Source: Natrinema pallidum DSM 3751 (GTDB lineage: Archaea; Halobacteriota; Halobacteria; Halobacteriales; Natrialbaceae). Taken from it: DNA of 60,372 bases. The translations under genes were made by a program, and so were the position numbers. Positions 1 to 60,372 of this stretch are shown here, in pieces; the first letter of the stretch is position 1; the number at the start of each line of letters is the position of its first letter. The notes beneath the pieces are model-generated. The model was not told the origin of the DNA and searched no databases. It saw only the letters and a program-made list of their open reading frames with translations. Where the stretch lies: contig NZ_AOII01000026.1 of NCBI RefSeq assembly GCF_000337615.1, forward strand, positions 1,406 to 61,777, given 5' to 3'.

Positions 1-100
1 CACAGACTTCTCCTCCTCATTCCTCTCGAAAAGTAGCCTCGATAAGCCGTCGCTGTCACGCGGTTCTCGTCTTAGCTAAAGACGGATGCTCCAGCCATTT
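1..100 (+). other. Probable CRISPR leader (partial)
   Basis: This stretch sits directly before the first intact repeat. It is called the leader side because the opposite end of the array carries the degenerate repeats and because the repeat-end base switch shows that the newest units are here. It is pyrimidine-rich at its start and has no convincing ORF. The true leader may extend beyond the window edge, and cas genes, if any, would lie further left. Confidence 0.5.
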
Positions 101-1708
101 GTTTCAGATGGACCCTTGTGGGGTCGAAGGGGTCTGGTACGCTCGGTCGTCGTGGCTGGCGCACTCGTTTCAGATGGACCCTTGTGGGGTCGAAGGCGTC
201 GACGCCGGCAATCACTCCCCCTCCACTTCCCAGGTTTCAGATGGACCCTTGTGGGGTCGAAGGTCGGCAATATTGCCTGACGAATTATGTCCGTTGATTA
301 GTTTCAGATGGACCCTTGTGGGGTCGAAGGGATGCCGGGCTCCGCGGGGGCGAGTTTAAGAACCTCGTTTCAGATGGACCCTTGTGGGGTCGAAGGCCCT
401 CTAACTTCCCGACCCCCCCAGACACCCGCATTTGGTTTCAGATGGACCCTTGTGGGGTCGAAGAGGGAGCGGCAGGAACGGGCCGTCGACGGTCGACGGT
501 TTCAGATGGACCCTTGTGGGGTCGAAGGGCCGATGTCCTCGGCGGTCGGGAGCGCCTCCATGAGTTTCAGATGGACCCTTGTGGGGTCGAAGGTCCCACT
601 TGACAAAGACTTACCAAAGTACTACCGGGTTTCAGATGGACCCTTGTGGGGTCGAAGGGCTGTAAGCGCCAACGTACTCTGGTTCTCGCTCCGGTGTTTC
701 AGATGGACCCTTGTGGGGTCGAAGCGACGCTGGCCTCGTTCGCGGGGCGGTCGATGTCGGTTTCAGATGGACCCTTGTGGGGTCGAAGCCTCGTCGGTGA
801 CCCGGATAGCCTCCAAGCAGAGCTGGTTTCAGATGGACCCTTGTGGGGTCGAAGCGAGTACGAGAGCGCCGACGAGTTGTGGGCGATCCTGTTTCAGATG
901 GACCCTTGTGGGGTCGAAGCTCCAACGTCGGACCGCACAACGGGATTACTGACATGTTTCAGATGGACCCTTGTGGGGTCGAAGCACGCCCCACTTGAGG
1001 ACCTAGCCGAGACGCTGGCCGGTTTCAGATGGACCCTTGTGGGGTCGAAGCTCGACATGGTTGGCGTATCTGCGTCACCAGTGCCGGTTTCAGATGGACC
1101 CTTGTGGGGTCGAAGCACGAGAGTATCGAACACGAGGAGGGTGAGATCGCCGGTTTCAGATGGACCCTTGTGGGGTCGAAGCGGATACGCGGGCTTGTTT
1201 ACCACAACTGGGGCAGGCGGTTTCAGATGGACCCTTGTGGGGTCGAAGCGCGTCCTCATGCTCGAGATCGTCCGGCTTGCGCCGCGTTTCAGATGGACCC
1301 TTGTGGGGTCGAAGCGGCCTCCGCGTCGCGAGTCTGGTTGAGCACGGCACGGTTTCAGATGGACCCTTGTAGGGTCGAAGCCCATGAACAAGATTGCTTA
1401 GGTTAGATGGGGGAAAGTTTCAGATGGACCCTTGTGGGGTCGAAGCCGTCACCACCGTCGTCGTCGGAGGTGATCGCCTCGCGTTTCAGATGGACCCTTG
1501 TGGGGTCGAAGCTTTTTCTTTTTCGATGTGGAGCTACTACTGCTCTCGCGTTTCAGATGGACCCTTGTGGGGTCGAAGCTGGTTTGACGAGGCTTCGACC
1601 GAGCTTACCGCTCGTTTCAGGCGGACCCTTGTGTGGTTGAATATGAAGACCGACCTCGTGACGATCGCGACCGCGACGGTTTCAGACAGACCCAAGTCTG
1701 CGCTCGAG
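101..1708 (+). CRISPR. CRISPR array, 23 good repeats plus 2 degenerate, type I-B-like
   Basis: Repeats of 30 nt start with GTTTCAGATG and carry a short hairpin, GACCC-TTGTG-GGGTC, before the terminal CGAAG plus one base. This resembles the haloarchaeal type I-B repeat family. Intact units begin at 101, 167, 234, 301, 367, 435, 499, 564, 629, 696, 760, 826, 891, 956, 1022, 1087, 1153, 1220, 1286, 1352, 1417, 1483 and 1550. Spacers are 34-38 nt and all differ. Units 1-5 and 7-9 end in G and unit 6 ends in A. Units 10-23 end in C. Unit 20 has one G-to-A change in the hairpin loop. The units at 1614 and 1679 are decayed, marking the trailer end. No cas gene lies inside the window, so the array must be served from elsewhere. 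Protein-like ORFs running through it are only the repeat read in different frames. Confidence 0.97.
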
Positions 1709-2249
1709 CGCACATCTTCGATGGGACTTCGGAATAATCGAAGAGGTAGCACCGATTGCTAGGAATCGATCCGACTTCGCCGGGCCTGGCGGCTATTGGG
1801 AGTCGGAGCGAACCCCTCGACTAGAGGTATTACACCGTGTACTCGAGTGGGCATAGACAGCGATACATTCGAAGATAACCTCACCGAGCAAGGACTCAGG
1901 ACTAGGTGAATACCTATTATCGGAGCGGTCCCGTAACGGAGGGACCGGCCCGATGATAATGCATCTACTCGTCGACGACGTTCGCCACCATCTCGTCGAA
2001 TGGGTCGGATTTCTCATGAACGTCTCTACCGGTGCCGACCGATAGAGACCTGGAGAATAGGTAGCGGCCCGACGACTGAGACCGGAGAAAGTTAGTCCAG
2101 GAGTAGAGAATCGTCGGTGTCTTCCAGCATATCGTAGATCGATTGTTTCCCGCGATTCACGGAGAACGTCGTTACGGAAACCACTACGAAGGGCGGCACA
2201 GCCTCGTATTTCGAGAACGCATATACGGGACCGGTTTCTTAGGAGAGAC
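1709..2249. other. Gene-free spacer between CRISPR trailer and nop5
   Basis: No convincing coding region was found on either strand; the longest antisense frame (1793-2293) has no recognisable motif and runs into the nop5 start. A small hairpin is present at 1927-1946, with 6-bp arms GGTCCC and GGGACC. Three CTAG tetranucleotides occur just after the array (near 1758, 1820 and 1901), a motif that is scarce elsewhere in the window. That suggests old or foreign non-coding DNA. Confidence 0.5.
2219..2226 (+). promoter_or_regulatory. TATA-like element for nop5-flpA
   Basis: The sequence GCATATAC is centred about 28 nt before the nop5 ATG. That is the distance expected for a haloarchaeal promoter driving a nearly leaderless transcript. 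Confidence 0.45.
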
Positions 2250-3137
2250 ATGAACGATAGGAGTGCCACGAGTACGGGGTGGTTCGCGGACATCGATCCA
2301 GCGGATGTAGAAGCGACTACAGAGGCTATTCGGGAGAAGACTGCTGAGGAACCTCGAGATTGGCCTGCCGAAGCCGTAGACGCGGGTTTCGCGGACGACG
2401 AAGTCGACTATTACGCCAAACTCCACGAGTCCACGGTCGAATCCACCCGCGAAGCCGTCAGAGAGCGAGAAAAGGCAGATGATCAACAGCTAAAACATAG
2501 TATTCGGGCCATGGACGACTGCAGTCGGACGGCCAACGAACTCGCCGAGCGGCTGGCGGAGTGGGCCGGAACCGTCGACCCCGATGCGGGGACCGGCATC
2601 GAGTACGCCAGAACGCTCGCACGCGGGGAGGCCGACGACGACCTCGCGGAGCCCGCGATCAGGTCGCTCGCCGAGCGCGTCGCCGACCTCGCCGACGAGG
2701 CCGACGAACTCCGGGAGTTCGTCGACCGTCGGACCCCGGCCGTCGCGCCGAACCTCTCGGCGCTGGCCGAGCCGGTCCTCGCGGCTCGGTTGATCGCGCT
2801 TGCCGGCGGCTTAGAGGAACTCGCGAAGAAACCCAGCGGCACGGTACAGGTATTGGGTGCGGAGGACGCCCTGTTCGCCCACCTGCGCGGGCACGCGCCC
2901 TCTCCCAAACACGGGATCATCTACACGCACGACGCGGTTCGGGGTACCCACCCCGAGAATCGCGGCTCGGCGGCGCGCGCAGTGGCCGGCAAACTCTCCA
3001 TCGCCGCTCGTGTCGATCACTACTCGGGCGAGTTGAAGCCCGAACTCGAGGCGGAACTCGCCGAGCGAATCGAGACGATCCAGGCGCGGACGACGGGAGA
3101 CGACGCCGGCAGCGACGGGGGTGCCGCCGATGAGTGA
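2250..3137 (+). CDS. nop5: Nop5, box C/D sRNP core protein
   Basis: This 295-residue protein is the archaeal Nop5/Nop56-58 homologue. It bridges L7Ae, fibrillarin and the guide RNA in box C/D sRNPs, which direct 2'-O-methylation of rRNA and tRNA. The family signature is in the C-terminal Nop domain (about residues 185-270), with the PSPKHGIIYTHDAV segment followed by the conserved region ending in RAVAGKLSIAARVDHYSG. The N-terminal half is acidic and helical, consistent with the fibrillarin-binding and coiled-coil parts. Its stop overlaps the flpA start (ATGAGTGA), so the two partners are translationally coupled, the usual archaeal arrangement. Length is normal for the haloarchaeal family. 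The ATG lies about 28 nt behind a TATA-like element. Confidence 0.95.
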   Translation: MNDRSATSTGWFADIDPADVEATTEAIREKTAEEPRDWPAEAVDAGFADDEVDYYAKLHESTVESTREAVREREKADDQQLKHSIRAMDDCSRTANELAERLAEWAGTVDPDAGTGIEYARTLARGEADDDLAEPAIRSLAERVADLADEADELREFVDRRTPAVAPNLSALAEPVLAARLIALAGGLEELAKKPSGTVQVLGAEDALFAHLRGHAPSPKHGIIYTHDAVRGTHPENRGSAARAVAGKLSIAARVDHYSGELKPELEAELAERIETIQARTTGDDAGSDGGAADE

Positions 3138-3765
3138 GCAGCTTCCGGCGGGGGTCGAGCGCCACGCGTTCGACGGGACCGACCGCCTCGCGACGCGAGG
3201 GGAGCCGGTCTACGGCGAACCGACGGACGGCGAGTGGCGGGCATGGAACCCACACCGGTCGAAGCTCGGCGCGATGCTCGAGGTGGGCATGGACACCGGC
3301 CTCGAAGGCGGCGAGACGGTCCTCTATCTGGGAGCCGCGAGCGGGACGACGGTGAGCCACGTCGCCGATTTCGCGGGCCCGACCTATGCAGTCGAGTTCG
3401 CCGCGCGGCCGGTGCGGGATTTGCTCGAGACCGCGGACTCACGCGAGCGACTCTTTCCGCTCCTGAAGGACGCCCGGAAGCCGGAGACCTACGCCCACAT
3501 CGTCGAGTCGGACGTGGACGTGATCGTGCAGGACGTGGCAACGCGGGGGCAGGCCCGCGTAGCGCTCGAGAACCGGCGGTTCTTGGCCGACGACGGCCGG
3601 CTCCTGTTGGCCGTCAAGGCCCGGAGCGAGGACGTGACGCGGGAGCCTGCTGCTGTGTTCGCGGACGTTCGCGAAGAGCTATCGGAGGGGTACGACATTC
3701 TGGAGACGGAACTACTCGAGAACTACCACGCGGATCATCTCGGCATCGTGGCGCGACCGCGGTGA
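3130..3765 (+). CDS. flpA: Fibrillarin-like rRNA/tRNA 2'-O-methyltransferase
   Basis: This 211-residue protein is the catalytic subunit of the box C/D sRNP and transfers a methyl group from S-adenosylmethionine to the ribose 2'-OH of rRNA and tRNA. The SAM-binding loop is at residues 65-80 (LYLGAASGTTVSHVAD). Further conserved fibrillarin segments are YAVEFAARPVRDLL, DVDVIVQDVA and LLAVKARS. I chose the ATG at 3130, which overlaps the nop5 stop, over the in-frame GTG at 3121 because it gives tight operon coupling and the usual start just before the family's conserved N-terminus. A mobile element begins at the base after its stop codon (3766) without disturbing the reading frame. Confidence 0.96.
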   Translation: MSEQLPAGVERHAFDGTDRLATRGEPVYGEPTDGEWRAWNPHRSKLGAMLEVGMDTGLEGGETVLYLGAASGTTVSHVADFAGPTYAVEFAARPVRDLLETADSRERLFPLLKDARKPETYAHIVESDVDVIVQDVATRGQARVALENRRFLADDGRLLLAVKARSEDVTREPAAVFADVREELSEGYDILETELLENYHADHLGIVARPR

Positions 3766-4300
3766 GTGACGTCCTCCTCGCCGTAAACGGCGAGGCTTCC
3801 CCAGCACGAGGAAACCCGGCCTGTTGCCGAGCAGGTTTCAGGACCCTCTCTCCCGAGGTCGATGGAACGGGTTTCGTTCCTCGCTCGGGAGCGTCCTGTG
3901 GCACCGCCACGTGTGCTCCCATCCGCAAGCGTGTCATTGACGCTTGGTTTCTCAGAGCGTCTCTCACCCAAGCGGTCATGCCTCACGGTATCGACGGTCC
4001 GGTCACACTTAGCCGCCCGTACCTATCAGGTCGGTTTACCGTGCTCGCGAACGACGCGAACCCCGCATCCGATGAACCGTGGTCCATCCGACCGTGGGAA
4101 CCTTCGCCCTGGAAAACCCAGGACGTTGGTTTCAGCGCGTCTCGTACTTCCGCGCAAGTGCCGAAAGCCGACGTAACCCTTGCAAATACGTACGGTACGG
4201 TGTGTACTAAGTATTGGGGTTTCGTACCGACCGGTGACGGTGGTTTACGTTGTCGAGTGATACGATTCACGCCCGCCGTAAACGGCGGGATTCTCTCGCT
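3766..4300 (-). mobile_element. Non-autonomous IS200/IS605-type element (PATE-like)
   Basis: Two near-identical hairpins bound this roughly 0.5 kb non-coding stretch: 3776-3795 (arms CCTCGCCG/CGGCGAGG) and 4272-4289 (arms CCCGCCG/CGGCGGG), both with a TAAA loop. The left boundary reads GTGACGTCCTC, then the hairpin, then GGCTTCC and later GGTTTCAGGA. The same order is found downstream of the tnpB gene at 58.9 kb (GTGACATCCTC, hairpin, GGCTTCC, GGTTTCAGGA). This end is therefore the right end of an IS200/IS605-type element on the minus strand. No transposase or TnpB frame remains inside. The structure fits the small palindrome-associated elements (PATEs) reported in haloarchaea. The outer limit near 4300 is uncertain. 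Confidence 0.7.
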
Positions 4301-4453
4301 GTTTAAAGATAGGGCAAGTGACCGCCACCGACGCGGGGCGGGCGCTGCTGGCACGACGCATCACCCAGCTCGCGGTCGCCGACGACGGGACGCGGATCAT
4401 CTGAGACGGTCACTCGAGACGCACGAACCGGTGGGAAAAACGGACGGTGATCG

Positions 4454-5086
4454 CTACGGCTCCGACTCGTTGTCCATCATCTCGTCATCCCTCATCTCGT
4501 CGTCCATCGTCTCGTTGTCCATCATCTCGTCGGCCATCGTCTCGTTCATCCCATCCTCGAGCGTGATCAGCGCGTCGTCGATCACCGGCTCGCCGTCACT
4601 CGTGTAGGGGCCGTCGGCCTCGGGGAACTCGTACGTCCGGTTGTCGTTGGTGTCCTGATGGGCCATCGCGATCAGGACCTGGCTCTCCTCGAGGGAGTCG
4701 TTGAGTTCGACGGTCACGTTTTCGTGGTCGCCGGACGGTAAGTAAGAGGAGTTACCCAGGACCGCCCCTGGCTCGTACTCTTCGGAGACGTTCGTCACGG
4801 TCTCGTTCTCGTCCGCCGTCATGTTGTCCGTCGCGTTTTCGTCCACGGGCGCGGCCGCATGGATGACGGCGAAGCCGCCCTCGGGGAGCGTCGTGTTATT
4901 GACCACGACTGCCGACCCGTTCGACGTCTGGTTCTCGAACGTCACTGTCGCTGTTTGGTTCCCCGTTTCGTTGTCCTGGGCCGTGCTGGCGTCGATCGCG
5001 GCAAACGCGATGCTCGCCCCCGAGAGGAGGACGAGCGTCGCGATGACTGCGACGCCGACGGTTCTTGCACGCGGTAGCATAACCAT
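4454..5086 (-). CDS. DUF7282-type secreted protein with Met/Asp/Glu-rich tail
   Basis: The protein is about 210 residues. An N-terminal signal segment (about residues 5-30, RTVGVAVIATLVLLSGASIAFA) is followed by an Asn/Thr/Glu-rich extracytoplasmic domain. That domain has the pattern of haloarchaeal DUF7282 proteins: a VTFENQTSNGSAVVVNNTTL strand near the start and VTVELNDSL and MAHQDTN elements later. The C-terminus is a low-complexity tail alternating Met with Asp/Glu (DEMMDNETMDDEM type), encoded by an imperfect CATCATCTCGTC microrepeat at about 4460-4560. I chose the ATG at 5086 (MVMLPRA); an in-frame ATG at 5080 is equally possible. The function is unknown. It is probably exported and surface-located. 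Confidence 0.75.
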   Translation of the reverse strand: MVMLPRARTVGVAVIATLVLLSGASIAFAAIDASTAQDNETGNQTATVTFENQTSNGSAVVVNNTTLPEGGFAVIHAAAPVDENATDNMTADENETVTNVSEEYEPGAVLGNSSYLPSGDHENVTVELNDSLEESQVLIAMAHQDTNDNRTYEFPEADGPYTSDGEPVIDDALITLEDGMNETMADEMMDNETMDDEMRDDEMMDNESEP

Positions 5087-5413
5087 CGGTGATACCGTCA
5101 CAGTTCGGCAAAAACCGGTGGTTTCGTTCGAGCGTTTCAGGAGTAGAAACATCCGAATTCGATGGATCGGACGACTGGGGTAAGAGATCTATTCCGACCT
5201 CACTCAGTGGTGTAATAGCGTTCTGCTGAGGTGCGTCTCGAGGGAGCCACCCCCACAGTAGCGTTGGAAACGGTCCGAGGTGTGACGTCCCTGTCTCCTC
5301 GAGAGCGGTGGCTGACCTCGCGACAGCCGAGGGCGCGGCGTCGGGATGCCCCGCCGGACGCGGGATGGCGGTCGAACACACGGAACCCGTGGAATCGCGA
5401 TCCGAGAGGAACG
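5087..5413. other. Intergenic region without recognised gene
   Basis: This is the region upstream of the minus-strand DUF7282 gene and the plus-strand lipoprotein gene. No ORF with family resemblance was found. Its right side runs into copy A of the dispersed repeat. Confidence 0.4.
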
Positions 5414-5484
5414 ACTGAATCGAGGGACACACTGATCGCGCAGCCGTCGTGCGAGCGGGTGTGCAGTGACGTTCACTGGCGACG
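5414..5484 (+). repeat. Dispersed intergenic repeat, copy A
   Basis: This is one of five copies of a roughly 70-bp element found only between genes in this window (others at 13943, 20170, 26601 and 33966). Shared blocks are ACTGAA at the start, ACACAC with TGA, then a fixed 17-nt core containing CCGTCGTG, then GGTGTGCAGTGACGTTCACTGG. CACAC and GTGTG can pair. It lies 65 bp before the lipoprotein start. Confidence 0.75.
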
Positions 5485-5549
5485 ATAGCTCAAGTGCGTC
5501 TTTCACCCAGTAGAAGAGTTTTACAAACCTCGACTGTAGGGGAAAGGAG

Positions 5550-6266
5550 ATGACGTGTAACAGACGACGATTCCTCGCCGGAACCGCCCTCGCGACGGTC
5601 GCATCGGCCGGCTGTCTACAGGCCGACGACCAGACTGAGACCGGCGACGGAAACGGGAACGACGACGGCGACGCCGATTCGGAACCGACAAGCGCGGTTC
5701 CGGAAGACCCGCGCGTTGACGAGCCGCCGTACGAAATCGAGTCGCAACCGACCGAGCCCGAGGAATGGAACCAGCTGTACCTCTGTGCGAACATGCCGGG
5801 GGACTCCGACCTCGAGTTCCAGACGGTATCGGCTCCCCGGGCCGACCTGCTGCTCCGGACGGCCGATACCGAGGACGAGGCGTACGCCGTTCGCGCCCTC
5901 ACGAGCGCGGCGGAGGTCCGCGAGGTGTTCGAACTCGGAGATGGCGGCAGTGATGAGGGTCCCGAAGAGCCCATCGACGCGATCGACTTCGAGGAAACCG
6001 TCCTGCTCGTCGTCGAATCCGGCTTCGGTTCGGGCTCGGTCACCCATCACTGGAAGCGCGCGGAGGCGACCGACCGCGGCGTCCACCTCCACGGCTGTCA
6101 GACGACGCCGTTCAAGCAGACGAGCGACCTCACCGCGCGGCATTCGGTCGTTCGCGTCGAGCGCCCCGAGACGTTCGAACTCGCCCGCGTGAGCCTCACC
6201 GTCGGCGCGGAGCGACGCGTCCATTTCAACGCTACCGAAGGCGTGGTCACCGTCGACGCCGAGTAG
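5550..6266 (+). CDS. Tat-exported lipoprotein, uncharacterised
   Basis: This 238-residue protein has a twin-arginine motif (NRRRFLAG, residues 4-11) and a lipobox ASAGC with the lipidated Cys at 22. That fits a Tat-exported, membrane-anchored lipoprotein. An acidic linker rich in Asp, Gly and Asn follows (about 25-50), then a compact domain with two Cys residues (LYLCAN and LHGCQTTP) that may form a disulfide or bind metal. No known family is recognised with confidence; similar proteins are typical haloarchaeal conserved hypotheticals. A GGAG stretch directly abuts the ATG. The gene appears monocistronic, with repeat copy A upstream. Confidence 0.8.
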   Translation: MTCNRRRFLAGTALATVASAGCLQADDQTETGDGNGNDDGDADSEPTSAVPEDPRVDEPPYEIESQPTEPEEWNQLYLCANMPGDSDLEFQTVSAPRADLLLRTADTEDEAYAVRALTSAAEVREVFELGDGGSDEGPEEPIDAIDFEETVLLVVESGFGSGSVTHHWKRAEATDRGVHLHGCQTTPFKQTSDLTARHSVVRVERPETFELARVSLTVGAERRVHFNATEGVVTVDAE

Positions 6267-6427
6267 CGATCCCTCATCTCGAGGAGAGCTGACGCCCGGC
6301 CCAACTCGAGCGCTCGTCGCGACGCGGGTCGGCGTCCCGATCGGTCGACGGCGGTGCGTCGTTCGGTTCCCGGCCGGACGCTCCGACTCCAAACCGTATT
6401 TACTATCGGCGACGAAAGCAGGGCACG

Positions 6428-7510
6428 ATGGAACGCGGGTCGCGGGAATCGTTTACGCGCATGGGGACGCTGGGGATCGAGGAAGAGTGTTTCGTCGTCG
6501 ACGACGACGGCCGCCCCACCAGCGGGACCGACGAACTCGTCTACGAACACGACCCGCCCGAAATCCTCGCGGACCGCCTGGATCACGAACTGTTCAAGTT
6601 CGTCATCGAGACCCAGACGCCGTTGATCGAAACCCCGGACGACGCCCGTGACTCGCTGCTCGAGATCCGGCGGGCGCTGGTCGAACACGCCGAGGCCCAC
6701 GGCTATCGCATCGCCGCCGCCGGCCTCCACCCGCTCGCGAAGTGGCGCGAACTCGAGCACGCGGAGAAACCCCGCTACCGATCGCAGCTCGACCGGATTC
6801 AGTACCCACAACACCGGAACACGACCGCGGGCGTCCACGTCCACGTCGGCGTCGACGACGCCGACAAGGCGGTCTGGATCGCCAACGAACTGCGGTGGTA
6901 CGTCCCGATCATGCTCGCCCTTTCCGCGAACTCGCCGTACTGGAACGGGTTCGACACCGGGCTCCAGTCCGCCCGCGCCAAGATCTTCGAAGCGCTCCCC
7001 AACACCGGCATGCCGACCCACTTCGAGGACTTCGAGACGTTCGACCGGTTCGAGCGACGGATGCTCGAGACCGAGTCGATCAACGATCGCGGCGAACTCT
7101 GGTACGACGTGCGGCCACACACCGCCCACGGAACCGTCGAAGTGCGCACGCCGGACGGGCAGGCCGATCCCGAAACCGTGCTTGCGTTCGTCGAGTACAC
7201 CCATGCGCTCGTCGAAGCCCTCGCCGAGGCGTACGAGGACGGGACGAGCGGTCATCGCCACCGCCGGGAACTACTGGACGAAAACAAGTGGCGAGCCATC
7301 CGCTACGGCCAGGATGCCGCCTTCATCGATCGTGATCTCGACGGCACCGTCGACCTCGGCGAACTCGTCGATCGGGAGTGTGAGCGACTGGGGATCGACG
7401 GCATCAAAGACGTCTACGAGCGGGAGAGCGGTGCGGACAGACAGCGCCGCTTGCTCGAGGAGGATGGTCCCGACGCGCTCTGTGAATCGCTCATGTTGCA
7501 GTCTCACTGA
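6428..7510 (+). CDS. gshA: Glutamate-cysteine ligase, GCS2/YbdK type
   Basis: This 360-residue enzyme of the GCS2 family is predicted to join glutamate and cysteine with ATP to make gamma-glutamylcysteine, the main low-molecular-weight thiol of haloarchaea. Key segments are GIEEECFVV (16-24, Mg-ATP and substrate Glu residues), FVIETQTP (58-65), GVHVHVGV (135-142, metal-binding His) and [12 protein letters not shown] (229-240). The full domain is present at normal length. The start at 6428 leaves a short N-terminal extension before the conserved core. A TATA-like TATTTACTATC is seen about 30 nt upstream. It is cytosolic and is not in an operon with its neighbours. Confidence 0.9.
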
Positions 7511-7645
7511 GTCCGTGGCGGTCGCGCAGAAATCCGGAGAATACCCGCAGCGCCGTTCGGTGCGACGCGCGGATACGATGCGGTCGCGATCGGGGATCGA
7601 CTCGTCTCGAGTCGGATTTCGGAGGGTCGTCTATCGCGGTCTCGG

Positions 7646-8950
7646 TTAGTCGTCCGTCGTACTCACGGACTCTTGGGTGAGGCCAACCGATCCGTCGGTC
7701 CAGACGCCGCCCGTGAGATCGATCGCGTCGTTCCACTTTGCGACTACCGTCGTCACTGCCAGGTCGCCGGCGATGTTGTTCATCGTCCGAAGGCGGTCGA
7801 GCAGCGGATCGATTCCCGCGATCATCCCGATGACCTCGAGCGGGAGGCCGACCTGTGTCAACACCGCGGTCATCATGACGAGGCTTGCGCTGGGAACGCC
7901 CGCGGTGCCGATACTCGCGAGGAGTGCGGTAAGCAGGATGGCGAACTGCTCGGCGAGCGTAAGGGAGACACCGGCCATGTTCGCGGCGAAAACCGCGACG
8001 ATGCCGAGGTACATCGATGTTCCGTCCATATTGATGGTCGCACCCAGCGGCAGTGAGAAGCCGTACACGCGCTCTTCGATGCGGAGGTTCTCGTCGGCGT
8101 CCGACATCGTGATGGGAAGCGTCGCGGTCGAGGACCGGATGCTGAGCGCCGTGATGAGCGCCTCCTTGATACCGCGCAGGAAGGCCACCGGCGACGCGCC
8201 GACCGCCCCGCGGATGAGCAAGAGGAGGTAGACGAGGGTGATCTGGAGGGCGATCGCGACCGCGAGAGTCAGCGAGAGGGTGAAGTACGCACGGATCGCT
8301 TTCACGCCGACATCCCCGAACAACGCCGCCATTAGTGCGAACACACCGATGACGCCGAACTCCATAATCCCCCAGACGATTTTGAACATAACCTCCGCGC
8401 CGGCGTCGACGATGTCGAAGATGGTTTCGATGCCGTTCCGGACCGCCGAATCCGGTTCGGCTTCCGCTCGTACCATCGTCATCCCGAGGCCGAAGATGAG
8501 GGTGAAAAAGATGATCGCGAGGATGTTCCCCTCGGCTATCGCGGCGAACGGGTTCTCGGGGACGATACTGAATATCTGGTCCACGAGCGACGGCGTCTGT
8601 TCGGTCTGGACATCGGTCTGCTTGACGGTTATTCCCGTCCCGGGATCGATGAGATTGCTCACGCCCAGCCCCATCGCGATAGCGACGGCCGTCGTGGCGA
8701 GATACAGGACGACGACCTGTCCGCCGACCTTCCCCAGATTCTTCGGGGAGAGTTCCCGCGTCGCCATCAGCAACGTAAAGATGATGATGGGGACGATGAT
8801 CATCTCGAGTAAGCGAACGAATAGATCACCGACCGGCTGCAGCGACGTTGCTGGCTGACCGACTACCAGCCCAACGAGAGCACCGAGAACGAACGCGACT
8901 GCGATTCGGTAAACGATCGGAACTGATCGGTATTGTTTCAAAATTGACAT
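7646..8950 (-). CDS. Dicarboxylate/amino acid:cation symporter (DAACS)
   Basis: This membrane protein of about 434 residues is of the GltP/DctA/glutamate-transporter fold. It is expected to import glutamate, aspartate or C4-dicarboxylates with Na+ or H+. The hallmark regions are the serine-rich re-entrant loop SIRSSTATLPITMS (about residue 270) and the unwound helix motif GATINMDGTSMYLG (about 305), which binds cation and substrate. A second re-entrant loop with SIGTAGVPSASLVMM follows near 355. Hydrophobic segments match the usual eight helices. I took the ATG at 8950 (MSILKQY) rather than the upstream TTG at 8974. The upstream region is AT-rich (ATATAAAATTTTG), which would suit a promoter. 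Confidence 0.92.
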   Translation of the reverse strand: MSILKQYRSVPIVYRIAVAFVLGALVGLVVGQPATSLQPVGDLFVRLLEMIIVPIIIFTLLMATRELSPKNLGKVGGQVVVLYLATTAVAIAMGLGVSNLIDPGTGITVKQTDVQTEQTPSLVDQIFSIVPENPFAAIAEGNILAIIFFTLIFGLGMTMVRAEAEPDSAVRNGIETIFDIVDAGAEVMFKIVWGIMEFGVIGVFALMAALFGDVGVKAIRAYFTLSLTLAVAIALQITLVYLLLLIRGAVGASPVAFLRGIKEALITALSIRSSTATLPITMSDADENLRIEERVYGFSLPLGATINMDGTSMYLGIVAVFAANMAGVSLTLAEQFAILLTALLASIGTAGVPSASLVMMTAVLTQVGLPLEVIGMIAGIDPLLDRLRTMNNIAGDLAVTTVVAKWNDAIDLTGGVWTDGSVGLTQESVSTTDD

Positions 8951-9214
8951 GAGTTGTCCAATTCTGACCTTCAATATAAAATTTTGTGGAAACGGATGAT
9001 AATTCTTCCGGGTTAGGAATCAGCAACAGCCGCGGTGGTACGTCCCGCCGTACAAAATCCGAGCCGATCGATCGCCCGATCGAGTCGCCTGCCACCGGCA
9101 TAGAACGCGTTGAAACCGCCACGCCTGGCTCGTTCGGCTGTCTCCGAGCACCGCCGCGTTGGCGGCCGTGTTTAGTTCAGCGTGAACAGTGAGGGGTACG
9201 ATTTTATGGAGCCC

Positions 9215-9848
9215 ATGCCAAAAATCAGCCGCCTCAGCGGGTATAGCGACTGGATCGATTTGAGTGTTGGAGCGAGAGCGGACACCGCGTCAGCTAATGG
9301 AGTTCGGTATTCGACTTCATCTTGGTGGACTATTTCTTTTAAATACTAATCGAAAACTCGAGAAGTTCGGTGTCAAGCGTTCGCGAAAGACCGGCCATGA
9401 TTGGGTACAGAAAGCCAATCTACAGCCAGCAACTGACGCGACTCCGAATCACGTTGTGCTCGATGAGATCGTGATTCAAATCGATGATCACCGATGTTGG
9501 CTGTACGCTGCAGTCGATCCTAAAACGAACAGAGTTCACCATATACGGCTATTTTTGACGACTACGACCGTATTGACTGAACGGTTTCTACAATAAGTCA
9601 TGGAGAAACACGATGTCGAAGACGCCGTGGTTCTCGTCGATGGCGCACAGCATCTCCAGACAGCACTCCGTCGATACGGACTCCGATTTCGATACGAAAA
9701 ACACGGACATCGGAACGCTGTCGAAGGTATTTTTAGAAATATAAAACACTGAAGCACTTCGTTCTCAAACTGTTTTAGTCACGCTAACCCACCAACCGCA
9801 GAATCGTGGCTCCACGCCTACGCCATCTGTCAGAATGCTATAAACTAA
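9215..9848 (+). pseudogene. IS6-family transposase remnant
   Basis: The three frames together read as a haloarchaeal IS6-type transposase. MPKISRLSGYSDWI opens at 9215. A small deletion near 9263 shifts the frame, and LERERTPRQLMEFG continues from 9264. An in-frame TAA at 9594-9596 follows ERFLQ, then VEDAVVLVDGAQHLQTALRR continues, and another stop follows FRNIKH. A further frame change leads to AESWLHAYAIC-like sequence near 9800. The catalytic DDE residues are still visible (VVLDE, LVDG, AVEGIF). No intact terminal repeats were recognised. It is inactive, and its G+C is clearly lower than that of the neighbouring genes, consistent with foreign DNA. Confidence 0.85.
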
Positions 9849-9904
9849 ACGCGACCGATTTGCCGGAATGATATTTAAACTAGCGAATAATATTATGCTA
9901 ATAG

Positions 9905-10303
9905 ATGTCCTCGCTTAAACCTATCTCAACCAGCAACGGGCCTGGAAATGAGAAAATCCTCATACTCACAAGTCTACTGGTAATACTAGCAATCAGTGTA
10001 CTCTGGTACATGACAGAAGGGTTCACTGACGGGAGTCTTGAACCGCTTACTATCCCGGTCCTTGCGGCAAGTATGATTGTAAGCGCAGTGCTTGGCATCC
10101 TTGATGCGTATTCGGTGATCGAGAAACGGTTACAGCAATTACATGGTAACAATATTTTCATCCGACTTATCATTGGTGTGCTAATCGGACTAGGGAGTGC
10201 CGCCCTTGCGCTGAATGTCTCGACTGTACTAGTTTTGGTTATAACGATTTCATTTCTTCTGGGAGAATCAGTGGGGAGAGCGTACTATGTATTCGCCAAA
10301 TAG
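9905..10303 (+). CDS. Small polytopic membrane protein, unknown function
   Basis: This 132-residue protein has about four hydrophobic helices: ILILTSLLVILAISVLW, IPVLAASMIVSAVLG, FIRLIIGVLIGLGSAALAL and VSTVLVLVITISFLLG. A short basic and polar linker with YSVIEKRLQQLHG lies in the middle. Its codon use is much more AT-rich than that of the flanking core genes, and it sits between the dead IS6 gene and the TIR gene, so it looks laterally acquired. A strong AT-rich promoter-like region (GATATTTAAACTAGCG) lies upstream. No family was recognised. Confidence 0.6.
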   Translation: MSSLKPISTSNGPGNEKILILTSLLVILAISVLWYMTEGFTDGSLEPLTIPVLAASMIVSAVLGILDAYSVIEKRLQQLHGNNIFIRLIIGVLIGLGSAALALNVSTVLVLVITISFLLGESVGRAYYVFAK

Positions 10304-10504
10304 ATCCAATTGGATCCAAAGCACGCCCCATAGTAACGAGGAGCGAAATTGGCTTCTTTTCTAATAAATAACACAAAATAATTACGAGGGTTGGTCAGTG
10401 GTGATACGCTCGGACGGTTCTCTCAACCCAGAACCCACCCTAATCATCTGATCGGAAAGATAGATTAATGATGTCCCATACGCGTGTGTATCGTAGACGA
10501 TCCC

Positions 10505-11110
10505 ATGACTGGAGAGCAGGTGTACGTTTCACACGCGCCACGGAATCTCGACCTCGTGCAGGACCTGTTCTCGACGGTCAAGAACTTCCCCTTCGGCGTC
10601 CACATCGCGCTCGAGGAGATCGAGTCCGGCCGCTCCCGAAAGCGACTCGAGGGTCGCCTCGCCAACAGCGATCTCGTCGTCGCCGTGCTGACCGAGGACG
10701 CGGCCGGAAACACGTGGATCAATCAGGAGGTCGGCTACGCGGTGGCGAAAGGCATTCCCGTCTTGCCGGTCCGTGATGATGGCGTCAGCTGTCGCGGGTT
10801 CATCAGTGACGTCGAAGGCGTGACGATCGATCGGGACGACCTCTCGGTCACCATCTTCAACTTGCTCTGTCGGCTCCGAAGCGAACTCGCGCCGCTCGGA
10901 GCGCTGTCGGTCCCGAACTGGTATATTCGGTTCCCCTGTACGGTCACCGACTGCACCCAGCCGGTCACGCTCGAACTCGAGCGGGGGCAGACGAAACTCT
11001 GGAAACTCCACAGTCACGGCAAACACTTGACCGCCTCGTGTAACGGCTGCGGATCGACGTACTACTTCGATCCGGCGACGATCGGTTTCTCGGGCCGGAA
11101 AGACGGGTAG
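10505..11110 (+). CDS. TIR-domain protein with C-terminal zinc ribbon
   Basis: The protein is 201 residues. Residues 5-95 have a TIR (TIR_2-like) layout: a first strand VYVSHAPRN, a middle LEEIESGRSRKRL segment, SDLVVAVLTEDA, then NTWINQEVGYAVAKGIPVLPV, where Glu75 occupies the position of the catalytic Glu of NAD-cleaving TIR domains. The C-terminal part (140-200) has paired cysteines C145/C150 and C179/C182, suggesting a zinc ribbon. TIR proteins in prokaryotes often act as immune effectors or NADases. Here no partner defence gene is adjacent, so the role is inference. I preferred the ATG at 10505 because it starts just before the first strand; an in-frame GTG at 10484 is possible. The gene borders an IS remnant. 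Confidence 0.7.
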   Translation: MTGEQVYVSHAPRNLDLVQDLFSTVKNFPFGVHIALEEIESGRSRKRLEGRLANSDLVVAVLTEDAAGNTWINQEVGYAVAKGIPVLPVRDDGVSCRGFISDVEGVTIDRDDLSVTIFNLLCRLRSELAPLGALSVPNWYIRFPCTVTDCTQPVTLELERGQTKLWKLHSHGKHLTASCNGCGSTYYFDPATIGFSGRKDG

Positions 11111-11554
11111 CCCTCGTCCGTCATCCGCCGGAACGGTTCGCAGGCGTCGGCGACGATCGGTTGCCGGCCTCGTCACTGTCGTCACCGTCTCGAGGGTCGT
11201 CGCAACGGGAACGTTGCACGGAGTGGGTGTGGCCGTAGGACTCGCTTACCCGTCGGTCGGAAGCCGACCGTGTGGCCGTCGCTGCTGAACGGTGTCGATA
11301 ACAAAGTGCCCCCCGGCCGATGGCTCGTTCGTGCGAGGCTCCCCTCGCACGGAGGCGCTCTGTCCGTTGGACGACACTCGGCGGCCCCGGTCGCCGAGTT
11401 CCTCCTCTCCTGTCAGGGATACCGGTGGCCGCCGCGACCGTATCGACGTCGGTCCGGAGAGCGGCCGGATCCGTTTCTCGCGCTCGCGTAGCCGCCGGCC
11501 ACGCCGTCGATCGGAACCGGGGAATCAATAGGAACGGGGCACCCACGGTCGACT
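11111..11554. other. Intergenic region without recognised gene
   Basis: This 440-bp stretch is G+C-rich. Short frames exist on both strands, but none shows a recognisable domain, start context or neighbour coupling. Confidence 0.4.
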
Positions 11555-11980
11555 ATGGACACGGCAGTTCAGACGGGCGTCCGTGACAGCGCAGCCGGCC
11601 GCAAGCGGATCGCCGCCGGCGTAATCGATGTCGGCCTCGTCGCCGCGATGGTCCTCTACGGCTACGTCCACCACGGGGGCGACCCGGTCGCCACCCCGCT
11701 CGAATCGCTCGAGACGATCGCTCCGTTCGTGATCGGGTGGCTCGCCGTCGCAGCGCTCGCAGGCGTCTACACGCGTGACCGTCTCTTGGGCCGGGACGGA
11801 CTCCGAGTAACGGCGACCGCCTGGATCGCGGCGGCAAACGTGGGACTCATGCTCAGGGGGTCTCCACCGTTACACGGCAGCACCATCTGGCCGTTCCCCG
11901 TTGTGATAACCGTCTCCGTCCTCGTCGTTTTGCTCGGCTGGCGGCTCGGGCTCTCGCTGTACCTATCAGTAACCGAGTAA
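11555..11980 (+). CDS. DUF3054 family membrane protein
   Basis: This 141-residue protein has four predicted transmembrane segments: GVIDVGLVAAMVLYGYVHHGG, IAPFVIGWLAVAALAGVY, VTATAWIAAANVGLMLRG and FPVVITVSVLVVLLGWRLGL. The size and the pattern D-VGLVAAMVLYGYVHHG resemble the DUF3054 family, which occurs in actinobacteria and haloarchaea and has no established function. It appears monocistronic. Confidence 0.8.
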   Translation: MDTAVQTGVRDSAAGRKRIAAGVIDVGLVAAMVLYGYVHHGGDPVATPLESLETIAPFVIGWLAVAALAGVYTRDRLLGRDGLRVTATAWIAAANVGLMLRGSPPLHGSTIWPFPVVITVSVLVVLLGWRLGLSLYLSVTE

Positions 11981-12167
11981 GTTGATGCGATACCGGTTGC
12001 TGTCATCATTGTGAGCCGAACTGAGCGTCATCGTTCCTCTCTCACCCTTGGACGAAACGGACGGTAATGCGGCTTCTCGCGGACTAATACTGCCGGCCGT
12101 ACCGTTTGATTCGCTGCCGTCGGTGTCTCAATCGCGAACACATTATCGGACTGGGACGATGTAACTT

Positions 12168-12184
12168 CTTCATAAGTTATGAAG
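12168..12184. promoter_or_regulatory. Perfect inverted repeat, possible operator
   Basis: CTTCATAA and TTATGAAG are perfect 8-bp arms separated by a single G, about 60 bp upstream of the TATA box of the small membrane protein at 12279. The symmetry suggests a binding site for a dimeric regulator, but no regulator is adjacent. Confidence 0.35.
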
Positions 12185-12243
12185 GCCATATCTGTTGGGT
12201 TCTGGTTTGTTATGAGTACACCACGAACCGATTATGGGAAACA

Positions 12244-12252
12244 CTTATATGG
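12244..12252 (+). promoter_or_regulatory. TATA box of the 12279 gene
   Basis: CTTATATGG is centred about 31 nt before the ATG at 12279, the spacing of a near-leaderless haloarchaeal promoter. It supports this short gene being real. Confidence 0.5.
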
Positions 12253-12278
12253 TTATTTAGCATACTATAGAATAGATT

Positions 12279-12494
12279 ATGACTGGATATTACGACATTG
12301 TCCTCGGCCTCATCCCAGTCGCACTGCTCGGTATCACCGCCGCCCTGCTGTTCGTTGGACTGTCGCTGACGACGGCGATACCGCTCGGTTCGCTGGCCGC
12401 GATGGGAATTATCGGGCACGCAATGTTCGTCAATACGCCAGTCGACTCCGGCGACGAATCCCGATCCGCGCGCCCGCCGATCAACGCGGACTGA
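12279..12494 (+). CDS. Small two-helix membrane protein
   Basis: This 71-residue protein has hydrophobic segments IVLGLIPVALLGITAALLFV and LTTAIPLGSLAAMGIIGHAMF, followed by a short polar acidic tail (VDSGDESRSARPPINAD). No catalytic motif is present. Small proteins of this design are common conserved hypotheticals in haloarchaea. The well-placed TATA box and an inverted repeat upstream point to regulated expression. Confidence 0.65.
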   Translation: MTGYYDIVLGLIPVALLGITAALLFVGLSLTTAIPLGSLAAMGIIGHAMFVNTPVDSGDESRSARPPINAD

Positions 12495-12561
12495 TCTTGC
12501 GATTTCGGTCTCTATCCCCGCTTTCGGTCCTTTTTCACGTCTCCGAATCCTATTATCGACG

Positions 12562-13560
12562 ATGACTGACACGCTGTTTCTGGCAAGTTCGGATGTCGAT
12601 TCGCTCGCAACGCCGGCCGAATACGTCGACGCCGTCCGCGAGGGCTATCGCCAGCGCGGTGAGGGCGCGCCCGCCCAGCCGCGGTCGAAGTTCCTCCGTG
12701 AGGATCCGGCGGGGATGTTCACGGCCTATGCCGCCATCCTCCCCGACACGGGTGCCATGGGCGGATACATGTACAGCGCCGGCTTCGGCGCGGCCGACGC
12801 CTGGTTCATGACGCCACTGTTCGATGCCGAGAGCGGCGCGCCGCTCGCTCTGCTCGACGGCGCGAGTATGAACCCGTTCAAGACCGGTGCGGTGGGTGCC
12901 GTCGGCGTCGACGAACTCGCCCGCGACGACGCCGACACCCTCGCGATTATCGGCAGCGGCGCACAAGCCCGGGGGCAGCTCCACGCGACTGCGACCGTCC
13001 GCGAGTTCACCGACGTCCGGGTCTACTCGCCGACACCCGAGAACCGCAAGGCCTTCGCGTCCGACTTCGACGACGCCCTCGAGGCGGCTGTCCGCGCGGT
13101 CGACTCGAGCACCGCCGCCGTAACGGACGCGGACGTGGTGATCACGGCGACACAGGCCAGCGAGCCGGTCATCGACGGCGACGATCTAGAGCCCGGAACC
13201 CACGTCACAGCCATGGGCCAGTACTCGCCGGACAAGCGTGAGCTGGATGCGGAGACGATCGCTCGGGCGACATACGTTCCCGACCTCCGCGACCGGGCAA
13301 CGCTCGACGCCGGCTCGTTCATCCAGGCGCTCGAGGCGGACGCGATCACCGAGGATCACGTCCACGCCGAACTGGGCGAGGTCGTCGCCGGGACCGAACC
13401 CGGCCGAACGAGCGACGACGAACTCACGGTCTTCGATAGCGGCGGGACGGGGATCGAGACGGTCGCCGCGGCGTACCTGCTCTACGAGCGTGCCAGCGAA
13501 CAGGGACTCGGCCAGACGATCGAGTTCGCGCCGGCGAGCGAGGCGCTGACGGGGAATTAG
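12562..13560 (+). CDS. Ornithine cyclodeaminase / mu-crystallin family protein
   Basis: This 332-residue NAD(P)-dependent protein belongs to the family containing ornithine cyclodeaminase, archaeal alanine dehydrogenase and ketimine reductases. The family markers are the N-terminal substrate part with PRSKFLRED and a GGYMYSAG segment, the LLDGASMNPFKTGAVGAVG stretch, the Rossmann loop LAIIGSGAQARGQL (about 133-146), ADVVITATQASEPVIDG and the C-terminal VFDSGGTGIETVAAA. Length is typical. The exact substrate cannot be assigned from sequence, so no gene symbol is given. It is cytosolic and has no operon partners. Confidence 0.88.
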   Translation: MTDTLFLASSDVDSLATPAEYVDAVREGYRQRGEGAPAQPRSKFLREDPAGMFTAYAAILPDTGAMGGYMYSAGFGAADAWFMTPLFDAESGAPLALLDGASMNPFKTGAVGAVGVDELARDDADTLAIIGSGAQARGQLHATATVREFTDVRVYSPTPENRKAFASDFDDALEAAVRAVDSSTAAVTDADVVITATQASEPVIDGDDLEPGTHVTAMGQYSPDKRELDAETIARATYVPDLRDRATLDAGSFIQALEADAITEDHVHAELGEVVAGTEPGRTSDDELTVFDSGGTGIETVAAAYLLYERASEQGLGQTIEFAPASEALTGN

Positions 13561-13662
13561 ATACTCGAGGGGCTCAGAGGTCGTTCAGCACATCCGTCCG
13601 TCAGCTATTCTGTGACCCCTTCTCACCCCGACTATATATCGGTAGCACGGGTATGAATTGAC

Positions 13663-13842
13663 ATGGCCCACGCCCCAGAAATGCCGGAAAAGTACGTCTG
13701 TACGGCCTGTCAGATGATACACGCCGGTACGGTCTCCAAACGAACCGAGAGCGGACACGAGTACGAGGCACCTGCGGAGTGTGGCTGCTGTGGCGAATCC
13801 GAACTGGTCCCGGAGAAAAACTGGCCGCATTTCCAGCCGTAA
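13663..13842 (+). CDS. 59-residue cysteine-rich zinc-ribbon-like protein
   Basis: This is a short gene missed by length cut-offs. It encodes 59 residues with Cys13 and Cys16 (VCTAC) and Cys40, Cys42 and Cys43 (ECGCCGE), arranged like a small zinc ribbon or rubredoxin-like knuckle. The protein ends with NWPHFQP. A TATA sequence (ACTATATATC at about 13630) is placed 28-30 nt upstream of the ATG, which argues that the gene is expressed. The function is unknown; it may bind nucleic acid or a protein partner. Confidence 0.65.
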   Translation: MAHAPEMPEKYVCTACQMIHAGTVSKRTESGHEYEAPAECGCCGESELVPEKNWPHFQP

Positions 13843-13942
13843 CTGCGCTCGACCGTTCTCGATACGACCGGTTGGACGGCGTTCGCGGCCGATAGAACGT
13901 CCAGCGATCGACATCTACACGTAGCGACCGACTATTCTCGTC

Positions 13943-13998
13943 ACTGAAACGGTTGACACACTGACTGCAACGCCGTCGTGCGGCCAGGTGTGCAGTGA
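13943..13998 (+). repeat. Dispersed intergenic repeat, copy B
   Basis: This copy of the element described at 5414 reads ACTGAAACGG, TTGACACACTGA, a 17-nt core with CGCCGTCGTGCGG, then AGGTGTGCAGTGA. After the GCAGTGA block the similarity to the other copies is lost, so this copy is truncated on its right side. Confidence 0.75.
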
Positions 13999-14069
13999 GT
14001 ACTACGCTCGCCAAGACGAGTTCCGCTCTTCGACGGAGCCGAAACCCCAGTTTCGACGGCTCGAGCCCG

Positions 14070-15614
14070 CTACTCGCCCGCGGGCCGAATCTTGAATCCG
14101 TAGCGGGTGACGCCTTCCTGCGTGTAGATCCGGCGAATCGTCGTCTCAATCCGCTCACCGACGGAGAAATCGGCGGGGTCGGCATCGGTGCCCATCGCGG
14201 GGACGCTAACGGTCTCGTCGCCGCTATCGACGCCTTCTTCTCGCTGGCGCTGCCCGCTCGAACGGTCCGCGGAGTTTCGCTCCGCGTGATCACCGTCCTT
14301 TCGGTGCGTCTCCGACGCACCGTCCGTCTCGAGCGCGACGATCGCGGCCGCGTAGTCGCCCGACTGGGCCTGCTGTTCGGCGAACTCCGGTGGCGCGCCG
14401 CCCTGGGAGATCGTCGTCACGGCCTCGATCGTCCCCTCGCCCGCGAGTTCGATAGGCTCATAGTCGGCGAGTGCGCCGCAGTCGTCACAGGCACCGTCCG
14501 GCGGGAACGAAAGCGCATCGCACTCCGAACAGCGGCCCGCCTCGAGCCGGTATCGCTGGGGAATCGAGCGCCGCCAGGAAGGGACGCTGACGTAAGCACC
14601 ACCGCCCGATGGCGGCCCCGTAGTCACGATGCCGCGCTGGCGCAGGTACTCGGCGTAGGTGAGCGGGTCGTCACCCTCGAGTGCCGTTACTGCCGGCACG
14701 TCGCCGTCACTTTGGCGTGTCTCCGACGCAACGCTGACGACGACCGCGTCGGCCCCCGCGCCGCTGCCATGGGAGACCGCGAGGATGGACTCGTACCCGT
14801 CCGCGAGTGCGGTCGCCAGCGAGACGGGGACGCTCGCAGCGCCGAGGTCGCCCAGCTCGTGGACCGTCGCGGCGGCTCGAATCTCCTCGGTCCCGACGCC
14901 GGCCGCGCCTGCGGCGCGATAGGGGAGTTTCCCGTCGGGGGCCTGGATCGCAACCGCATCGGGGGTGGGTTCGTCCTCGAGCCCGGCGACGGCACCGCCG
15001 ATCGTCTCGGTGAACGCCCGTCGGTCGTACTGGGTGATGCCGAGCCCCTGCGTCTCGTCCTCGCCGGCGTTGCGGAACCGGGTGCCGGGATACGGCGCGG
15101 AATACTCGGCGCGGTCGACGATCTCCGCGGGGCCCTCGCGCTCGAGGACGAACGCCGCACTGCCGGCCCCGGCGGCGTGATCGATCCCGTCGTCGGGATC
15201 GCCCTGCGGCGCGTCGGCGGCGACGACGAGCGCGGTCGTCGAATCGGCCTCGAGCGCGTCGAGCGCGGCCCACAGCGCCCGCGTTCCGGCGCGCGTACTG
15301 CCGGTGAACGCGTGGCGGGTCGCGGACTCGGAGAGCGTGACCATCGCACCGAGGCGGGCGGTCAGGTCCTCCTCGGCAGTCGGCGGCCGCGAGGAGGCGA
15401 ACGCGAGCCAATCGATTTCGTCGGGGTCGGTCTCGGCCGCCTCGAGCGCGCGGGTCGCGGCCTCGTAGCCCATCGTCAGGGCGTCCTCGTCGGCCGAGGG
15501 GACGGCCTTCTGGGTGACGCCGGCGGCGTGGAACTGGCCCCAGGCGTCCTCGAAGGCCTCGCTGGTGATGCGGAACCGCGGTGCGTACGCGCCGACGCCG
15601 GTGATCGCGGCCAT
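14070..15614 (-). CDS. HMG-CoA synthase-like protein fused to zinc-ribbon/OB-fold (DUF35)
   Basis: The protein is 514 residues. Residues 1-330 form a thiolase-fold half like archaeal 3-hydroxy-3-methylglutaryl-CoA synthase (MAAITGVGAYAPRFRI; DDGIDHAAGAGSAAFVLE; AVSHGSGAGADAVVVS). About residues 335-514 are a DUF35 unit: a zinc ribbon with CSECD and CDDCG, then an OB fold that ends YGFKIRPAGE. In catalytic homologues the acylated Cys lies in an ACKAGT-type motif. Here the matching stretch is GSTRAGT with Thr107 at that position, so it probably cannot form the acyl-enzyme. The OB fold is interrupted by a low-complexity insert (THRKDGDHAERN region). The start overlaps the upstream thiolase stop (TAATG), so it is co-translated. 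It may be a channelling or binding partner of the thiolase. Confidence 0.85.
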   Translation of the reverse strand: MAAITGVGAYAPRFRITSEAFEDAWGQFHAAGVTQKAVPSADEDALTMGYEAATRALEAAETDPDEIDWLAFASSRPPTAEEDLTARLGAMVTLSESATRHAFTGSTRAGTRALWAALDALEADSTTALVVAADAPQGDPDDGIDHAAGAGSAAFVLEREGPAEIVDRAEYSAPYPGTRFRNAGEDETQGLGITQYDRRAFTETIGGAVAGLEDEPTPDAVAIQAPDGKLPYRAAGAAGVGTEEIRAAATVHELGDLGAASVPVSLATALADGYESILAVSHGSGAGADAVVVSVASETRQSDGDVPAVTALEGDDPLTYAEYLRQRGIVTTGPPSGGGAYVSVPSWRRSIPQRYRLEAGRCSECDALSFPPDGACDDCGALADYEPIELAGEGTIEAVTTISQGGAPPEFAEQQAQSGDYAAAIVALETDGASETHRKDGDHAERNSADRSSGQRQREEGVDSGDETVSVPAMGTDADPADFSVGERIETTIRRIYTQEGVTRYGFKIRPAGE

Positions 15615-16792
15615 TACGCGCTCACCTCCCCTTCCTTTTCGAACACGTGAACGACGGCGGCACCACCGCTGCCGCCGACGTTGTGGGTCAGCCCGCGGGT
15701 GGGGGTCTCGACCTGTCGTGCGCCCGCGTTCCCGGAGAGTTGTTTGTAGGCTTCGACGACCTGTCCGGCACCCGTCGCGCCGATGGGGTGGCCCTTGGAC
15801 TTGAGGCCGCCGGACGTATTCACGGGGAGCTCGCCGCCGAGTTCCGTCGCGCCGGACTCGATCAACTGACCGGCCTCGCCCGGTTCACAGAAGCCCAGGT
15901 CCTCGTACGCCAGCAGTTCCGCGATGGCGAAGCAGTCGTGAACCTCCGCGAAGTCGAGTGCGTCGGGCTCGATGTCGGCCATCTCGTAGGCCGTCTCGGC
16001 GGCGCGCTGACTCGCCGGCACGCCGGTGTAGGTGTCGCGCTGGAAGAGGCCGACGGTGTCGCTGCCGGCACCGACGCCGGCGACCCGGATCGGATCGTCC
16101 GTGTAGTCGTCGACCACGTCCTCGCTGACGATCAGCGCACAGGCCGCCCCATCCGAGGTCGGACAGCAGTGATAGAGGTTCAACGGGTCCGCGACGACCG
16201 GCGCGGACTGGGCGTCCTCGAGCGAACACTCGAATCCCAACTGTGCGTGGGGGTTTTTCGCGCCGTTGGCGTGGTTCTTCACGGCGACCCGCGAGAGGTG
16301 CTCGCGCGTGGTGCCGTACTGCGCCATGTGGACCGAGGCCATCTGGGCGTAGACACCCGAGAAGGTGGTCCCCGAGAGCCGTTCCCATTCGGTCTCCCCG
16401 GAGACGCCGAGCCAGTACTTCGTCGCGTCCGAACTCATGTCCGACATGATCTCGAAGCCGCCGGCGAGAACGACGTCCGCCATCCCCGACTTGACGGCTT
16501 GGACGGCCTGTCGCACGGCGAAGCCGCTGGCCGCGCAGGCGTTCTCGACGCGCGTCGTCGGCACGCCGTCGAGGCCGACGTGTTCGGTCACTGCGGGGCC
16601 GGAAAGACCGAGTTGGCGGCCGCCGACGCCGAGAGTACCGACGAACGCCTCGTCGACGTCCCCGGCCTCGAGCCCCTTCGGCACGCTGTCCGTCGCCGCA
16701 TCGAACGCCGTGCGGAACAGGGAGCGGTAGCTCTCCGCGGGGAAGGCCCCGTAGTCCGACTGTCCCGCGCCGACGAGATATGCGTCTCGCAT
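15614..16792 (-). CDS. Thiolase (acetyl-CoA acetyltransferase, SCP2-like)
   Basis: This 392-residue thiolase of the archaeal/SCP-x subgroup makes or cleaves beta-ketoacyl-CoA. The nucleophile is Cys86 (RVENACAASGFAV). Other markers are the EVHDCFAIAE loop (about residue 285) and the HPIGATGAGQ motif with the catalytic His (about 343). The C-terminal loop reads HNVGGSGGAAVV, lacking the second Cys of classical biosynthetic thiolases, as is usual in SCP2-type enzymes. It forms a two-gene operon with the downstream HMG-CoA-synthase-like/DUF35 gene, a pairing known in archaea in which the OB-fold protein bridges the two active sites. Confidence 0.9.
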   Translation of the reverse strand: MRDAYLVGAGQSDYGAFPAESYRSLFRTAFDAATDSVPKGLEAGDVDEAFVGTLGVGGRQLGLSGPAVTEHVGLDGVPTTRVENACAASGFAVRQAVQAVKSGMADVVLAGGFEIMSDMSSDATKYWLGVSGETEWERLSGTTFSGVYAQMASVHMAQYGTTREHLSRVAVKNHANGAKNPHAQLGFECSLEDAQSAPVVADPLNLYHCCPTSDGAACALIVSEDVVDDYTDDPIRVAGVGAGSDTVGLFQRDTYTGVPASQRAAETAYEMADIEPDALDFAEVHDCFAIAELLAYEDLGFCEPGEAGQLIESGATELGGELPVNTSGGLKSKGHPIGATGAGQVVEAYKQLSGNAGARQVETPTRGLTHNVGGSGGAAVVHVFEKEGEVSA

Positions 16793-17049
16793 ACACTCCG
16801 TTTAGTGAGCCGGATGAAATAAGTGTCCGATACGCACGGTTCGCGCCGGACAGCCGGTCTCGAACGGGGTGACGACTGTGCCGATGCGTGAGATCCGTCG
16901 GGACGACCCCGGTGGGTTCGACCCCACCGTCACGCACGACCCAACGACGTTCCTGTCGGGCGGGGGTCGGAGCCGACGCGTCCCCGCTCAGTTTCGTCGC
17001 TCCTGAGACGCGACGCGGGATTCAAGCGTTTCGTTCCCGTACGTCGAAT

Positions 17050-18048
17050 ATGTCTCGTGCGGCCGACCTCGTGTCCGTCCTCGAGCGGACCGACTCGCTG
17101 GCGATCGTCTGTCACGACAATCCCGATCCGGACTGTCTCGCCAGCGCGCTCGCACTCGAGGCGATCGCGTCCGAACACGCGGTCGCGGACGTGGCGATCG
17201 CATACGGCGGCGAGATTTCTCACCAGCAAAACCGTGCGTTCGTCAACTTACTCGAGATCAGTCTTCGGACGCTCTCGGAGACGACGATCGAGGAGTACGA
17301 CAGCGTGAGCTTCGTCGACCACACCAGACCGGGAGCGAACACCGAGGTCCCGGCGAGCGTCACTCCCGATGTCGTCATCGATCACCATCCGGGCGAGCCG
17401 GCCGATGCCGCGTTCGAGGACGTTCGCGCCGACTACGGCGCGACGGCGACGATCTTCGTCGAGTACCTACAGGAACTCGAGGTCGATCTGACGTCGCGGC
17501 TGGCCTCCGCGTTGCTCTTCGCGCTCCACCGCGAGCGGCTGGACTTCGTCCGCGAACCCACGCGACGGGAGTACGAGGCGGCGCTCGCGGTCTACCCCGA
17601 CGCGGAACTCGAAATCCTGGAGCAACTGTACGGCAGCGCGTTCTCGCCCGGAACGCTGGACGCGATCGGTCGGGCGATCGTCAGCCGCGAACGCCGGGGG
17701 TCGTCGCTCGTCGCGAGCGTGGGCAAGACCGGTGAAACCGACGCGTTACCACAGGCGGCGGATTACCTGCTCAACCTCGAGGGCGTCGATACGGTACTGG
17801 TTTACGGCGTCGTGGGCGACGCGATCCGGCTGAGCGGCCGGTCGATCGATCCGCGAGTCCACATGGGCGAGACGCTGGAGGCGGGCTTCGACGAACTCGG
17901 TGCCGTCGGCGGTCACCACGACATGGCGGGCGGCCGAATCGAACTTGGCCTCTTCGCGGACGAGGGCGGCGATGAGGACGAACTGCTGTCCTTCGTGGGC
18001 GGACGACTCACACGCCGGTTTTTCGACGCGTTGAACCTCGACGAGTGA
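17050..18048 (+). CDS. DHH family phosphoesterase
   Basis: This 332-residue protein has a DHH domain. The metal ligands lie in CHDNPDPDCLASA (residues 21-33), SFVDHTRPG (88-95) and VIDHHPGEP (109-117), and a DHHA1-type C-terminal substrate region contains GAVGGHHDMAGGRIE (about 293). This layout fits nanoRNase/pAp-phosphatase-like enzymes that act on short oligonucleotides or 3',5'-bisphosphate nucleotides; the exact substrate cannot be told. I chose the internal ATG at 17050 (MSRAADLV) because the residues before it do not resemble the family. No operon partner is evident. Confidence 0.88.
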   Translation: MSRAADLVSVLERTDSLAIVCHDNPDPDCLASALALEAIASEHAVADVAIAYGGEISHQQNRAFVNLLEISLRTLSETTIEEYDSVSFVDHTRPGANTEVPASVTPDVVIDHHPGEPADAAFEDVRADYGATATIFVEYLQELEVDLTSRLASALLFALHRERLDFVREPTRREYEAALAVYPDAELEILEQLYGSAFSPGTLDAIGRAIVSRERRGSSLVASVGKTGETDALPQAADYLLNLEGVDTVLVYGVVGDAIRLSGRSIDPRVHMGETLEAGFDELGAVGGHHDMAGGRIELGLFADEGGDEDELLSFVGGRLTRRFFDALNLDE

Positions 18049-18113
18049 TACCGACGGGAACCGTCGGGACGCTTGGGGCCGGCGGCGACGAGCGAGCGAC
18101 TCGTCGACGCGGA

Positions 18114-18578
18114 CTAGTCGATGTCGATCGAGTGTGCGTCGGCCGACGGCTCGTGCTTCGGCAGTCGCACCGTCAGGATGCCGTTGTTGACGCTCGCTCG
18201 AACCGCGTCGACATCGACCGGCTCCGGCAACCGAACCTGACGGCTGAACGACTGCGTTTTCCGTTCGCGCCGAATGTACGTCTCCTCGTCGCCGCCGGCC
18301 TCCCGCCGTTGCTCCCGTTCGCCGGACACCGCCACCGTTTGCCCGGAGAGGCGCAACTCGAGGTCGTCGCTCTCGTAGCCGGGGACGTCGACGGTGACGA
18401 CGAACTCGTCGCCCTCATCCGCGAGGTCCAGACTCGTCTCCGCACCGCTCATCGAGAGATCGAACTGGCTTCGGTTGTCGACCTGCGATTCCCACGATCG
18501 GGCCGCCGTTTCGATCTGCCGGTTCAGTCGGTCGAGCAGGTCGTCGATACCGTCGAACGGACGCGGTCGGTCTGCCAT
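18114..18578 (-). CDS. Small heat-shock protein Hsp20
   Basis: This 154-residue alpha-crystallin family chaperone has an N-terminal region with DGIDDLLDRLNRQIE. An alpha-crystallin domain of about 100 residues follows (DLADEGDEFVVTVDVPGY to NNGILTVRLPK, with the conserved G-I-L triad). A short tail comes last. It holds unfolding proteins as an oligomer during heat or salt stress. The domain lengths are normal. It is transcribed opposite to the neighbouring DHH and PfpI-like genes. Confidence 0.93.
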   Translation of the reverse strand: MADRPRPFDGIDDLLDRLNRQIETAARSWESQVDNRSQFDLSMSGAETSLDLADEGDEFVVTVDVPGYESDDLELRLSGQTVAVSGEREQRREAGGDEETYIRRERKTQSFSRQVRLPEPVDVDAVRASVNNGILTVRLPKHEPSADAHSIDID

Positions 18579-18731
18579 GAGATCACCTCCCGAAGGTAGG
18601 GCGTCGACGGCGAAAAAAGCAACCCACGATCACCGTGAGGCTCCCCCAGACGGACCTGTAAGCGCAGCGACTTGCGGCAGAACCGAGGGGTGGGCTGGTC
18701 GTTTTTACGCTCCCCGTCTTAGAAGTGATGC

Positions 18732-19421
18732 ATGACGGACGCACTATTCGTCGTCAGCGAAGAAGGGTACTGGGGAGAGGAATGCGTCGAGCCGCTCGAG
18801 ACGCTCTCGGACGCGGGCGTCGAGATCACGGTTGCGACGCCGTCGGGGAGTCCGCCGGTCATCGACGAGCGGTCGCTCGACCCCGACGAGGTCGGCGAGG
18901 AGACCGCCGAACACGTCCGCGAGGTCCACGAGACCGACGAGCGACTGAACGACCCGATCCCGGTCGCACAGGCCGACGCCGAGGGGTACGACACCGTCGT
19001 CTTCCCCGGTGGCCACGGCACCGCGTGGGACATCAACCAGGACAAACACGCTCGCGAACTCCTCCGGGACATCGTCGAAGGCGACGGCAAGGCGCTCGTC
19101 GTCTGCCACGCCGTCGGTATGCTCGGGTTCGCCCGCGACAGCCACGGCGCGTTCATCGTCAACGGACGCGACGTGACCGGCTTCCCCAACGAGTGGGAGG
19201 AGGGCATCGTCGACGAGGCCGATCGCATGCCCGACGGCCGCAAACTGCCCTACTGGACCGAAGACGAAGTGAAAGCGGCCGGCGGCAACTGGGACGCCGA
19301 ACTCGAGTCGGCGACCAGCGTCACCGTCGACGGCGACCTGCTCACCGCCCGCGGGCCCGGCTCCTCGAGCGCGGCCGCCGAAACCCTCCTCGAGGAACTC
19401 GACGTCGAATCAGAGGCCTGA
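18732..19421 (+). CDS. DJ-1/PfpI superfamily protein (class I amidotransferase-like)
   Basis: The protein is 229 residues. The nucleophile elbow is LVVCHAVGM with Cys125-His126, preceded by VVFPGGHGTAWDIN (90-102). The N-terminal EGYWGEE supplies the Glu typical of Hsp31/PfpI-like chaperone or glyoxalase enzymes. The later NEWEEGIVDEADRMPDG stretch matches the 'type 1 glutamine amidotransferase domain-containing' subgroup. Likely roles are protein or nucleotide deglycation, or stress-linked hydrolysis; the precise reaction is not certain. It adjoins the Hsp20 gene, divergently, which makes a stress role plausible. Confidence 0.88.
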   Translation: MTDALFVVSEEGYWGEECVEPLETLSDAGVEITVATPSGSPPVIDERSLDPDEVGEETAEHVREVHETDERLNDPIPVAQADAEGYDTVVFPGGHGTAWDINQDKHARELLRDIVEGDGKALVVCHAVGMLGFARDSHGAFIVNGRDVTGFPNEWEEGIVDEADRMPDGRKLPYWTEDEVKAAGGNWDAELESATSVTVDGDLLTARGPGSSSAAAETLLEELDVESEA

Positions 19422-19568
19422 ACGGATCGGGAGCCGATTCGCCGCGGTCGGTTTCCTCGATCGAGGCGTCCGTCCCCGCGAGTCCGTGTCAGGAGGCCGC
19501 CGTGTCGCCGGGCCGATGAGCGCCACTCCGGGTCGGCTGTGACGGCGTGCGACCGCGTTTGACCACCG

Positions 19569-19751
19569 CTATTCTCCGTCGTAGACTCGAGTGTACTGCA
19601 AAACTAACCGATCTTTCTCATCCGTGTCGGTCTCCACGGAAAGGACATCACCACGCTCAATGTCGAACTCTCGGGTAATTGCCGCTGGAATGGAGAGGTC
19701 CATCGTCGCGGTCCCTTTTCGCCCACGCACCTTCACAGTCTTCTTCACCAT
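19569..19751 (-). CDS. AbrB/MazE/SpoVT-type DNA-binding protein
   Basis: This 60-residue swapped-hairpin DNA-binding protein has VKVRGRKGTATMDLSIPAAI followed by TREFDIERGDVLSVETD, the standard AbrB pattern of a basic first strand, a proline turn and an IERGD-V strand. Proteins of this size are usually transcription regulators or antitoxins. No toxin gene is adjacent, so a regulator is more likely. The upstream region is AT-rich, including TTAGTTATATTGCGTACAATG. Confidence 0.85.
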   Translation of the reverse strand: MVKKTVKVRGRKGTATMDLSIPAAITREFDIERGDVLSVETDTDEKDRLVLQYTRVYDGE

Positions 19752-19913
19752 CGTACGTCCTGTTGGCGTCGATACGCAGATACGCCTTTTTAGTTATATT
19801 GCGTACAATGTACATTTATAATTGCTCTATTGAACTGTTCAAAATGTTTAAAACGCTTAGCCGGCAACACACGATTGAAAACACGGGGGACATCCCCATC
19901 AAATCCGACACCC

Positions 19914-20138
19914 ATGATCGTACGCCAGATCGAGGGGAGCGATTCCCCGAGCCAGACCGTCCTTCGCGCTGTCGCTACGGAAACGAATACACCGGTCCTG
20001 GAACTCGAACCGTTGTACGATACGATCGATCCCGAGGCCCTCAATACGCTCGTCACCGGTAATGGCGCTGTCCGCGTCGCATTTGACTATCAGGACTTCA
20101 CAGTGACCGTTGATGCCGAGCGAGTCGTTCTCGAATGA
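19914..20138 (+). CDS. Stand-alone HalOD1 output-domain protein
   Basis: This 74-residue protein is essentially one HalOD1 (halobacterial output domain 1). VLRAVATETNTPVLELEPLY is followed by DTIDPEALNTLV and FDYQDFTVTVDAERVVLE. The domain is usually attached to or paired with archaeal two-component and PAS sensors, and its biochemical role is unknown. The ATG at 19914 was chosen because the family starts here; the longer in-frame extension from 19830 looks non-conserved. A similar protein is encoded at 44756. Confidence 0.8.
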   Translation: MIVRQIEGSDSPSQTVLRAVATETNTPVLELEPLYDTIDPEALNTLVTGNGAVRVAFDYQDFTVTVDAERVVLE

Positions 20139-20169
20139 GCCGGTTTTGCCTCCTTCGAATATCGTAGCA

Positions 20170-20240
20170 ACTGAAACGATTGACACACTGAACGCACCGT
20201 CGTCGTGTACTCCGGTGTGCAGTGACGGTCAGTGGTGACG
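20170..20240 (+). repeat. Dispersed intergenic repeat, copy C
   Basis: This is a full-length 71-bp copy of the element described at 5414: ACTGAAACGA, TTGACACACTGA, a 17-nt core with CGTCGTCGTG, GGTGTGCAGTGACGG, then TCAGTGGTGACG. It lies about 30 bp after the HalOD1 stop codon and 165 bp before the next start. Confidence 0.78.
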
Positions 20241-20404
20241 CTCCCGCTGTTGCAGTCCACTCCTGGCGGGCTCGAGCTTCGCCGAACGGATCGGTCCCAC
20301 TCCCTCGTCACGCTGCCTGAACCCCGGTTACGCCTGCCTGACGGCGACAATACCAGTACGTCCAAATCAGTCCCTTTTTACACGCAGACGGGGAATCACA
20401 ACTC

Positions 20405-20611
20405 ATGAGCTTCGAGGAAGACGACCGCGTCGTCCTACACGACGAGCACAGCGAGTTCGACGGCGAAACCGGCACCGTCTCCCAGACGATGGAGTCGATG
20501 TTCGGCGACGTTACCTACACCATCAGCTTCGACGACGGGCAGGAGGCCGGCGTCCCCGAGGACGATCTCGAGGCGGCTGCTGCCGAAGACGTCGACGCCG
20601 ACGAGGAGTAA
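20405..20611 (+). CDS. Small acidic KOW/SH3-like protein
   Basis: This 68-residue protein is a short beta-rich unit (DDRVVLHDEHSEFDGETGTV then VTYTISFDDGQEAGVPEDDL) followed by an Ala/Glu/Asp tail. The G-x-x-G-T-V turn and the strand pattern resemble KOW or SH3-like barrels (DUF1918-type), which often bind RNA or ribosomal components. It is very acidic even for a halophile. The assignment is tentative. The start lies close to the next gene, an exosome-like RNA-binding protein, so a shared RNA-related role is possible. Confidence 0.6.
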   Translation: MSFEEDDRVVLHDEHSEFDGETGTVSQTMESMFGDVTYTISFDDGQEAGVPEDDLEAAAAEDVDADEE

Positions 20612-20687
20612 ACACCGCCTGCGGCTCGGCCTCTCGAGTCCCGTCACCACCGCGCCCGCACTCATCACACCGACTTTCGAATCGCAG

Positions 20688-21137
20688 ATGCCACAAATAC
20701 CGCTTCACTACGTCGATTTACGGACGTTCTGCTACGCCACCGAGGACGAAAAACGCGTCGAGGAAGCGCTTCGCACCTTCCTCCCCGACGGCGACGACGA
20801 GCCGTTCGAGATCGAGCGCACCGAGAGCGAGGGCCACTACGGCGACCGTATCCTCGTCCTCTCGGCCCGCGTCGAGAACGCCGACGATCTCCGACACGTC
20901 CTCTCGCGGTTGGCCGACCTCGAGAGCTTCGACGAACTGACCGACGAACTCGACGAACGGGTCACCGAGAACACCGAACTCTTCTTGCGACTCGACAAAC
21001 AGGCGGCCTTCGCGGGGGACGTCCGCCTCGGACAGGGGATCACCTTCCGCGGGAAGGTCGAGGCCTACCCGGCGAAGAAAGAACAGGCCGTCGAGAACGC
21101 CGAAACGGTTCTCGAGCGCCTGCGCGACCGGGCGTAA
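20688..21137 (+). CDS. RNA-binding (exosome-associated) protein, COG1325 type
   Basis: This 149-residue protein matches the archaeal RNA-binding family annotated as exosome subunit or RNA-binding domain protein (COG1325). MPQIPLHYVDLRTFCYATED, the ERTESEGHYGDRILVLSAR strand region and the LRLDKQAAFAGDVRL segment are characteristic. It is thought to bind structured RNA in rRNA or tRNA processing; a direct catalytic role is not expected. The complete length is present. It follows the KOW-like gene by 76 bp in the same direction. Confidence 0.85.
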   Translation: MPQIPLHYVDLRTFCYATEDEKRVEEALRTFLPDGDDEPFEIERTESEGHYGDRILVLSARVENADDLRHVLSRLADLESFDELTDELDERVTENTELFLRLDKQAAFAGDVRLGQGITFRGKVEAYPAKKEQAVENAETVLERLRDRA

Positions 21138-21269
21138 CCAGCCTCGGCGATCGATCCGGAACGCACCGTCTCAGTCCGGTCTCCGAGAGCGATTTCGATG
21201 CGTCCCAGCCTTCCCGGGGTGATTCCGTCCGATTCGACCGAACGTGATCGCCCGGTTGCGAAGGGCTTT

Positions 21270-21283
21270 TGACTGGCCAGTCA
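21270..21283. promoter_or_regulatory. Perfect palindrome, predicted TetR operator
   Basis: TGACTGGCCAGTCA is a perfect 14-bp palindrome located 25 bp before the TetR start and overlapping the expected core promoter. Symmetric TGACTG half-sites are typical of TetR-family operators, so this is probably the autoregulatory site controlling the TetR-MATE operon. Confidence 0.65.
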
Positions 21284-21308
21284 GTAAGCCCGTGTAGAGA
21301 TTTTCTGA

Positions 21309-21929
21309 ATGACAGATGGGACGATCGACGATCTAATGGACGCAACGTACGGCGCGCTGTGTAAGCACGGCTACGCGGAGTTGACGATGCAGGATATCGC
21401 CGAGGAATCGAGCAAAAGCAAGGGAACCCTTCACTATCACTTCGAGGGGAAACAGGACCTCCTCGAGTCGTTTCTGGCGTTTCTCCTGAACAGGTTCGAG
21501 GAGCGGACGCGGACGATTCCCGGGGAGACGCCGACCGAGCGGCTCCACGAGTTCCTCGACGAGTTGCTGACTCCGACCGACGAGGAGTCCGCGGAGGAGT
21601 TCCGGACGGCGATCCTCGAGATCAAGGCCCAGTCGCCGTACAACGAGGCCTATCGGGAGCAACTGGCCGAGTTCGACAGGGCGCTCCACGAGCGTCTCGC
21701 GAGCCTCGTCGCGGACGGGCTCGAGGCGGGGGAGTTCCGCGCTGATGTCGACCCGGACGAGACGGCCGACTTTCTCGTCACGGTCTCGAACGGGTCGGAG
21801 ACACGAGCGGCCGCGGTCGATCGGTCCCCGGAGCGGACGAAACGTCACGTCCACCAGTACATCGATGAATACCTCCTGGCGGATGACACGGACACGACGG
21901 TCGACGACGAAATGGAGGCCGCCGAATGA
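21309..21929 (+). CDS. TetR/AcrR family transcriptional regulator
   Basis: This 206-residue protein has an N-terminal helix-turn-helix (about residues 10-55) that carries GYAELTMQDIAEESSKSKG and LHYHFEGKQDLLESFLAFLL, the classical TetR recognition region. A helical ligand-binding domain follows. The C-terminus is acidic. Its stop overlaps the start of the MATE transporter by 4 nt, so the two are co-translated and the regulator very likely represses its own operon in the absence of a transported ligand. The palindrome at 21270 is the probable operator. Confidence 0.92.
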   Translation: MTDGTIDDLMDATYGALCKHGYAELTMQDIAEESSKSKGTLHYHFEGKQDLLESFLAFLLNRFEERTRTIPGETPTERLHEFLDELLTPTDEESAEEFRTAILEIKAQSPYNEAYREQLAEFDRALHERLASLVADGLEAGEFRADVDPDETADFLVTVSNGSETRAAAVDRSPERTKRHVHQYIDEYLLADDTDTTVDDEMEAAE

Positions 21930-23365
21930 GCCTTCTGGATCGGATTTCCAGACTGTTCAAAGGTCGCGACGAGTTCGATCTCACCTCGGGCGGCATCGCG
22001 AAGCCGCTGTTCTACCTGTCGCTGCCGATCATCGTAACGAACCTGTTGCAGACGGCCTACAATCTCATCGATACGTTCTGGCTCGGCCAGTACAGCACCG
22101 AGGCGCTCGCGGCGATCAGCTTCGCGTTCCCGATGGTCTTCCTGCTCATCTCCGTCGGGATGGGGCTATCGGTCGCCGGTAGCGTCTTGGTTGCACAGCA
22201 TATCGGTGCCGACGAGGAGGCCGAGGCCGAGTACGCCGCCTCCCAGACCGTCGCGCTGTCGCTGCTCGGCGCGTTGGGGCTGGGGCTCATCGGCTACGTT
22301 TTCGTCGAGGGACTGCTCGGACTCTTCGGCGCGTCACAGGACGTGTTACCGCTGGCGACCGACTACATGCAGGTTATCTCGCTGGGGATGCCCTTCATGT
22401 TCGGGTTCTTCGTCTTTATCGCGCTCATGCGTGGCTACGGCGACACGATCACGCCGATGCTGGTGATGTTCGGCTCCGTCCTGCTCAACGTCGTCCTCGA
22501 CCCGTTCCTGATCTTCGGCTGGGGGCCGTTCCCGACGTTGGGGATCGAGGGGGCGGCGATCGCGACGGTCTTCTCCCGCGCACTCGCACTCATCGTCGGA
22601 CTCGCGATCATGTTCCGCGGGACGCGAGGGGTCAAGATCCGGCTCCGAGAGATGCGTCCGGACCTCGCCTTCGCCAAGAAAATCGTCTCGATCGGCTTTC
22701 CCGCGTCCATCGAAGGCATGGGAAGAGCCCTGTCGATCAACCTGCTGTTGGTGATCGTCGGCCTGTTCCCGACCTACGTCGTCGCTGCCTACGGCATCGG
22801 CACCCGCGTGTTCTCGGTCGTCTTCCTCCCTGCGATCGCGGTCGCCCGCGGCGTTGAGACGATGACCGGCCAGAACGTCGGGGCGGACAAACCGGACCGC
22901 GCGGCGGCCGCCGCCGACTTCGCCGCCCGAATCATGTTCCTCGTCCTCGGTGCGATGGGTATCGTCGCATGGTTCGGCGCACGACCCATCACCGCTGCCT
23001 TCACCGACGACGCCCAGGTCATCGAGGTGGGCGTTACCTTCCTCCGGTACGTCGCGCCGTCCTTCGGCTTCATCGGCGTCATGCGGGCCTACAACGGTAG
23101 CTTCCGCGGAACCGGAAAGACGCTCACCGCGGCGGCGATCGTCCTCGTCACATACGCTGCCGTCCGGCTCCCGATCGCCTACTCCCTCTCGCGGACGACG
23201 ATGGAGTACCGCGGCATCTGGATCGCCTTTGCGGTCTCGAACGTCGTCGGTGCCGGCCTCGCCTACGGCTGGTACCGACGGGGTACCTGGCGAGACGTCG
23301 CCGTCACCGAAGGCCCGTCGGGACCGGCGATCGGTGACGATCTCGAGACCAGCACCGACGACTGA
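21926..23365 (+). CDS. MATE family efflux transporter
   Basis: This 479-residue protein has about 12 transmembrane helices in two homologous bundles. It is expected to export cationic drugs or toxic metabolites in exchange for Na+ or H+. Typical segments are GGIAKPLFYLSLPIIVTNLL, YNLIDTFWLGQYSTEALAAI, the repeat-like GIEGAAIATVFSRALALIVG and VAAYGIGTRVFSVVFLPAIA. The start ATGAGC overlaps the TetR stop (ATGAG). The operon structure and the operator upstream indicate ligand-induced expression. Confidence 0.92.
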   Translation: MSLLDRISRLFKGRDEFDLTSGGIAKPLFYLSLPIIVTNLLQTAYNLIDTFWLGQYSTEALAAISFAFPMVFLLISVGMGLSVAGSVLVAQHIGADEEAEAEYAASQTVALSLLGALGLGLIGYVFVEGLLGLFGASQDVLPLATDYMQVISLGMPFMFGFFVFIALMRGYGDTITPMLVMFGSVLLNVVLDPFLIFGWGPFPTLGIEGAAIATVFSRALALIVGLAIMFRGTRGVKIRLREMRPDLAFAKKIVSIGFPASIEGMGRALSINLLLVIVGLFPTYVVAAYGIGTRVFSVVFLPAIAVARGVETMTGQNVGADKPDRAAAAADFAARIMFLVLGAMGIVAWFGARPITAAFTDDAQVIEVGVTFLRYVAPSFGFIGVMRAYNGSFRGTGKTLTAAAIVLVTYAAVRLPIAYSLSRTTMEYRGIWIAFAVSNVVGAGLAYGWYRRGTWRDVAVTEGPSGPAIGDDLETSTDD

Positions 23366-23510
23366 CCGCCCTGTCCAGTAAAGTGGCTGTGTGCCGTCAC
23401 AGCTGACCGAGCCCAGTTTCGAGAGGTGAATCAACAATGAGTCCACACCGGCAGGGCCGACCGCGAGTCCCACGATACGTTCGACCGCCGGACGACGGGT
23501 GGCCGTAACG

Positions 23511-24749
23511 ATGGTCGAAACCGTTTCCATCGATATCCTGAGCCTCCTCCTCGTTCTCTCGGTTGCGTGGGTGTTCGGTGCGATCGCCGAGCGCGTCGGC
23601 TATCCGACGATGATGGGCGAACTGTTCGCCGGCATCGCCTTCGGTCCCGCGCTGTTCGGACTCCTGCGTCCCTCGGAACTCCTCTCGGTCCTCTCCGAGC
23701 TCGGGGTGTTCCTCCTGATGGTTTACGTCGGCATGGAGGTCGATCTGCGGGAGCTGTTCGAACTCGGCCCCCAGTCGCTGCTGATCGCCTTCGGCGCGTT
23801 CGTCATTCCGTTCGGCCTCGGCTACGTGGCCGGCATCTGGCTCGGCGTCTCCGTCGGCGCGGCGCTGTTCATCGGGCTCGCAATGGCCGCCACGTCGCTG
23901 GCCACGAAGTCCCGCATTCTCGCCGACCTCGAGCTGCTGGACACCCGGATCGCGAACGTGTTGCTCGGCGGCGCGCTCGCCTCCGACGTGGGAGTCCTCA
24001 TCGCCTTCGCGGGCGTCGATAGCTACGTGACCGTGGGCTCACTCGACCCGGCCGAGATCGCGATGATCCTCCTGCAGGCGATCGGGTTCTTCGCAGTGAC
24101 GCTCCTGATCGGTTATCAGTTCCTCCCGATCGCGTGGCGATCGATCGAGCGCCAGCGCGAACGGTACGGGTTCGTCGACCGAACCACCGCGTTTACGTTC
24201 GCCCTCCTCGTCTCCCTGCTGTTCGCCCACCTCGCGACGCTCGCGGACCTCCATATGATCATCGGCGGGTTCGTCGCGGGGATGTTCCTCCGGCAGGCGG
24301 ACGTCGAGACCGGGCTCTACGAGCACATGCACACGGTTATGTACGACCTCGCGATGGGGCTGTTCGCCCCCATCTTCTTCGTCACGGTCGGCTTCGAGAT
24401 CACGTTCAGCGTCTTCTCCGATTCCGTCGCCGTCCTCGCCGGTCTGGTCGTCATCGCGTTCGTCGGGAAGATCGTCGGTTCGTGGCTGTTTTCCTTACCG
24501 ACGTCGCTTACCTCCCGCGAGGGACTGGTCGTCGGCTTCGGCATGAACGGCCGCGGGACCGTCGAAATCATCATCGCGCAGGTCGCCTTCGAAGCCGGGA
24601 TTATCGACGCGGAGCTGTTATCGATCCTCGTCTTCATCGCCGTGTTCACGACCGCGCTCGTCCCCGTTACCGTCACCTGGGGCGTCCGCCTGCTCGAGGC
24701 GCGGGGGGAACTCGTCTACGTCGACTCGGCGGCCGCGGCCGAGGACTGA
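23511..24749 (+). CDS. CPA2-type cation:proton antiporter
   Basis: This 412-residue membrane protein belongs to the Kef/NhaP-like CPA2 family and exchanges Na+ or K+ for H+. The family markers are ERVGYPTMMGELFAGIAFGP, the LLMVYVGMEVDLREL segment, LASDVGVLIAFAGV and LVVGFGMNGRGTVEIIIAQV near the end (the conserved NGRG region). Only the membrane domain is present; there is no TrkA-N regulatory domain. I used the ATG at 23511, about 12 nt inside an alternative in-frame GTG. It probably contributes to pH or ion homeostasis. Confidence 0.9.
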   Translation: MVETVSIDILSLLLVLSVAWVFGAIAERVGYPTMMGELFAGIAFGPALFGLLRPSELLSVLSELGVFLLMVYVGMEVDLRELFELGPQSLLIAFGAFVIPFGLGYVAGIWLGVSVGAALFIGLAMAATSLATKSRILADLELLDTRIANVLLGGALASDVGVLIAFAGVDSYVTVGSLDPAEIAMILLQAIGFFAVTLLIGYQFLPIAWRSIERQRERYGFVDRTTAFTFALLVSLLFAHLATLADLHMIIGGFVAGMFLRQADVETGLYEHMHTVMYDLAMGLFAPIFFVTVGFEITFSVFSDSVAVLAGLVVIAFVGKIVGSWLFSLPTSLTSREGLVVGFGMNGRGTVEIIIAQVAFEAGIIDAELLSILVFIAVFTTALVPVTVTWGVRLLEARGELVYVDSAAAAED

Positions 24750-24808
24750 TCCTGGCCCGCCGCCTCTCGAGCGGGGCGTTTTTGCCGCCCGCGCCAGCAG
24801 GGAGGAGT

Positions 24809-26569
24809 ATGCAAGTCCACGTCGTGGGTGACGATCCGGTCCGCGAGGCGGTCGTCACCGCGCTCGATGACGTCGATATCGGTGTCCGCGACGCCGAGCC
24901 GGCAGCGCTCACGGACGCTCGTTTCGCAGTCGTCAGCGATGTCGCCGGTTCGGAGACGTTCGACCGAGCGAACGAGGCCGCCAGCACGGGCGGAACGCCC
25001 TGGATCGCCGTCGAGATCGGCGGTGTCGGAGGGCACCCCATGCCGGGCGTCGACGCCGCGATCACCGGGTTCGCGCCTGCGACGGGGTGTTTCGACTGTC
25101 TGCGCGCCCGCGTCGCGTCGAACGTCGAAGAGCGAGCCGACGTCCCACAGGCCGACCGCAGCGAAGCGCGATTCGCCGGTGCGGTCGCCGGCCGGGAGTG
25201 CGTGCGCGTCCTCTCGGGCGACGAACGATCGATCATGGGACAGGTACTCGAAGTGCCCCACGCCCGACGTCGGCTGCTGCCCGTGCCCGGGTGCGTGTGT
25301 GCTGAGGGCGGCCGTGATCGTTCGCTCGACCGCGATGCCGCGTCGCTCGCCCTCGACGCCGCTGTCGACAGCGCTGAGGGAGCGATCGACGACCGCGTCG
25401 GACCGATCGCCAGTATCGGCGAGATCGAGTCGTTCCCGGCCCCTTACTACCTGTCGACGGTCGCGGACACCGCCGCATACAGCGACGCGAGTGCGCCGCG
25501 ACAGGCGGCCGGCGTCGCGACCGACTGGAACGCAGCACTGATGAAAGCCGTCGGCGAGGGCCTCGAGCGCTACTGCGCTGGCGTCTACCGCGAGGCCGAT
25601 TTCGTCCGCACGAGCGAGACCGCCCTCGAGAACGCGGTCACACCGACTGACTTCGTTCGGCCGGACGACGCGCCGGCCGACGACGGGAGCGACGACCGCC
25701 GTTGGGTTCCGGGCGAGAACCTCGCGACCGGCGAGACCGCGCACCTCCCCGCCGCGGCGGTACAGTTCCCCCAGCCCGGCACGTCGCTGCTCCCGGCGAT
25801 CACGACCGGGCTGGGGCTGGGGTCCTCGACCGTCGATGCGCTGTGTTCGGGGCTGACAGAAGTCATCGAGCGCGACGCGACGATGCTCGCGTGGTACTCG
25901 ACGTTCGACCCGCTCGGACTGTCGGTCGAGACGGACGCCTTCGACGCGCTCGAGCGCCGCGCCCGGAGCGAGGGGCTGTCGGTGACGCCGCTGCTCGTCA
26001 CACAGGACATCGACGTTCCCGTCGTCGCCGTCGCGGTTCACCGCGACCCGGACGCGCTCGAGGGACGCGAGGTCCGAGCCGACGACGACTCCTGGCCGGC
26101 ATTCGCCGTCGGCTCGGCGGCCGGACTCGACGCCGCGGCGGCCGCGGCGTCGGCGCTCGAGGAAGCGCTCCAGAACTGGATGGAACTCCGAAGTCTCGGA
26201 CCGGCGGACGCCGACGATGCCGGCGGGGAGATCGGCGAGTACGCCTCGTTCCCGGCTCGGGTGCGAGCCTTCGTCGATACCGAGCGGACGGTTCCGGCGG
26301 CGAGCGTCGGGCCCGATCCCGTGCCGACCGGCCGCGACCGACTCGAGGCGCTGTGTTCGCGGACGGCCGCCGTCGGACTGACGCCGTACGCCGCTCGGTT
26401 GACGACCCGCGATATCGACGAACTCGGGTTCGAGGCCGTCCGCGTACTGGTGCCGGGCGCACAACCGCTGTTCACCGACGAGCCGTTCTTCGGCGAGCGA
26501 GCGCGGACGGTCCCGACGGAACTCGGCTTCGAACCGCGCCTCGAGCGGGCGTTCCACCCGTATCCCTGA
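24809..26569 (+). CDS. Fused docking-domain/YcaO protein (TOMM cyclodehydratase-like)
   Basis: The protein is 586 residues. About residues 1-190 form an N-terminal part that looks like a ThiF-like docking domain with a zinc-type cysteine set: C94 and C97 (GCFDCLRARV), C162 and C164 (PGCVCAEG). About 200-586 is a YcaO domain with ATP/Mg motifs KAVGEGLERYC and GLTEVIERDATMLAWYSTFD, and a later SALEEALQNWMELRS. The C-terminus ends HPYP, recalling the proline-rich tails of azoline-forming YcaO enzymes. YcaO enzymes activate backbone amides with ATP to form azolines or thioamides. No precursor peptide, dehydrogenase or TfuA partner is seen nearby. The start was taken at the ATG after GGAGGAGT; upstream frame extensions are shadow of the antiporter gene. 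Confidence 0.85.
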   Translation: MQVHVVGDDPVREAVVTALDDVDIGVRDAEPAALTDARFAVVSDVAGSETFDRANEAASTGGTPWIAVEIGGVGGHPMPGVDAAITGFAPATGCFDCLRARVASNVEERADVPQADRSEARFAGAVAGRECVRVLSGDERSIMGQVLEVPHARRRLLPVPGCVCAEGGRDRSLDRDAASLALDAAVDSAEGAIDDRVGPIASIGEIESFPAPYYLSTVADTAAYSDASAPRQAAGVATDWNAALMKAVGEGLERYCAGVYREADFVRTSETALENAVTPTDFVRPDDAPADDGSDDRRWVPGENLATGETAHLPAAAVQFPQPGTSLLPAITTGLGLGSSTVDALCSGLTEVIERDATMLAWYSTFDPLGLSVETDAFDALERRARSEGLSVTPLLVTQDIDVPVVAVAVHRDPDALEGREVRADDDSWPAFAVGSAAGLDAAAAAASALEEALQNWMELRSLGPADADDAGGEIGEYASFPARVRAFVDTERTVPAASVGPDPVPTGRDRLEALCSRTAAVGLTPYAARLTTRDIDELGFEAVRVLVPGAQPLFTDEPFFGERARTVPTELGFEPRLERAFHPYP

Positions 26570-26600
26570 CGCGGTCGCCGATCCCGTCCGGTATCGAAGC

Positions 26601-26665
26601 CGGCATCGTCACACTGCATCCCTGCTCGCAGAACGGCTGTGCGATGGTGTGTGAATCGGTTCAGT
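26601..26665 (-). repeat. Dispersed intergenic repeat, copy E
   Basis: This is a minus-strand copy of the element described at 5414. It reads ACTGAACCGA, TTCACACACC, CAGCCGTTCTGCGAGCA (the 17-nt core), GGGATGCAGTG. It overlaps the stop codon of the lipoprotein gene that ends at 26661 (the TGA is inside the ACTGA block). It is the most divergent copy and lacks the GTGTG arm. Confidence 0.65.
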
Positions 26666-27233
26666 TAGTACTAGCGCGATCGGACGGCGACTCGCGTTCG
26701 GTTGCCGGCGCGTCCCCGTTTCCCGTCTCGTCGTCGCCCGGCTCGGATTCGTTCATCGCGGGTCCGGCCGATCCGGAGCCGTTCGTCACGGACTCGTCCG
26801 GTTCGGGCTCGGCGGTCGGCCCCGGGCCGTCCGTTTCCCCGCTCCGTTGGACATCCAGAATGAGATTGTCGTCGGTGAGCCGCACGTTCACGAACTTCGT
26901 GTTCGGCGTGATCGTGGCCTCCCTGAACGCCAGTTCCTCGCCGTCCCGGCCGTACTTGACCACGCGGAGGGTCTGCTCGACAGCATCGAGATGCGGGGGC
27001 GACGCCGACTGGTTCGCCGTGACCGTGTAACTCTCGTCGTAGGTCTGCCGGTTCGTCCCGGATTCGTAGGCCTCGAGCGTGAGGTCGTAGTGGCGCTCGG
27101 CCTCGCTGTGAATCTCGATGGGCACCAGCCCCTGGAAACTGCCCTGATAGTGCTCCTCGAGCGCCTCGAGACAGCCCGAGAGCCCGACGATCGCGGCCAT
27201 CCCGGCGGTCCGAAGTACCGTACGGCGGTTCAC
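26661..27233 (-). CDS. Tat-type lipoprotein, unknown function
   Basis: This protein is about 190 residues with a twin-arginine start MNRRTVLRTAG and lipobox GLSGC (lipidated Cys21). The core domain (about 25-125) is a small beta-rich unit with IEIHSEAERHYDLTLEAYES and NLILDVQRSGE. An acidic, Ser/Pro/Glu-rich C-terminal tail (about 130-190) follows. A GTG start at 27233 gives the proper Tat signal; longer frames add unrelated sequence. Family unknown. The gene is divergent to a cupin gene across a 40-bp tandem duplication. Confidence 0.75.
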   Translation of the reverse strand: MNRRTVLRTAGMAAIVGLSGCLEALEEHYQGSFQGLVPIEIHSEAERHYDLTLEAYESGTNRQTYDESYTVTANQSASPPHLDAVEQTLRVVKYGRDGEELAFREATITPNTKFVNVRLTDDNLILDVQRSGETDGPGPTAEPEPDESVTNGSGSAGPAMNESEPGDDETGNGDAPATERESPSDRASTN

Positions 27234-27258
27234 GTGTGCGTCTCCGGGGCGGACGACT

Positions 27259-27338
27259 GTATGCGTTACTCTTCTCGGAACGCGACCCACGGTGGACGGT
27301 ATGCGTTACTCTTCTCGGAACGCGACCCACGGTGGACG
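27259..27338. repeat. Perfect 40-bp tandem duplication
   Basis: Two identical 40-bp units (27259-27298 and 27299-27338), each starting GTATGCGTTACTCTTCTCGG and ending CCCACGGTGGACG, stand between the divergent lipoprotein and cupin genes. The identity suggests a recent duplication. It falls in the region that must contain both promoters. Confidence 0.9.
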
Positions 27339-27404
27339 CAGTCCCGTACACCGTCAGACATCACCACCCACGGGACTTTTGTCTCGGGAGACGAACGACC
27401 ACGC

Positions 27405-27884
27405 ATGGAGAAAGTCGCAATCGACGACGTCGACATCGAAACCAATCCCATGGACGTCCATTCGGTCAGACGGCCGGTCTCGGACGCGCTCGGCTTTTCG
27501 GACTTCGCGATGAACTACTTCGAACTCGAGCCCGGTGAGTCGTTCTCGGGCGGGATGCACACCCACTACGACCAGGAAGAAGTCTTCTACATCCAGGCCG
27601 GGACCGCGACGTTCGACACGGACGATGGGACGGTCACCGTCGACGAGGGCGAGGTCATCCGGTTCGAGCCCGGCGACTTCCAGCACGGCTACAACGACGG
27701 CGACGAGCAGATCGTCGGCTTCGCCTTCGGCGCGCCCAAGTCCAAACACGACTGGGATCAACTCGAGTCACTGATCTACTGTCAGGACTGCGAGGCCGAG
27801 GTCGGCCACGGCCTCGAACTCACCGACGACGGGAACTTCCGGCTGACCTGTACCGAGTGTGGAAACGCGTTCGTGCCGCAGTAG
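27405..27884 (+). CDS. Cupin with C-terminal zinc ribbon
   Basis: This 159-residue protein has a cupin barrel with the metal-binding first motif GGMHTHYDQEEVFYIQAGTA (about 47-66) and second motif FEPGDFQHGYNDGDEQIVGF (about 88-107). A zinc ribbon with CQDCEAEVG and CTECGNAF (about 127-155) follows. The His/His/Glu/His metal centre appears complete. Such proteins can be dioxygenases, isomerases or sensors; the zinc ribbon suggests interaction with nucleic acid or a partner. Its promoter region carries the tandem duplication. Confidence 0.85.
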   Translation: MEKVAIDDVDIETNPMDVHSVRRPVSDALGFSDFAMNYFELEPGESFSGGMHTHYDQEEVFYIQAGTATFDTDDGTVTVDEGEVIRFEPGDFQHGYNDGDEQIVGFAFGAPKSKHDWDQLESLIYCQDCEAEVGHGLELTDDGNFRLTCTECGNAFVPQ

Positions 27885-28009
27885 CGGTCGCGAGGTCACG
27901 ATCGAACGCGCCTGTGTGACGCGTTCGGCTCCCGATTCCGCGCGGCAACCAGAGCGGTCCGGTCCCGAAAGAGCGGAACGTTGTTGATGCGGGGCCGAGA
28001 CCATCGAAT

Positions 28010-28621
28010 ATGGCTGCACAAGACAGTTCGAGTGCGGAGATCGACACGTCCCTCTTCATCACCGTCTCCGGGCCACCGGGCTGCGGTGCAACGACCCTCT
28101 GTGAGCGACTCGCCGATGCGATCGGCTGTCCGTACGTCTCGGGGGGTGACATCTTCCGCGAACTCGCCGACGACCGGGAGCTGAGCCTCAATCAACTGAC
28201 CGCGAAGGCCGACGAGTCCGACGAGATCGACCGCGCGTTAGACCAGCGACTCCAACAGATCGCCGAGGAGTGGGGCATGGCCAACAAACCGTTCATCCTC
28301 GAGTCCCGGCTGGCGGGCTGGCTCGCCGGCGATCGGGCGGACCTGCGCATCTGGCTCGATGCCCCGGAGACCGTCCGCCTCGACCGGATCGACGACCGCA
28401 CGGAGACTGAGGCCGAGATGCGAGTTCGGGAGGTCAGTGAAGCGGGCCGATACGAGTCGTACTACGAGATCGACATCGGCGACCGCTCGTTCTACGATCT
28501 GCACGTCAACACCGCCCGCTGGAGCAAGGCCGGCGTGTTTCGGCTGGTCCGCGCGGCGATCGAGGAGTACGATCCGGAACTCGACGAGGGCGCGTTCACC
28601 ACCCCCGCGATGGATATCTAG
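28010..28621 (+). CDS. Cytidylate-kinase-like P-loop protein lacking the Walker lysine
   Basis: This 203-residue protein closely follows archaeal (d)CMP kinase: ITVSGPPGCGATTLCERLAD, YVSGGDIFRELADD, FILESRLAGWLAGDRADLRI and YYEIDIGDRSFYDLHVNT. In the Walker A loop (GPPGCGAT, residues 21-28) Ala27 takes the place of the lysine that normally contacts the ATP phosphates. The protein also has a longer, polar N-terminus than typical Cmk. It may have lost phosphoryl transfer or changed its role (nucleotide sensor or regulator); a true cmk gene is expected elsewhere. It is transcribed toward guaB. The fold assignment is firm, the activity uncertain. Confidence 0.82.
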   Translation: MAAQDSSSAEIDTSLFITVSGPPGCGATTLCERLADAIGCPYVSGGDIFRELADDRELSLNQLTAKADESDEIDRALDQRLQQIAEEWGMANKPFILESRLAGWLAGDRADLRIWLDAPETVRLDRIDDRTETEAEMRVREVSEAGRYESYYEIDIGDRSFYDLHVNTARWSKAGVFRLVRAAIEEYDPELDEGAFTTPAMDI

Positions 28622-28685
28622 CGACGGTCATCGCGGGCCCATCGCGCTGTACACCTGAGGGCTCGAGTGCCGTGTCGGTCAGCGG

Positions 28686-30188
28686 TTACTCGCTGTCGGG
28701 CGAGTAGTTCGGCGCTTCGTCGGTGATCACGACGTCATGGGCGTGGCTCTCGGCCTGTCCGGCCGAGGAGACGCGGACGAACTCGCTCCGTTGTTTGAAT
28801 TCGGGGATCGTCGCGGCACCGACGTACCCCATCCCCGACTGCATGCCGCCGGCGAGCTGGTGGAGCTCGGATTTGAGCGTTCCCTTGTAGGGCGTTGCCG
28901 CTTCGACGCCTTCGGGGACGTACTCGTCTTCTTCTTCCGGTTCGTCCTTGAGATAGCGGTCGCCGTCGCCGGACTTCATCGCGCCGACCGACCCCATCCC
29001 GCGGTACTGTTTGTACTTCTTGCCGTTCATCGTGACGACGCGGCCCGGCGCTTCGTCGGTGCCGGCGAAGTACGAGCCGAGCATGACCGCGTCCGCACCG
29101 GCGGCGATCGCCTTGATCGCGTCGCCGGAGTAGCGGATACCGCCGTCCGCGATCACGGGCACGTCGTGTTCGGCGGCCACGTCGGCGACCTGCGCGACGG
29201 CCGTGATCTGGGGCATGCCCGAACCCGAGACGACGCGGGTGGTACAGATCGACCCCGGTCCGATGCCGACTTTCAGCCCATCGGCGAAGTCGACGAGAGC
29301 CTCGGCCGCCTCTCGCGTCCCGATGTTGCCCACGACGACGTCCGCGTCGACGGCGTCCGTAATCTCGCGGGCCCCTTCGATGACGTTCCGGTTGTGCGCG
29401 TGCGCGGTGTCGATAAAGATGACATCCGCGCCGGCCTCGTCGGCGGCCGCCGCACGGTTCTGTTCGAACGGGCTGACGGCGACGCCACAGCGGAGGCGGC
29501 CGTCCTCGTCGCGGACGGCCTCCTTGTACTCGCGGCGCTGGAGGATGCCCTGCATCGTGACCAGTCCCACGAGGAGGTTCTCGTCGTCGACGACCGGGAC
29601 GCGCTCGATCTTGTGGTCGTACATCAACTCGAAGGCGTCGCGTGAGTCGACGTCTTCGGGAGCCGTGATGACCTCGTCGGTCATCGCTTCGGTGACCGGA
29701 TCGTCCTCGTTGACCTCGAGGTGGGGCCGAATGTCCGTACTCGAGATGATCCCCAGGACTTCGCCGTTGGTGTTGACGACGGGTGCGCCGCCGACGCCGT
29801 GGCGGGCCATCAGTTCGTCGACCTCGCGGACGGACATCTCCGGAGCGGCGGTGACGACCGAATCCAGCGGAATGATGAGTTCGTCGGCGCTCTTGACGCG
29901 ACCGATCTCCTCGACCATCTCGTCGACGTTCATGTTCCGATGGAGCACGCCGAGGCCGCCGTGGCGGGCCATCGCGATGGCCATGTCGCTCTCGGTGACG
30001 GTGTCCATCGCCGCCGAGAGGATCGGGACGGAGACCTCGACGTTTTTCGAGACGTTCGACGTGAGGTCAGCGTCGTCGGGTTCGACGCGGCTCTCCTTGG
30101 GGCGGAGAAGGACATCGTCGAACGTTAGCGCTTCCGGTACCTGCAGTTTCGAAGAATAGGGCTCGTGCTCGGGAACGTCGTTCGCCAT
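28686..30188 (-). CDS. guaB: IMP dehydrogenase
   Basis: This 500-residue enzyme oxidises IMP to XMP with NAD+, the first committed step of GMP synthesis. The catalytic Cys315 is in VGIGPGSICTTRVV. Two CBS domains lie at about residues 110-220 (PVVNTNGEVLGIISSTDIRP and PVVDDENLLVGLVTMQGILQ) within the (beta/alpha)8 barrel. The N-terminal LTFDDVLLRP is the standard opening, and the flap region includes YRGMGSVGAMKSGDGDRYL. All parts are present at normal length. The ATG at 30188 gives the expected short archaeal N-terminus. Confidence 0.97.
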   Translation of the reverse strand: MANDVPEHEPYSSKLQVPEALTFDDVLLRPKESRVEPDDADLTSNVSKNVEVSVPILSAAMDTVTESDMAIAMARHGGLGVLHRNMNVDEMVEEIGRVKSADELIIPLDSVVTAAPEMSVREVDELMARHGVGGAPVVNTNGEVLGIISSTDIRPHLEVNEDDPVTEAMTDEVITAPEDVDSRDAFELMYDHKIERVPVVDDENLLVGLVTMQGILQRREYKEAVRDEDGRLRCGVAVSPFEQNRAAAADEAGADVIFIDTAHAHNRNVIEGAREITDAVDADVVVGNIGTREAAEALVDFADGLKVGIGPGSICTTRVVSGSGMPQITAVAQVADVAAEHDVPVIADGGIRYSGDAIKAIAAGADAVMLGSYFAGTDEAPGRVVTMNGKKYKQYRGMGSVGAMKSGDGDRYLKDEPEEEDEYVPEGVEAATPYKGTLKSELHQLAGGMQSGMGYVGAATIPEFKQRSEFVRVSSAGQAESHAHDVVITDEAPNYSPDSE

Positions 30189-30531
30189 GTAAACCGTCCG
30201 GCCCCCCGGGCAAAAAGCGTTGCGAGATATCCGCGGGTGTCAACGGTTGACGACCCCAGCAACGGGTCATGCGGCCCACTGGTGTCGGGACCCGTGGTCG
30301 CGGTCGAGACGGCCGTCGTCCTCGAGCGGTCGGCTTCCTTCCTGAACTTTCGTGTGCGAATGGGACACATTGTGTCTGCCTGGACGCGGGGCAATCTCGG
30401 TTACGAGTGCCCACATCCGAGTCAGACCTGTCCATTTCCGTTCGGATCTGGCCGCCACTGTCGGAACGCTACCGGATCGTGAAATGGAGTCCCACGCAAC
30501 GTTTATTGACAATCCACCCATCTGTCGGAGT
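30189..30531. other. Intergenic region with promoter-like element near its end
   Basis: No recognisable gene is present upstream of guaB on either strand. At its right end GTTTATTGAC (about 30501-30510) resembles a TATA box, placed about 28 nt before an ATG at 30532. Confidence 0.4.
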
Positions 30532-30729
30532 ATGTTCGCTGTGAGTGCAGCCGACGCCCGAACCGCTGGCCGGATGAGTGCCGACTCCGCTGCCACTTTC
30601 GGGAATTTTACACAGAAACTCACAGCTCGAGGCCTTATTCCCACCCCGATCGACTGGCACCCGGACCGATCGGAAGGGGAGTGTCCATCATATCACCCGC
30701 AGGCCTCGGGTCACGGCCATCGACTCTGA
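30532..30729 (+). CDS. Possible small protein, 65 residues
   Basis: This frame starts at an ATG about 28 nt after a TATA-like GTTTATTGAC and ends 3 nt before the next gene's ATG, an arrangement that suggests a real first gene of a short operon. The product shows no recognised domain (it includes NFTQKLTARGLIPTPIDWHP) and its codon use is mixed. The alternative is that this stretch is simply the leader of the DUF5794 gene. Confidence 0.35.
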   Translation: MFAVSAADARTAGRMSADSAATFGNFTQKLTARGLIPTPIDWHPDRSEGECPSYHPQASGHGHRL

Positions 30730-30732
30730 TCG

Positions 30733-31653
30733 ATGAGTACGTCACAACACCCAGTTGCGCTCCAGATGGAGCGCATCATCGGGGGTAACGCCAGGCTCCT
30801 CGCGCTGGTCATGATGCTGCCGCTAGTCGATGGCGTCTTCCCCGCGTTGATCCTGGCCGGGGCGCTCGACCAACCGCTCGACGCGATTCAGGTCGGGCTG
30901 TTGATCTTCGGCGGGAGCGCCACCGTCGCCGTGATCCTCGCGGAGATGGACGGGACGCCCCGGGAGCAGTCGGCGGTCGTCTTGCTCGTCGGCATCCCAC
31001 TGATACTGCTGTCGGCAGTGCAGGCCGCACTCGCGCCGGCGATCGCGAGCGTGATCGATATCGTCATCTTCGAGCGGTTCGCGGCCCTGGTGATCGCCGC
31101 CATCGCGGCCAAAACCGCCAGCGCGACGATCGGCGACTACCTCCCCAACCCCGCGGTCATCATCGGGCTGGGACTGGTCGCGAGTCTCGAGCCCTCCGGG
31201 GCGACGTTCTCGCTGATGACCGAGCCCGCGCTCGTGGCCAACGCGACGCTGTCCGCGGCCGTCGGCGTTGCCTTCGCACTGGCCATCGCGCTGACCGGGC
31301 CGTACCTGCGGGAGTACATGGACATCGACCGGTTCCGCTTCGGGAGCGCCGTCGCGCTCGGCCTGCTCCCGCCGTCCCTGCTCTGGATGGCCTTCGGGCA
31401 GGCCCCGCTGGTCGCCCTGCTCGTCGCTGCCCTGTTCGCCATCGAGTTCCCGTTCCGGGAGTCCGACGACGCCGACTCGAGCCCCGAGCCGGAGGCCGAC
31501 GCGGACGAGACGGTCGCACGGATGGGCGCGGTGACCGACGGCGGCGGTGCAAGCGCCTCGAGCGAGCCGCCGGCCGCGGAGCGCGACGAGGAGCCGAACG
31601 CGTATCCGGGCGACGACGGGACGGACACCGCGGGGCGGGCCCCGTGGCTGTAG
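30733..31653 (+). CDS. DUF5794 family membrane protein
   Basis: This 306-residue protein has about six to seven transmembrane segments in its first 240 residues (LLALVMMLPLVDGVFPALIL, IQVGLLIFGGSATVAVILAE, VLLVGIPLILLSAVQAALA and others). A long acidic, Ser/Pro/Ala-rich cytoplasmic-type tail follows (about 240-306). The opening SQHPVALQMERIIGGNARLL is characteristic of a haloarchaeal family known as DUF5794. The function is unknown. The tRNA-Trp gene starts 52 bp after its stop. Confidence 0.8.
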   Translation: MSTSQHPVALQMERIIGGNARLLALVMMLPLVDGVFPALILAGALDQPLDAIQVGLLIFGGSATVAVILAEMDGTPREQSAVVLLVGIPLILLSAVQAALAPAIASVIDIVIFERFAALVIAAIAAKTASATIGDYLPNPAVIIGLGLVASLEPSGATFSLMTEPALVANATLSAAVGVAFALAIALTGPYLREYMDIDRFRFGSAVALGLLPPSLLWMAFGQAPLVALLVAALFAIEFPFRESDDADSSPEPEADADETVARMGAVTDGGGASASSEPPAAERDEEPNAYPGDDGTDTAGRAPWL

Positions 31654-31705
31654 GGCGATTCTGAATCGAAACCACTTTAGGTTGGATACCCCAACGATGA
31701 CTCGA

Positions 31706-31880
31706 GGGGTCGTGGCCAAGCCAGGCATGGCGGCTGACTCCAGAGGCAACGCGCCCGGGACGACACTCCAGACTGATATACTGATCGGGCACCTGATCAG
31801 TGCTCGTGTGATGACCCTCTGGAGTTCCGAGGCGCACCGGAGATATCAGTAGATCGGGGGTTCAAATCCCTCCGACCCCA
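31706..31880 (+). tRNA. tRNA-Trp (CCA anticodon) with intron
   Basis: The acceptor stem GGGGTCG pairs perfectly with CGACCCC, followed by discriminator A at 31880; no CCA is encoded. The T arm is GGGGG-TTCAAAT-CCCTC. The anticodon stem GCTGA/TCAGT encloses loop CTCCAGA, with CCA as anticodon. The gene is interrupted after the anticodon loop by an intron of about 101 nt (approximately 31745-31845), leaving a mature tRNA of 74 nt. The intron carries a box C-like GTGATGA followed by CCCTCTGGAGT, complementary to the anticodon region, and CTGA-type boxes. This matches the known haloarchaeal tRNA-Trp intron that guides 2'-O-methylation of its own precursor through the nop5/flpA machinery. The exact splice points are approximate. 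Confidence 0.95.
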
Positions 31881-31978
31881 TACTTCTCTCGCGAGCTAAT
31901 CCGCGAGCGACAGGTATGCAAGAGACGGGTTCGAACGAAACTACGGTTCTGCACCGGAAAGCGGGTTCGCAGGCGTTG

Positions 31979-31998
31979 TTTAAATCCCGCCGACCCCA
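31979..31998 (+). repeat. Decayed copy of the tRNA-Trp 3' end (putative att site)
   Basis: These 20 bases match the last 20 bases of the tRNA-Trp gene (31861-31880) at 18 positions, including CCGACCCCA. tRNA 3' ends are favoured integration sites for archaeal viruses and plasmids, so this may be a leftover attachment site. Only about 100 bp separates the two copies, so any integrated element has been deleted. Confidence 0.55.
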
Positions 31999-32437
31999 AT
32001 CTGTTCACGCGTACTCCTCGAGTTCAACACCGATGGCGATTCTCGATGGACGTGGATTAATGCGATTCGCTCTCAATTGACGGCTGACTGCGTCGAGCGC
32101 GTCGCGACGGTCGGCAACGACGCCCTCGAGAGGTGGTCGAAGTCGGGGAACGATCCGCCACACTCCGCGGTGTCGAATTGACGTGGGCGGCTCCCGGCGG
32201 TGGGACTGAGACCGGAGTCGTCGGTTCACGCTTCGCGCGAACGCCTTCATTGGTAGGAATTGCCAAGGAGCCAGTGCAAAAATCACAGTGCATCACCCGC
32301 TCCGCACGTAGATATTCAGTTGGAGCACACGAAACGATGGTCGGGTAGTTCTGAACCATCGGTGAGCGAGTCACCGTTCAATATAGCAGAATGTCCGCCA
32401 GTAGGTTTATCATACTCTCTGCCCGTCTAAACTGATT
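31999..32437. other. Intergenic region without recognised gene
   Basis: This 440-bp stretch downstream of the tRNA 3'-end copy holds short frames only. None has family resemblance, and no intact integrase or virus-like gene is visible. Confidence 0.4.
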
Positions 32438-33382
32438 ATGGGTCGGGATACCGGACGAGTGGTTTCCCGCCGGACTCTCCTGATGGGCGTCGGGGCTGGC
32501 TTGATCGGCACTGGTCTCATGCCCACAGACGCGTTTGAGTCGGTAACGGGTGGCCGTAGTGTCGATATCACCGTCACGAATGATCCCGTCGCCCTTATCG
32601 GACTAACCATCACGGACCAAGTCGAGAAGAACACTCGTCAGACACTCGTCGAAGTCACGAACAATACCACGGCGTCTCTCACAGTCGACGTGGCACTCGA
32701 CGATTCCACGCAGGGGACGCTGTACAACACGTCGTTTTCGCTGTCGCCGGGTGCGACTGGAACCGTCGACATCGAGGCCGCAGTCAAGAACTAAACGATC
32801 CCCTTTACCGTCTCTACCATCGGAGAAGTAGGGCTGACGGCCACGCGATCCACGCAGGCGGTGTCCAACTCGAAGGGACCGACGGCCGACACGGGTGGCC
32901 CGTACACTGTCGCTACCGGTGGGACGATCGGTCTCGATGGCTCCAACAGCAGCGGCAAGCAGCTTACGTACTCGTGGACGATCACGAGCGGTCCTGGGAC
33001 CCTCCAGAACGCCTCGACGCAGACGCCGACCTTCGACGCGAGTGGCGTCACCAGTGACGACACCGCAACCATCGAGTTGACCGTCACCGGGAAAAAAGGC
33101 AACACTGACACCGACACAACGACGGTTGACATCACCGACAGCAGTAGCCCGCCGACCGCGGACTTCACGTACTCCCGAAAGAACAAGAAAGTCGATCTCG
33201 ACGGCTCGGCGTCTTCGGACGAGGGGACGATCCAGAGCTACGAGTGGGATGTCGGGGCCGACGGTACGATCGATTATACTGGTCAGACAGTGTCGAAGAA
33301 GAAGATACCGAGCGGAACGCAGGTTAAACTGACCATCACGGACGACGACAACGAGACCGACTCGATCACGAAGACGGTGTGA
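32438..33382 (+). pseudogene. Secreted PKD-domain protein, interrupted by one in-frame stop
   Basis: The 118-codon frame from 32438 ends in TAA (32792-32794), and the same frame continues without a shift to 33382, giving about 314 codons overall. The first part has a twin-arginine signal (SRRTLLMGVGAGLIGTG) and a beta-rich domain (VDITVTNDPVALIGLTITD). After the stop the frame reads TIPFTVSTIGEVGLTATRS, then two PKD-like repeats (ADTGGPYTVATGGTIGLDGS to VDITDSS; ADFTYSRKNKKVDLDGSASS to ITDDDNETDSITKTV). The continuity across the stop strongly indicates a single nonsense mutation (for example CAA to TAA) in a surface or exported protein gene. Readthrough or a second start at GTG 32861 cannot be excluded. 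Confidence 0.75.
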
Positions 33383-33965
33383 AGGCTCCCACCGGTCTCG
33401 GTCATCGTGCGTACTATACGCTCGTACAGGGTCGCCAGTCCGTACCCGTTTGTTACAGCGGTGGCAATGTGGGTTGAACACTCCTCAGTAAGTGTCAACA
33501 CCTATCGTAGCTGTCCGGGTAATCAGCATTACACTTACCGAGCCGTTCAAACGAGTCGTAGCCGAATAGAACCGCGCGAAATACCGTGTCGGTGTGACGT
33601 CCTGAAGTTGTACGCCGGCAGAATTCAATCTTCAAGTTGTACACGAGAGGTCACGGTTCGTGTGCATCTCTCGAGTCGAGCCAGCGTGTAAGAGGAGGTC
33701 CGTCTCGAGGGAGCGGACGAGTTCTCCCGTTCGAAAGCTAGAATAGTTCCGCCAGCGGTCGGGAAAGACGGGCTCTCGAGGGACATGTGTACGAGCATGC
33801 AACTCGGAACCGGTGATGCTGTGTATGCCGACGAGATGCCAGTGAGGTGCAGCCGAGATTTGTGACTGTAGCAAGACGATAGCTGTGGTGAGCGCCTGCG
33901 GCGTTCCCGACGTGATCCGCGAGTCAGTCAGTTCGTCTCTGCCTCGAGTCGCCTCGAGAATCGAT
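33383..33965. other. Gene-poor gap before repeat copy D
   Basis: No convincing CDS was found. The best minus-strand frame (33632-33991, 119 residues) shows no recognised motif and may be decayed sequence. The region is less G+C-rich than its surroundings and follows the tRNA-linked disturbed zone. Confidence 0.45.
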
Positions 33966-34036
33966 AGTAGCCACTGAACGTCAGTGCACACCTAATCGAT
34001 GGACGGCGTTGCGATTCGTGTGTAACTCGTTTCGGT
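33966..34036 (-). repeat. Dispersed intergenic repeat, copy D
   Basis: This is a minus-strand 71-bp copy of the element described at 5414: ACCGAAACGA, GTTACACACGA, a 17-nt core with ACGCCGTCC, AGGTGTGCACTGACG, then TTCAGTGGCTACT. Internal spacings equal those of copies A and C, even though the core bases differ. Confidence 0.72.
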
Positions 34037-34225
34037 GGTACTAGAGTGGGATGTCGTCACGCGTCTCCAGTGATGCAGAATAGTATTTCTAACAGAATTC
34101 CCCACCGGTAACTGAGTATACATGTCTTGTCTCGAGGCCAGCCATTGGTAATTGTGGTCCATGACCCGAGGATACTACGTCCGTACCCGTCTCGCACAGC
34201 ACTTTGTTCTCCGAAAGTGATATGG

Positions 34226-34237
34226 TAATATTTATGA
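34226..34237 (+). promoter_or_regulatory. TATA element of the 34265 gene
   Basis: TAATATTTATGA is centred about 27 nt before a predicted start site near 34257. It overlaps the first in-frame ATG (34238), which argues that translation begins at the later ATG, 34265. Confidence 0.5.
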
Positions 34238-34264
34238 ATGAATTCGATAGTTGTGTGCACGGAT

Positions 34265-34963
34265 ATGTCATCAGTTCACAGCAGTACACAGACTGAACAG
34301 CACGCCCCGACAGTCAACGTCTCGAAGGTCGCGGGGATCGCAACCGCGCTCGTCGCGGTGAACATCCTGTTGATGCTGGTCGGGAGTTACACGCCGCTTG
34401 CGGACCTCGGCCTCGTCCTCTTCTCGAACTACTTCGTCGGTATCGCCACCTTCGCCGCCACGATCGGTGGCGGCTTCTGGATTTCGAATACGGGGATCAA
34501 GAAGGGGACCATCCCGATCGCAGGCGCGGGCATCACGCTGATTCAGTTCGGCTATACGCTTCTCGGCTCCGCGATCCTGACGATGGCACCGGCAGCGCTT
34601 CGAGTCCCGGCCCTCGCCATTACGACGGTCGTCACGGGGCTCCTCACGGCCGGCATCGTGGTAGTCGTCTTCCGCACTGAGCGGTCGTTCGCGCGCTGGC
34701 AGACCTACTCCAAGGGGCTGTTCATCGCCGGGTTCGCCGCTGGCGGTGTTGGGTTTTTCATCAATCCCATGCTCATGGTTTTCGCTTCCGTCCTGTTCTT
34801 CCTCGGGTTCGTCACGGACCTCACATACGAAATCTGGGCCGTCAAGGAGAACAGATACGGAAGCCCGATCCGGAACGCCATCGGTATCTACGTCGCCGTA
34901 ATGGGCGTCTTCATCCACATCCTGCGGCTGGTGCTGTACGTCCTCTCGATGCTCGATAACTGA
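34265..34963 (+). CDS. Polytopic membrane protein, unknown function
   Basis: This 232-residue protein has about seven hydrophobic segments, including VAGIATALVAVNILLMLVG, LGLVLFSNYFVGIATFAATI, GAGITLIQFGYTLLGSAIL, VPALAITTVVTGLLTAGIVV, LFIAGFAAGGVGFFI and NAIGIYVAVMGVFIHILRLV. The layout is somewhat like Bax-inhibitor-1 type small permeases, but I do not recognise a diagnostic motif. The ATG at 34265 was chosen because the TATA element covers the upstream in-frame ATG. Confidence 0.7.
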   Translation: MSSVHSSTQTEQHAPTVNVSKVAGIATALVAVNILLMLVGSYTPLADLGLVLFSNYFVGIATFAATIGGGFWISNTGIKKGTIPIAGAGITLIQFGYTLLGSAILTMAPAALRVPALAITTVVTGLLTAGIVVVVFRTERSFARWQTYSKGLFIAGFAAGGVGFFINPMLMVFASVLFFLGFVTDLTYEIWAVKENRYGSPIRNAIGIYVAVMGVFIHILRLVLYVLSMLDN

Positions 34964-35226
34964 CTCGCCGAGCCACCACCCCGAATCCGTGAGCCGACGG
35001 CTCGGCGGTATGCGTCTCTATCGCGGTCGAATTTCCCCGCCAGTTCCAGCTGTCGCGCTGGCAACTCGGTCGTCACGCTCGCTGCTAAACTCGAGGGGGG
35101 AGACCGTGGCCCAGCCGTGACGTATCAGTTCGGACCGGCCGCAATTTATGCTCCTGCTCGAGGTACGGCAGGAGTATGTTCGGGCGTAGAACGCACGCCG
35201 GTCGAGAGAGCGGAGGAAGGCCGTAG

Positions 35227-36222
35227 ATGTGTACGCGACTGGTGTATCTCGGACCCGAAAACATCGTGCTCACCGGCCGGTCGATGGACTGGCACAGCGA
35301 GATCGGAACCAACGTCTGGGTCTTCCCGCGCGGAATGGAGCGAACGGGCAACGTCGGCCCGACCTCGGTGGCGTGGACCGCCGAGTACGGCAGTGTCATC
35401 GCCTCCGCGTACGATCTCGCGACGACCGACGGGATGAACGAGGCGGGGCTGGTTGCGAACGTCCTGTGGCTCACCGAATCCGAGTATCCGGAGTGGGACG
35501 GCGACAGGCCCGGTCTCTCGATCTCGCTGTGGGCGCAGTACGTCCTCGACAACTTCGCGACGGTGGCCGAGGCAGTTGCGAACCACCGACAGGAGGACTT
35601 CGTCGTCGTGTCCGACGACATCCCGGACGAGGGTCGGCTCGCCACCCTGCATCTGTCCATGTCGGACGCCACGGGTGACAGCGCCGTCCTCGAGTACGTC
35701 GACGGCGAGTTAACGATCCATCACGGCCGGGAGTATCAGGTGATGACGAACTCCCCGCCGTTCGATCAGCAACTCGCACTCGACGAGTACTGGGCGGAGA
35801 TCGGTGGCACCGTCATGTTGCCGGGAACGAACCGCCCGGCCGATCGGTTCGCCCGCGCGAGTTTCTACGTGGATGCGATGCCCCAGACCCGGGACCGTCG
35901 GACCGCAACGGCGAGCGTCTTCGGTGCAATCCGCAACGTCTCCGTGCCGTACGGGATCGGCACGCCGGACGAACCGCATATCTCCGCGACGCGCTGGCGG
36001 ACGGTCGCTGATCACCGGGACCGACGCTACTACTTCGAGTCGGCGCTCTCGCCGAACGTCTTCTGGCTGGACCTCGACGGGATCGACTTCGCCGCCGCTG
36101 CCGGGAGCCGATCGCTGTCGCTCGGTGAGAATCAGACGAACGTCTTCGCTGGCGACGTCGCTGCCGAACTCGTCGAGACCGAGCCGTTCGAGTTTCTCGG
36201 CGTCCCCGCCCCATCGAGTTGA
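35227..36222 (+). CDS. Linear amide C-N hydrolase (choloylglycine hydrolase family)
   Basis: This 331-residue Ntn-hydrolase exposes Cys2 as the nucleophile after removal of Met1 (MCTRLVYLG). Other conserved segments are GRSMDWHSEIGTNVWVFPRG (residues 17-36; Arg and Asp of the active site), NEAGLVANVLWL, a VMTNSPPFDQQL stretch (Asn of the oxyanion hole), and RFARASFYVDAMP (Arg). The family hydrolyses conjugated bile acids, penicillin V or N-acyl-homoserine lactones. In a halophile the real substrate could be an acylated amino acid or a signal molecule. No export signal is seen. Confidence 0.88.
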   Translation: MCTRLVYLGPENIVLTGRSMDWHSEIGTNVWVFPRGMERTGNVGPTSVAWTAEYGSVIASAYDLATTDGMNEAGLVANVLWLTESEYPEWDGDRPGLSISLWAQYVLDNFATVAEAVANHRQEDFVVVSDDIPDEGRLATLHLSMSDATGDSAVLEYVDGELTIHHGREYQVMTNSPPFDQQLALDEYWAEIGGTVMLPGTNRPADRFARASFYVDAMPQTRDRRTATASVFGAIRNVSVPYGIGTPDEPHISATRWRTVADHRDRRYYFESALSPNVFWLDLDGIDFAAAAGSRSLSLGENQTNVFAGDVAAELVETEPFEFLGVPAPSS

Positions 36223-36484
36223 GCCGAACTGCTTTCGGCGGGCTCCGATACGACCACGACGGCGGTCACGAACGGACGACCCGTACTGCTCTCCCGTTCG
36301 GGACGGTATCGGCGTCGTCTCGGAACGACAGCCGCTCGAAAGATGACGTGGCGAGCGAACAACAGCGAGCAGCCGGTTCAGTGTCGGCTCCGGACCGATC
36401 CCGCATCTCTCGCGGCCAGTGAAGATACCAGCTAGCGGATACGATCGACGCTCTCAAATAGGTGGCGCTCACTACATCCGACGT

Positions 36485-36883
36485 ATGAGTCGGACACGAC
36501 CAGCGGACAGTTCGTCGGTGTTAGTCGAACGAACGGCCGGATTATCGGCGGCTCTTGGCGCGTTTGTCATGGTGTCGACGGCCGTCTTCACGGTCACGGG
36601 GACGATGGGGATTCACAACGTCCTCGTCGGTGGGTTGACCGCGTTCCTCGCGTCGGTACACGCGTATCGAACCGGTGAGAAGCGGTCACCGAGTATCGTG
36701 CTCGCGGCGATCCTCGCGGTGCTCGGCATCTGGATCGCGGTCGCGCCGACGGTCGCGTTCGGCGTCGAACGGGAACTGGTGCTCGGCATCAACGGCGTCG
36801 CGGGAGCCCTCATCGCGATTCTCTCACTCGCCGGCATCTACGGCAGCATCAAGACCTCGAGCGCGAACACGACCGCCGCGTAA
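36485..36883 (+). CDS. SPW-repeat-like small membrane protein
   Basis: This 132-residue protein has four hydrophobic helices. The second half (NVLVGGLTAFLASVHAYR then SIVLAAILAVLGIWIAVAPTV, GINGVAGALIAILSLAGIYG) follows the repeat pattern of SPW-type membrane proteins (two helices with W and a VGG/NG-V turn). The ATG at 36485 (MSRTRPADSS) begins just before a polar stretch; upstream in-frame sequence is not conserved-looking. The role is unknown. Confidence 0.6.
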   Translation: MSRTRPADSSSVLVERTAGLSAALGAFVMVSTAVFTVTGTMGIHNVLVGGLTAFLASVHAYRTGEKRSPSIVLAAILAVLGIWIAVAPTVAFGVERELVLGINGVAGALIAILSLAGIYGSIKTSSANTTAA

Positions 36884-36973
36884 GGGCGTCCGCTTTTTCG
36901 GTTCACCGCCCGATCGCCGCGTAGCGCTCGCGTCGGCTTCCGATGTGGTCATCCGGTTCGTCGCCGAACACGC

Positions 36974-37960
36974 CTACGCGAGGAAAACGCCGATCGCGAC
37001 GAGAATGAAGGCGGCTTTCAGACAGACGTTGACGACGATTACTTTCGTCCCGAACTTCGCCCCCCAGATACCGAACTGGAACGGGATCGAGCGCTTGACC
37101 GTCCCGATTGTCAGCGAGACGAGGCTGCCGACCAGCAGCGTGATCACCGCCTCGTCCGGCGTCAACACGTCGCCGATCAGGGGCGCGACGGTGATCGCGC
37201 CGGTCGTCGGGTCCACCAGCGAGACGAGGATTACCGGCACCGCCGCACCCGGCAGCCCGAGCAGGCCGGCGACCGGTTCGAGGAGCATCCCCGGATCGTC
37301 GATCCCGACCGCCGCGATCCCGTCGAGAATCCGTTCCGAGCGCGCGAGCGCCACGAAGACAAGCGAGTAGACGATCGTCAGTCGCGGGACGATCGAACGC
37401 AGGCGCTCGAGCGTGCTCTCCCCGGCGGTTCGGATCTTCTCCCGATGCGTCCGTACGTCCGCGTCGGGCGTTTCGGGCTCGACGACGCCGCGGTCGTACT
37501 CGGAGCCGCGAAGGAGGACGGAGCCGGCGAGTAGGCCGACGAGCGAGATCGCAAGCGAGATCCCGGCTCGAGCGCCGACGTACCTGAGCCCGACCTGGAG
37601 CCCCAGGATCGGCACGAGGACCGGCCCGTAGTAGGTGAAGAGATGCTGGAGGAAGCCGAAGAACGTGTTGATGACCACGGCGATCAGCGTGGCGCGATCG
37701 TCGAGGAGGCCGTCCTCGCGGAACTCCGCGAGCATCCCGTACCCCGCCGTCACCGAGACGGTGTTCGTCAGGACGGCGGTCCCGACCTCCGGTGGCAGGT
37801 TCGCTGGCTCCGTGAGATAGCGGCCGACCCGGGCGATGACCGTAACGAGTCCGTACTCGACCGCGAGGGTGGCCAGTCCCACGCCCGCGCCGATCAGAAG
37901 GCTGATCATCAGCACGCGCGGGAGCGCTTCCTCGAGCAGCACGGGGAGGATCGACTGCAC
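36974..37960 (-). CDS. Nucleoside-recognition (Gate) domain membrane protein
   Basis: This protein is about 328 residues with eight or so transmembrane segments and the Gate/nucleoside-recognition pattern, including LTNTVSVTAGYGML, INTFFGFLQHLFTYYGPVLV, VILVSLVDPTTGAITVAPL and a C-terminal WGAKFGTKVIVVNVCLKAAF. Related proteins are YjiH and SpmA-like permeases of uncertain substrate. The start is uncertain: I use the GTG at 37960 (VQSILPVLLEEAL), because the longer frame would run over the divergent FMN-reductase gene. The central hydrophilic loop (about 170-195) is charged. Confidence 0.7.
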   Translation of the reverse strand: MQSILPVLLEEALPRVLMISLLIGAGVGLATLAVEYGLVTVIARVGRYLTEPANLPPEVGTAVLTNTVSVTAGYGMLAEFREDGLLDDRATLIAVVINTFFGFLQHLFTYYGPVLVPILGLQVGLRYVGARAGISLAISLVGLLAGSVLLRGSEYDRGVVEPETPDADVRTHREKIRTAGESTLERLRSIVPRLTIVYSLVFVALARSERILDGIAAVGIDDPGMLLEPVAGLLGLPGAAVPVILVSLVDPTTGAITVAPLIGDVLTPDEAVITLLVGSLVSLTIGTVKRSIPFQFGIWGAKFGTKVIVVNVCLKAAFILVAIGVFLA

Positions 37961-38094
37961 GGGGACCCGTTCGAATTCCTGAGCGAAATGGGCGTCGAAT
38001 CGGGCGAGCGAGACGACCCACCGCGGCGGATCGTCATCGTCACAGCGACCGGTTTTTCGGGCGTCTTTTCCCGCTGCTGGTCGTCGGGACGGGT

Positions 38095-38688
38095 ATGAGC
38101 GACAGCGATATTCACGTGGCTGCACTCTGTGGCAGCCTCCGCGCGGAGAGCCACACGCGGGCCGCACTCGAGGTCGTCCTCGACGCCGCCGCAGGGGCGG
38201 GTGCGACCACCGAACTGCTCGATCTTCGGGAGTACGAGTTACCGATCTTCGACGCGGACCGCGACCGCGAAGACGCGGGGGACGCCGAACGCCTGGCGGA
38301 GCGCGTCCGTGCGGCGGATACCATTATCCTGGGTTCGCCGATGTACCACGGCTCCTACGCCTCGCCGCTCAAGACGGCGCTCGACTACTGTGGCTTCGAC
38401 GAGTTCGCGGATACGACCGTCGGCCTGCTCGCGGTCTCGGGCGGGGCCTTCCCCGTCACGGCCTTAGAGCACATGCGATCGGTCTGTCGAGCGCTGAACG
38501 CCTGGGTGATCCCCCACGAGGCGGCGGTACCGAACGCGAGCGCGGCTCTCGATGACGACGAGTTCGTCGATCCGTCCCTCGAGAAACGGGTCCGAACACT
38601 GGGTCTGCGCGCGGTCCAGTACGCGAGGATCGAACCGGACCCGGACTCCTTCGAGAGCGATCAGAACGTTGGCGCACAGGGCAAGTGA
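38095..38688 (+). CDS. NADPH-dependent FMN reductase
   Basis: This 197-residue flavodoxin-like oxidoreductase has the FMN-binding pattern IHVAALCGSLRAESHTRAAL (residues 5-24) and the later LGSPMYHGSYASPLKTALD (about 79-97). It reduces FMN or quinone-type or azo compounds with NAD(P)H. Length and motifs are standard. It is divergent to the Gate-domain gene with little space between them, so they may share regulatory sequence. Confidence 0.9.
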   Translation: MSDSDIHVAALCGSLRAESHTRAALEVVLDAAAGAGATTELLDLREYELPIFDADRDREDAGDAERLAERVRAADTIILGSPMYHGSYASPLKTALDYCGFDEFADTTVGLLAVSGGAFPVTALEHMRSVCRALNAWVIPHEAAVPNASAALDDDEFVDPSLEKRVRTLGLRAVQYARIEPDPDSFESDQNVGAQGK

Positions 38689-38699
38689 GCGCGTCGCCG

Positions 38700-39335
38700 T
38701 CAGGGGTCGAGAGCGCGCTGCAATCGGCGCTGGTGGGCGAGCACGCCCGAGAGCGCGAAGACGAGGAGTCCGATGTGCAGGGCGGCGAGTTCGACGACGA
38801 CCGTCGTGAACCCCAGTGGGAGCGGCGGTGAGGAGAGCCCCCCATCGAAAAACCAGGCCGTCGCGAGCAGGACCGATGCACCGGCGGCCAGCACCACTCC
38901 GGGGACGACCGCCGCCCCGTCGCCCGCCCGCGGTCGAAACACGCGGCGTTCGAGAGCGAACTGTCCGGTGAGGATGCCCGCGAGAACGGGTGTTCCGACG
39001 GCGATACCGACGCTCCCTCCGATCAGTTCGGCGACGAGCAGCCAGACGATCCAGCCGGCCGTCAGCACGAGCGCCGCACCGAGCCGGGTGGGTTCCACGA
39101 GGGTCTCGAGGTCGGTGACCGTCGCACCGAAGACGCCCGTTCTGAGCAGCGCTCCACAGAAGAGAGCGCCCAGCCCCGCCAGCGCGGTCGCCGTCGTCCG
39201 CGAGCCGACCACGAGACCGAACCAGAGCCCGACGCCGACCGTCTCGACGGTGGCAGCCGAGAGTGCGGCGGTGATGCCGACAATGCGCCGCCGCGTCGTT
39301 CGGCCGAGCACCTCCGGCTGGCGGATGACGCTCAT
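38700..39335 (-). CDS. Membrane protein, unknown function
   Basis: This 211-residue protein has about six transmembrane helices (IVGITAALSAATVETVGVGL, ATALAGLGALFCGALLRTG, AALVLTAGWIVWLLVAELIG, VGIAVGTPVLAGILTGQFAL, VPGVVLAAGASVLLATAWF and VVVELAALHIGLLVFALSGV). No catalytic or transport motif was recognised. It ends close to the FMN-reductase stop (convergent, 11 bp apart). Confidence 0.65.
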   Translation of the reverse strand: MSVIRQPEVLGRTTRRRIVGITAALSAATVETVGVGLWFGLVVGSRTTATALAGLGALFCGALLRTGVFGATVTDLETLVEPTRLGAALVLTAGWIVWLLVAELIGGSVGIAVGTPVLAGILTGQFALERRVFRPRAGDGAAVVPGVVLAAGASVLLATAWFFDGGLSSPPLPLGFTTVVVELAALHIGLLVFALSGVLAHQRRLQRALDP

Positions 39336-39368
39336 ATCGCGACCGGTTTCAGCCCGCTCCCTTTCGTT

Positions 39369-39554
39369 ATGGGAGGCGTTCTCCCGAGCGACGACGCGTC
39401 GCGCCGAGACGCTCTGCGACCGCTGGAAGCACTGCTTTATCTCTCGCGACGGCTGCTTGATCGGGGCGGACAGCCGCCACGAACCGCGCTCGTGATCGGC
39501 ATTGGAGCCGCGGCGGCCGGCGGTAGAGTGGTGGTGGCCGCCGCGTCGCAGTGA
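39369..39554 (+). CDS. Doubtful 61-residue ORF
   Basis: This short frame is in the 307-bp gap between two divergently oriented genes. Its start is only 33 bp from the neighbouring minus-strand gene start, leaving little room for promoters. The product has an Ala/Gly-rich hydrophobic C-terminus (ALVIGIGAAAAGGRVVVAAA) that could be a membrane helix, but no family was recognised. It may equally be non-coding. Confidence 0.25.
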   Translation: MGGVLPSDDASRRDALRPLEALLYLSRRLLDRGGQPPRTALVIGIGAAAAGGRVVVAAASQ

Positions 39555-39642
39555 GTAATGTTCGGATACGCCGCACCGAAGCCGGGCGGCACACGGAAAC
39601 GGGGAATAGAACTATGTACGGTGGTGTGGTCGTGGCGGATTA

Positions 39643-40197
39643 ATGCCCGAGATGGAACAACAAGACGAAACGTTGTCGGAACTCCTCGTCAAGGAAGCGG
39701 TCAGTAGGGGGATGGAATCGCCGATGCGCGAGTCGATTCTCGAGGCCGTCGAGGAGGCGGACGGGTCCCGCTCCGGCGGCCGCCTGCCGCTTGCGGGGGC
39801 GCTGTTCGGCCTCGGTGCGGCCGTCGGCTTTCTGGTGGGACGCCAGTCGCCCGAACTCGAGGAGTCGCCGGTCGAGGAGCTAGCGGAACCGAAACTCATC
39901 GAAGACGTAATGGAAACGCCCGACGAATCGACCGAGACGCCATCCAACATGACCAGTGAATCCGAGGAGACCGAAGGCGGATCCCGTTCGCGACTCCCGA
40001 AACTCCTCCTGGCGGTCGGTGCCGTCGTCGGGGCCGTGGTGCTCCGGCGTCGCCTCTCGTCCAGCGAGGAGGAGGAGTGGGAGCCGATCGAGGAGTTCGA
40101 ACCGGCGACGACCGGGGAGACCGACGACGAAGACGAACCCGAACCGGAGAGCGGCGCGGCCGAGAGCGAGGCGGCCGACGAGGAAACGGAGGAGTAG
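39643..40197 (+). CDS. Acidic protein with two membrane segments
   Basis: This 184-residue protein has N-terminal helical sequence (LSELLVKEAVSRGMESPM), a first hydrophobic helix LAGALFGLGAAVGFLVG (about 50-66), an acidic loop, a second helix LLLAVGAVVGAVVLRRRL (about 118-135) and a very acidic C-terminal tail. It resembles haloarchaeal conserved hypotheticals of the cell membrane. The function is unknown. Confidence 0.65.
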   Translation: MPEMEQQDETLSELLVKEAVSRGMESPMRESILEAVEEADGSRSGGRLPLAGALFGLGAAVGFLVGRQSPELEESPVEELAEPKLIEDVMETPDESTETPSNMTSESEETEGGSRSRLPKLLLAVGAVVGAVVLRRRLSSSEEEEWEPIEEFEPATTGETDDEDEPEPESGAAESEAADEETEE

Positions 40198-40383
40198 CGA
40201 TCACCGCCGGTGGGCGCACCGTGGCAGACCTGTTTTGGCGTGGGCTCGCCGCGTTTTCGGACCGGTGTCCCGGTGTCGCGTCACGTCCGTGCCGTCGTCT
40301 CGGGACGGCCGTGTCTCCCGCCGACGGCTCGAGTCGCCGCCTTGACGAAGGAGATAAGGGAGCCACGCCGACAGTGTGTGCCA

Positions 40384-41439
40384 ATGGAGACGACCCATCG
40401 CGTGTTCGTCGGCGACTCCCGGGACCTCTCGGCAGTCGACGACGAGTCCGTCGAACTCGTCGTGACCTCCCCGCCGTATCCGATGATCGAAATGTGGGAC
40501 GACCTGTTTACCGAACTCGATCCCGCGATCGGCGACGCGCTGGCAGCCGGGGACGGCTACGACGCCTTCGAGGCGATGCACGCCCAACTCGAGCGCGTCT
40601 GGGACGAACTCGAGCGCGTCCTGGTCGACGGCGGGATCGCCTGCATCAACGTCGGCGACGCGACCCGGTCGGTCGACGGCAGCTTCCGCGTCTATCCGAA
40701 CCACGCGCGCGTACTCGAGGCCTTCGAGGAGCGAGGGTTCGAGCCGCTGCCGGACGTGCTCTGGCGCAAGCCGGCAAACAGCGCGGCAAAGTTCATGGGC
40801 AGCGGGATGATCCCGCCGAACGCCTACGTCACGCTGGAACACGAGTACATTCTGGTCTTCAGGAAGGGAGCCCGGAGCCGCGAGTTCGAACCGCGGGCCG
40901 ATCGGCGCTACGAGGCCGCCTATTTCTGGGAGGAACGCAACCGCTGGTTTACCGACGTCTGGACCGACGTAACCGGCGAGCTACAGGCGATCGACCGGCC
41001 GGCCGACGACGACCTCCGCGAGCGGTCCGCGGCCTATCCGCTCGAAATCCCCTATCGGCTGATCTGTATGTACTCGGCCTACGGCGACACCGTCCTCGAT
41101 CCGTTCTGGGGCACGGGGACGACGACGCTGGCGGCGATGTGTGCCGGTCGGAACTCCGTCGGCTCCGAACTCGAGGACGCCTTCCTCGCGGTGTTCGACG
41201 ACGGCATCGACGAGGTCCCGGCGCTGTCGCGGTCGGTCGGTCGCGCGCGCCTCGAGCGCCATCGGGCGTTCGTCGACCGCCGACGAGGTGAGGGGAAGGG
41301 ATTCGAGTACGAGGCCGACTACTACGATACGCCGGTCGTCACCAAGATGGAACGCGGGATTCGTCTGCGCGAAGTGCGCGCCGTCGACGGAATCGAGGAC
41401 GGCTACCGAGTCGAACACGCGCCGCTGTCCCTCGAGTGA
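40384..41439 (+). CDS. Beta-class DNA methyltransferase, possibly CTAG-specific
   Basis: This 351-residue SAM-dependent amino-methyltransferase has the catalytic motif TSPPYPM (residues 28-34) before the SAM motif DPFWGTGTT (239-247), the motif order of the beta class, and serine in SPPY, which is common in N4-cytosine enzymes. No restriction enzyme or specificity subunit is adjacent. Orphan enzymes of this type in haloarchaea are reported to methylate CTAG; the assignment here is from recollection of the family and from scarcity of CTAG in the window. It is separate from the large regulator gene that follows (52 bp). The ATG at 40384 is used because METTHRVFVGDSRDL matches the family opening. 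Confidence 0.85.
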   Translation: METTHRVFVGDSRDLSAVDDESVELVVTSPPYPMIEMWDDLFTELDPAIGDALAAGDGYDAFEAMHAQLERVWDELERVLVDGGIACINVGDATRSVDGSFRVYPNHARVLEAFEERGFEPLPDVLWRKPANSAAKFMGSGMIPPNAYVTLEHEYILVFRKGARSREFEPRADRRYEAAYFWEERNRWFTDVWTDVTGELQAIDRPADDDLRERSAAYPLEIPYRLICMYSAYGDTVLDPFWGTGTTTLAAMCAGRNSVGSELEDAFLAVFDDGIDEVPALSRSVGRARLERHRAFVDRRRGEGKGFEYEADYYDTPVVTKMERGIRLREVRAVDGIEDGYRVEHAPLSLE

Positions 41440-41491
41440 GCCGTCTCTGAACCGACGCGGGCTTTTTATTCGTTCCCGTGTACGCAACACT

Positions 41492-44400
41492 ATGACCTGC
41501 GGTCTCGAGGACGGTGAGACGACCCCGGTCCGAGTCCTCCCCGTCGGTTCTTCCGAGTGGATTCGGGGGGCGACGGCGGGGCTCGCCGACGAATCGGTAA
41601 CCGTGATGGACTCGGTCCCGGCTCCAGCCGCGCTCGCCGCCGATCGGCTCGACGATGTCGATTGCGTCCTGACTGACGACCGGGACGTTCTCGGTCTCGT
41701 CGACGAGGCGTCTCCCGTCGTCTATGCCGCTGAGCCGGCCCGCACCGAGTCGATCGACGACCTCCGCGGCGATCCCGAGGTGATCGCCAAGACGACGATT
41801 CAGGAGCCGGCGATCCTGGACCGACGACTCCGGCGGGCGGTCGAGTTCGCCGCGATACAGCGGTCGGCGACGCGGCAGGCGGAGTGGTACCAGACGCTGA
41901 TCGAACAGTCGTCGGATCTCCTGCTCGTCGTCAACACCGACGGCGAGATCACGTACACCAGTCCGTCGGTCGAGCGCGTCGGCGGGTTCGAGACGGACGA
42001 ACTCTGTGGTAACGACATCCTCGAGCACGTCCACCCCGACGACAGCCAGTCGGTGGCCGACGAGTTCGAGGCCATCCGCGCGGCCGACTGCGGAACGACA
42101 CGGACCATCGACTACACGTGCCAACATTCCGACGGGTATTGGTACGTCCACGAAGCCGTGCTGACGAATCGGCTCGATGACGGCATCGTCGACGGCATCG
42201 TCGCCTCGATTCGGGATATCACCGAGCACCACCGCATCGAACAGGAGCTAGACGAGTCGTTCAAACGGGTCACCGACGCGTTCTACGCCCTCGACGGGGA
42301 CTGGCGGTTCACGTACGTCAACGATCGCGCCCTCGAGCACCTCGAGTTCACCAGGTCCGATCTGCTCGGCCGACGGATACTCGACGTGTTCCCGGAACTG
42401 GAAGGGACGGTATTCCAGCGCGAGGCGCTCGAGGCGATGGAACACCAGGAACGCCGGACGTTCGAGGGGTATCTCGAGCGCTGTGAGAGCTGGATCGAAG
42501 CCCGTCTCTATCCGTCGCCGGCGGGCCTCTCCGTCTACTGGCAGGACGTGACCGAGCGCGTCGAACGCGAGCGGGACTTGACTGAACGGACGGAACGCCT
42601 GCAGACCCTCGTCGAGAACGCCCCGGTCGTGTTGTTCGTCCTCGACGACGAGGGAACGTTCACGCTCTCGGAGGGACGCGGGCTCACGAACCTCGGGTTC
42701 GATTCGACCGACATCGTTGGGCAGTCGTTCACCGACCTGCTTGCGGAGTATCCGGACGCCTGTGCCGACATTCGGGCGGCGCTCGAGGGGGAGGCGGTCC
42801 ACTCGCAGCGACCGCTCGGGGATCGGGTCTTCGAGGCGTGGTATCGGCCGATCACGGACGACGACGGGGCCGTCGATCGGGTTCTCGGCGTCGCGAACGA
42901 TGTCACCGAACGGGTGCAGTACCAGGAGACGCTCAACGCGTTACACGAGGCGACCAGCCATCTGCTGAGCGTCGATTCGAAGGCGGCTGCCTGCGAGTAC
43001 ATCGTCGACGTCGCGACCGACGTACTGGGCCTCGACAGCGTCGTTTACCGGTACGACGACCAGCACAACGAACTCGCCGCCGAGGCGCGTTCGCCGACCC
43101 TCGAGCCCGCGCTCGATCCGCCATCGCGGCTCCGGCCCGACGAAAGCGTCGCCTGGGAGGCGTTTGTCACCGGTGAACCGGCCGTCTACGACGATATCAC
43201 CGACAAAAACAACGTCTACGACGAGACGACGGCCGCACGGAGCGGGCTCTACGTTCCGCTTGGCGAACACGGGGTACTGGTCGCCCTGTCGACTGCCGCC
43301 AGCGAGTATGACGAGGACACCGTCGAACTCGTGCAGTCGTTCGCGGCGACGGCGGAAGCCGCGCTCGATCGAATCGGTCGGACGCGCCGGCTCCACGACC
43401 GTGAGCACGAACTCAAGCAGCAAAACCGGCACCTCGAGCGACTCAACGCCGCCAACGAGGCACGCCAGGAGATCGAACAGCACCTCCTGCTGGCCGATTC
43501 CCGGGCCGAGATCGAACGCGGCGTTCCCGAGCGTCTCGCGGACCTCGAGTCGTGCTCGCTGGCCTGGATCGGCGAGCCGGACCCCAGCGGCAACGAACTC
43601 CGGTCGCGATCTTGTGCCGGGTCCGATCGGGGATATCTCGATGCCGTCGCGGTGACGACGGTCGCCGAGTCGGCCGCCGAACCGACGGGACGGGCGGCTC
43701 GGACGCGGGACCCGGTCTACGTCGACAACGTCGCCGAGTCGATCCATGACGGCGAGTGGCGGGGCAAGGCACTGTCGCGAAACTTCCAGTCCGCGTACGC
43801 AGTGCCGCTCGTTTACGACGGCTTCCTCTACGGCGTCCTGTCGATCTACGGCGAGGAACGGAACGCGTTCGACGAGACGCTGCGGTCGATGCTGGCCGAA
43901 CTCGGCGAAACCGTCGCCTACGCGATCGATGCCGTCAAGCGAAAGAACGCGCACGTGGGCGACGACCACACCGAAGTCGAACTCGAGATCGCGGCCGACG
44001 CGACCCTGTGTCGGCTCGCGGATGCACTCGACGATGCGCTCACGTACGAGGGTGCAACGAGGCGGGCGGACGGTTCGCAGATCGTTTTCGTCGCCGTCGA
44101 GGACCCGGCGGACGATCCCGCGGCGACCGTCGATCGGTCCGCGATCGACGGGGTCGCCGCGGTGTCGACGATCGCCGAGCACGAGGACGAGATGCTCCTC
44201 CAGGTGCGACTAACCGAGCCCTTCCTCGGCTCGATCGTCGATACCCACGGCGCTCGGCTGCGGGAACTCGGTGCGGCCCCCTCCGGCGGGCGCGCGATCA
44301 TCGACGTTCCGGAGACGGCCGAGGTCCGCGACGTCCTCTCGGGAATCTCCCGGAGCGGTCCGGCGGTGTCACTGATCGCTCGGCGCGAGGAGTCGACCGC

Positions 44401-44650
44401 CAACCGGTCGACGCTCGGCGGCCCCGCGCGCAGTACCCTGCTCGAGCAACTCACCGACCGACAGCACGAGGTCGTCCAGACGGCCTACCACGGCGGGTTC
44501 TTCGAGTGGCCCCGACGGGCCAACGGCGAAGAGATCGCCTCGTCGCTCGGTATCTCATCACCCGCCTTCCACAAACACGTTCGGTCCGCCGAACGGAAGC
44601 TGTTCGCGGCGCTGTTCGAGGGATCGACCACGACGGGGTTAACTGATTAA
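41492..44650 (+). CDS. Bat-like multi-sensor regulator (PAS-PAS-PAS-GAF-GAF-HTH_10)
   Basis: This protein is about 1052 residues. After a degenerate receiver-like start (RVLPVGSSEWIRGATAGLAD; DCVLTDDRDVLG), PAS domains follow at about 130-250 (LLLVVNTDGEITYTSPSVER), 255-365 (FYALDGDWRFTYVNDRALE) and 370-485 (VVLFVLDDEGTFTLSEGRG). Two GAF-type domains come next (about 495-640 and 655-820, linked by a coiled coil, HELKQQNRHLERLNAANEA). A bacterio-opsin-activator-like region follows, ending with HTH_10 (LTDRQHEVVQTAYHGG to SPAFHKHVRSAERKLFAAL). It is probably a cytosolic redox, light or ligand sensor acting directly as a transcription regulator; no kinase domain is seen. A HalOD1 gene follows closely. 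Confidence 0.9.
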   Translation: MTCGLEDGETTPVRVLPVGSSEWIRGATAGLADESVTVMDSVPAPAALAADRLDDVDCVLTDDRDVLGLVDEASPVVYAAEPARTESIDDLRGDPEVIAKTTIQEPAILDRRLRRAVEFAAIQRSATRQAEWYQTLIEQSSDLLLVVNTDGEITYTSPSVERVGGFETDELCGNDILEHVHPDDSQSVADEFEAIRAADCGTTRTIDYTCQHSDGYWYVHEAVLTNRLDDGIVDGIVASIRDITEHHRIEQELDESFKRVTDAFYALDGDWRFTYVNDRALEHLEFTRSDLLGRRILDVFPELEGTVFQREALEAMEHQERRTFEGYLERCESWIEARLYPSPAGLSVYWQDVTERVERERDLTERTERLQTLVENAPVVLFVLDDEGTFTLSEGRGLTNLGFDSTDIVGQSFTDLLAEYPDACADIRAALEGEAVHSQRPLGDRVFEAWYRPITDDDGAVDRVLGVANDVTERVQYQETLNALHEATSHLLSVDSKAAACEYIVDVATDVLGLDSVVYRYDDQHNELAAEARSPTLEPALDPPSRLRPDESVAWEAFVTGEPAVYDDITDKNNVYDETTAARSGLYVPLGEHGVLVALSTAASEYDEDTVELVQSFAATAEAALDRIGRTRRLHDREHELKQQNRHLERLNAANEARQEIEQHLLLADSRAEIERGVPERLADLESCSLAWIGEPDPSGNELRSRSCAGSDRGYLDAVAVTTVAESAAEPTGRAARTRDPVYVDNVAESIHDGEWRGKALSRNFQSAYAVPLVYDGFLYGVLSIYGEERNAFDETLRSMLAELGETVAYAIDAVKRKNAHVGDDHTEVELEIAADATLCRLADALDDALTYEGATRRADGSQIVFVAVEDPADDPAATVDRSAIDGVAAVSTIAEHEDEMLLQVRLTEPFLGSIVDTHGARLRELGAAPSGGRAIIDVPETAEVRDVLSGISRSGPAVSLIARREESTANRSTLGGPARSTLLEQLTDRQHEVVQTAYHGGFFEWPRRANGEEIASSLGISSPAFHKHVRSAERKLFAALFEGSTTTGLTD

Positions 44651-44755
44651 CCACTTCAGTCGGCAGTCATTACACAGTTAACGATCAGGCTCTTTGCGAC
44701 AACTCGTGAACGGACGGGTAGCTTCCCACGGACGTGCTGGGGATACGTATTACCA

Positions 44756-45055
44756 ATGACTGAGATGAGTTCACGATCACCATCGACGGCCATGGAGGAT
44801 CACTATTCGGTGCAGTACGATCGACTCGACGACGAACCGCTAAGCGTTGCCGTAGCGGACGCCGTCGCAACGTTCCGCGACGAAGCCGTCACCGAACTCG
44901 AGCCGCTCCATTACTCGATCAACGCCGACGCGCTCGAGCGACTGTTCGAACCTCGAGCGGATGGACTTCGATCCGACGGATCGGTCACGTTCGAGTACAG
45001 CAACTGTCTGGTCACTGTCACTGCGGACGGCGAGATCAGCGTCGAATCCACGTAA
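44756..45055 (+). CDS. Stand-alone HalOD1 output-domain protein
   Basis: This 99-residue protein has a HalOD1 domain in its C-terminal two thirds: SVAVADAVATFRDEAVTELE, PLHYSINADALERLF and VTFEYSNCLVTVTADGEISV. It starts about 105 bp after the stop of the Bat-like regulator and has the same direction, so it could be its partner. It is a paralogue of the protein at 19914. The initiating ATG at 44756 has an alternative in-frame ATG a few codons later. Confidence 0.8.
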   Translation: MTEMSSRSPSTAMEDHYSVQYDRLDDEPLSVAVADAVATFRDEAVTELEPLHYSINADALERLFEPRADGLRSDGSVTFEYSNCLVTVTADGEISVEST

Positions 45056-45253
45056 CGTTCTTCCGAGTCTCGTCGGAGCGTTCGCAGACGCGACGGCTTC
45101 CGCTCGGGACCGCGACGAAACCGACCGCCTACCACACGGTGGCGGAGTCCACGCGCCGTCCCGCTGAGTCGGACCCATCGTACTCCCACCGGTCCGAATC
45201 ACGAGCACTCTTGCCGAGATAGTCCCAAGTTAACTTTCATTCAAAAACCTGGG

Positions 45254-45267
45254 TATATTTATATTTT
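45254..45267 (+). promoter_or_regulatory. TATA-rich promoter of the LolA-like protein gene
   Basis: TATATTTATATTTT is a strong AT-rich element. It would start transcripts near 45283-45290, next to an ATG at 45290. Confidence 0.5.
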
Positions 45268-45337
45268 GGGTGGTGCGTTCAGATCCGGAATGTCGCTGAC
45301 CCTCTTTATTGGACTAGCGACGCCAGAGTGGGATGCA

Positions 45338-46495
45338 ATGGTTCCCGACTCACTCCGTACTGCGCTGATCGTAGTCACCCTCGGCTCGCTGCTCGTCCTC
45401 TCGAGCGTTGCCACCGGGGCGGGCGCGATTTCCAGCCAGCCCACAACTGTCGAACGGCCCACGCAAGCGACGCAGTCGACGGCGACGGACGCCGCCGATT
45501 CACCGTCCGCCGACGGTGAGGTCGTCGAGACGTTCACGAATCGCATGTCCTCGTTGGACACGGTCGTGATGACCTACGAAATGAACATGACGTTCGATAG
45601 CGACCGGACGTCGTCCGCCGAAAATCGACTGTGGTTGGATGCCGAGAACAACCGCGTTCGGACGGAAACCAACTCCGAGCGGATGGAAACGATCACCGTC
45701 AGGAACGAAAGCGAGACGGTAACCTACGACGTCGAGAACAACCAGGTCAGCCGGTTCGATCACACCGACGAGATGGGTCAGCAGACGTTGATCGACCGAC
45801 TCGTCACCGAAAACGAATTTACCTACGACGGGCAAGAGATGATCAACGGCGAGGAGACCTATCGTCTGGCCGTGACTCCGACGGAAACCGACACGATGGC
45901 TGACTCCACCGATACGACCCTCTGGCTCGATGCGGACACCTACTTCCCCACCAAACTGGCACACGACGCCAGCGGCGAGAACTACGAGTACGAGATGGTC
46001 ATGGACATTCGGAACGTCAGCCTGAACGAGCCGATCGCCGACGAGCGGTTCACGATCGACATCCCAGCGGACGCGGAAACGCCGGACGACTCGCCGCTCG
46101 ATCGGACGACCTACGATTCGCTCTCCGAACTCCGGACGGACACGACGCAGTCAGTGCCCTCGCCTGACGTCCCCGACGGATACCGCTTCGCGGAAGCGAG
46201 CATCATCGAGAACACCGACTTCTCGCTGCTCTCGCTCCAGTACGTGACCGACAGCGACGACGTGTTCCACGTCACGAAACGCCAGAACAGCTCGACCGGC
46301 TACGACTACGACGAGACCGACCGATACGAAGCGGTCGAGGTCGGCAATCACACCGGCTATTACGCGGAGTTCGAGCACGAAGGGACGACCACGTCCATCC
46401 TGAACGTGAACTGTGACTCCACCGACTACGGCATCTCCGGTGACCTTTCGAAGGAGGAGAGCATCGAGGTCGCCGAGTCGATCACGTGCGAGTGA
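45338..46495 (+). CDS. Exported LolA-like (outer-membrane lipoprotein-sorting type) protein
   Basis: This protein is about 385 residues. A signal segment (SLRTALIVVTLGSLLVLSSV) is followed by a Ser/Thr/Asp linker and a domain with the LolA/DUF2092-type strands: VVMTYEMNMTFDSDRTSS, NRLWLDAENNRVRTE, GEETYRLAVTPTET, TLWLDADTYFPTKL and FTIDIPADAETP. The C-terminal part (about 270-385) is a second domain with one Cys near the end (NVNCDSTD and SITCE). An upstream in-frame ATG at 45290 lies at the TATA-predicted start site and could be the true start; 45338 was preferred because it gives a normal signal peptide. Proteins of this kind are surface or lipid-binding in haloarchaea. Confidence 0.72.
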   Translation: MVPDSLRTALIVVTLGSLLVLSSVATGAGAISSQPTTVERPTQATQSTATDAADSPSADGEVVETFTNRMSSLDTVVMTYEMNMTFDSDRTSSAENRLWLDAENNRVRTETNSERMETITVRNESETVTYDVENNQVSRFDHTDEMGQQTLIDRLVTENEFTYDGQEMINGEETYRLAVTPTETDTMADSTDTTLWLDADTYFPTKLAHDASGENYEYEMVMDIRNVSLNEPIADERFTIDIPADAETPDDSPLDRTTYDSLSELRTDTTQSVPSPDVPDGYRFAEASIIENTDFSLLSLQYVTDSDDVFHVTKRQNSSTGYDYDETDRYEAVEVGNHTGYYAEFEHEGTTTSILNVNCDSTDYGISGDLSKEESIEVAESITCE

Positions 46496-46612
46496 CCCAC
46501 ACCTAACTCGCCATCGCACCCAGCATCCAGCGACGACGCTCGACCGTTTCACCCGCTGACCGCCGCTTGTTTTTCCACTAAACGTAAGCGGATCGACGTT
46601 GAATCCGAACCC

Positions 46613-47491
46613 GTGATTAGTCGAATACTCGTCCCGACGGACGGAAGCGACCCTGCGAGGGCGGCCCTCGAGCACGCGCTGGCTATCGCCGCCGATCGGG
46701 ACGCGACGGTCGGGTTGCTCTACGTCGCGGACACGAACGAGCCGAGTTTGACCCGACTCGGCACCGACGTCGTCGACGCCCTCGAGCTAGAGGGAGCAGA
46801 AATCCTCGACGATGCCGCCGCGTTGGCGGCGGACCGCGGCGTGTCCGTCGCGACGAACGTCGTGCAGGGAGACCCGCGAACCGTGATCGCCGACTATGCC
46901 GCCACGAACGAGTTCGAACTCGTCGTAATGGGGGCCCACGGGCGACGCGGCATCAGTGAATACGTCCTCGGGAGCACTACGGACGCCGTCGTCAACCAGT
47001 GCTCGGTCCCCGTCATGACCGTTCGCGCGGCCGAGGACGCGACGCGGACGTACCCCTACACCGACGTGCTCGTCCCGACGGACGGGAGCGACCACGCGGG
47101 GGCGGCACTGGAGTTAGGCTCGGCGCTCGCCGAACGCCACGGCGCGACGTTACACCTGTTGTCGGTCGTCGACGAACTGCCGGAAGTGATCGATGCGGGA
47201 TCGACGGCGCTCCCCGAGCAACTCGAGGAGAACGTACAGGGGGTACTCGACGAGGCCGAAGCGACCGCTCGACGAGCGGGCGTCGACGAGATCAAGACCA
47301 CCATTCAAGCCGGGTCGGTCCCGCGAGAAATCTCGTCGTACGCCGACGCGGAGGGGATCGACCTCGTGGTGATGGGGACCCACGGACACACCGGACTCGA
47401 CCGCTACCTCCTCGGGAGTTTCACCGAGCGCGTGATCCGGACGTCGCCGGTTCCAGTCCTCACCACGAGGAAGGCCGAAGTGGACGACTGA
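46613..47491 (+). CDS. Universal stress protein with two UspA domains
   Basis: This 292-residue protein contains tandem UspA domains (about 1-142 and 146-290). Each starts with ILVPTDGSDPARAALEHAL or VLVPTDGSDHAGAALELGSA and ends with the ATP-binding G-x2-G-x9-GS/T signature (VMGAHGRRGISEYVLGST; VMGTHGHTGLDRYLLGSF). Such proteins bind ATP and act in stress survival. It uses a GTG start at 46613, which leaves the first strand ISRILVPTDG intact. No operon partner is seen. Confidence 0.92.
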   Translation: MISRILVPTDGSDPARAALEHALAIAADRDATVGLLYVADTNEPSLTRLGTDVVDALELEGAEILDDAAALAADRGVSVATNVVQGDPRTVIADYAATNEFELVVMGAHGRRGISEYVLGSTTDAVVNQCSVPVMTVRAAEDATRTYPYTDVLVPTDGSDHAGAALELGSALAERHGATLHLLSVVDELPEVIDAGSTALPEQLEENVQGVLDEAEATARRAGVDEIKTTIQAGSVPREISSYADAEGIDLVVMGTHGHTGLDRYLLGSFTERVIRTSPVPVLTTRKAEVDD

Positions 47492-47597
47492 CTGCGCCGG
47501 ACGGGCCCGTCAACCGCGCTCGGTCGCCGGCCACGACTGTCAGGAACTGCAAACGACGAACAATGCTACCCCGGACGACGGGGGAGGAAGGAGTGAG

Positions 47598-48995
47598 ATG
47601 TTTGCCCGATCGCACGCCGCGCTCGCTCGCGCCGGCTCGCACCTCTCGCGAAATCGGCTCCGAGTCGCGTTCGTCGTCGTGATCCTTCTCTCGGCTGCTG
47701 CGGTCGCCGTCGCGTCCACGAACAGTCTCTCGACGGCGTCGGCCGAGGACGTTCCGGACGCGCCGCCGACGGGGAACCACACGGTCGTAACCGAGTCGGG
47801 CCGAGCGGGAACGATCACCGCGTACGCGCCCGACGGCGAGGTCCGCTATTACAACAATACGCGGACGAAGTACTTCGACGTCGATCCGGTCGAGGGCGAG
47901 CCGCTGACGGTCGAGTACACCGCGACGGACACGATCCACACCGCGGGACCGACCTGTTCCGATCCGCCCTGTGCGCTGAACGTCATCGAGCGTGCGAACC
48001 TCTCGACCGGCGAAGTCGACGTGCTCTACGAGCGCTACGACCACAAGGAAACCGCCGGCGAGTGGCACGACGCGGATCGCATCAACGAGACCCACGTCGT
48101 CGTCGCCGACATCGTCGCGGACCAGGTGTTCGTCGTGAACACCGAGACGGAGATCGTCGAGTGGCTCTGGGACGCCCAAAGCGACTTCCCCGTCGAGGGC
48201 GGCGGCGGGTATCCCGGCGACTGGGCGCATATCAACGACGTCGAATACATCGAACGCGGCGAGATGGCGGGCCGGATCATGGCCAGCCTGCGCAATCAGG
48301 ATCAGGTCGTCTTCCTCGACCGGGAGGCGGGGCTTCTCGAGGACTGGACGCTCGGTGCCGAAGACGAGTACGACATTCAGTACGAGCAGCACAATCCAGA
48401 CTACATCCCCGAGAGTCGTGGCGGGCCGGCCGTCGTCGTCGCCGACTCCGAGAACGGCCGCGTACAGGAGTTCCAACGCGAAGACGGCGCGTGGACCCGC
48501 ACTTGGGAGTGGGCAGACGACCGGATGCAGTGGCCGCGAGACGCCGACCGCTTACCGAACGGAAACACGCTCGTCACCGACACGCACGGCAACCGCGTCA
48601 TGGAAATCGACGACGCAGGCGAGATCGTCTGGCAGGTCGAATCCACGCTCCCCTACGACGCCGAACGCCTCGAGACCGGTGCGGAGAGCGCGGGCGGGCA
48701 CAGCGCCCGGGAACCCGGCCTCGAGTCGCGGACGGAAACGGAAGGCGGCGACGGCGGGGATGTCCTCGGGATCGATCCGCTCGGCGTTCTGGGGGAACTC
48801 ATTCGGTCGATTCTCCCTCACCGGATCTACAACGCCCTCCTCTTTGCGACGCCGGTCTGGATGGGGCCCTCGGAGTTCGCGGCGGTCGCCATCGGACTCC
48901 TGACGGGACTGCTCTGGGCGGGGCTCGAGGTCAGGTGGCAACTCCGGGACGCTGGGATCGGGGTTCGGCGGCCGATTTATCGGAAGGGCGACTGA
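47598..48995 (+). CDS. Arylsulfotransferase-family membrane-anchored protein
   Basis: This 465-residue protein has an N-terminal hydrophobic signal or anchor (VAFVVVILLSAAAVAVAST) and a C-terminal helix (AAVAIGLLTGLLWAGLEV). Between them lies a beta-propeller of about 350 residues like arylsulfate sulfotransferase, with WHDADRINETHVVVADIVAD, DWAHINDVEYIE, HNPDYIPESRGGPAVVVADS and WPRDADRLPNGNTLVTDTHG. Bacterial ASST uses a histidine to move sulfate between phenols; several matching HxN segments are present, but activity is not certain. It is exported and anchored on the cell surface side. Confidence 0.82.
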   Translation: MFARSHAALARAGSHLSRNRLRVAFVVVILLSAAAVAVASTNSLSTASAEDVPDAPPTGNHTVVTESGRAGTITAYAPDGEVRYYNNTRTKYFDVDPVEGEPLTVEYTATDTIHTAGPTCSDPPCALNVIERANLSTGEVDVLYERYDHKETAGEWHDADRINETHVVVADIVADQVFVVNTETEIVEWLWDAQSDFPVEGGGGYPGDWAHINDVEYIERGEMAGRIMASLRNQDQVVFLDREAGLLEDWTLGAEDEYDIQYEQHNPDYIPESRGGPAVVVADSENGRVQEFQREDGAWTRTWEWADDRMQWPRDADRLPNGNTLVTDTHGNRVMEIDDAGEIVWQVESTLPYDAERLETGAESAGGHSAREPGLESRTETEGGDGGDVLGIDPLGVLGELIRSILPHRIYNALLFATPVWMGPSEFAAVAIGLLTGLLWAGLEVRWQLRDAGIGVRRPIYRKGD

Positions 48996-49173
48996 GGCCA
49001 CAGCGGCGGCGAGTCGGGTTCGTTTCGTGGTCGGTCGAGATGCAACGGTACGGACGGCGAGCGAGTTCTCACCCGGTCAGTGACGTTGTAATACCGACCG
49101 GTGCAGGTCTATCGATCGATACGGGGGTGTGGGAACCGGAAGCCTTTCGTTCATCCTGTCTGTCAGGTGGGGC

Positions 49174-50031
49174 ATGCACCGTCGTCAGCTCCTCGCAAGC
49201 GGGACGCTCTGTCTCGCAATCCCGATCGCCGGCTGCGGCCATCCCGCCGTCGTCCTCGATATGGACGAGGCGACGGCGGACGAAATCGCGGATGCGGTTT
49301 CGATAACGGCCGAACCCGGTTCGGAGGAGGACACGCTCGTGTCGGCCGCCATCGAGAACGGGTCGGCCGTGCGGAGGGGGCGATCCGAACTGTTCGACCG
49401 CGCCGACACGGTCCGGATCGACGACTCCTTTTACGACATCTCGGAGACGCGACTCGGGAGCGAGCCGGTGACGGTCTACGAGGTTCGCATCGATTTCGAC
49501 CCGGCCGATGCGGCGACGGAACTCGGTGCGATCGACTACGACGACCTGCCCGACGCGGATCGCCAGCGCCTTGCCCCGATCGTCTCGGCAGCCGATCCAC
49601 CCACCCAGGACGGCGACGACATGGGCGTCGACTACGGAACGGCAGCGGACATCGGGAACGAGTCGGTGTTCGTTCCGACCCAACGGTACGACATCGTCGT
49701 CCACGACGGGAGTCGGTATCGGGTTACGGTCGATTCACGAACCGCCTCCGAAACCGAGTACCGGTACGAGGTGACCGAGGTCGTGTCCGGCGTCGAACCG
49801 TTCGCCGATCGCGTTCGAGCACAGTATCTGTTCACGCTCACGGGCCTCTCCGACGCCGAACGCGCGGTCGTCGAGGAGGCGATCAACGAGGGCTACTTCG
49901 AAGACGACGATGCCTTCCGGTCGGTAGTCGACCGGATTCGAGAGCACGAGAGCATTCGCGAGGATGAGTTCTACGGCACGTGGCTCCTCGAGTACGACGG
50001 CGTCGAGTACCTCACCTATGCCGAATGGTAG
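49174..50031 (+). CDS. Lipoprotein, unknown function
   Basis: This protein is 285 residues. The N-terminus MHRRQLLASG with lipobox IPIAGC (Cys21) marks a probable Tat-type lipoprotein. The mature part is acidic, with no known domain; it has strands such as TVRIDDSFYDISETRLGSEP and FTLTGLSDAERAVVEEAINE near the C-terminus. The ATG at 49174 gives the correct signal peptide (an earlier in-frame GTG does not). No function can be assigned. Confidence 0.75.
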   Translation: MHRRQLLASGTLCLAIPIAGCGHPAVVLDMDEATADEIADAVSITAEPGSEEDTLVSAAIENGSAVRRGRSELFDRADTVRIDDSFYDISETRLGSEPVTVYEVRIDFDPADAATELGAIDYDDLPDADRQRLAPIVSAADPPTQDGDDMGVDYGTAADIGNESVFVPTQRYDIVVHDGSRYRVTVDSRTASETEYRYEVTEVVSGVEPFADRVRAQYLFTLTGLSDAERAVVEEAINEGYFEDDDAFRSVVDRIREHESIREDEFYGTWLLEYDGVEYLTYAEW

Positions 50032-50054
50032 TCACCGAGTGTTCGAATCCGCCG

Positions 50055-50576
50055 TCAGACGAGGAGATAGCCGCCGAGCAGGTAGAGGGCCGCAAGGATC
50101 GACTGGAACGACAGCGAGCCGGCCGCCGACAGCACGAGAAACGAGCGCCGATCCATCTCGGAGAGGCCGGCAGGGATGGTGAGCAACCCCCGGACGAACA
50201 ACAACGTATTGCTCACCGGCACGGCCAGCGGACCCCAGCGGTCGAACCAGCCGTCGAACCGCTCGAGTCGTGATTCGGTGATCGGGACCCAGCGCGTCCG
50301 GAGAGCGTACTCCCGGCCGGCCCGCCGGACGACCCCGAACAGGAGGAGTTGTCCGACCGTCGTCCCGACGACCGCGAGAACGACGATCGCGACGGCCTCG
50401 ACGATCGACGATCCGATCAGCGCCAGCGCAGCCGGTACGACGAGTTCGCTCGGCATGAACCGCAACAACATCGCGCCCTCGAGGATGCAGATCCCGAACA
50501 ACACCACGAACCCCAGCTTCGACGTGAACAGTGACTCGAGCCAGTCCGGCGTCTCGGTTAGTTGTAGCGGGACCAT
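50055..50576 (-). CDS. DedA/VTT-domain membrane protein
   Basis: This 173-residue protein has the DedA (SNARE-associated/VTT) layout. Hydrophobic helices flank the ICILEGAMLLRFMPSELVVP segment, and the later GPLAVPVSNTLLFVRGLLTIPAGLSEM carries the arginine-containing re-entrant loop typical of the family. Bacterial relatives move undecaprenyl-phosphate or phospholipids. Here it may handle archaeal polyprenyl or lipid carriers, fitting the envelope cluster to the right. It is convergent with the preceding lipoprotein gene (24 bp between stops). Confidence 0.82.
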   Translation of the reverse strand: MVPLQLTETPDWLESLFTSKLGFVVLFGICILEGAMLLRFMPSELVVPAALALIGSSIVEAVAIVVLAVVGTTVGQLLLFGVVRRAGREYALRTRWVPITESRLERFDGWFDRWGPLAVPVSNTLLFVRGLLTIPAGLSEMDRRSFLVLSAAGSLSFQSILAALYLLGGYLLV

Positions 50577-50734
50577 GCCAGTCGTCCGTCTCGGATCTGA
50601 CTCCGCTCGACGACTGAAATCATCGGCTTGCGCTTGCTACCTGCGGAAGTATCGACGCGCTTCGATCGGAGCCGATGACACTGCTATCAACGACACAAAC
50701 TATACTTGATGGATGGACGTAGGGGGAGACATCG

Positions 50735-51199
50735 ATGGACCTCGGGCGGCTACTGTTTCTCTCCGTGGCGTTCGTCACGCATGCAGTCGTCGGCTACGCG
50801 CTCGTTCGCGGCTTCACCGGCGTCGACCAGCGAACGGGGGCGTGGCTGGGACTCTGGTTCGGGTTCGCACCGGACGCGGACTTCCTCTTTCCGGCGGACT
50901 GGGGGTGGCCGTTCGTTCACCGCGGCATCACACACGCCCCGCTGTTCGCGCTGGCGGTCGTCGGCGGAGCGTACGCCGTGTCCCGACGGCGATCGGTCGC
51001 GCTCGCCGTCGCCCTCGGACTCGGATCACACCTCGTAATCGATTCGCTCTCGACGCTGGGCGTCCCGTGGCTGTTCCCGCTGCGGCTGAGTTGGAACGCT
51101 GGTCTCGACGTACACGGTCCGATCGGGACGCTCCTGCTCTGGACGCTCTCGATCGGTATCCTCGCGTCCCGAACTGACGACGTCTCGTGGATCGCATAA
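50735..51199 (+). CDS. YdjM/DUF457-type membrane hydrolase family protein
   Basis: This 154-residue polytopic protein has conserved His/Asp motifs: THAVVGYAL near the start, FAPDADFLFP, FVHRGITHAPLFALAVVG and GLGSHLVIDSL. The same family includes the 51230 gene in opposite orientation. These proteins are annotated as metal-dependent hydrolases (YdjM/LexA-regulated membrane family), with no proven reaction. The start at 50735 precedes the first membrane helix. Confidence 0.8.
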   Translation: MDLGRLLFLSVAFVTHAVVGYALVRGFTGVDQRTGAWLGLWFGFAPDADFLFPADWGWPFVHRGITHAPLFALAVVGGAYAVSRRRSVALAVALGLGSHLVIDSLSTLGVPWLFPLRLSWNAGLDVHGPIGTLLLWTLSIGILASRTDDVSWIA

Positions 51200-51229
51200 C
51201 CGCAACCGGCGCTCGAGTGGGGCGGTCGC

Positions 51230-51730
51230 TCAGCCCGCCGGAGCGCGGCCGATCGCCAGCAGCAGTGACGTGAGCAACGCGACCGTGCCGGCGAGCAGGA
51301 ACGTCCGATTGACCCGCTCGTTTTTCGATTTGAACCAGTCGAGGGTCACGTGGACCCGCCAAACGGGCGCAAACGGGCTGATTCCCATCGGCGTCACGAC
51401 ATCGCCCGCGAGGTGAGCGAGGATACCGCAGGTCCCCACGACGAACCCGAACCCGAATCCGAACTCGCCACCGGAACCGAATCCCCAGCGAGCGACGAGT
51501 ATCGTTCCGGCACCGGCACCCAGACCGACCAGGAGGGCGAACCAGACGGTGTGCGTCGGCCCGCGGTGGTCGATCCACGGCAGCCCCTGATCGAAGTCGG
51601 GAAGGGTCGCCGCGGCGAGCGCCAGCACCGCCCCCCAGAGCGCCACCTCGAGCGAGTAGCCGGCGCTGATCGCGGGGAGGACGGGCGCGTACAGGAGCGC
51701 GTTGAATCCGGCGTGGCCGTCCCGGTACAT
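51230..51730 (-). CDS. YdjM/DUF457-type membrane hydrolase family protein
   Basis: This 166-residue protein has His/Asp motifs GHAGFNALLYAPVLPAI, ATLPDFDQGLPWIDHRGPTH and GILAHLAGDVVTPMGISPF. It is a paralogue of the gene at 50735, convergent with it (30 bp apart), so the two form a tail-to-tail pair. The ATG at 51730 (MYRDGHAG) is used because longer upstream frames overlap the flippase-like gene without conservation. The biochemical role is not established. Confidence 0.8.
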   Translation of the reverse strand: MYRDGHAGFNALLYAPVLPAISAGYSLEVALWGAVLALAAATLPDFDQGLPWIDHRGPTHTVWFALLVGLGAGAGTILVARWGFGSGGEFGFGFGFVVGTCGILAHLAGDVVTPMGISPFAPVWRVHVTLDWFKSKNERVNRTFLLAGTVALLTSLLLAIGRAPAG

Positions 51731-51788
51731 CGCAATCGGTCGTTCGCCCTCGGGGTTCCGGCGGGTTAACTGCTCGGGACCGACCCGC

Positions 51789-52808
51789 TCAGGTGACGGT
51801 CCGAATGCCGAACGCGGACACGGATGCGCCGCCGATGAGGATCGGCAGCCAGTAGAACGCGCCCCTGAAGAGCAGGACGGCCGCCGTGACGACCGACGCC
51901 GCGACACCCGTCGTCGGGACCAGCAGCGTGACGAACGCGGCTTCGATCCCACCGAGGCCGCCCGGGAGCGGGGCCGCACCGGCGATGTTCGCGAGCGGAA
52001 TCGCGAACAGCAGGACGTACACCGGGACGCTGTGCCCCAGGGCGGCAAACGCCGCCAGCAGCGCCGCGGCTTGGAAGAGCCACCCACACAGCGAGAGCCC
52101 GATGATCGCGCCGAGACGCCATCGGCTCGTCGCGATCCGCTCGATATTCTCGAAGAACCGCCCCATTCGGTCCGTCAGGTCGTCCTCGAGCGTCTCGGAA
52201 TCGATCCGCTCGAGGCCGAGTCGTCCGATACGGGGCGCGACGATGGCCGGGAGTCGCTCGATGAGCGTCTCCCGGGACCGCCAGACGAGCACCATCACGA
52301 TCGTGATGACACTGAGTAACACGACGGCCGACCCGACGGCCGTCTCGAGGCGGTCGCCGACGGCGGCGGTGGTCGCGTAGTAGCCGACGCCGACGAAGAC
52401 CAGCGAGATCGACGGGATGACGTTGAGGACGTCGACGCTGGCGATTCCGACGAGCCCGGTTTCGTATCGCGAGTCGGAGACTCGGGAGATGAGCAGCGCC
52501 GCGACCGGTTCACCGCCGGCCTGGCCGAACGGGGTGACGTTGTTGGCGAAGACGGCCCCGGCGTAGACGAAAAACGACTTGCCGAGCGGTATCTCGACGC
52601 CGAGCGTGGCGAGGACGGTTCGAAGCATCAGGCTCCAGGCGGCGAGCCAACAGATCGCGAGGCCGAACGTCGCCGCGACGAGGACGGGGTCGGCCGAGAG
52701 CAGCGCGTCGAGAATCGGGCGCGCACCAACGACGAAAAACAGGACGGCGAGGATCGCGATCGCTCCGAAGACGCCGATGAGAAACGCGCGCCGGTTTCGC
52801 TCGTCCAT
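51789..52808 (-). CDS. Flippase-like membrane protein (lysylphosphatidylglycerol synthase TM family)
   Basis: This 339-residue protein has about eight membrane helices and the pattern of UPF0104/LPG-synthase-TM proteins, for example AGAVFANNVTPFGQAGGEPV (residues 83-102) and PLANIAGAAPLPGGLGGIEA near the end. Such domains are linked to lipid or isoprenoid flipping, and in archaea also to N-glycosylation and glycolipid systems. No synthetase domain is attached. It is divergent from the adjacent sulfatase-like gene, in keeping with a surface glycan locus. Confidence 0.85.
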   Translation of the reverse strand: MDERNRRAFLIGVFGAIAILAVLFFVVGARPILDALLSADPVLVAATFGLAICWLAAWSLMLRTVLATLGVEIPLGKSFFVYAGAVFANNVTPFGQAGGEPVAALLISRVSDSRYETGLVGIASVDVLNVIPSISLVFVGVGYYATTAAVGDRLETAVGSAVVLLSVITIVMVLVWRSRETLIERLPAIVAPRIGRLGLERIDSETLEDDLTDRMGRFFENIERIATSRWRLGAIIGLSLCGWLFQAAALLAAFAALGHSVPVYVLLFAIPLANIAGAAPLPGGLGGIEAAFVTLLVPTTGVAASVVTAAVLLFRGAFYWLPILIGGASVSAFGIRTVT

Positions 52809-53067
52809 AGCTGATATGGATCATCGTCCGACTTGAAACGTCTGATCAGTGTCAGCCGTTCGTCGATCGGCTGACGGGCTCTCGGTCGAACTCGCTCCGA
52901 CGCCCGCGGTCGCTCGGCAAGCGCTGTAATCCGGGATTGTCACTCGAGCACGGGGAGCGACGGCGACCGCCGCGGATCAATGTTCCACTACGACGGAGTA
53001 CAAGCGGTTTGCACGCTGTACGTGCTCTATAACGAATTGCCGACCCGCCGAGTGCCCCAGTGGTCCG

Positions 53068-54744
53068 ATGACTGATTTCGCGCACCCGGGAGCGTCGTCT
53101 CCGCTCGCCAGCGACGGAGCCGACTCGCGGTCGACGGCTCGAGGACGCACAGCGGGCCGCGCGAGGCGAGGCGAGACGCCGCCGTCGAACGTCCTGTTCG
53201 TCGTCTTGGACACGGTCCGGAAGGACCACCTCGAGCCGTACGGATACGACCGGGAGACGACGCCGGTCCTTTCCCGGTTCGCCGCGGAGAGCACCGTCTT
53301 CGAGTCGGCGGTCGCGCCCGCCCCGTGGACGCTGCCGGTCCACGCCTCGCTGTTCACCGGGCGCTATCCGAGCCAGCACGGGGCCGATCAGGGAAGTCCG
53401 TACCTCGACGATGCGGCGACTCTCGCGTCGGTCCTGTCGGCCGCGGGGTACGAAACGGCGTGTTTCTCTTCGAACGCCTGGATCACGCCCTACACCGGTC
53501 TGACTGATGGGTTCGACGAACACGATTCGTTTTTCGAAGTCCTCCCTCGAGACGTGCTCTCCGGGCCGCTGGCCGGCGCATGGCGGGTCGTCAACGACAC
53601 CGACTATCTGCGCGAGTTGGCGTCGACGCTCGTCAGGCTCGGGGCGATGGCCCACGAGCGACTGGCCAGCGGCGACGGGGCCGACACGAAGACGCCGTCG
53701 GTCATCGATCGGACGACAGCGTTCATCGACGGCAGCGAGAGCGACCGCGGCTGGTTCGCGTTCATCAACCTGATGGACGCGCATTTGCCCTACTATCCGC
53801 CCGCGACGTATCGCGAGACGTTCGCGCCCGGCGTCGATCCGGACGCCGTCTGTCAGCACTCGAAGGAATACAACGCCGGCGTCCGCGAGATCGACGACGA
53901 GGAGTGGGCGGCCATTCGCGGGCTGTACGACGCCGAGATCGCCCACATGGACGCCGAACTCGGACGCCTGTTCGACTGGCTGCGCGCGACCGACCGGTGG
54001 GCGGAGACGGCGGTCATCGTCTGTTCGGACCACGGCGAACTCCACGGCGAACACGGTCTCTACGGCCACGAGTTCGCCCTCTACGATGAGTTGATCAACG
54101 TCCCGCTGCTGGTGAAACACCCTGCCCTCGAGGCCGGGCGGCGCGACGATCTCGTCGAATTGCTCGATCTCTATCACACGACCCTCGATGCGCTGGCCGT
54201 CGAGCCCATCGGGGTCGTCGGGTCCGGGACGGAAAACGGCCCCGTCGCCCGCGATCCGACGCGCTCGCTGCTCTCGAGCGAGTACAGGGCCGCCGACGAC
54301 GTCGCGGACCCGGACCCGGGCCAGCGAGCCGTCATCGACGGGCGCGACGGGGCCGAGTACGCGTTCGTGGAGTACGCCCGGCCGGTTATCGAACGCCACC
54401 ACTTGGAGCAGAAGGCCAGCGAGGCCGGCATCACGCTCCCGGCGGATCACCGGGCCTACTCGCGATTCCGGGCCGCGCGCAGCACCGACGGCAAATACGT
54501 CCGCGCGGATCTCGTCGCGGACGAAGGGTATCGGCTCGAAGACGATCCACGCGAGCAATCGCCGGTCGATCCGGCCGACGACGACATCGTCGCCGCGGCC
54601 GAGCAGGCGCTCGCCAGGTTCGAGGACGCCGTCGGCGGCGCGTGGGACGATCCGAGCGACCCGGCCGCCGACGAGTCGGACGCCTTCGCCGAGGCCGACG
54701 AGGCGACTCGGGATCGGCTGCGCGAACTCGGCTATCTCGAATGA
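53068..54744 (+). CDS. Sulfatase-like enzyme without the formylglycine Cys
   Basis: This 558-residue protein is of the alkaline-phosphatase/sulfatase superfamily. The metal-binding motifs are NVLFVVLDTVRKDHLEPYG (41-59), with Asp48, and CSDHGELHGEHGLYGHEF (about 320-340). The active-site stretch is APAPWTLPVHASLFTGRYPS, where Thr88-x-Pro90-x-His92 stands in place of the C/S-x-P-x-R formylglycine motif of true sulfatases. This suggests a phosphotransferase or phosphodiesterase rather than a sulfate ester hydrolase. No signal peptide is seen at the N-terminus, which is polar and basic (STARGRTAGRARRGE). It is upstream of a second superfamily member. Confidence 0.85.
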   Translation: MTDFAHPGASSPLASDGADSRSTARGRTAGRARRGETPPSNVLFVVLDTVRKDHLEPYGYDRETTPVLSRFAAESTVFESAVAPAPWTLPVHASLFTGRYPSQHGADQGSPYLDDAATLASVLSAAGYETACFSSNAWITPYTGLTDGFDEHDSFFEVLPRDVLSGPLAGAWRVVNDTDYLRELASTLVRLGAMAHERLASGDGADTKTPSVIDRTTAFIDGSESDRGWFAFINLMDAHLPYYPPATYRETFAPGVDPDAVCQHSKEYNAGVREIDDEEWAAIRGLYDAEIAHMDAELGRLFDWLRATDRWAETAVIVCSDHGELHGEHGLYGHEFALYDELINVPLLVKHPALEAGRRDDLVELLDLYHTTLDALAVEPIGVVGSGTENGPVARDPTRSLLSSEYRAADDVADPDPGQRAVIDGRDGAEYAFVEYARPVIERHHLEQKASEAGITLPADHRAYSRFRAARSTDGKYVRADLVADEGYRLEDDPREQSPVDPADDDIVAAAEQALARFEDAVGGAWDDPSDPAADESDAFAEADEATRDRLRELGYLE

Positions 54745-54867
54745 CCCGCCGTATCGATCGTCGGCGAAATACGGTGATTTCCGATAAATCGGCCGATTAG
54801 GGCGGTAGCAGTGACTTTCAAGAACCAATAAGAATACAGGGGTCGACTCGAAAGGTAGCCGCAACGA

Positions 54868-55734
54868 ATGGACGACCAGCACTTCCTCGAGTCGGAGTGG
54901 GATTACTGTCTGGTGCTGGATGCGTGTCGGTACGACGTGTTCAGCGAGGTGTACGACGAGTATCTCGACGGGGCCTTGGAGAAGCGCTGGAGTACGGGAT
55001 CCTCGACGCCGGAGTGGGCGTATCGGACCTTTACCGGCGAGCACGATATCGCGTACTTCTCGGGGAACCCCTTTATCAACGATCTCGGGATTCCGCTGAA
55101 CGAACTCAAGTGGGGTGCGAGTTGTGACTACGAGTGGTCGGCGTCGGAGCACATCAGCGACGTCTTCGACGTCTGGAAGTCCGGGTGGGACGACGACCTC
55201 GGAACGGTCCCGCCCGAGAGCCTCGCGGAGGCGTTCCGAAACAACCGCGAGGCCGTCGCGGAGGCCGACCGGACGGTCTTGCACTACATGCAGCCACACG
55301 CCCCCTACCTCTCCCGTGGGAAAGGGCAGAAACTCAAACAGATTCAGAAGGGGATCCGCAAACAGGAGGAAGTAGAGAAGGGAACGGACGGCGGCGACGA
55401 TAGTGGTGCGCTCTCATCGCTCGGCGACTCGATCCGGCCGAAAGTCGAGAACACGCTCGAGGGGAGCGAATTCGCGCAGAAGGCGGGCCTGTGGCTTGAA
55501 CTCGATCCGACCGAACTCGTCAAGAACGGCACGCGAGAGGCGGCGCTGGAACTCTACGAGGAGAACCTCCGGATCGCGCTCGAGTCCGTCGCCGACCTGG
55601 TCGAGGAACTGGACGGTCGCGTCGTCGTGACCGCCGACCACGGCGAGGCGTTCGGCGAAGAGGGTGTCTGGGAACACCACATCGAAACACACATTCCGCC
55701 GCTGATGGAGGTACCGTGGCTCGAAGTCGAGTAA
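54868..55734 (+). CDS. Second alkaline-phosphatase/sulfatase superfamily protein
   Basis: This 288-residue protein keeps the early metal motif YCLVLDACRYDVF (13-25), a GSSTPEWAYRTFTG stretch in the nucleophile position (Ser46/Thr47), VLHYMQPHAPYLSRG and VVVTADHGEAFGEEG with HH near the end. It is shorter than classical sulfatases. A charged coiled segment is inserted (about residues 155-185, KLKQIQKGIRKQEEVEKG). It is located between the larger sulfatase-like gene and two glycosyltransferases in the same direction, so it probably acts on the same glycan or its phosphate groups. The start GAATGGACG is preceded by AACG only. Confidence 0.78.
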   Translation: MDDQHFLESEWDYCLVLDACRYDVFSEVYDEYLDGALEKRWSTGSSTPEWAYRTFTGEHDIAYFSGNPFINDLGIPLNELKWGASCDYEWSASEHISDVFDVWKSGWDDDLGTVPPESLAEAFRNNREAVAEADRTVLHYMQPHAPYLSRGKGQKLKQIQKGIRKQEEVEKGTDGGDDSGALSSLGDSIRPKVENTLEGSEFAQKAGLWLELDPTELVKNGTREAALELYEENLRIALESVADLVEELDGRVVVTADHGEAFGEEGVWEHHIETHIPPLMEVPWLEVE

Positions 55735-55826
55735 GTCCCGCTCGGTCGGTCGGCGCGGCCGACCGCCGGTCCGGACCGAAACGCTCGCGCATCGGACGGT
55801 AATCGCATTCAGACAGGGGATCCGGG

Positions 55827-56810
55827 ATGAAGATCAGCCACTATTTCGAGTTCGAGGACCACGTCACCGGCGGCATTCACGAGTCCGTCGTCCACCAGCG
55901 GAAGATGCTGGATCGACTGGATCTCGAGTATACGGTCGAGCCGACGCTCGACGCCGACGTGTTCCACTGTAATCTCATGGGACCGCGCTCGGTCTGGTAC
56001 GCAAAGCGGGCCCGGTCGCGGGGCGTGCCCGTTGTCGCGAACACACACGTGACCGCGGAGGACTTCGGGGACAGTTTTCGGTTTACCAACGCCCTCGCGA
56101 AACCGCTGTCACCCTACCTCCGGTGGGCCTACGGGCTGGCCGACGCACTGGTCTGCCCGTCGGAGTACAATCGGGACCTCATCGAAACCTACACCGACGT
56201 GCCGACGACGGTCATCTCGAACGGCGTCGACCGGGAGAAACTCGAGGGGTTCGAGTCGCTCGAGACCGAGTACCGCGAGCGGTACGATCTCAGCCCGCCG
56301 ACCGTCTTCCTCGTCGGCCACGTCATCAAGCGCAAGGGTCTCGAGACGTTCGTCGAACTGGCGCGTCGGCTGCCGGCCCTCGACTTCGCGTGGTTCGGGC
56401 CGCTGGATCTCTCCCTGAAGGGACGCGAAACGACGAGCCTGATCGAGGACGCTCCGGATAACTGTACGTTCACCGGCTTCGTCGACGACATCCGCGGTGC
56501 GTACGCGGCGGGCGACATCTTCTGTTTTCCGACCCACGAGGAAAACGAGGGGATCGCGCTGCTGGAGGCGATGACCGCCGGCAAACCCCTCCTCATTCGG
56601 GATATCGAGACGTTCTCGTGGCTCGAGGACGGCGAGGACTGTCTGAAAGTTGCCGACGCGGGAGCGGACGGGTTCGCGGATGCGCTCGAGCGACTCAAGG
56701 ATCCGGCGCTCCGGAACCGGCTCGGAACGAACGCCGCCCGCCGCAGCGAGGCGTTCTCGCTGTCGACGGTCGCGAACCGATATCAGTCGCTGTACGACGA
56801 GGTGTGCTGA
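55827..56810 (+). CDS. GT4-family glycosyltransferase
   Basis: This 327-residue protein has a GT-B fold. The C-terminal donor domain shows VFLVGHVIKRKGLETFVELA (about 158-177) and the E-x7-E type motif EENEGIALLEAMTAGKP (about 237-253). The N-terminal acceptor part begins MKISHYFEFEDHVTGGIHES. It transfers a sugar from a nucleotide donor to an acceptor on the cytoplasmic face. Its stop directly abuts the ATG of the next gene (TGA, ATG), so both glycosyltransferases are translated together. Confidence 0.9.
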   Translation: MKISHYFEFEDHVTGGIHESVVHQRKMLDRLDLEYTVEPTLDADVFHCNLMGPRSVWYAKRARSRGVPVVANTHVTAEDFGDSFRFTNALAKPLSPYLRWAYGLADALVCPSEYNRDLIETYTDVPTTVISNGVDREKLEGFESLETEYRERYDLSPPTVFLVGHVIKRKGLETFVELARRLPALDFAWFGPLDLSLKGRETTSLIEDAPDNCTFTGFVDDIRGAYAAGDIFCFPTHEENEGIALLEAMTAGKPLLIRDIETFSWLEDGEDCLKVADAGADGFADALERLKDPALRNRLGTNAARRSEAFSLSTVANRYQSLYDEVC

Positions 56811-57908
56811 ATGAAAATCGGCTTCTTTACTGACAGCTATTTTCCCGAGATAGACGGCGTAACGTATACGATCAAACTCTGGCGCGAGGAGTTAGAACGG
56901 AAGGGCCACGAGGTGTACGTCGTCTATCCGGACGGCGACTACGAGCCCGGCGATCGCGAGTTCCCCGTCAGATCGCTGCCGAACCCGTTCTACGCCGGCT
57001 ACCGAATCCCGCTCGCCAGACGGACCTCGACGCTCCCCGACCTCGATGTCGTCCACTGTCACGGCCCCGCACCGATCGGCATCCTCGGCCGGTACTACGC
57101 CTGGAAACACGATCTGCCGACGATCTACACGCATCACACGCCCCTCGAGGAGTACTTCCACCAGAGCATCAAACTCGAGTCGGTCGCGGGGCTGCTCTCG
57201 AAGCTGTACGTCCCCGGTGAGAACGCCTTCCTCCGGAGTTTCGACGTCGTGACCGCGTCGACGGAGCGGATCGAGCGCGACGTCGAACACGTCCAGCTCC
57301 CGGTCGGGATCGATATGGATTTCTTCCAGCCCACCGCGGAGGATTGGTATCCCGACCGGACCGTCATCGGCTACAGCGGCCGGCTCAGCATGGAGAAAAA
57401 CGTCAACGAGATCCTCCGGGCCGCCGAAAAGCTCCCGGCGTACGACTTCGTCATCGTCGGCGAGGGCCCGTACCGCGACTCCCTCGAGCGGGCAGCACCG
57501 GACAACGTCGAACTTCGGGACTTCCTCCCCCGCGAGGAGCTGCCGACGTTTTACTCCTCAATCGATACCTTCGTCACCGCCTCGACCGCCGATACGCTCG
57601 GCCTCTCGACGCTCGAGGCGAACGCCTGCGGGACGCCAGTCGCGGCCACCGACGCGCCGCCGTTCGACCGAACGATCGGCACCGACAACGGCGAGCGCTT
57701 CGCGTACGGCGATCTCGGTTCGATGGTCGAAGCCATCGAGACCTGTTTGGCGACCGACCGCGAGACCAGGGCGGCCGTCGAACGCTACTCCGTGGGGTAC
57801 ACCATGGACCACCTCGAGCAACTGTATCACAACGTACCGCTCTCGAGGGACGAGGCGGCGACGGACGTCGAGAGTCCGTGGCGGTTCTCCGAGGAAGAGC
57901 GGAGCTAA
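56811..57908 (+). CDS. GT4-family glycosyltransferase (glycolipid type)
   Basis: This 365-residue protein has a GT-B fold with the N-terminal glycine loop region MKIGFFTDSYFPEIDGVTYT and the HCHGPAPIGILG motif (about residues 83-94). The donor domain has VIGYSGRLSMEKNVNEILRA (about 184-203) and DTLGLSTLEANACGTPVAAT (about 261-280). Close relatives glucosylate diacylglycerol or similar lipids, so a glycolipid or lipid-linked glycan product is plausible. The acidic tail is haloarchaeal. Confidence 0.9.
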   Translation: MKIGFFTDSYFPEIDGVTYTIKLWREELERKGHEVYVVYPDGDYEPGDREFPVRSLPNPFYAGYRIPLARRTSTLPDLDVVHCHGPAPIGILGRYYAWKHDLPTIYTHHTPLEEYFHQSIKLESVAGLLSKLYVPGENAFLRSFDVVTASTERIERDVEHVQLPVGIDMDFFQPTAEDWYPDRTVIGYSGRLSMEKNVNEILRAAEKLPAYDFVIVGEGPYRDSLERAAPDNVELRDFLPREELPTFYSSIDTFVTASTADTLGLSTLEANACGTPVAATDAPPFDRTIGTDNGERFAYGDLGSMVEAIETCLATDRETRAAVERYSVGYTMDHLEQLYHNVPLSRDEAATDVESPWRFSEEERS

Positions 57909-58187
57909 ACCCCGTCCCCGACGGTGTTCGGGTCCATCCCAAGCCGGTCTGCAGTGGAGACCGACCGTCTGCACCGGAGAAGCGACGACGGTATCGCCAG
58001 CTCCGGAGGATCGGTCGTAACTGCCCCTCCATCGGAGCGGTCGTTCCCGGAGTCGAATCCGCTTTTTCGGTCGCCGGGCTTTCGGTGCCGACGATCCCTC
58101 GTCAGTGAACCTGTCCGCCGAGTCACATTCCCGTCCGAGAATCGAACCAGAACGACATAGATACCGAGGTACGTCATCTCGCATACG

Positions 58188-58772
58188 ATGAAACGGACGA
58201 GATACCTGCTTGCTATCGGAGTGACCGCGCTAGTGCTGCTCAGCGCCGTCGGGCCGGCCGTGGCTCACGAAACCCAAGACGTCGCCGGGAACGACGTGAC
58301 CTTCGGCGGGGCGGACGAGCCGTTGGTCACCGGCGAGCGAATGTGGCTCGAGTTCGAAATCGTCGACGCGGAGACGGGCGACCCGGTCGAGAACGTCTCC
58401 GAGAACCTGACCGTCTCGGTCCAGTTGGAGGGTCACGAGAAGACGGCCCTCGAGAGCAGCGAAAAGTACGGCGAGCCGGGCGTCTACGAAGCGCCGGTCG
58501 TCTTCACCGAGGCGGGCGACTACGTCGTCCACTTGGAAGGGACCATCGACGGGGAAGCGGTTCACACGCACTTCGAGAAAACGGTCGACGACCGCGCCGC
58601 CCTGGAGTATCCGGGTGCCGATGCTCAGTCCAGCGCCACCAGTGACGAATCACAGCCCGACGGGAACGGAACGCAGTCGGCCAGCTTCGCATCGGCGACC
58701 ACCACTGCCGTCGCCGTCGGCGTCGTCGGGATCGCAGCGGCAGGCGTGGTGCTCCTCCGTCGCCGGCGATAA
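58188..58772 (+). CDS. Exported, membrane-anchored protein, YtkA-like
   Basis: This 194-residue protein has a cleavable signal peptide (YLLAIGVTALVLLSAVGPAVAHE). A beta-sandwich domain (about 30-135; FTEAGDYVVHLEGTIDGEAV segment) follows. A Ser/Gln/Asn-rich linker leads to a C-terminal anchor helix (TTAVAVGVVGIAAAGVVLLRR). The mature protein begins with HE, and a second HTHFE occurs near residue 125, so copper or other metal binding is conceivable as in YtkA or CopC folds. It is not in an operon with the glycosyltransferases. Confidence 0.7.
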   Translation: MKRTRYLLAIGVTALVLLSAVGPAVAHETQDVAGNDVTFGGADEPLVTGERMWLEFEIVDAETGDPVENVSENLTVSVQLEGHEKTALESSEKYGEPGVYEAPVVFTEAGDYVVHLEGTIDGEAVHTHFEKTVDDRAALEYPGADAQSSATSDESQPDGNGTQSASFASATTTAVAVGVVGIAAAGVVLLRRRR

Positions 58773-58902
58773 CGCCGGGTCGGTCGGTTCGTCGCCGGGG
58801 TGGTGACCTGTTCCGGCTCCGATCGATGTCCCGTCAGTGCCCTGGCGCTGGCGGTGCGTTGCCAGTTAGCACTTATATGGATCGCTGGGCTCTAGTGTCG
58901 GT

Positions 58903-58968
58903 GTGACATCCTCGCCCGCCGTAAACGGCGGGGCTTCCTACAAGGGAAGCCTCGCGTCGAGGGAGGTT
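58903..58968 (-). mobile_element. Right end of the tnpB element with guide-RNA hairpin
   Basis: Just downstream of the tnpB stop, the plus strand reads GTGACATCCTCG, then the hairpin CCCGCCG-TAAA-CGGCGGG (58915-58932), then GGCTTCC and GGAGGTTTCAGGACTG. This is the typical haloarchaeal IS200/IS605 tnpB right end, from which the RNA that guides TnpB (omega RNA, reRNA) is expected to be made on the minus strand. The guide would be the flanking DNA beyond 58903. The same block occurs at 3766-3850. Confidence 0.75.
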
Positions 58969-60210
58969 TCAGGACTGAAACGCCGCAAGCGTCGTTTGTC
59001 GGGATTGCCGACTCGGCGTGCGGTGTCCTGTGGCCGTGTCACAACGGCTCCCATTCCGTGGCGAGTCATCGCCCGCCGATTTCCAAGGCAGGCTCTCTCC
59101 CCACGGATCAAAGCGACCGGCGATGTTCGCGGCCGCGTTGATATCTGCTTGGTACTCCGTAACCCAACACTCGCTGTTCGTACACTTGAACTCGGCTTGC
59201 GACCCACGAGAACCGATGTGCCCGCACTCGTGGCACGTCTGACTCGTGTAGCGCGGATTCACGAACTCGACCGGGATGCCGGCGTCGAGGGCCTTGTCCT
59301 CAATGCGGTCGGTGAGTCGGGCGAACGCCCACGAGTGCAAGCGTCGGTTCATGTACGTGCCGTAATCAAGGTTCTCGCGGATGTACGAGAGGTCCTCGAG
59401 TACGATCACCGGATCTTCGAAGGACTCGGCGTACTTGACGGCTTCGCGAGACGCTTTCTCGACGATATCGGTCAAGGCGTTCTGGTAGTGTTCGAAACGT
59501 TCGTCCACACGCCACTGCTCGACGTCACGCTCCTGAAGGCGCTTCAGGGTCGTGTACATCTCTTTGCGGAGGTGTCGCGCACGGCCGCCGTCGTAGATGT
59601 ACGGTTGGGTTGGAGTGTCGTTCTGACAGGCACAGCCCGTCAGAAGCTTGGACTCGCCGATATCGAAGCCGATTCGAGTCGGGTCGTCCGGCGTCTCTGG
59701 TTCGGCCACGTCGTACTCGACGGTGACGTGAAGCACCCAGTTCGTTCGGTGCTGTTGCAGTCGGAACTCGCCGACCGACACGTCGCCGTTGAGCAGATCG
59801 AACCACAGCGATTCCTGCTCGGGGTTAATTCGAAGTGGAATCCAGAACGCGTTGCCACGTCCAGCCTGTGGAACGCGCCAACAGAACTCGTACGCACGCT
59901 CGTCGGAGTGATCGATTCGGAAGCCACGGTTCGTGAATCGAACCGGGTGGTCGTCCCCGAGTTCCGACGCGTTGTACGTCCGGCGGAGTTGTGGGACGTA
60001 GCTCTTGAGCGCGTCCTTGGCGTAGGACGTGAGCGTGTACGGCGTGACGATATCGTTGACTGCGTTCTGCGTATCCGCGCCACTCTCGAAGGCATCCTCA
60101 AGGGCACGGCGGTAAGTCGCCACAGTGCGCTCGAGACGTTGCTCTTTGCCCGTAGTGGGTGGCGCGAGAGTAGCTTCGAGCGTTTTCGTGGCGGTAGTTT
60201 CAGCGACCAT
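58969..60210 (-). CDS. tnpB: RNA-guided endonuclease TnpB family protein
   Basis: This 413-residue protein of IS200/IS605-type elements has a RuvC-like nuclease with Asp183 (GFDIGESKLL), Glu272 (IVLEDLSYIRENL) and Asp356 (EYQADINAAANIAGRF). A zinc finger with C326, C329, C343 and C348 lies between them. TnpB cuts DNA using an RNA derived from the element's right end and favours retention of the element; TnpA performs transposition but is not visible here. The ATG at 60210 (MVAETTATKT) is preferred over a longer frame to 60336, which crosses the divergent gene. All catalytic residues are intact, so it may be active. Confidence 0.93.
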   Translation of the reverse strand: MVAETTATKTLEATLAPPTTGKEQRLERTVATYRRALEDAFESGADTQNAVNDIVTPYTLTSYAKDALKSYVPQLRRTYNASELGDDHPVRFTNRGFRIDHSDERAYEFCWRVPQAGRGNAFWIPLRINPEQESLWFDLLNGDVSVGEFRLQQHRTNWVLHVTVEYDVAEPETPDDPTRIGFDIGESKLLTGCACQNDTPTQPYIYDGGRARHLRKEMYTTLKRLQERDVEQWRVDERFEHYQNALTDIVEKASREAVKYAESFEDPVIVLEDLSYIRENLDYGTYMNRRLHSWAFARLTDRIEDKALDAGIPVEFVNPRYTSQTCHECGHIGSRGSQAEFKCTNSECWVTEYQADINAAANIAGRFDPWGESLPWKSAGDDSPRNGSRCDTATGHRTPSRQSRQTTLAAFQS

Positions 60211-60268
60211 TCGACAGTACAGGCTACGATCGCAACCCACATAAACCACACGGATAGTACACGTATGT

Positions 60269-60372
60269 ATGGGTACAGAAATCAGATTCGAGGTAGACGA
60301 CGAACAGTACGAGCGACTGAAAGCGATCAAAGACAAGCGCGGCTACACTTGGAAGGGGCTGATGCTCGAAGG
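60269..60372 (+). CDS. Small partner gene of tnpB, cut by the window end (RHH-like)
   Basis: This frame starts at ATG 60269 and reads MGTEIRFEVDDEQYERLKAI then KDKRGYTWKGLMLE up to the last base, with no stop. It is divergent to tnpB with 58 bp between starts. Short proteins with this EVDDE-x-Y-x-x-LKAIK opening and W-K-G-L-x-L-E pattern are often found beside haloarchaeal tnpB genes and look like ribbon-helix-helix regulators. It may control tnpB. Only about 34 residues are visible, so the family call is tentative. Confidence 0.6.
   Translation, partial: MGTEIRFEVDDEQYERLKAIKDKRGYTWKGLMLE

Follow-up and report, generated by a model that had tools for sequence, protein, structure and literature searches.

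A TnpB-less IS200/IS605-type element beside flpA in Natrinema pallidum and its structurally conserved TnpB guide-RNA scaffold

Haloarchaea harbor short mobile sequences known as palindrome-associated transposable elements (PATEs), described in Haloquadratum walsbyi (PMC3119063). Like the 543-bp element that is the subject of this report, PATEs are short, lack a transposase, contain palindromes close to their termini, cause no target duplication, and have ends related to those of IS605-type elements; some are IS605 elements that have lost their core (PMC3119063). PATEs have been treated as degenerate transposase-free repeats (PMC3119063), whereas the lineage described here has retained an entire TnpB guide-RNA scaffold whose structure is under constraint. 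The same lineage includes the 488-489 bp PATE of HRTV-DL1 and pR1SE from Halorubrum lacusprofundi, the right half of which is strongly transcribed; a noncoding RNA was proposed by the authors, who drew no connection to the TnpB guide scaffold (PMC10544981).

The RNA predicted from the right end of the 543-bp element resembles the guide RNAs of ISDra2 TnpB (omegaRNA or reRNA; PMC8612924, PMC10097598) and the sotRNAs/omegaRNAs of H. salinarum (PMC12558985), in which a right-end scaffold is likewise followed by a guide derived from the flank. The position of its pseudoknot matches the ISDra2 TnpB structure, with bases just before the guide pairing with an upstream loop (PMC10097598). RNAs of the TnpB-less elements, hereafter mini-elements, differ from both in having no tnpB in cis and in being separate from every TnpB-bearing RNA sampled. 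Guide RNAs without a nuclease gene in cis are reported for IscB, as standalone, trans-acting omegaRNAs. Those RNAs belong to the IscB family of bacteria, whereas the RNA described here is of the TnpB type and lies on an archaeal mobile element.

The element is found in a 60,372-nt stretch of the Natrinema pallidum DSM 3751 genome (contig NZ_AOII01000026.1), referred to below as the window; positions are those of this stretch. It contains neither tnpA nor tnpB, encodes a TnpB guide-RNA structure with compensated pairs, and falls in a mobile clade for which no member with tnpB was found.

Borders, copies, and mobility of the element

Positions 3766-4308 on the minus strand comprise a complete IS200/IS605-derived element (Table 1). 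The conserved right-end terminus, GAGGAYGTCAC on the minus strand, stops exactly at 3766, adjoining the flpA stop codon TGA (3763-3765), and at the left end the target CTAT (ATAG on the plus strand) is followed by CTTTAAACAGCGAGAGAATC. An earlier note on this DNA had held that a right end is kept here without a tnpB, and this is borne out by the hairpin, the terminus, and the absence of any tnpB match inside the element. No transposase gene lies within it, and its open reading frames have no Pfam match, on which ground a small protein gene was rejected as its cargo. As in PATEs, palindromes lie near both termini and there are no terminal inverted repeats.

Table 1. Features of the window discussed in the text
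Feature	Position	Strand	Basis or remark
flpA (fibrillarin-like)	3121..3765	+	stop codon intact, just outside element
Predicted guide, first 20 nt past right end	3746..3765	-	TCACCGCGGTCGCGCCACGA, reverse complement of flpA 3' end
TnpB-less IS200/IS605-type (PATE-like) element, 543 bp	3766..4308	-	left-end CTTTAAACAGCGAG to right-end GAGGACGTCAC
OmegaRNA (TnpB guide-RNA) scaffold, 172 nt modelled	3766..3937	-	R1 model, covariation, fold z-score
Right-end hairpin CCTCGCCGTTTACGGCGAGG	3776..3795	-	two compensated pairs vs sister copies
Helix CUCCCGAG (3884-3891) with CUCGGGAG (3850-3857)	3850..3891	-	two-sided changes in 5/8 pairs, mini lineage
Long-range helix CAGGAC	3893..3898	-	pairs with GUCCUG, 3839-3844
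Pseudoknot strand GUGGCG	3905..3910	-	pairs with CGUCAC, 3766-3771 (right-end terminus)
Left-end palindrome CCCGCCGTTTACGGCGGG	about 4272..4289	-	second near-terminal palindrome
Target-site/TAM tetranucleotide CTAT (plus strand ATAG)	4309..4312	-	CTAT precedes left end in 23/27 mini-elements
Winged-helix-like gene fragment (TDAGRALLARR...), flanks left end	4313..4408	+	gene intact in G013/L030
OmegaRNA scaffold of the window's tnpB element	58903..59067	-	left end beyond window, target TCAT
TnpB, 413 aa	58969..60210	-	Pfam PF07282 E=8.6e-18; RuvC motifs GFDIGE, IVLEDLS, ADINAA present

Three other genomes hold full-length copies (93, 92, and 89% identical) whose flanks are unrelated, which sets both borders at 541-543 bp; one of these copies lies on the Natrinema pellirubrum plasmid pNATPE01. 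Copies with 76-77% identity are carried by three Haladaptatus species (on plasmids), and shorter relatives of 488 bp by the Halorubrum plasmids pR1SE and pR1SE2 and a Halorubrum tailed virus. The N. pellirubrum copy (L094 3001-3542; strain DSM 15624, NC_019967:125717-126258) interrupts a different tnpB at its first RuvC motif, the catalytic IGVDIGER. Joining its flanks (...SGETP to IGVDIGERHIL...) restores one open TnpB frame, which demonstrates exact borders and the lack of a target duplication. Together with the prevalence of CTAT, this frame indicates that insertion takes place 3' of a short, fixed target sequence, which is not duplicated, as is characteristic of PATEs; non-CTAT targets among the 27 mini-element copies are TCAT, CTAC, CTGT, and TGAT. 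An empty site for the flpA-adjacent copy was not found, the nearest relative having 1.4 kb between the two flanks. In the virus (OP630575, L105 1501-1988; L104 602-1089) the mini-element is inserted near the start of a small open reading frame (MT/TMSDPSH...), and an ATG is left directly after the right end.

The lineage has been mobile recently, since two copies at different sites of one genome (G176) are identical over 528 of 528 positions; a copy in another genus matches at 527 of 528. The presence of copies at multiple sites suggests that the element would be mobilised in trans by a Y1 TnpA. None was detected in the window's 99%-complete genome, the same family being found in 5 of 14 control genomes, and Y1 TnpA was present in six of eight genomes tested and absent from that of the window. 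The element therefore probably cannot move in this genome.

The guide-RNA scaffold

As an independent test, the right end was searched with a sequence-only model (R1) built, without structure, from seven right ends of TnpB-bearing elements. R1 finds the right end of the 543-bp element over the full model (59.8 bits, E=2.4e-17), and a weaker homology to the C-terminal coding end of tnpB extends in alignment to about 4015. The 172-nt right-end module folds with z = -3.86 relative to shuffled sequences. Together with the covarying pairs described below, these values show that the hairpin at the right end exceeds chance.

The structure scored was named by hand because that given by RNAalifold on the TnpB-bearing set alone was partly wrong, owing to a one-base shift in the MAFFT alignment. 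It comprises a hairpin GCNC/GNGC, the CAGGAC/GUCCUG and CUCCCGAG/CUCGGGAG helices, the right-end hairpins, and a pseudoknot from the loop of the first hairpin (GUGACA) to the terminal UGUCAC. The pseudoknot, which links an upstream loop to the last six bases of the element (consensus GUGRCR with YGUCAC), covaries, with a two-sided A-U/G-C change in the mini lineage and G-C/U-A in the TnpB-bearing set. Four of the six CAGGAC/GUCCUG pairs are compensated across mini-element and TnpB-bearing RNAs. Over 10 TnpB-less and 5 TnpB-bearing RNAs, 96.4% of cells are paired, 19 of 35 pairs have changed on both sides, and the covariation score is 0.426 against 0.157 for shuffled alignments (0/500 as high) and a maximum of 0.103 for slid ones. 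TnpB-less elements alone (25 distinct) give 97.4% paired cells and a score of 0.226 (shuffled, 0.121; slid maximum, 0.088). Parsimony on the TnpB-less tree, outside the right-end hairpin, counts 15 compensated changes, 18 one-sided changes that still pair, and 17 that break a pair; these 17 inferred pair-breaking changes count against a guide-RNA-only explanation. In the TnpB-less set, only two cells lack pairing of the last six element bases, and the window copy is itself able to form the pairs of the hand-named structure. The RNA thus has two features of omegaRNAs, a conserved scaffold ending at the right end and a pseudoknot between the 3' end and an upstream loop; it lacks a third, an adjacent or overlapping tnpB, none being found in the element or in the 15 genomes checked (matches of at least 160 bits).

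This structure bears on the possibility that mini-elements are plain passengers moved by TnpA in trans, whose ends would be retained for the sake of TnpA while the omegaRNA part, a remnant from the deletion of tnpB, would be under no selection. That account gains some weight from the known origin of transposase-free PATEs, with palindromes near their termini, in IS605-type elements (PMC3119063), from the mini-element hosts without a group TnpB (see below), and from the near-identical copies, which show that spread can be recent. Against it, compensatory changes over 73-96% identity preserve pairing in helices and a pseudoknot as far as 130 nt in from the right end, and the RNA part can be aligned in all mini-elements, whereas the middle of the elements cannot. 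To judge from IS608 and ISDra2, TnpA should need only the hairpins at the ends. An unselected leftover is therefore considered unlikely, and DNA hairpins kept for TnpA were rejected as the whole explanation because helices far inside the element covary.

The sole Rfam match to the element RNA is HgcC (RF00062), an annotated orphan family of noncoding RNAs from hyperthermophilic archaea, to which the likeness is full-length but below threshold. Full-length matches to HgcC lie at window positions 3753-3882 (minus strand) and at L186 2105-2305, L188 1557-1687, and L022 2421-2625; the matches, which include TnpB-bearing RNAs, score 27.9-34.8 bits, the gathering score of the family being 50. The last approximately 20 positions of the HgcC model fall on the guide. 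On this resemblance, HgcC may itself be a TnpB guide RNA; no literature treating HgcC and TnpB together was found in the library searched. No match to a strict RNA motif was obtained in IMG/VR.

A TnpB-less clade in haloarchaea and the transcription of one member

In a tree of 48 RNAs, all 17 from TnpB-less elements (plus one truncated remnant) are split from all 26 TnpB-bearing RNAs with support of 100/98, and the virus and plasmid copies mini_HTV, pR1SE, and pR1SE2 fall within the TnpB-less clade. A model of the TnpB-less set, run on 391 Halobacteria genomes, gave 20 matches of at least 160 bits in 15 genomes, the next match scoring 140 bits. Among haloarchaea, TnpB-less elements with the same RNA are present in many hosts, on plasmids, and in one virus. 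In all 15 genomes the top match (at least 160 bits) has no upstream tnpB, and one is present at 13 of the 15 next loci. Since the best matches of all 15 clade genomes lack tnpB, the structure has been kept while the elements lived without a tnpB of their own; this retention is the main result. It applies to a sample of 391 species, beyond which a tnpB-bearing member could exist. Predicted guides differ at every mini-element site, and a domesticated fixed guide, as in repressor systems, was rejected for this reason.

Transcription of this RNA is supported for one relative. The PATE of HRTV-DL1 is the virus copy in the TnpB-less clade (OP630574, 602-1089), and no other part of the virus is transcribed nearly as strongly as approximately 300 bp in the right half of this 489-bp PATE (PMC10544981). 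The reads were described as antisense to the overlapping ORF3 (PMC10544981). The guide strand is the ORF3 strand, so the reads as reported are opposite to the guide, unless the library strand was inverted, as single-end dUTP sequencing would do; the library kit is named without saying whether it is of this type.

Such strong transcription (PMC10544981) would also be in keeping with a retained RNA that acts without nuclease targeting, either as a decoy that binds TnpB or as a regulatory RNA like the Halobacterium sotRNAs. The sotRNAs of H. salinarum are TnpB-associated RNAs with a reported function (cited in PMC12558985, PMC10544981), and mini-elements reside on a virus and on plasmids, where a decoy could pay off. 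However, near-invariant pairing of the terminal six bases, which adjoin the guide, is what a guide-competent scaffold should show, and guides that differ at every site leave no conserved regulatory target. A role of this kind is judged quite improbable.

Candidate nuclease partners, the flpA target, and homing in trans

The earlier note stated that the TnpB encoded at 58969 has the same scaffold as the 543-bp element. Its RNA does share the fold, but the two scaffolds are 63-64% identical and belong to different RNA clades and target-motif classes. Left-end class tracks the target motif: TCAT for the window tnpB and its relatives, CCAT for the C88 type (in relatives), and CTAT for the class of the 543-bp element. 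Group TnpBs in the window's genome are the intact window copy (TCAT), a broken copy at 94%, and a C88 type at 66%. None of them has a CTAT left end, and the two that are intact belong to other target-motif classes. The further proposal that the RNA serves as a guide in trans is plausible, given an intact scaffold conserved across the TnpB-less lineage, but this particular TnpB falls in the TCAT rather than the CTAT class. In another genome (G006), which also holds a mini-element copy, an autonomous element combines tnpA and tnpB with the left end of the 543-bp element and a CTAT target.

Of the 15 genomes with mini-elements in the survey, 12 also carry other group omegaRNAs, compared with 124 of the remaining 376 (Fisher p=3.5e-4), an association that fits trans use but could also reflect genomes rich in insertion sequences. 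Three mini-carrying genomes, G064 and G120 (both near-complete) and G054 (63% completeness), have no group TnpB (E<=1e-30), indicating that the RNA can survive for at least some time in the absence of a partner.

Within the same element as the window tnpB and divergent from it, positions 60269-60372 (plus strand) hold the start of a small ribbon-helix-helix-like open reading frame (MGTEIRFEVDDEQYERLKAIKDKRGYTWKGLMLE...), possibly a regulator of the tnpB element or an antitoxin-like partner. Another omegaRNA in this genome (L021 1640-1895, contig C14) is split by approximately 90 bp before the right-end hairpin, resembling SMR-A insertions into IS605 palindromes in Haloquadratum. A 58-bp right-end fragment (L023 838-895, contig C45) is 100% identical to the right end of the window tnpB element and has no tnpB nearby.

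A minus-strand RNA running through the right end would, as the earlier note read from the sequence, finish in the reverse complement of the flpA end. That note went on to suggest that flpA alleles lacking the insertion could be cut by the TnpB encoded at 58969, guided in trans by this RNA, and that the element would thereby be maintained in the population. The guide does match the flpA end and an intact TnpB of the same fold is present in the genome; moreover, CTAT would adjoin the target if flpA and the winged-helix fragment were already directly joined in the allele that received the element. Cutting of flpA is nevertheless not supported by the sampled loci. None of the TAM-like tetranucleotides CTAT, TCAT, CCAT, or CTAC lies beside the target in 29 relatives (congeners and other Natrialbaceae) or in 80 named haloarchaeal flpA loci, a set that overlaps the 29. 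Guide and flpA ends differ by 2-7 mismatches in 20 across these two sets, the best target having 2. The proposal is further undercut by the TCAT class of the window TnpB, by the failure to detect a Y1 TnpA in this genome, and by the arrangement in Natrinema gari, where the winged-helix-like gene lies about 1.1-1.4 kb downstream of flpA (in a 91% identical region). It is regarded as very improbable.

With its two flanks apart in N. gari and 1.4 kb missing here, the junction of flpA and guide sits at a rearrangement. Either the deletion came first and the element was then inserted at the junction, the TAM having been present in an allele since lost, or a later deletion brought flpA up to the end of the element and the TAM was never present. 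Either way, no flpA allele that could be targeted is known; an uninserted conspecific allele of the form flpA-TGA-ATAGGGCAAGTG would make targeting of flpA possible. Elsewhere in the window, a CRISPR array (RF01337) at 101-1579, with at least 23 repeats of 30 nt and a period of about 66 nt, lies directly upstream of the nop5/flpA operon, and a tRNA gene at 31706-31880 (plus strand) spans 175 bases and presumably contains an intron.

The explanation that we favor, with moderate confidence, is that the 543-bp element is a non-autonomous IS200/IS605 transposon of the PATE kind that, apart from its ends, retains a TnpB guide RNA as its sole function, and that borrows both TnpA and TnpB and homes in trans. 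We infer loading in trans, cutting, and homing. In this scheme a Y1 TnpA from another element would move the mini-element in trans, and an RNA transcribed from its minus strand would end in about 16-20 nt of right-end flank. A TnpB encoded elsewhere would load this RNA, the resulting ribonucleoprotein would cut the emptied donor or sister site (CTAT target motif plus flank), and repair would copy the mini-element back, which amounts to homing by a borrowed nuclease. The copy beside flpA is probably stranded at present in its own genome, because no Y1 TnpA was detected there, the intact TnpBs belong to other target-motif classes, and none of the flpA loci sampled has a TAM-flanked target.

More tentatively, the mini-elements of haloarchaea, their plasmids, and a virus may constitute a long-lived, horizontally spreading transposon lineage that carries only a guide RNA, is parasitic on the TnpA and TnpB of others, and homes by means of a borrowed nuclease. 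If this is true, a TnpB-type nuclease and its guide RNA can follow separate evolutionary paths on different mobile elements, a separation often invoked as a step in the origin of CRISPR guides, and transposase-free PATEs would gain a mechanism of persistence. Mini-elements would then serve as natural guide-only constructs, with which the role of TnpB in transposon maintenance becomes testable in the presence and absence of a partner.

Follow-up and report, generated by a model that had tools for sequence, protein, structure and literature searches.

The 60,372-nucleotide stretch of Natrinema pallidum DSM 3751 DNA analyzed here, which we call the window, encodes a fused E1-like/YcaO protein that we judge, with a probability of about 0.55, to be a single-copy, vertically inherited core heterocyclase-type YcaO that modifies a resident housekeeping protein, as E. 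coli YcaO does with uL16. The protein has a conserved architecture and a class-wide distribution, and no nearby precursor or RiPP partner that we tested is co-distributed with it; its chemistry and its housekeeping target are probably those named. The haloarchaeal core YcaO is already described rather than a new family, being in print as the "haloazolisin" YcaO (PMC4603692, PMC9953058). What is added here is a random-window control, a structural alignment in which the N-terminal part of related enzymes is seen to be missing from the window YcaO, a class-wide count, counts of potential partners, and a contrast with true TOMM clusters.

Architecture and local setting of the window YcaO

The features of the gene are collected in Table 1. 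Since its product matched PF02624 (4.4e-49, residues 235-551, 168 bits against a curated cut-off of 25.7), its dN/dS values relative to three Natrinema orthologues were 0.16, 0.26, and 0.19, and it has homologues class-wide, we regard ycaO as a real gene. A genome search identified it as the only YcaO of its own genome, with the closest named relative in Natrinema altunense (96%). The Na/H exchanger gene upstream ends 59 bases before the ATG, and an inverted gene without assignment, a cupin, CMP kinase, and IMPDH lie downstream. The neighbors scanned within 10 kb were DHH, Hsp20, DJ-1, RNA-binding, TetR, MatE, Na/H exchanger, cupin, CMP kinase, IMPDH, DUF5794, and unassigned proteins, with no nitroreductase or TfuA among them. 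The first-pass annotation was correct in its coordinates, frame, 586-residue length, cysteine pairs (94/97 and 162/164), and HPYP end, and the 10-kb scan confirmed its statement that no TfuA, dehydrogenase, or Cys/Ser-rich peptide adjoins the gene. Elsewhere in the window, a CRISPR array with CRISPR-DR24 repeats occupies positions 101-1579 at the window start, and an Rfam tRNA match lies at 31706-31880 (+), where ARAGORN reported no tRNA in the window; because the match is 175 bases long, this tRNA gene is probably intron-bearing.

Table 1. Positions of ycaO and its features in the window.
Feature	Position	Strand	Basis or remark
ycaO, 586-aa fused E1-like/YcaO protein	24809..26569	+	ATG start codon at 24809; stop included
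Purine-rich ribosome-binding-like stretch GGGAGGAG	24800..24807	+	Seen directly ahead of the ATG; putative function
E1/ThiF-like domain, codons 1-166	24809..25306	+	AlphaFold2 model, VIA-align to MoeB/ThiF
Zinc-type cysteines C94, C97, C162, C164	25088..25300	+	52/52 each in alignment A2
YcaO domain, codons 235-551, with ATP-site acids E250, E253, E351, E354, plus R355	25511..26461	+	PF02624
C-terminal HPYP (H-P-x-P end)	26555..26566	+	H583, P584, P586 in 52/52

The AlphaFold2 model of the window YcaO (pLDDT 91.6, pTM 0.92) had LynD, MusD, and TruD as its best Foldseek matches. LynD, TruD, and MusD (4v1t, 4bs9, and 7u58) share both the E1-like and YcaO domains with it across residues 1-586 (Z 30-36) and likewise end in P-x-P. 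VIA-align placed model residues 1-586 on LynD 112-775, with residue 1 pairing with LynD 112, MusD 108, and TruD 111, and the model opens with a strand (residues 2-6) that belongs to the E1-like fold; residues 1-166 aligned with MoeB (Z 14.3) and ThiF (Z 14.0). We take the leader-binding part of LynD to lie in its first 111 residues. Because the model starts at the equivalent of LynD residue 112, this leader-binding part is missing, and VIA-align of the model found no counterpart of those 111 residues anywhere in the window YcaO; no co-encoded precursor was found either. The "docking domain" previously proposed as a leader-binding part is instead an E1/ThiF-like zinc domain formed by the N-terminal 166 residues. 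Cox et al. describe the haloarchaeal proteins as truncated at the N-terminus and doubt that they bind a leader (PMC4603692).

The SagD profile TIGR03604 was matched over its whole length (1-377, 214.7 bits) without reaching its curated cut-off of 219.25, and the window YcaO has no adjoining SagB or SagC. NF040716, used to test for the E. coli (uL16) type, gave no match to the protein. The Pro-rich C-terminal end of SagD-type TOMM cyclodehydratases is present in all aligned sequences (52/52), and we take the H-P-x-P motif to be a mark of cyclodehydratases.

In alignment A2, which comprises the window protein (P0001) and 51 proteins from 80 named loci (n=52), the four cysteines, E250, E253, E351, E354, R355, H583, P584, and P586 were all invariant, and we presume that the four acids and R355 have ATP/Mg-binding roles. 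The D343 position was variable (D 22, E 22, G 4, H 2, M 1, A 1) and thus acidic in only 44/52 proteins. By alignment it corresponds to E191 of E. coli YcaO, which presumably has a role in the ATP site; this correspondence comes from a weak hhalign alignment to E. coli YcaO (probability 4.9) and is supported by the MJ1094 alignment. The YcaO ATP motifs read from the window's letters are thus present, and only this one acidic position varies across the alignment. In a second alignment (A1, 23 rows), one protein (L052, genome G364) had lost all four zinc-type cysteines together and kept its ATP site, as expected if they hold one metal in common, and another (L059) had an altered second pair (CxC).

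Several orthologues had unusual forms. The protein encoded at L162 8561-10621 (G139) carries an in-frame low-complexity insertion of ~45 residues within the YcaO domain, and G171 gave split matches of the same kind. The gene of one genome (G081:C1:2694287-2696031, L167) carries a disruption near codon 525 (stop or frameshift), reflecting either a sequencing error or a pseudogene. A deep divergent orthologue (L160 8766-10622, G142, family f5) has CxxC...CxxC and extra Cys motifs and scored 34.4 against the TOMM leader-binding model TIGR03882, just below the cut-off of 36.9.

Distribution and descent of haloarchaeal ycaO

YcaO was found in 123/125 genomes of the family (111/111 near-complete) and in 388/391 genomes of the class (376/377 near-complete). 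In the class search, three genomes, all of one family, had no YcaO whatever; tbsP was present without ycaO alongside in two of these and was not found in the third. Among the matches listed in a phylum search of 392 genomes, full-length matches occurred only in Halobacteriales, and those outside this order covered the YcaO part alone at no more than 111 bits. Calling the protein an orphan was therefore apt in that a fused YcaO stands without a visible partner, but not in the rarity the word implies, since this is a class-wide core gene that had already been described. The universality of haloarchaeal ycaO was reported previously, in a study that saw no convincing gene cluster (PMC9953058).

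In an 89-row tree, Natrialbaceae (48), Haladaptataceae (8), Haloferacaceae (7), Haloarculaceae (6), and Halococcaceae (2) each fell on one side of a branch. The tree comes from a quick method, two of the small families require two changes, and L160, L161, and the D proteins discussed below sit on long branches that make their places unsure. As far as this sequence tree goes, haloarchaeal ycaO follows the families and its inheritance is vertical.

The neighborhood of the gene differs between families. In 28/32 named loci outside Natrialbaceae, tbsP lies upstream on the same strand, with a gap of <200 bases in 25/28; glyA is near ycaO in 28/32 of these loci and folD in 21/32. None of the three is near ycaO in the 48 Natrialbaceae loci, some of which have short flanks. 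In the window's own genome, the folD-glyA-tbsP block is on a different contig from ycaO, indicating that ycaO has moved. We recognized no peptide-modification gene travelling with this block. The published neighbors of the haloazolisin YcaO, namely SHMT, folD, and an unknown gene upstream, correspond to the glyA-folD-tbsP block, and the window protein agrees, when compared by description, with the account of Cox et al. (2015) in being haloarchaeal, fused, and equipped with a divergent, shortened C domain. Natrialbaceae, including the window, differ in having ycaO outside the published block (0/48 loci within).

Precursors, partners, and true TOMM clusters

An alternative that we consider unlikely is that the protein acts as cyclodehydratase in the synthesis of a secreted RiPP (haloazolisin), with the precursor gene located elsewhere, leader binding left to another protein, and a dehydrogenase perhaps encoded at a distance. 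The cyclodehydratase-type fold and HPxP end would suit this role, heterocycloanthracin precursors are reported to be encoded far from their enzymes, and Cox et al. assigned 31 precursors (PMC4603692). The published haloazolisin rule selects ORFs of <150 aa whose C-terminal half is 65% or more C/S/T, and we applied it to the 68/80 loci with full 10-kb flanks and to 20 random windows drawn from two Natrinema genomes only. Such ORFs were not enriched, with 12 in 68 loci (0.18 per 20 kb) compared to 4 in 20 random windows (0.20); at a 45% threshold, the values were 12.1 near ycaO and 11.6 in random windows. Since these ORFs are no commoner near ycaO than at random, the rule finds chance frames of GC-rich DNA, although precursors that are distant or low in C/S/T escape it and the genuine precursors of the L165 cluster described below score only 0.40 each. 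Because Ser/Thr-rich "precursors" arise by chance in GC-rich haloarchaeal DNA, mining by composition can overcall RiPPs there.

Conserved short intergenic ORFs of 44 Natrialbaceae loci were no better candidates: in the best 25 clusters, C/S/T made up no more than 38% of the C-terminal half. The most widespread of these clusters adjoin IMPDH/DUF5794, and one is a reading of the tRNA gene, whose reverse strand at 31706-31880 carries a widespread spurious ORF (NPRSTDISG). At about 30267-30745, upstream of the DUF5794 gene, short intergenic ORFs on both strands are similar in 21-32/44 Natrialbaceae loci; this stretch may be conserved non-coding or regulatory DNA.

The window's own genome does hold candidate partners away from ycaO, namely two SagB-like proteins on one contig (C113) and a single PqqD-type protein (L172 9671-10018), promisingly placed beside folD, glyA, and tbsP, which form the ancestral neighborhood of ycaO. 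Against the near-universal ycaO, however, PqqD-type proteins were found in only 38/145 class genomes and SagB-type dehydrogenases in 37/145, and a relative of the genome's own PqqD occurred in 0/80 named loci, so we rejected both as partners. The PqqD-type protein also adjoins a 666-aa protein that we take to be an OPT transporter. TIGR03693 (F protein) gave no match, with the control genomes silent as well. The formation of azoles, which the first reading of the sequence gave as the usual activity of YcaO enzymes with a fused docking domain, is putative here, and no dehydrogenase is co-distributed with ycaO.

Where relatives do carry TOMM clusters, these come with B, C, and D genes and precursors of their own, which also speaks against a secreted product of the universal enzyme. 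A genome of the window's genus (G069) has a complete split cluster (L165 6073-12009) with SagB (139.6 bits), a C protein over the TIGR03882 cut-off, a D protein, and an S9 peptidase, together with two precursors whose core is CCVCSSSSSGGSGG, also given as SIPSSCCVCSSSSSGGSGG; a second D-like protein lies at 14141-15400. Judged by its sequence, this cluster is a good candidate for a haloarchaeal azole peptide. In family f4, C-like, stand-alone D, and SagB-type proteins are encoded at L157 8225-11627 and L156 8248-11349, the former with a small peptide of 72 aa that has a CCS core and ends in YDSPACCSAAGNSDVTVLDP. By eye, both clusters are near an IMPDH-like gene, as is the window ycaO, and L156 is also near a DUF5794-like gene. 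True TOMM clusters of relatives thus do not resemble the universal YcaO and are diverging more quickly. Between G065 and G069, the D proteins share 31% identity, in contrast with 77% for the universal YcaO of those two genomes, which suggests that the universal gene is closer in behavior to an enzyme whose substrate is stable. The same argument has been made for uL16 YcaOs (PMC13063428).

In H. mediterranei, a ycaO knockout was described as viable with unchanged cell counts, and its antagonism was also unchanged, which fits poorly with a secreted RiPP; FTIR differences, lipid bands among them, were reported for the same strain (PMC9953058).

Function of the haloarchaeal YcaO

The preferred reading, modification of a resident protein, has a precedent in E. 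coli YcaO, which thioamidates uL16 without a precursor or TfuA; uL16 and McrA are the two established protein substrates of YcaO enzymes (PMC13063428). The window YcaO resembles E. coli YcaO in its YcaO kinase core, its chromosomal residence, and the absence of a precursor nearby; it is also acidic (pI 4.3), as is the E. coli protein, a trait that is uninformative in a haloarchaeon. The two are 16-17% identical (VIA-align, Z 22-23). E. coli YcaO has a C-terminal TPR half, whereas the window YcaO ends with the YcaO core and has an E1-like domain.

These comparisons also raise the possibility, to which we give little weight, that the enzyme forms a thioamide, as happens on McrA and uL16, from sulfide or with a ThiS-type carrier. 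MJ1094 (6pe3, 6peu) has a similar YcaO domain (Z 37 over 349-354 residues) and headed the VIA-align rows (Z 37.5; residues 178-573), but it lacks the E1-like domain. MJ1094-type methanogen YcaOs pair with TfuA in some methanogens, and TfuA (PF07812) gave no match in the window's own genome, with the M. acetivorans control positive. The TIGR03266 profile (McrA thioamidation) did match the window YcaO, at 62.9 bits and thus far below its cut-off of 365; McrA itself is, to our knowledge, absent from haloarchaea. E. coli YcaO dispenses with TfuA, yet the E. coli-type second half is missing here, as alignments to 4q84-4q86 stop at chain residue 394-397 (4q84: 397), and heterocyclases also possess the HPxP end and the E1-like domain. 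The cyclodehydratase-type C-terminus, the closest full-length folds, and the lack of TfuA together lead us to favor an azoline over a thioamide.

Under the preferred reading, the zinc-holding E1-like domain probably presents the substrate in place of a leader-binding domain. With ATP and Mg, a backbone amide of a resident conserved protein would be phosphorylated, and attack by the side chain of a neighboring Cys, Ser, or Thr would next yield an azoline; alternatively, sulfide would be taken up to yield a thioamide. The earlier guess of a distant or housekeeping target gains support as a possibility from these results. The viable knockout, the three YcaO-less genomes of one family, and the failure to find a substrate count against a housekeeping role; no substrate is named in the literature we found on haloarchaeal YcaO or haloazolisin. 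Moreover, the median identity across 12 non-Natrialbaceae loci (66 pairs each) was 55.6% for ycaO, 76.6% for glyA, 75.2% for folD, and 62.7% for tbsP, and the lower conservation of ycaO makes a static substrate fit less well.

It is very improbable that the enzyme has turned to a non-peptide or regulatory function, such as one in one-carbon or lipid metabolism, since the ancestral neighbors glyA, folD, and the regulator tbsP that might suggest it are lost from the neighborhood in Natrialbaceae, the lipid-band differences of the knockout are indirect, and the ATP-site residues are invariant apart from the one variable acid.

Taken together, a class-wide YcaO that has neither a leader-binding domain nor a co-distributed partner makes a strong candidate for a third protein-substrate system. 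We tentatively suggest, at lower confidence than the housekeeping reading itself, that it may follow McrA and uL16 as a leaderless heterocyclase that installs an azoline (or a thioamide) in a conserved resident protein. We know of no other azoline in a housekeeping protein, so that this would be the first. With a knockout strain available and an in-silico substrate screen in print, the question of its substrate is directly testable.
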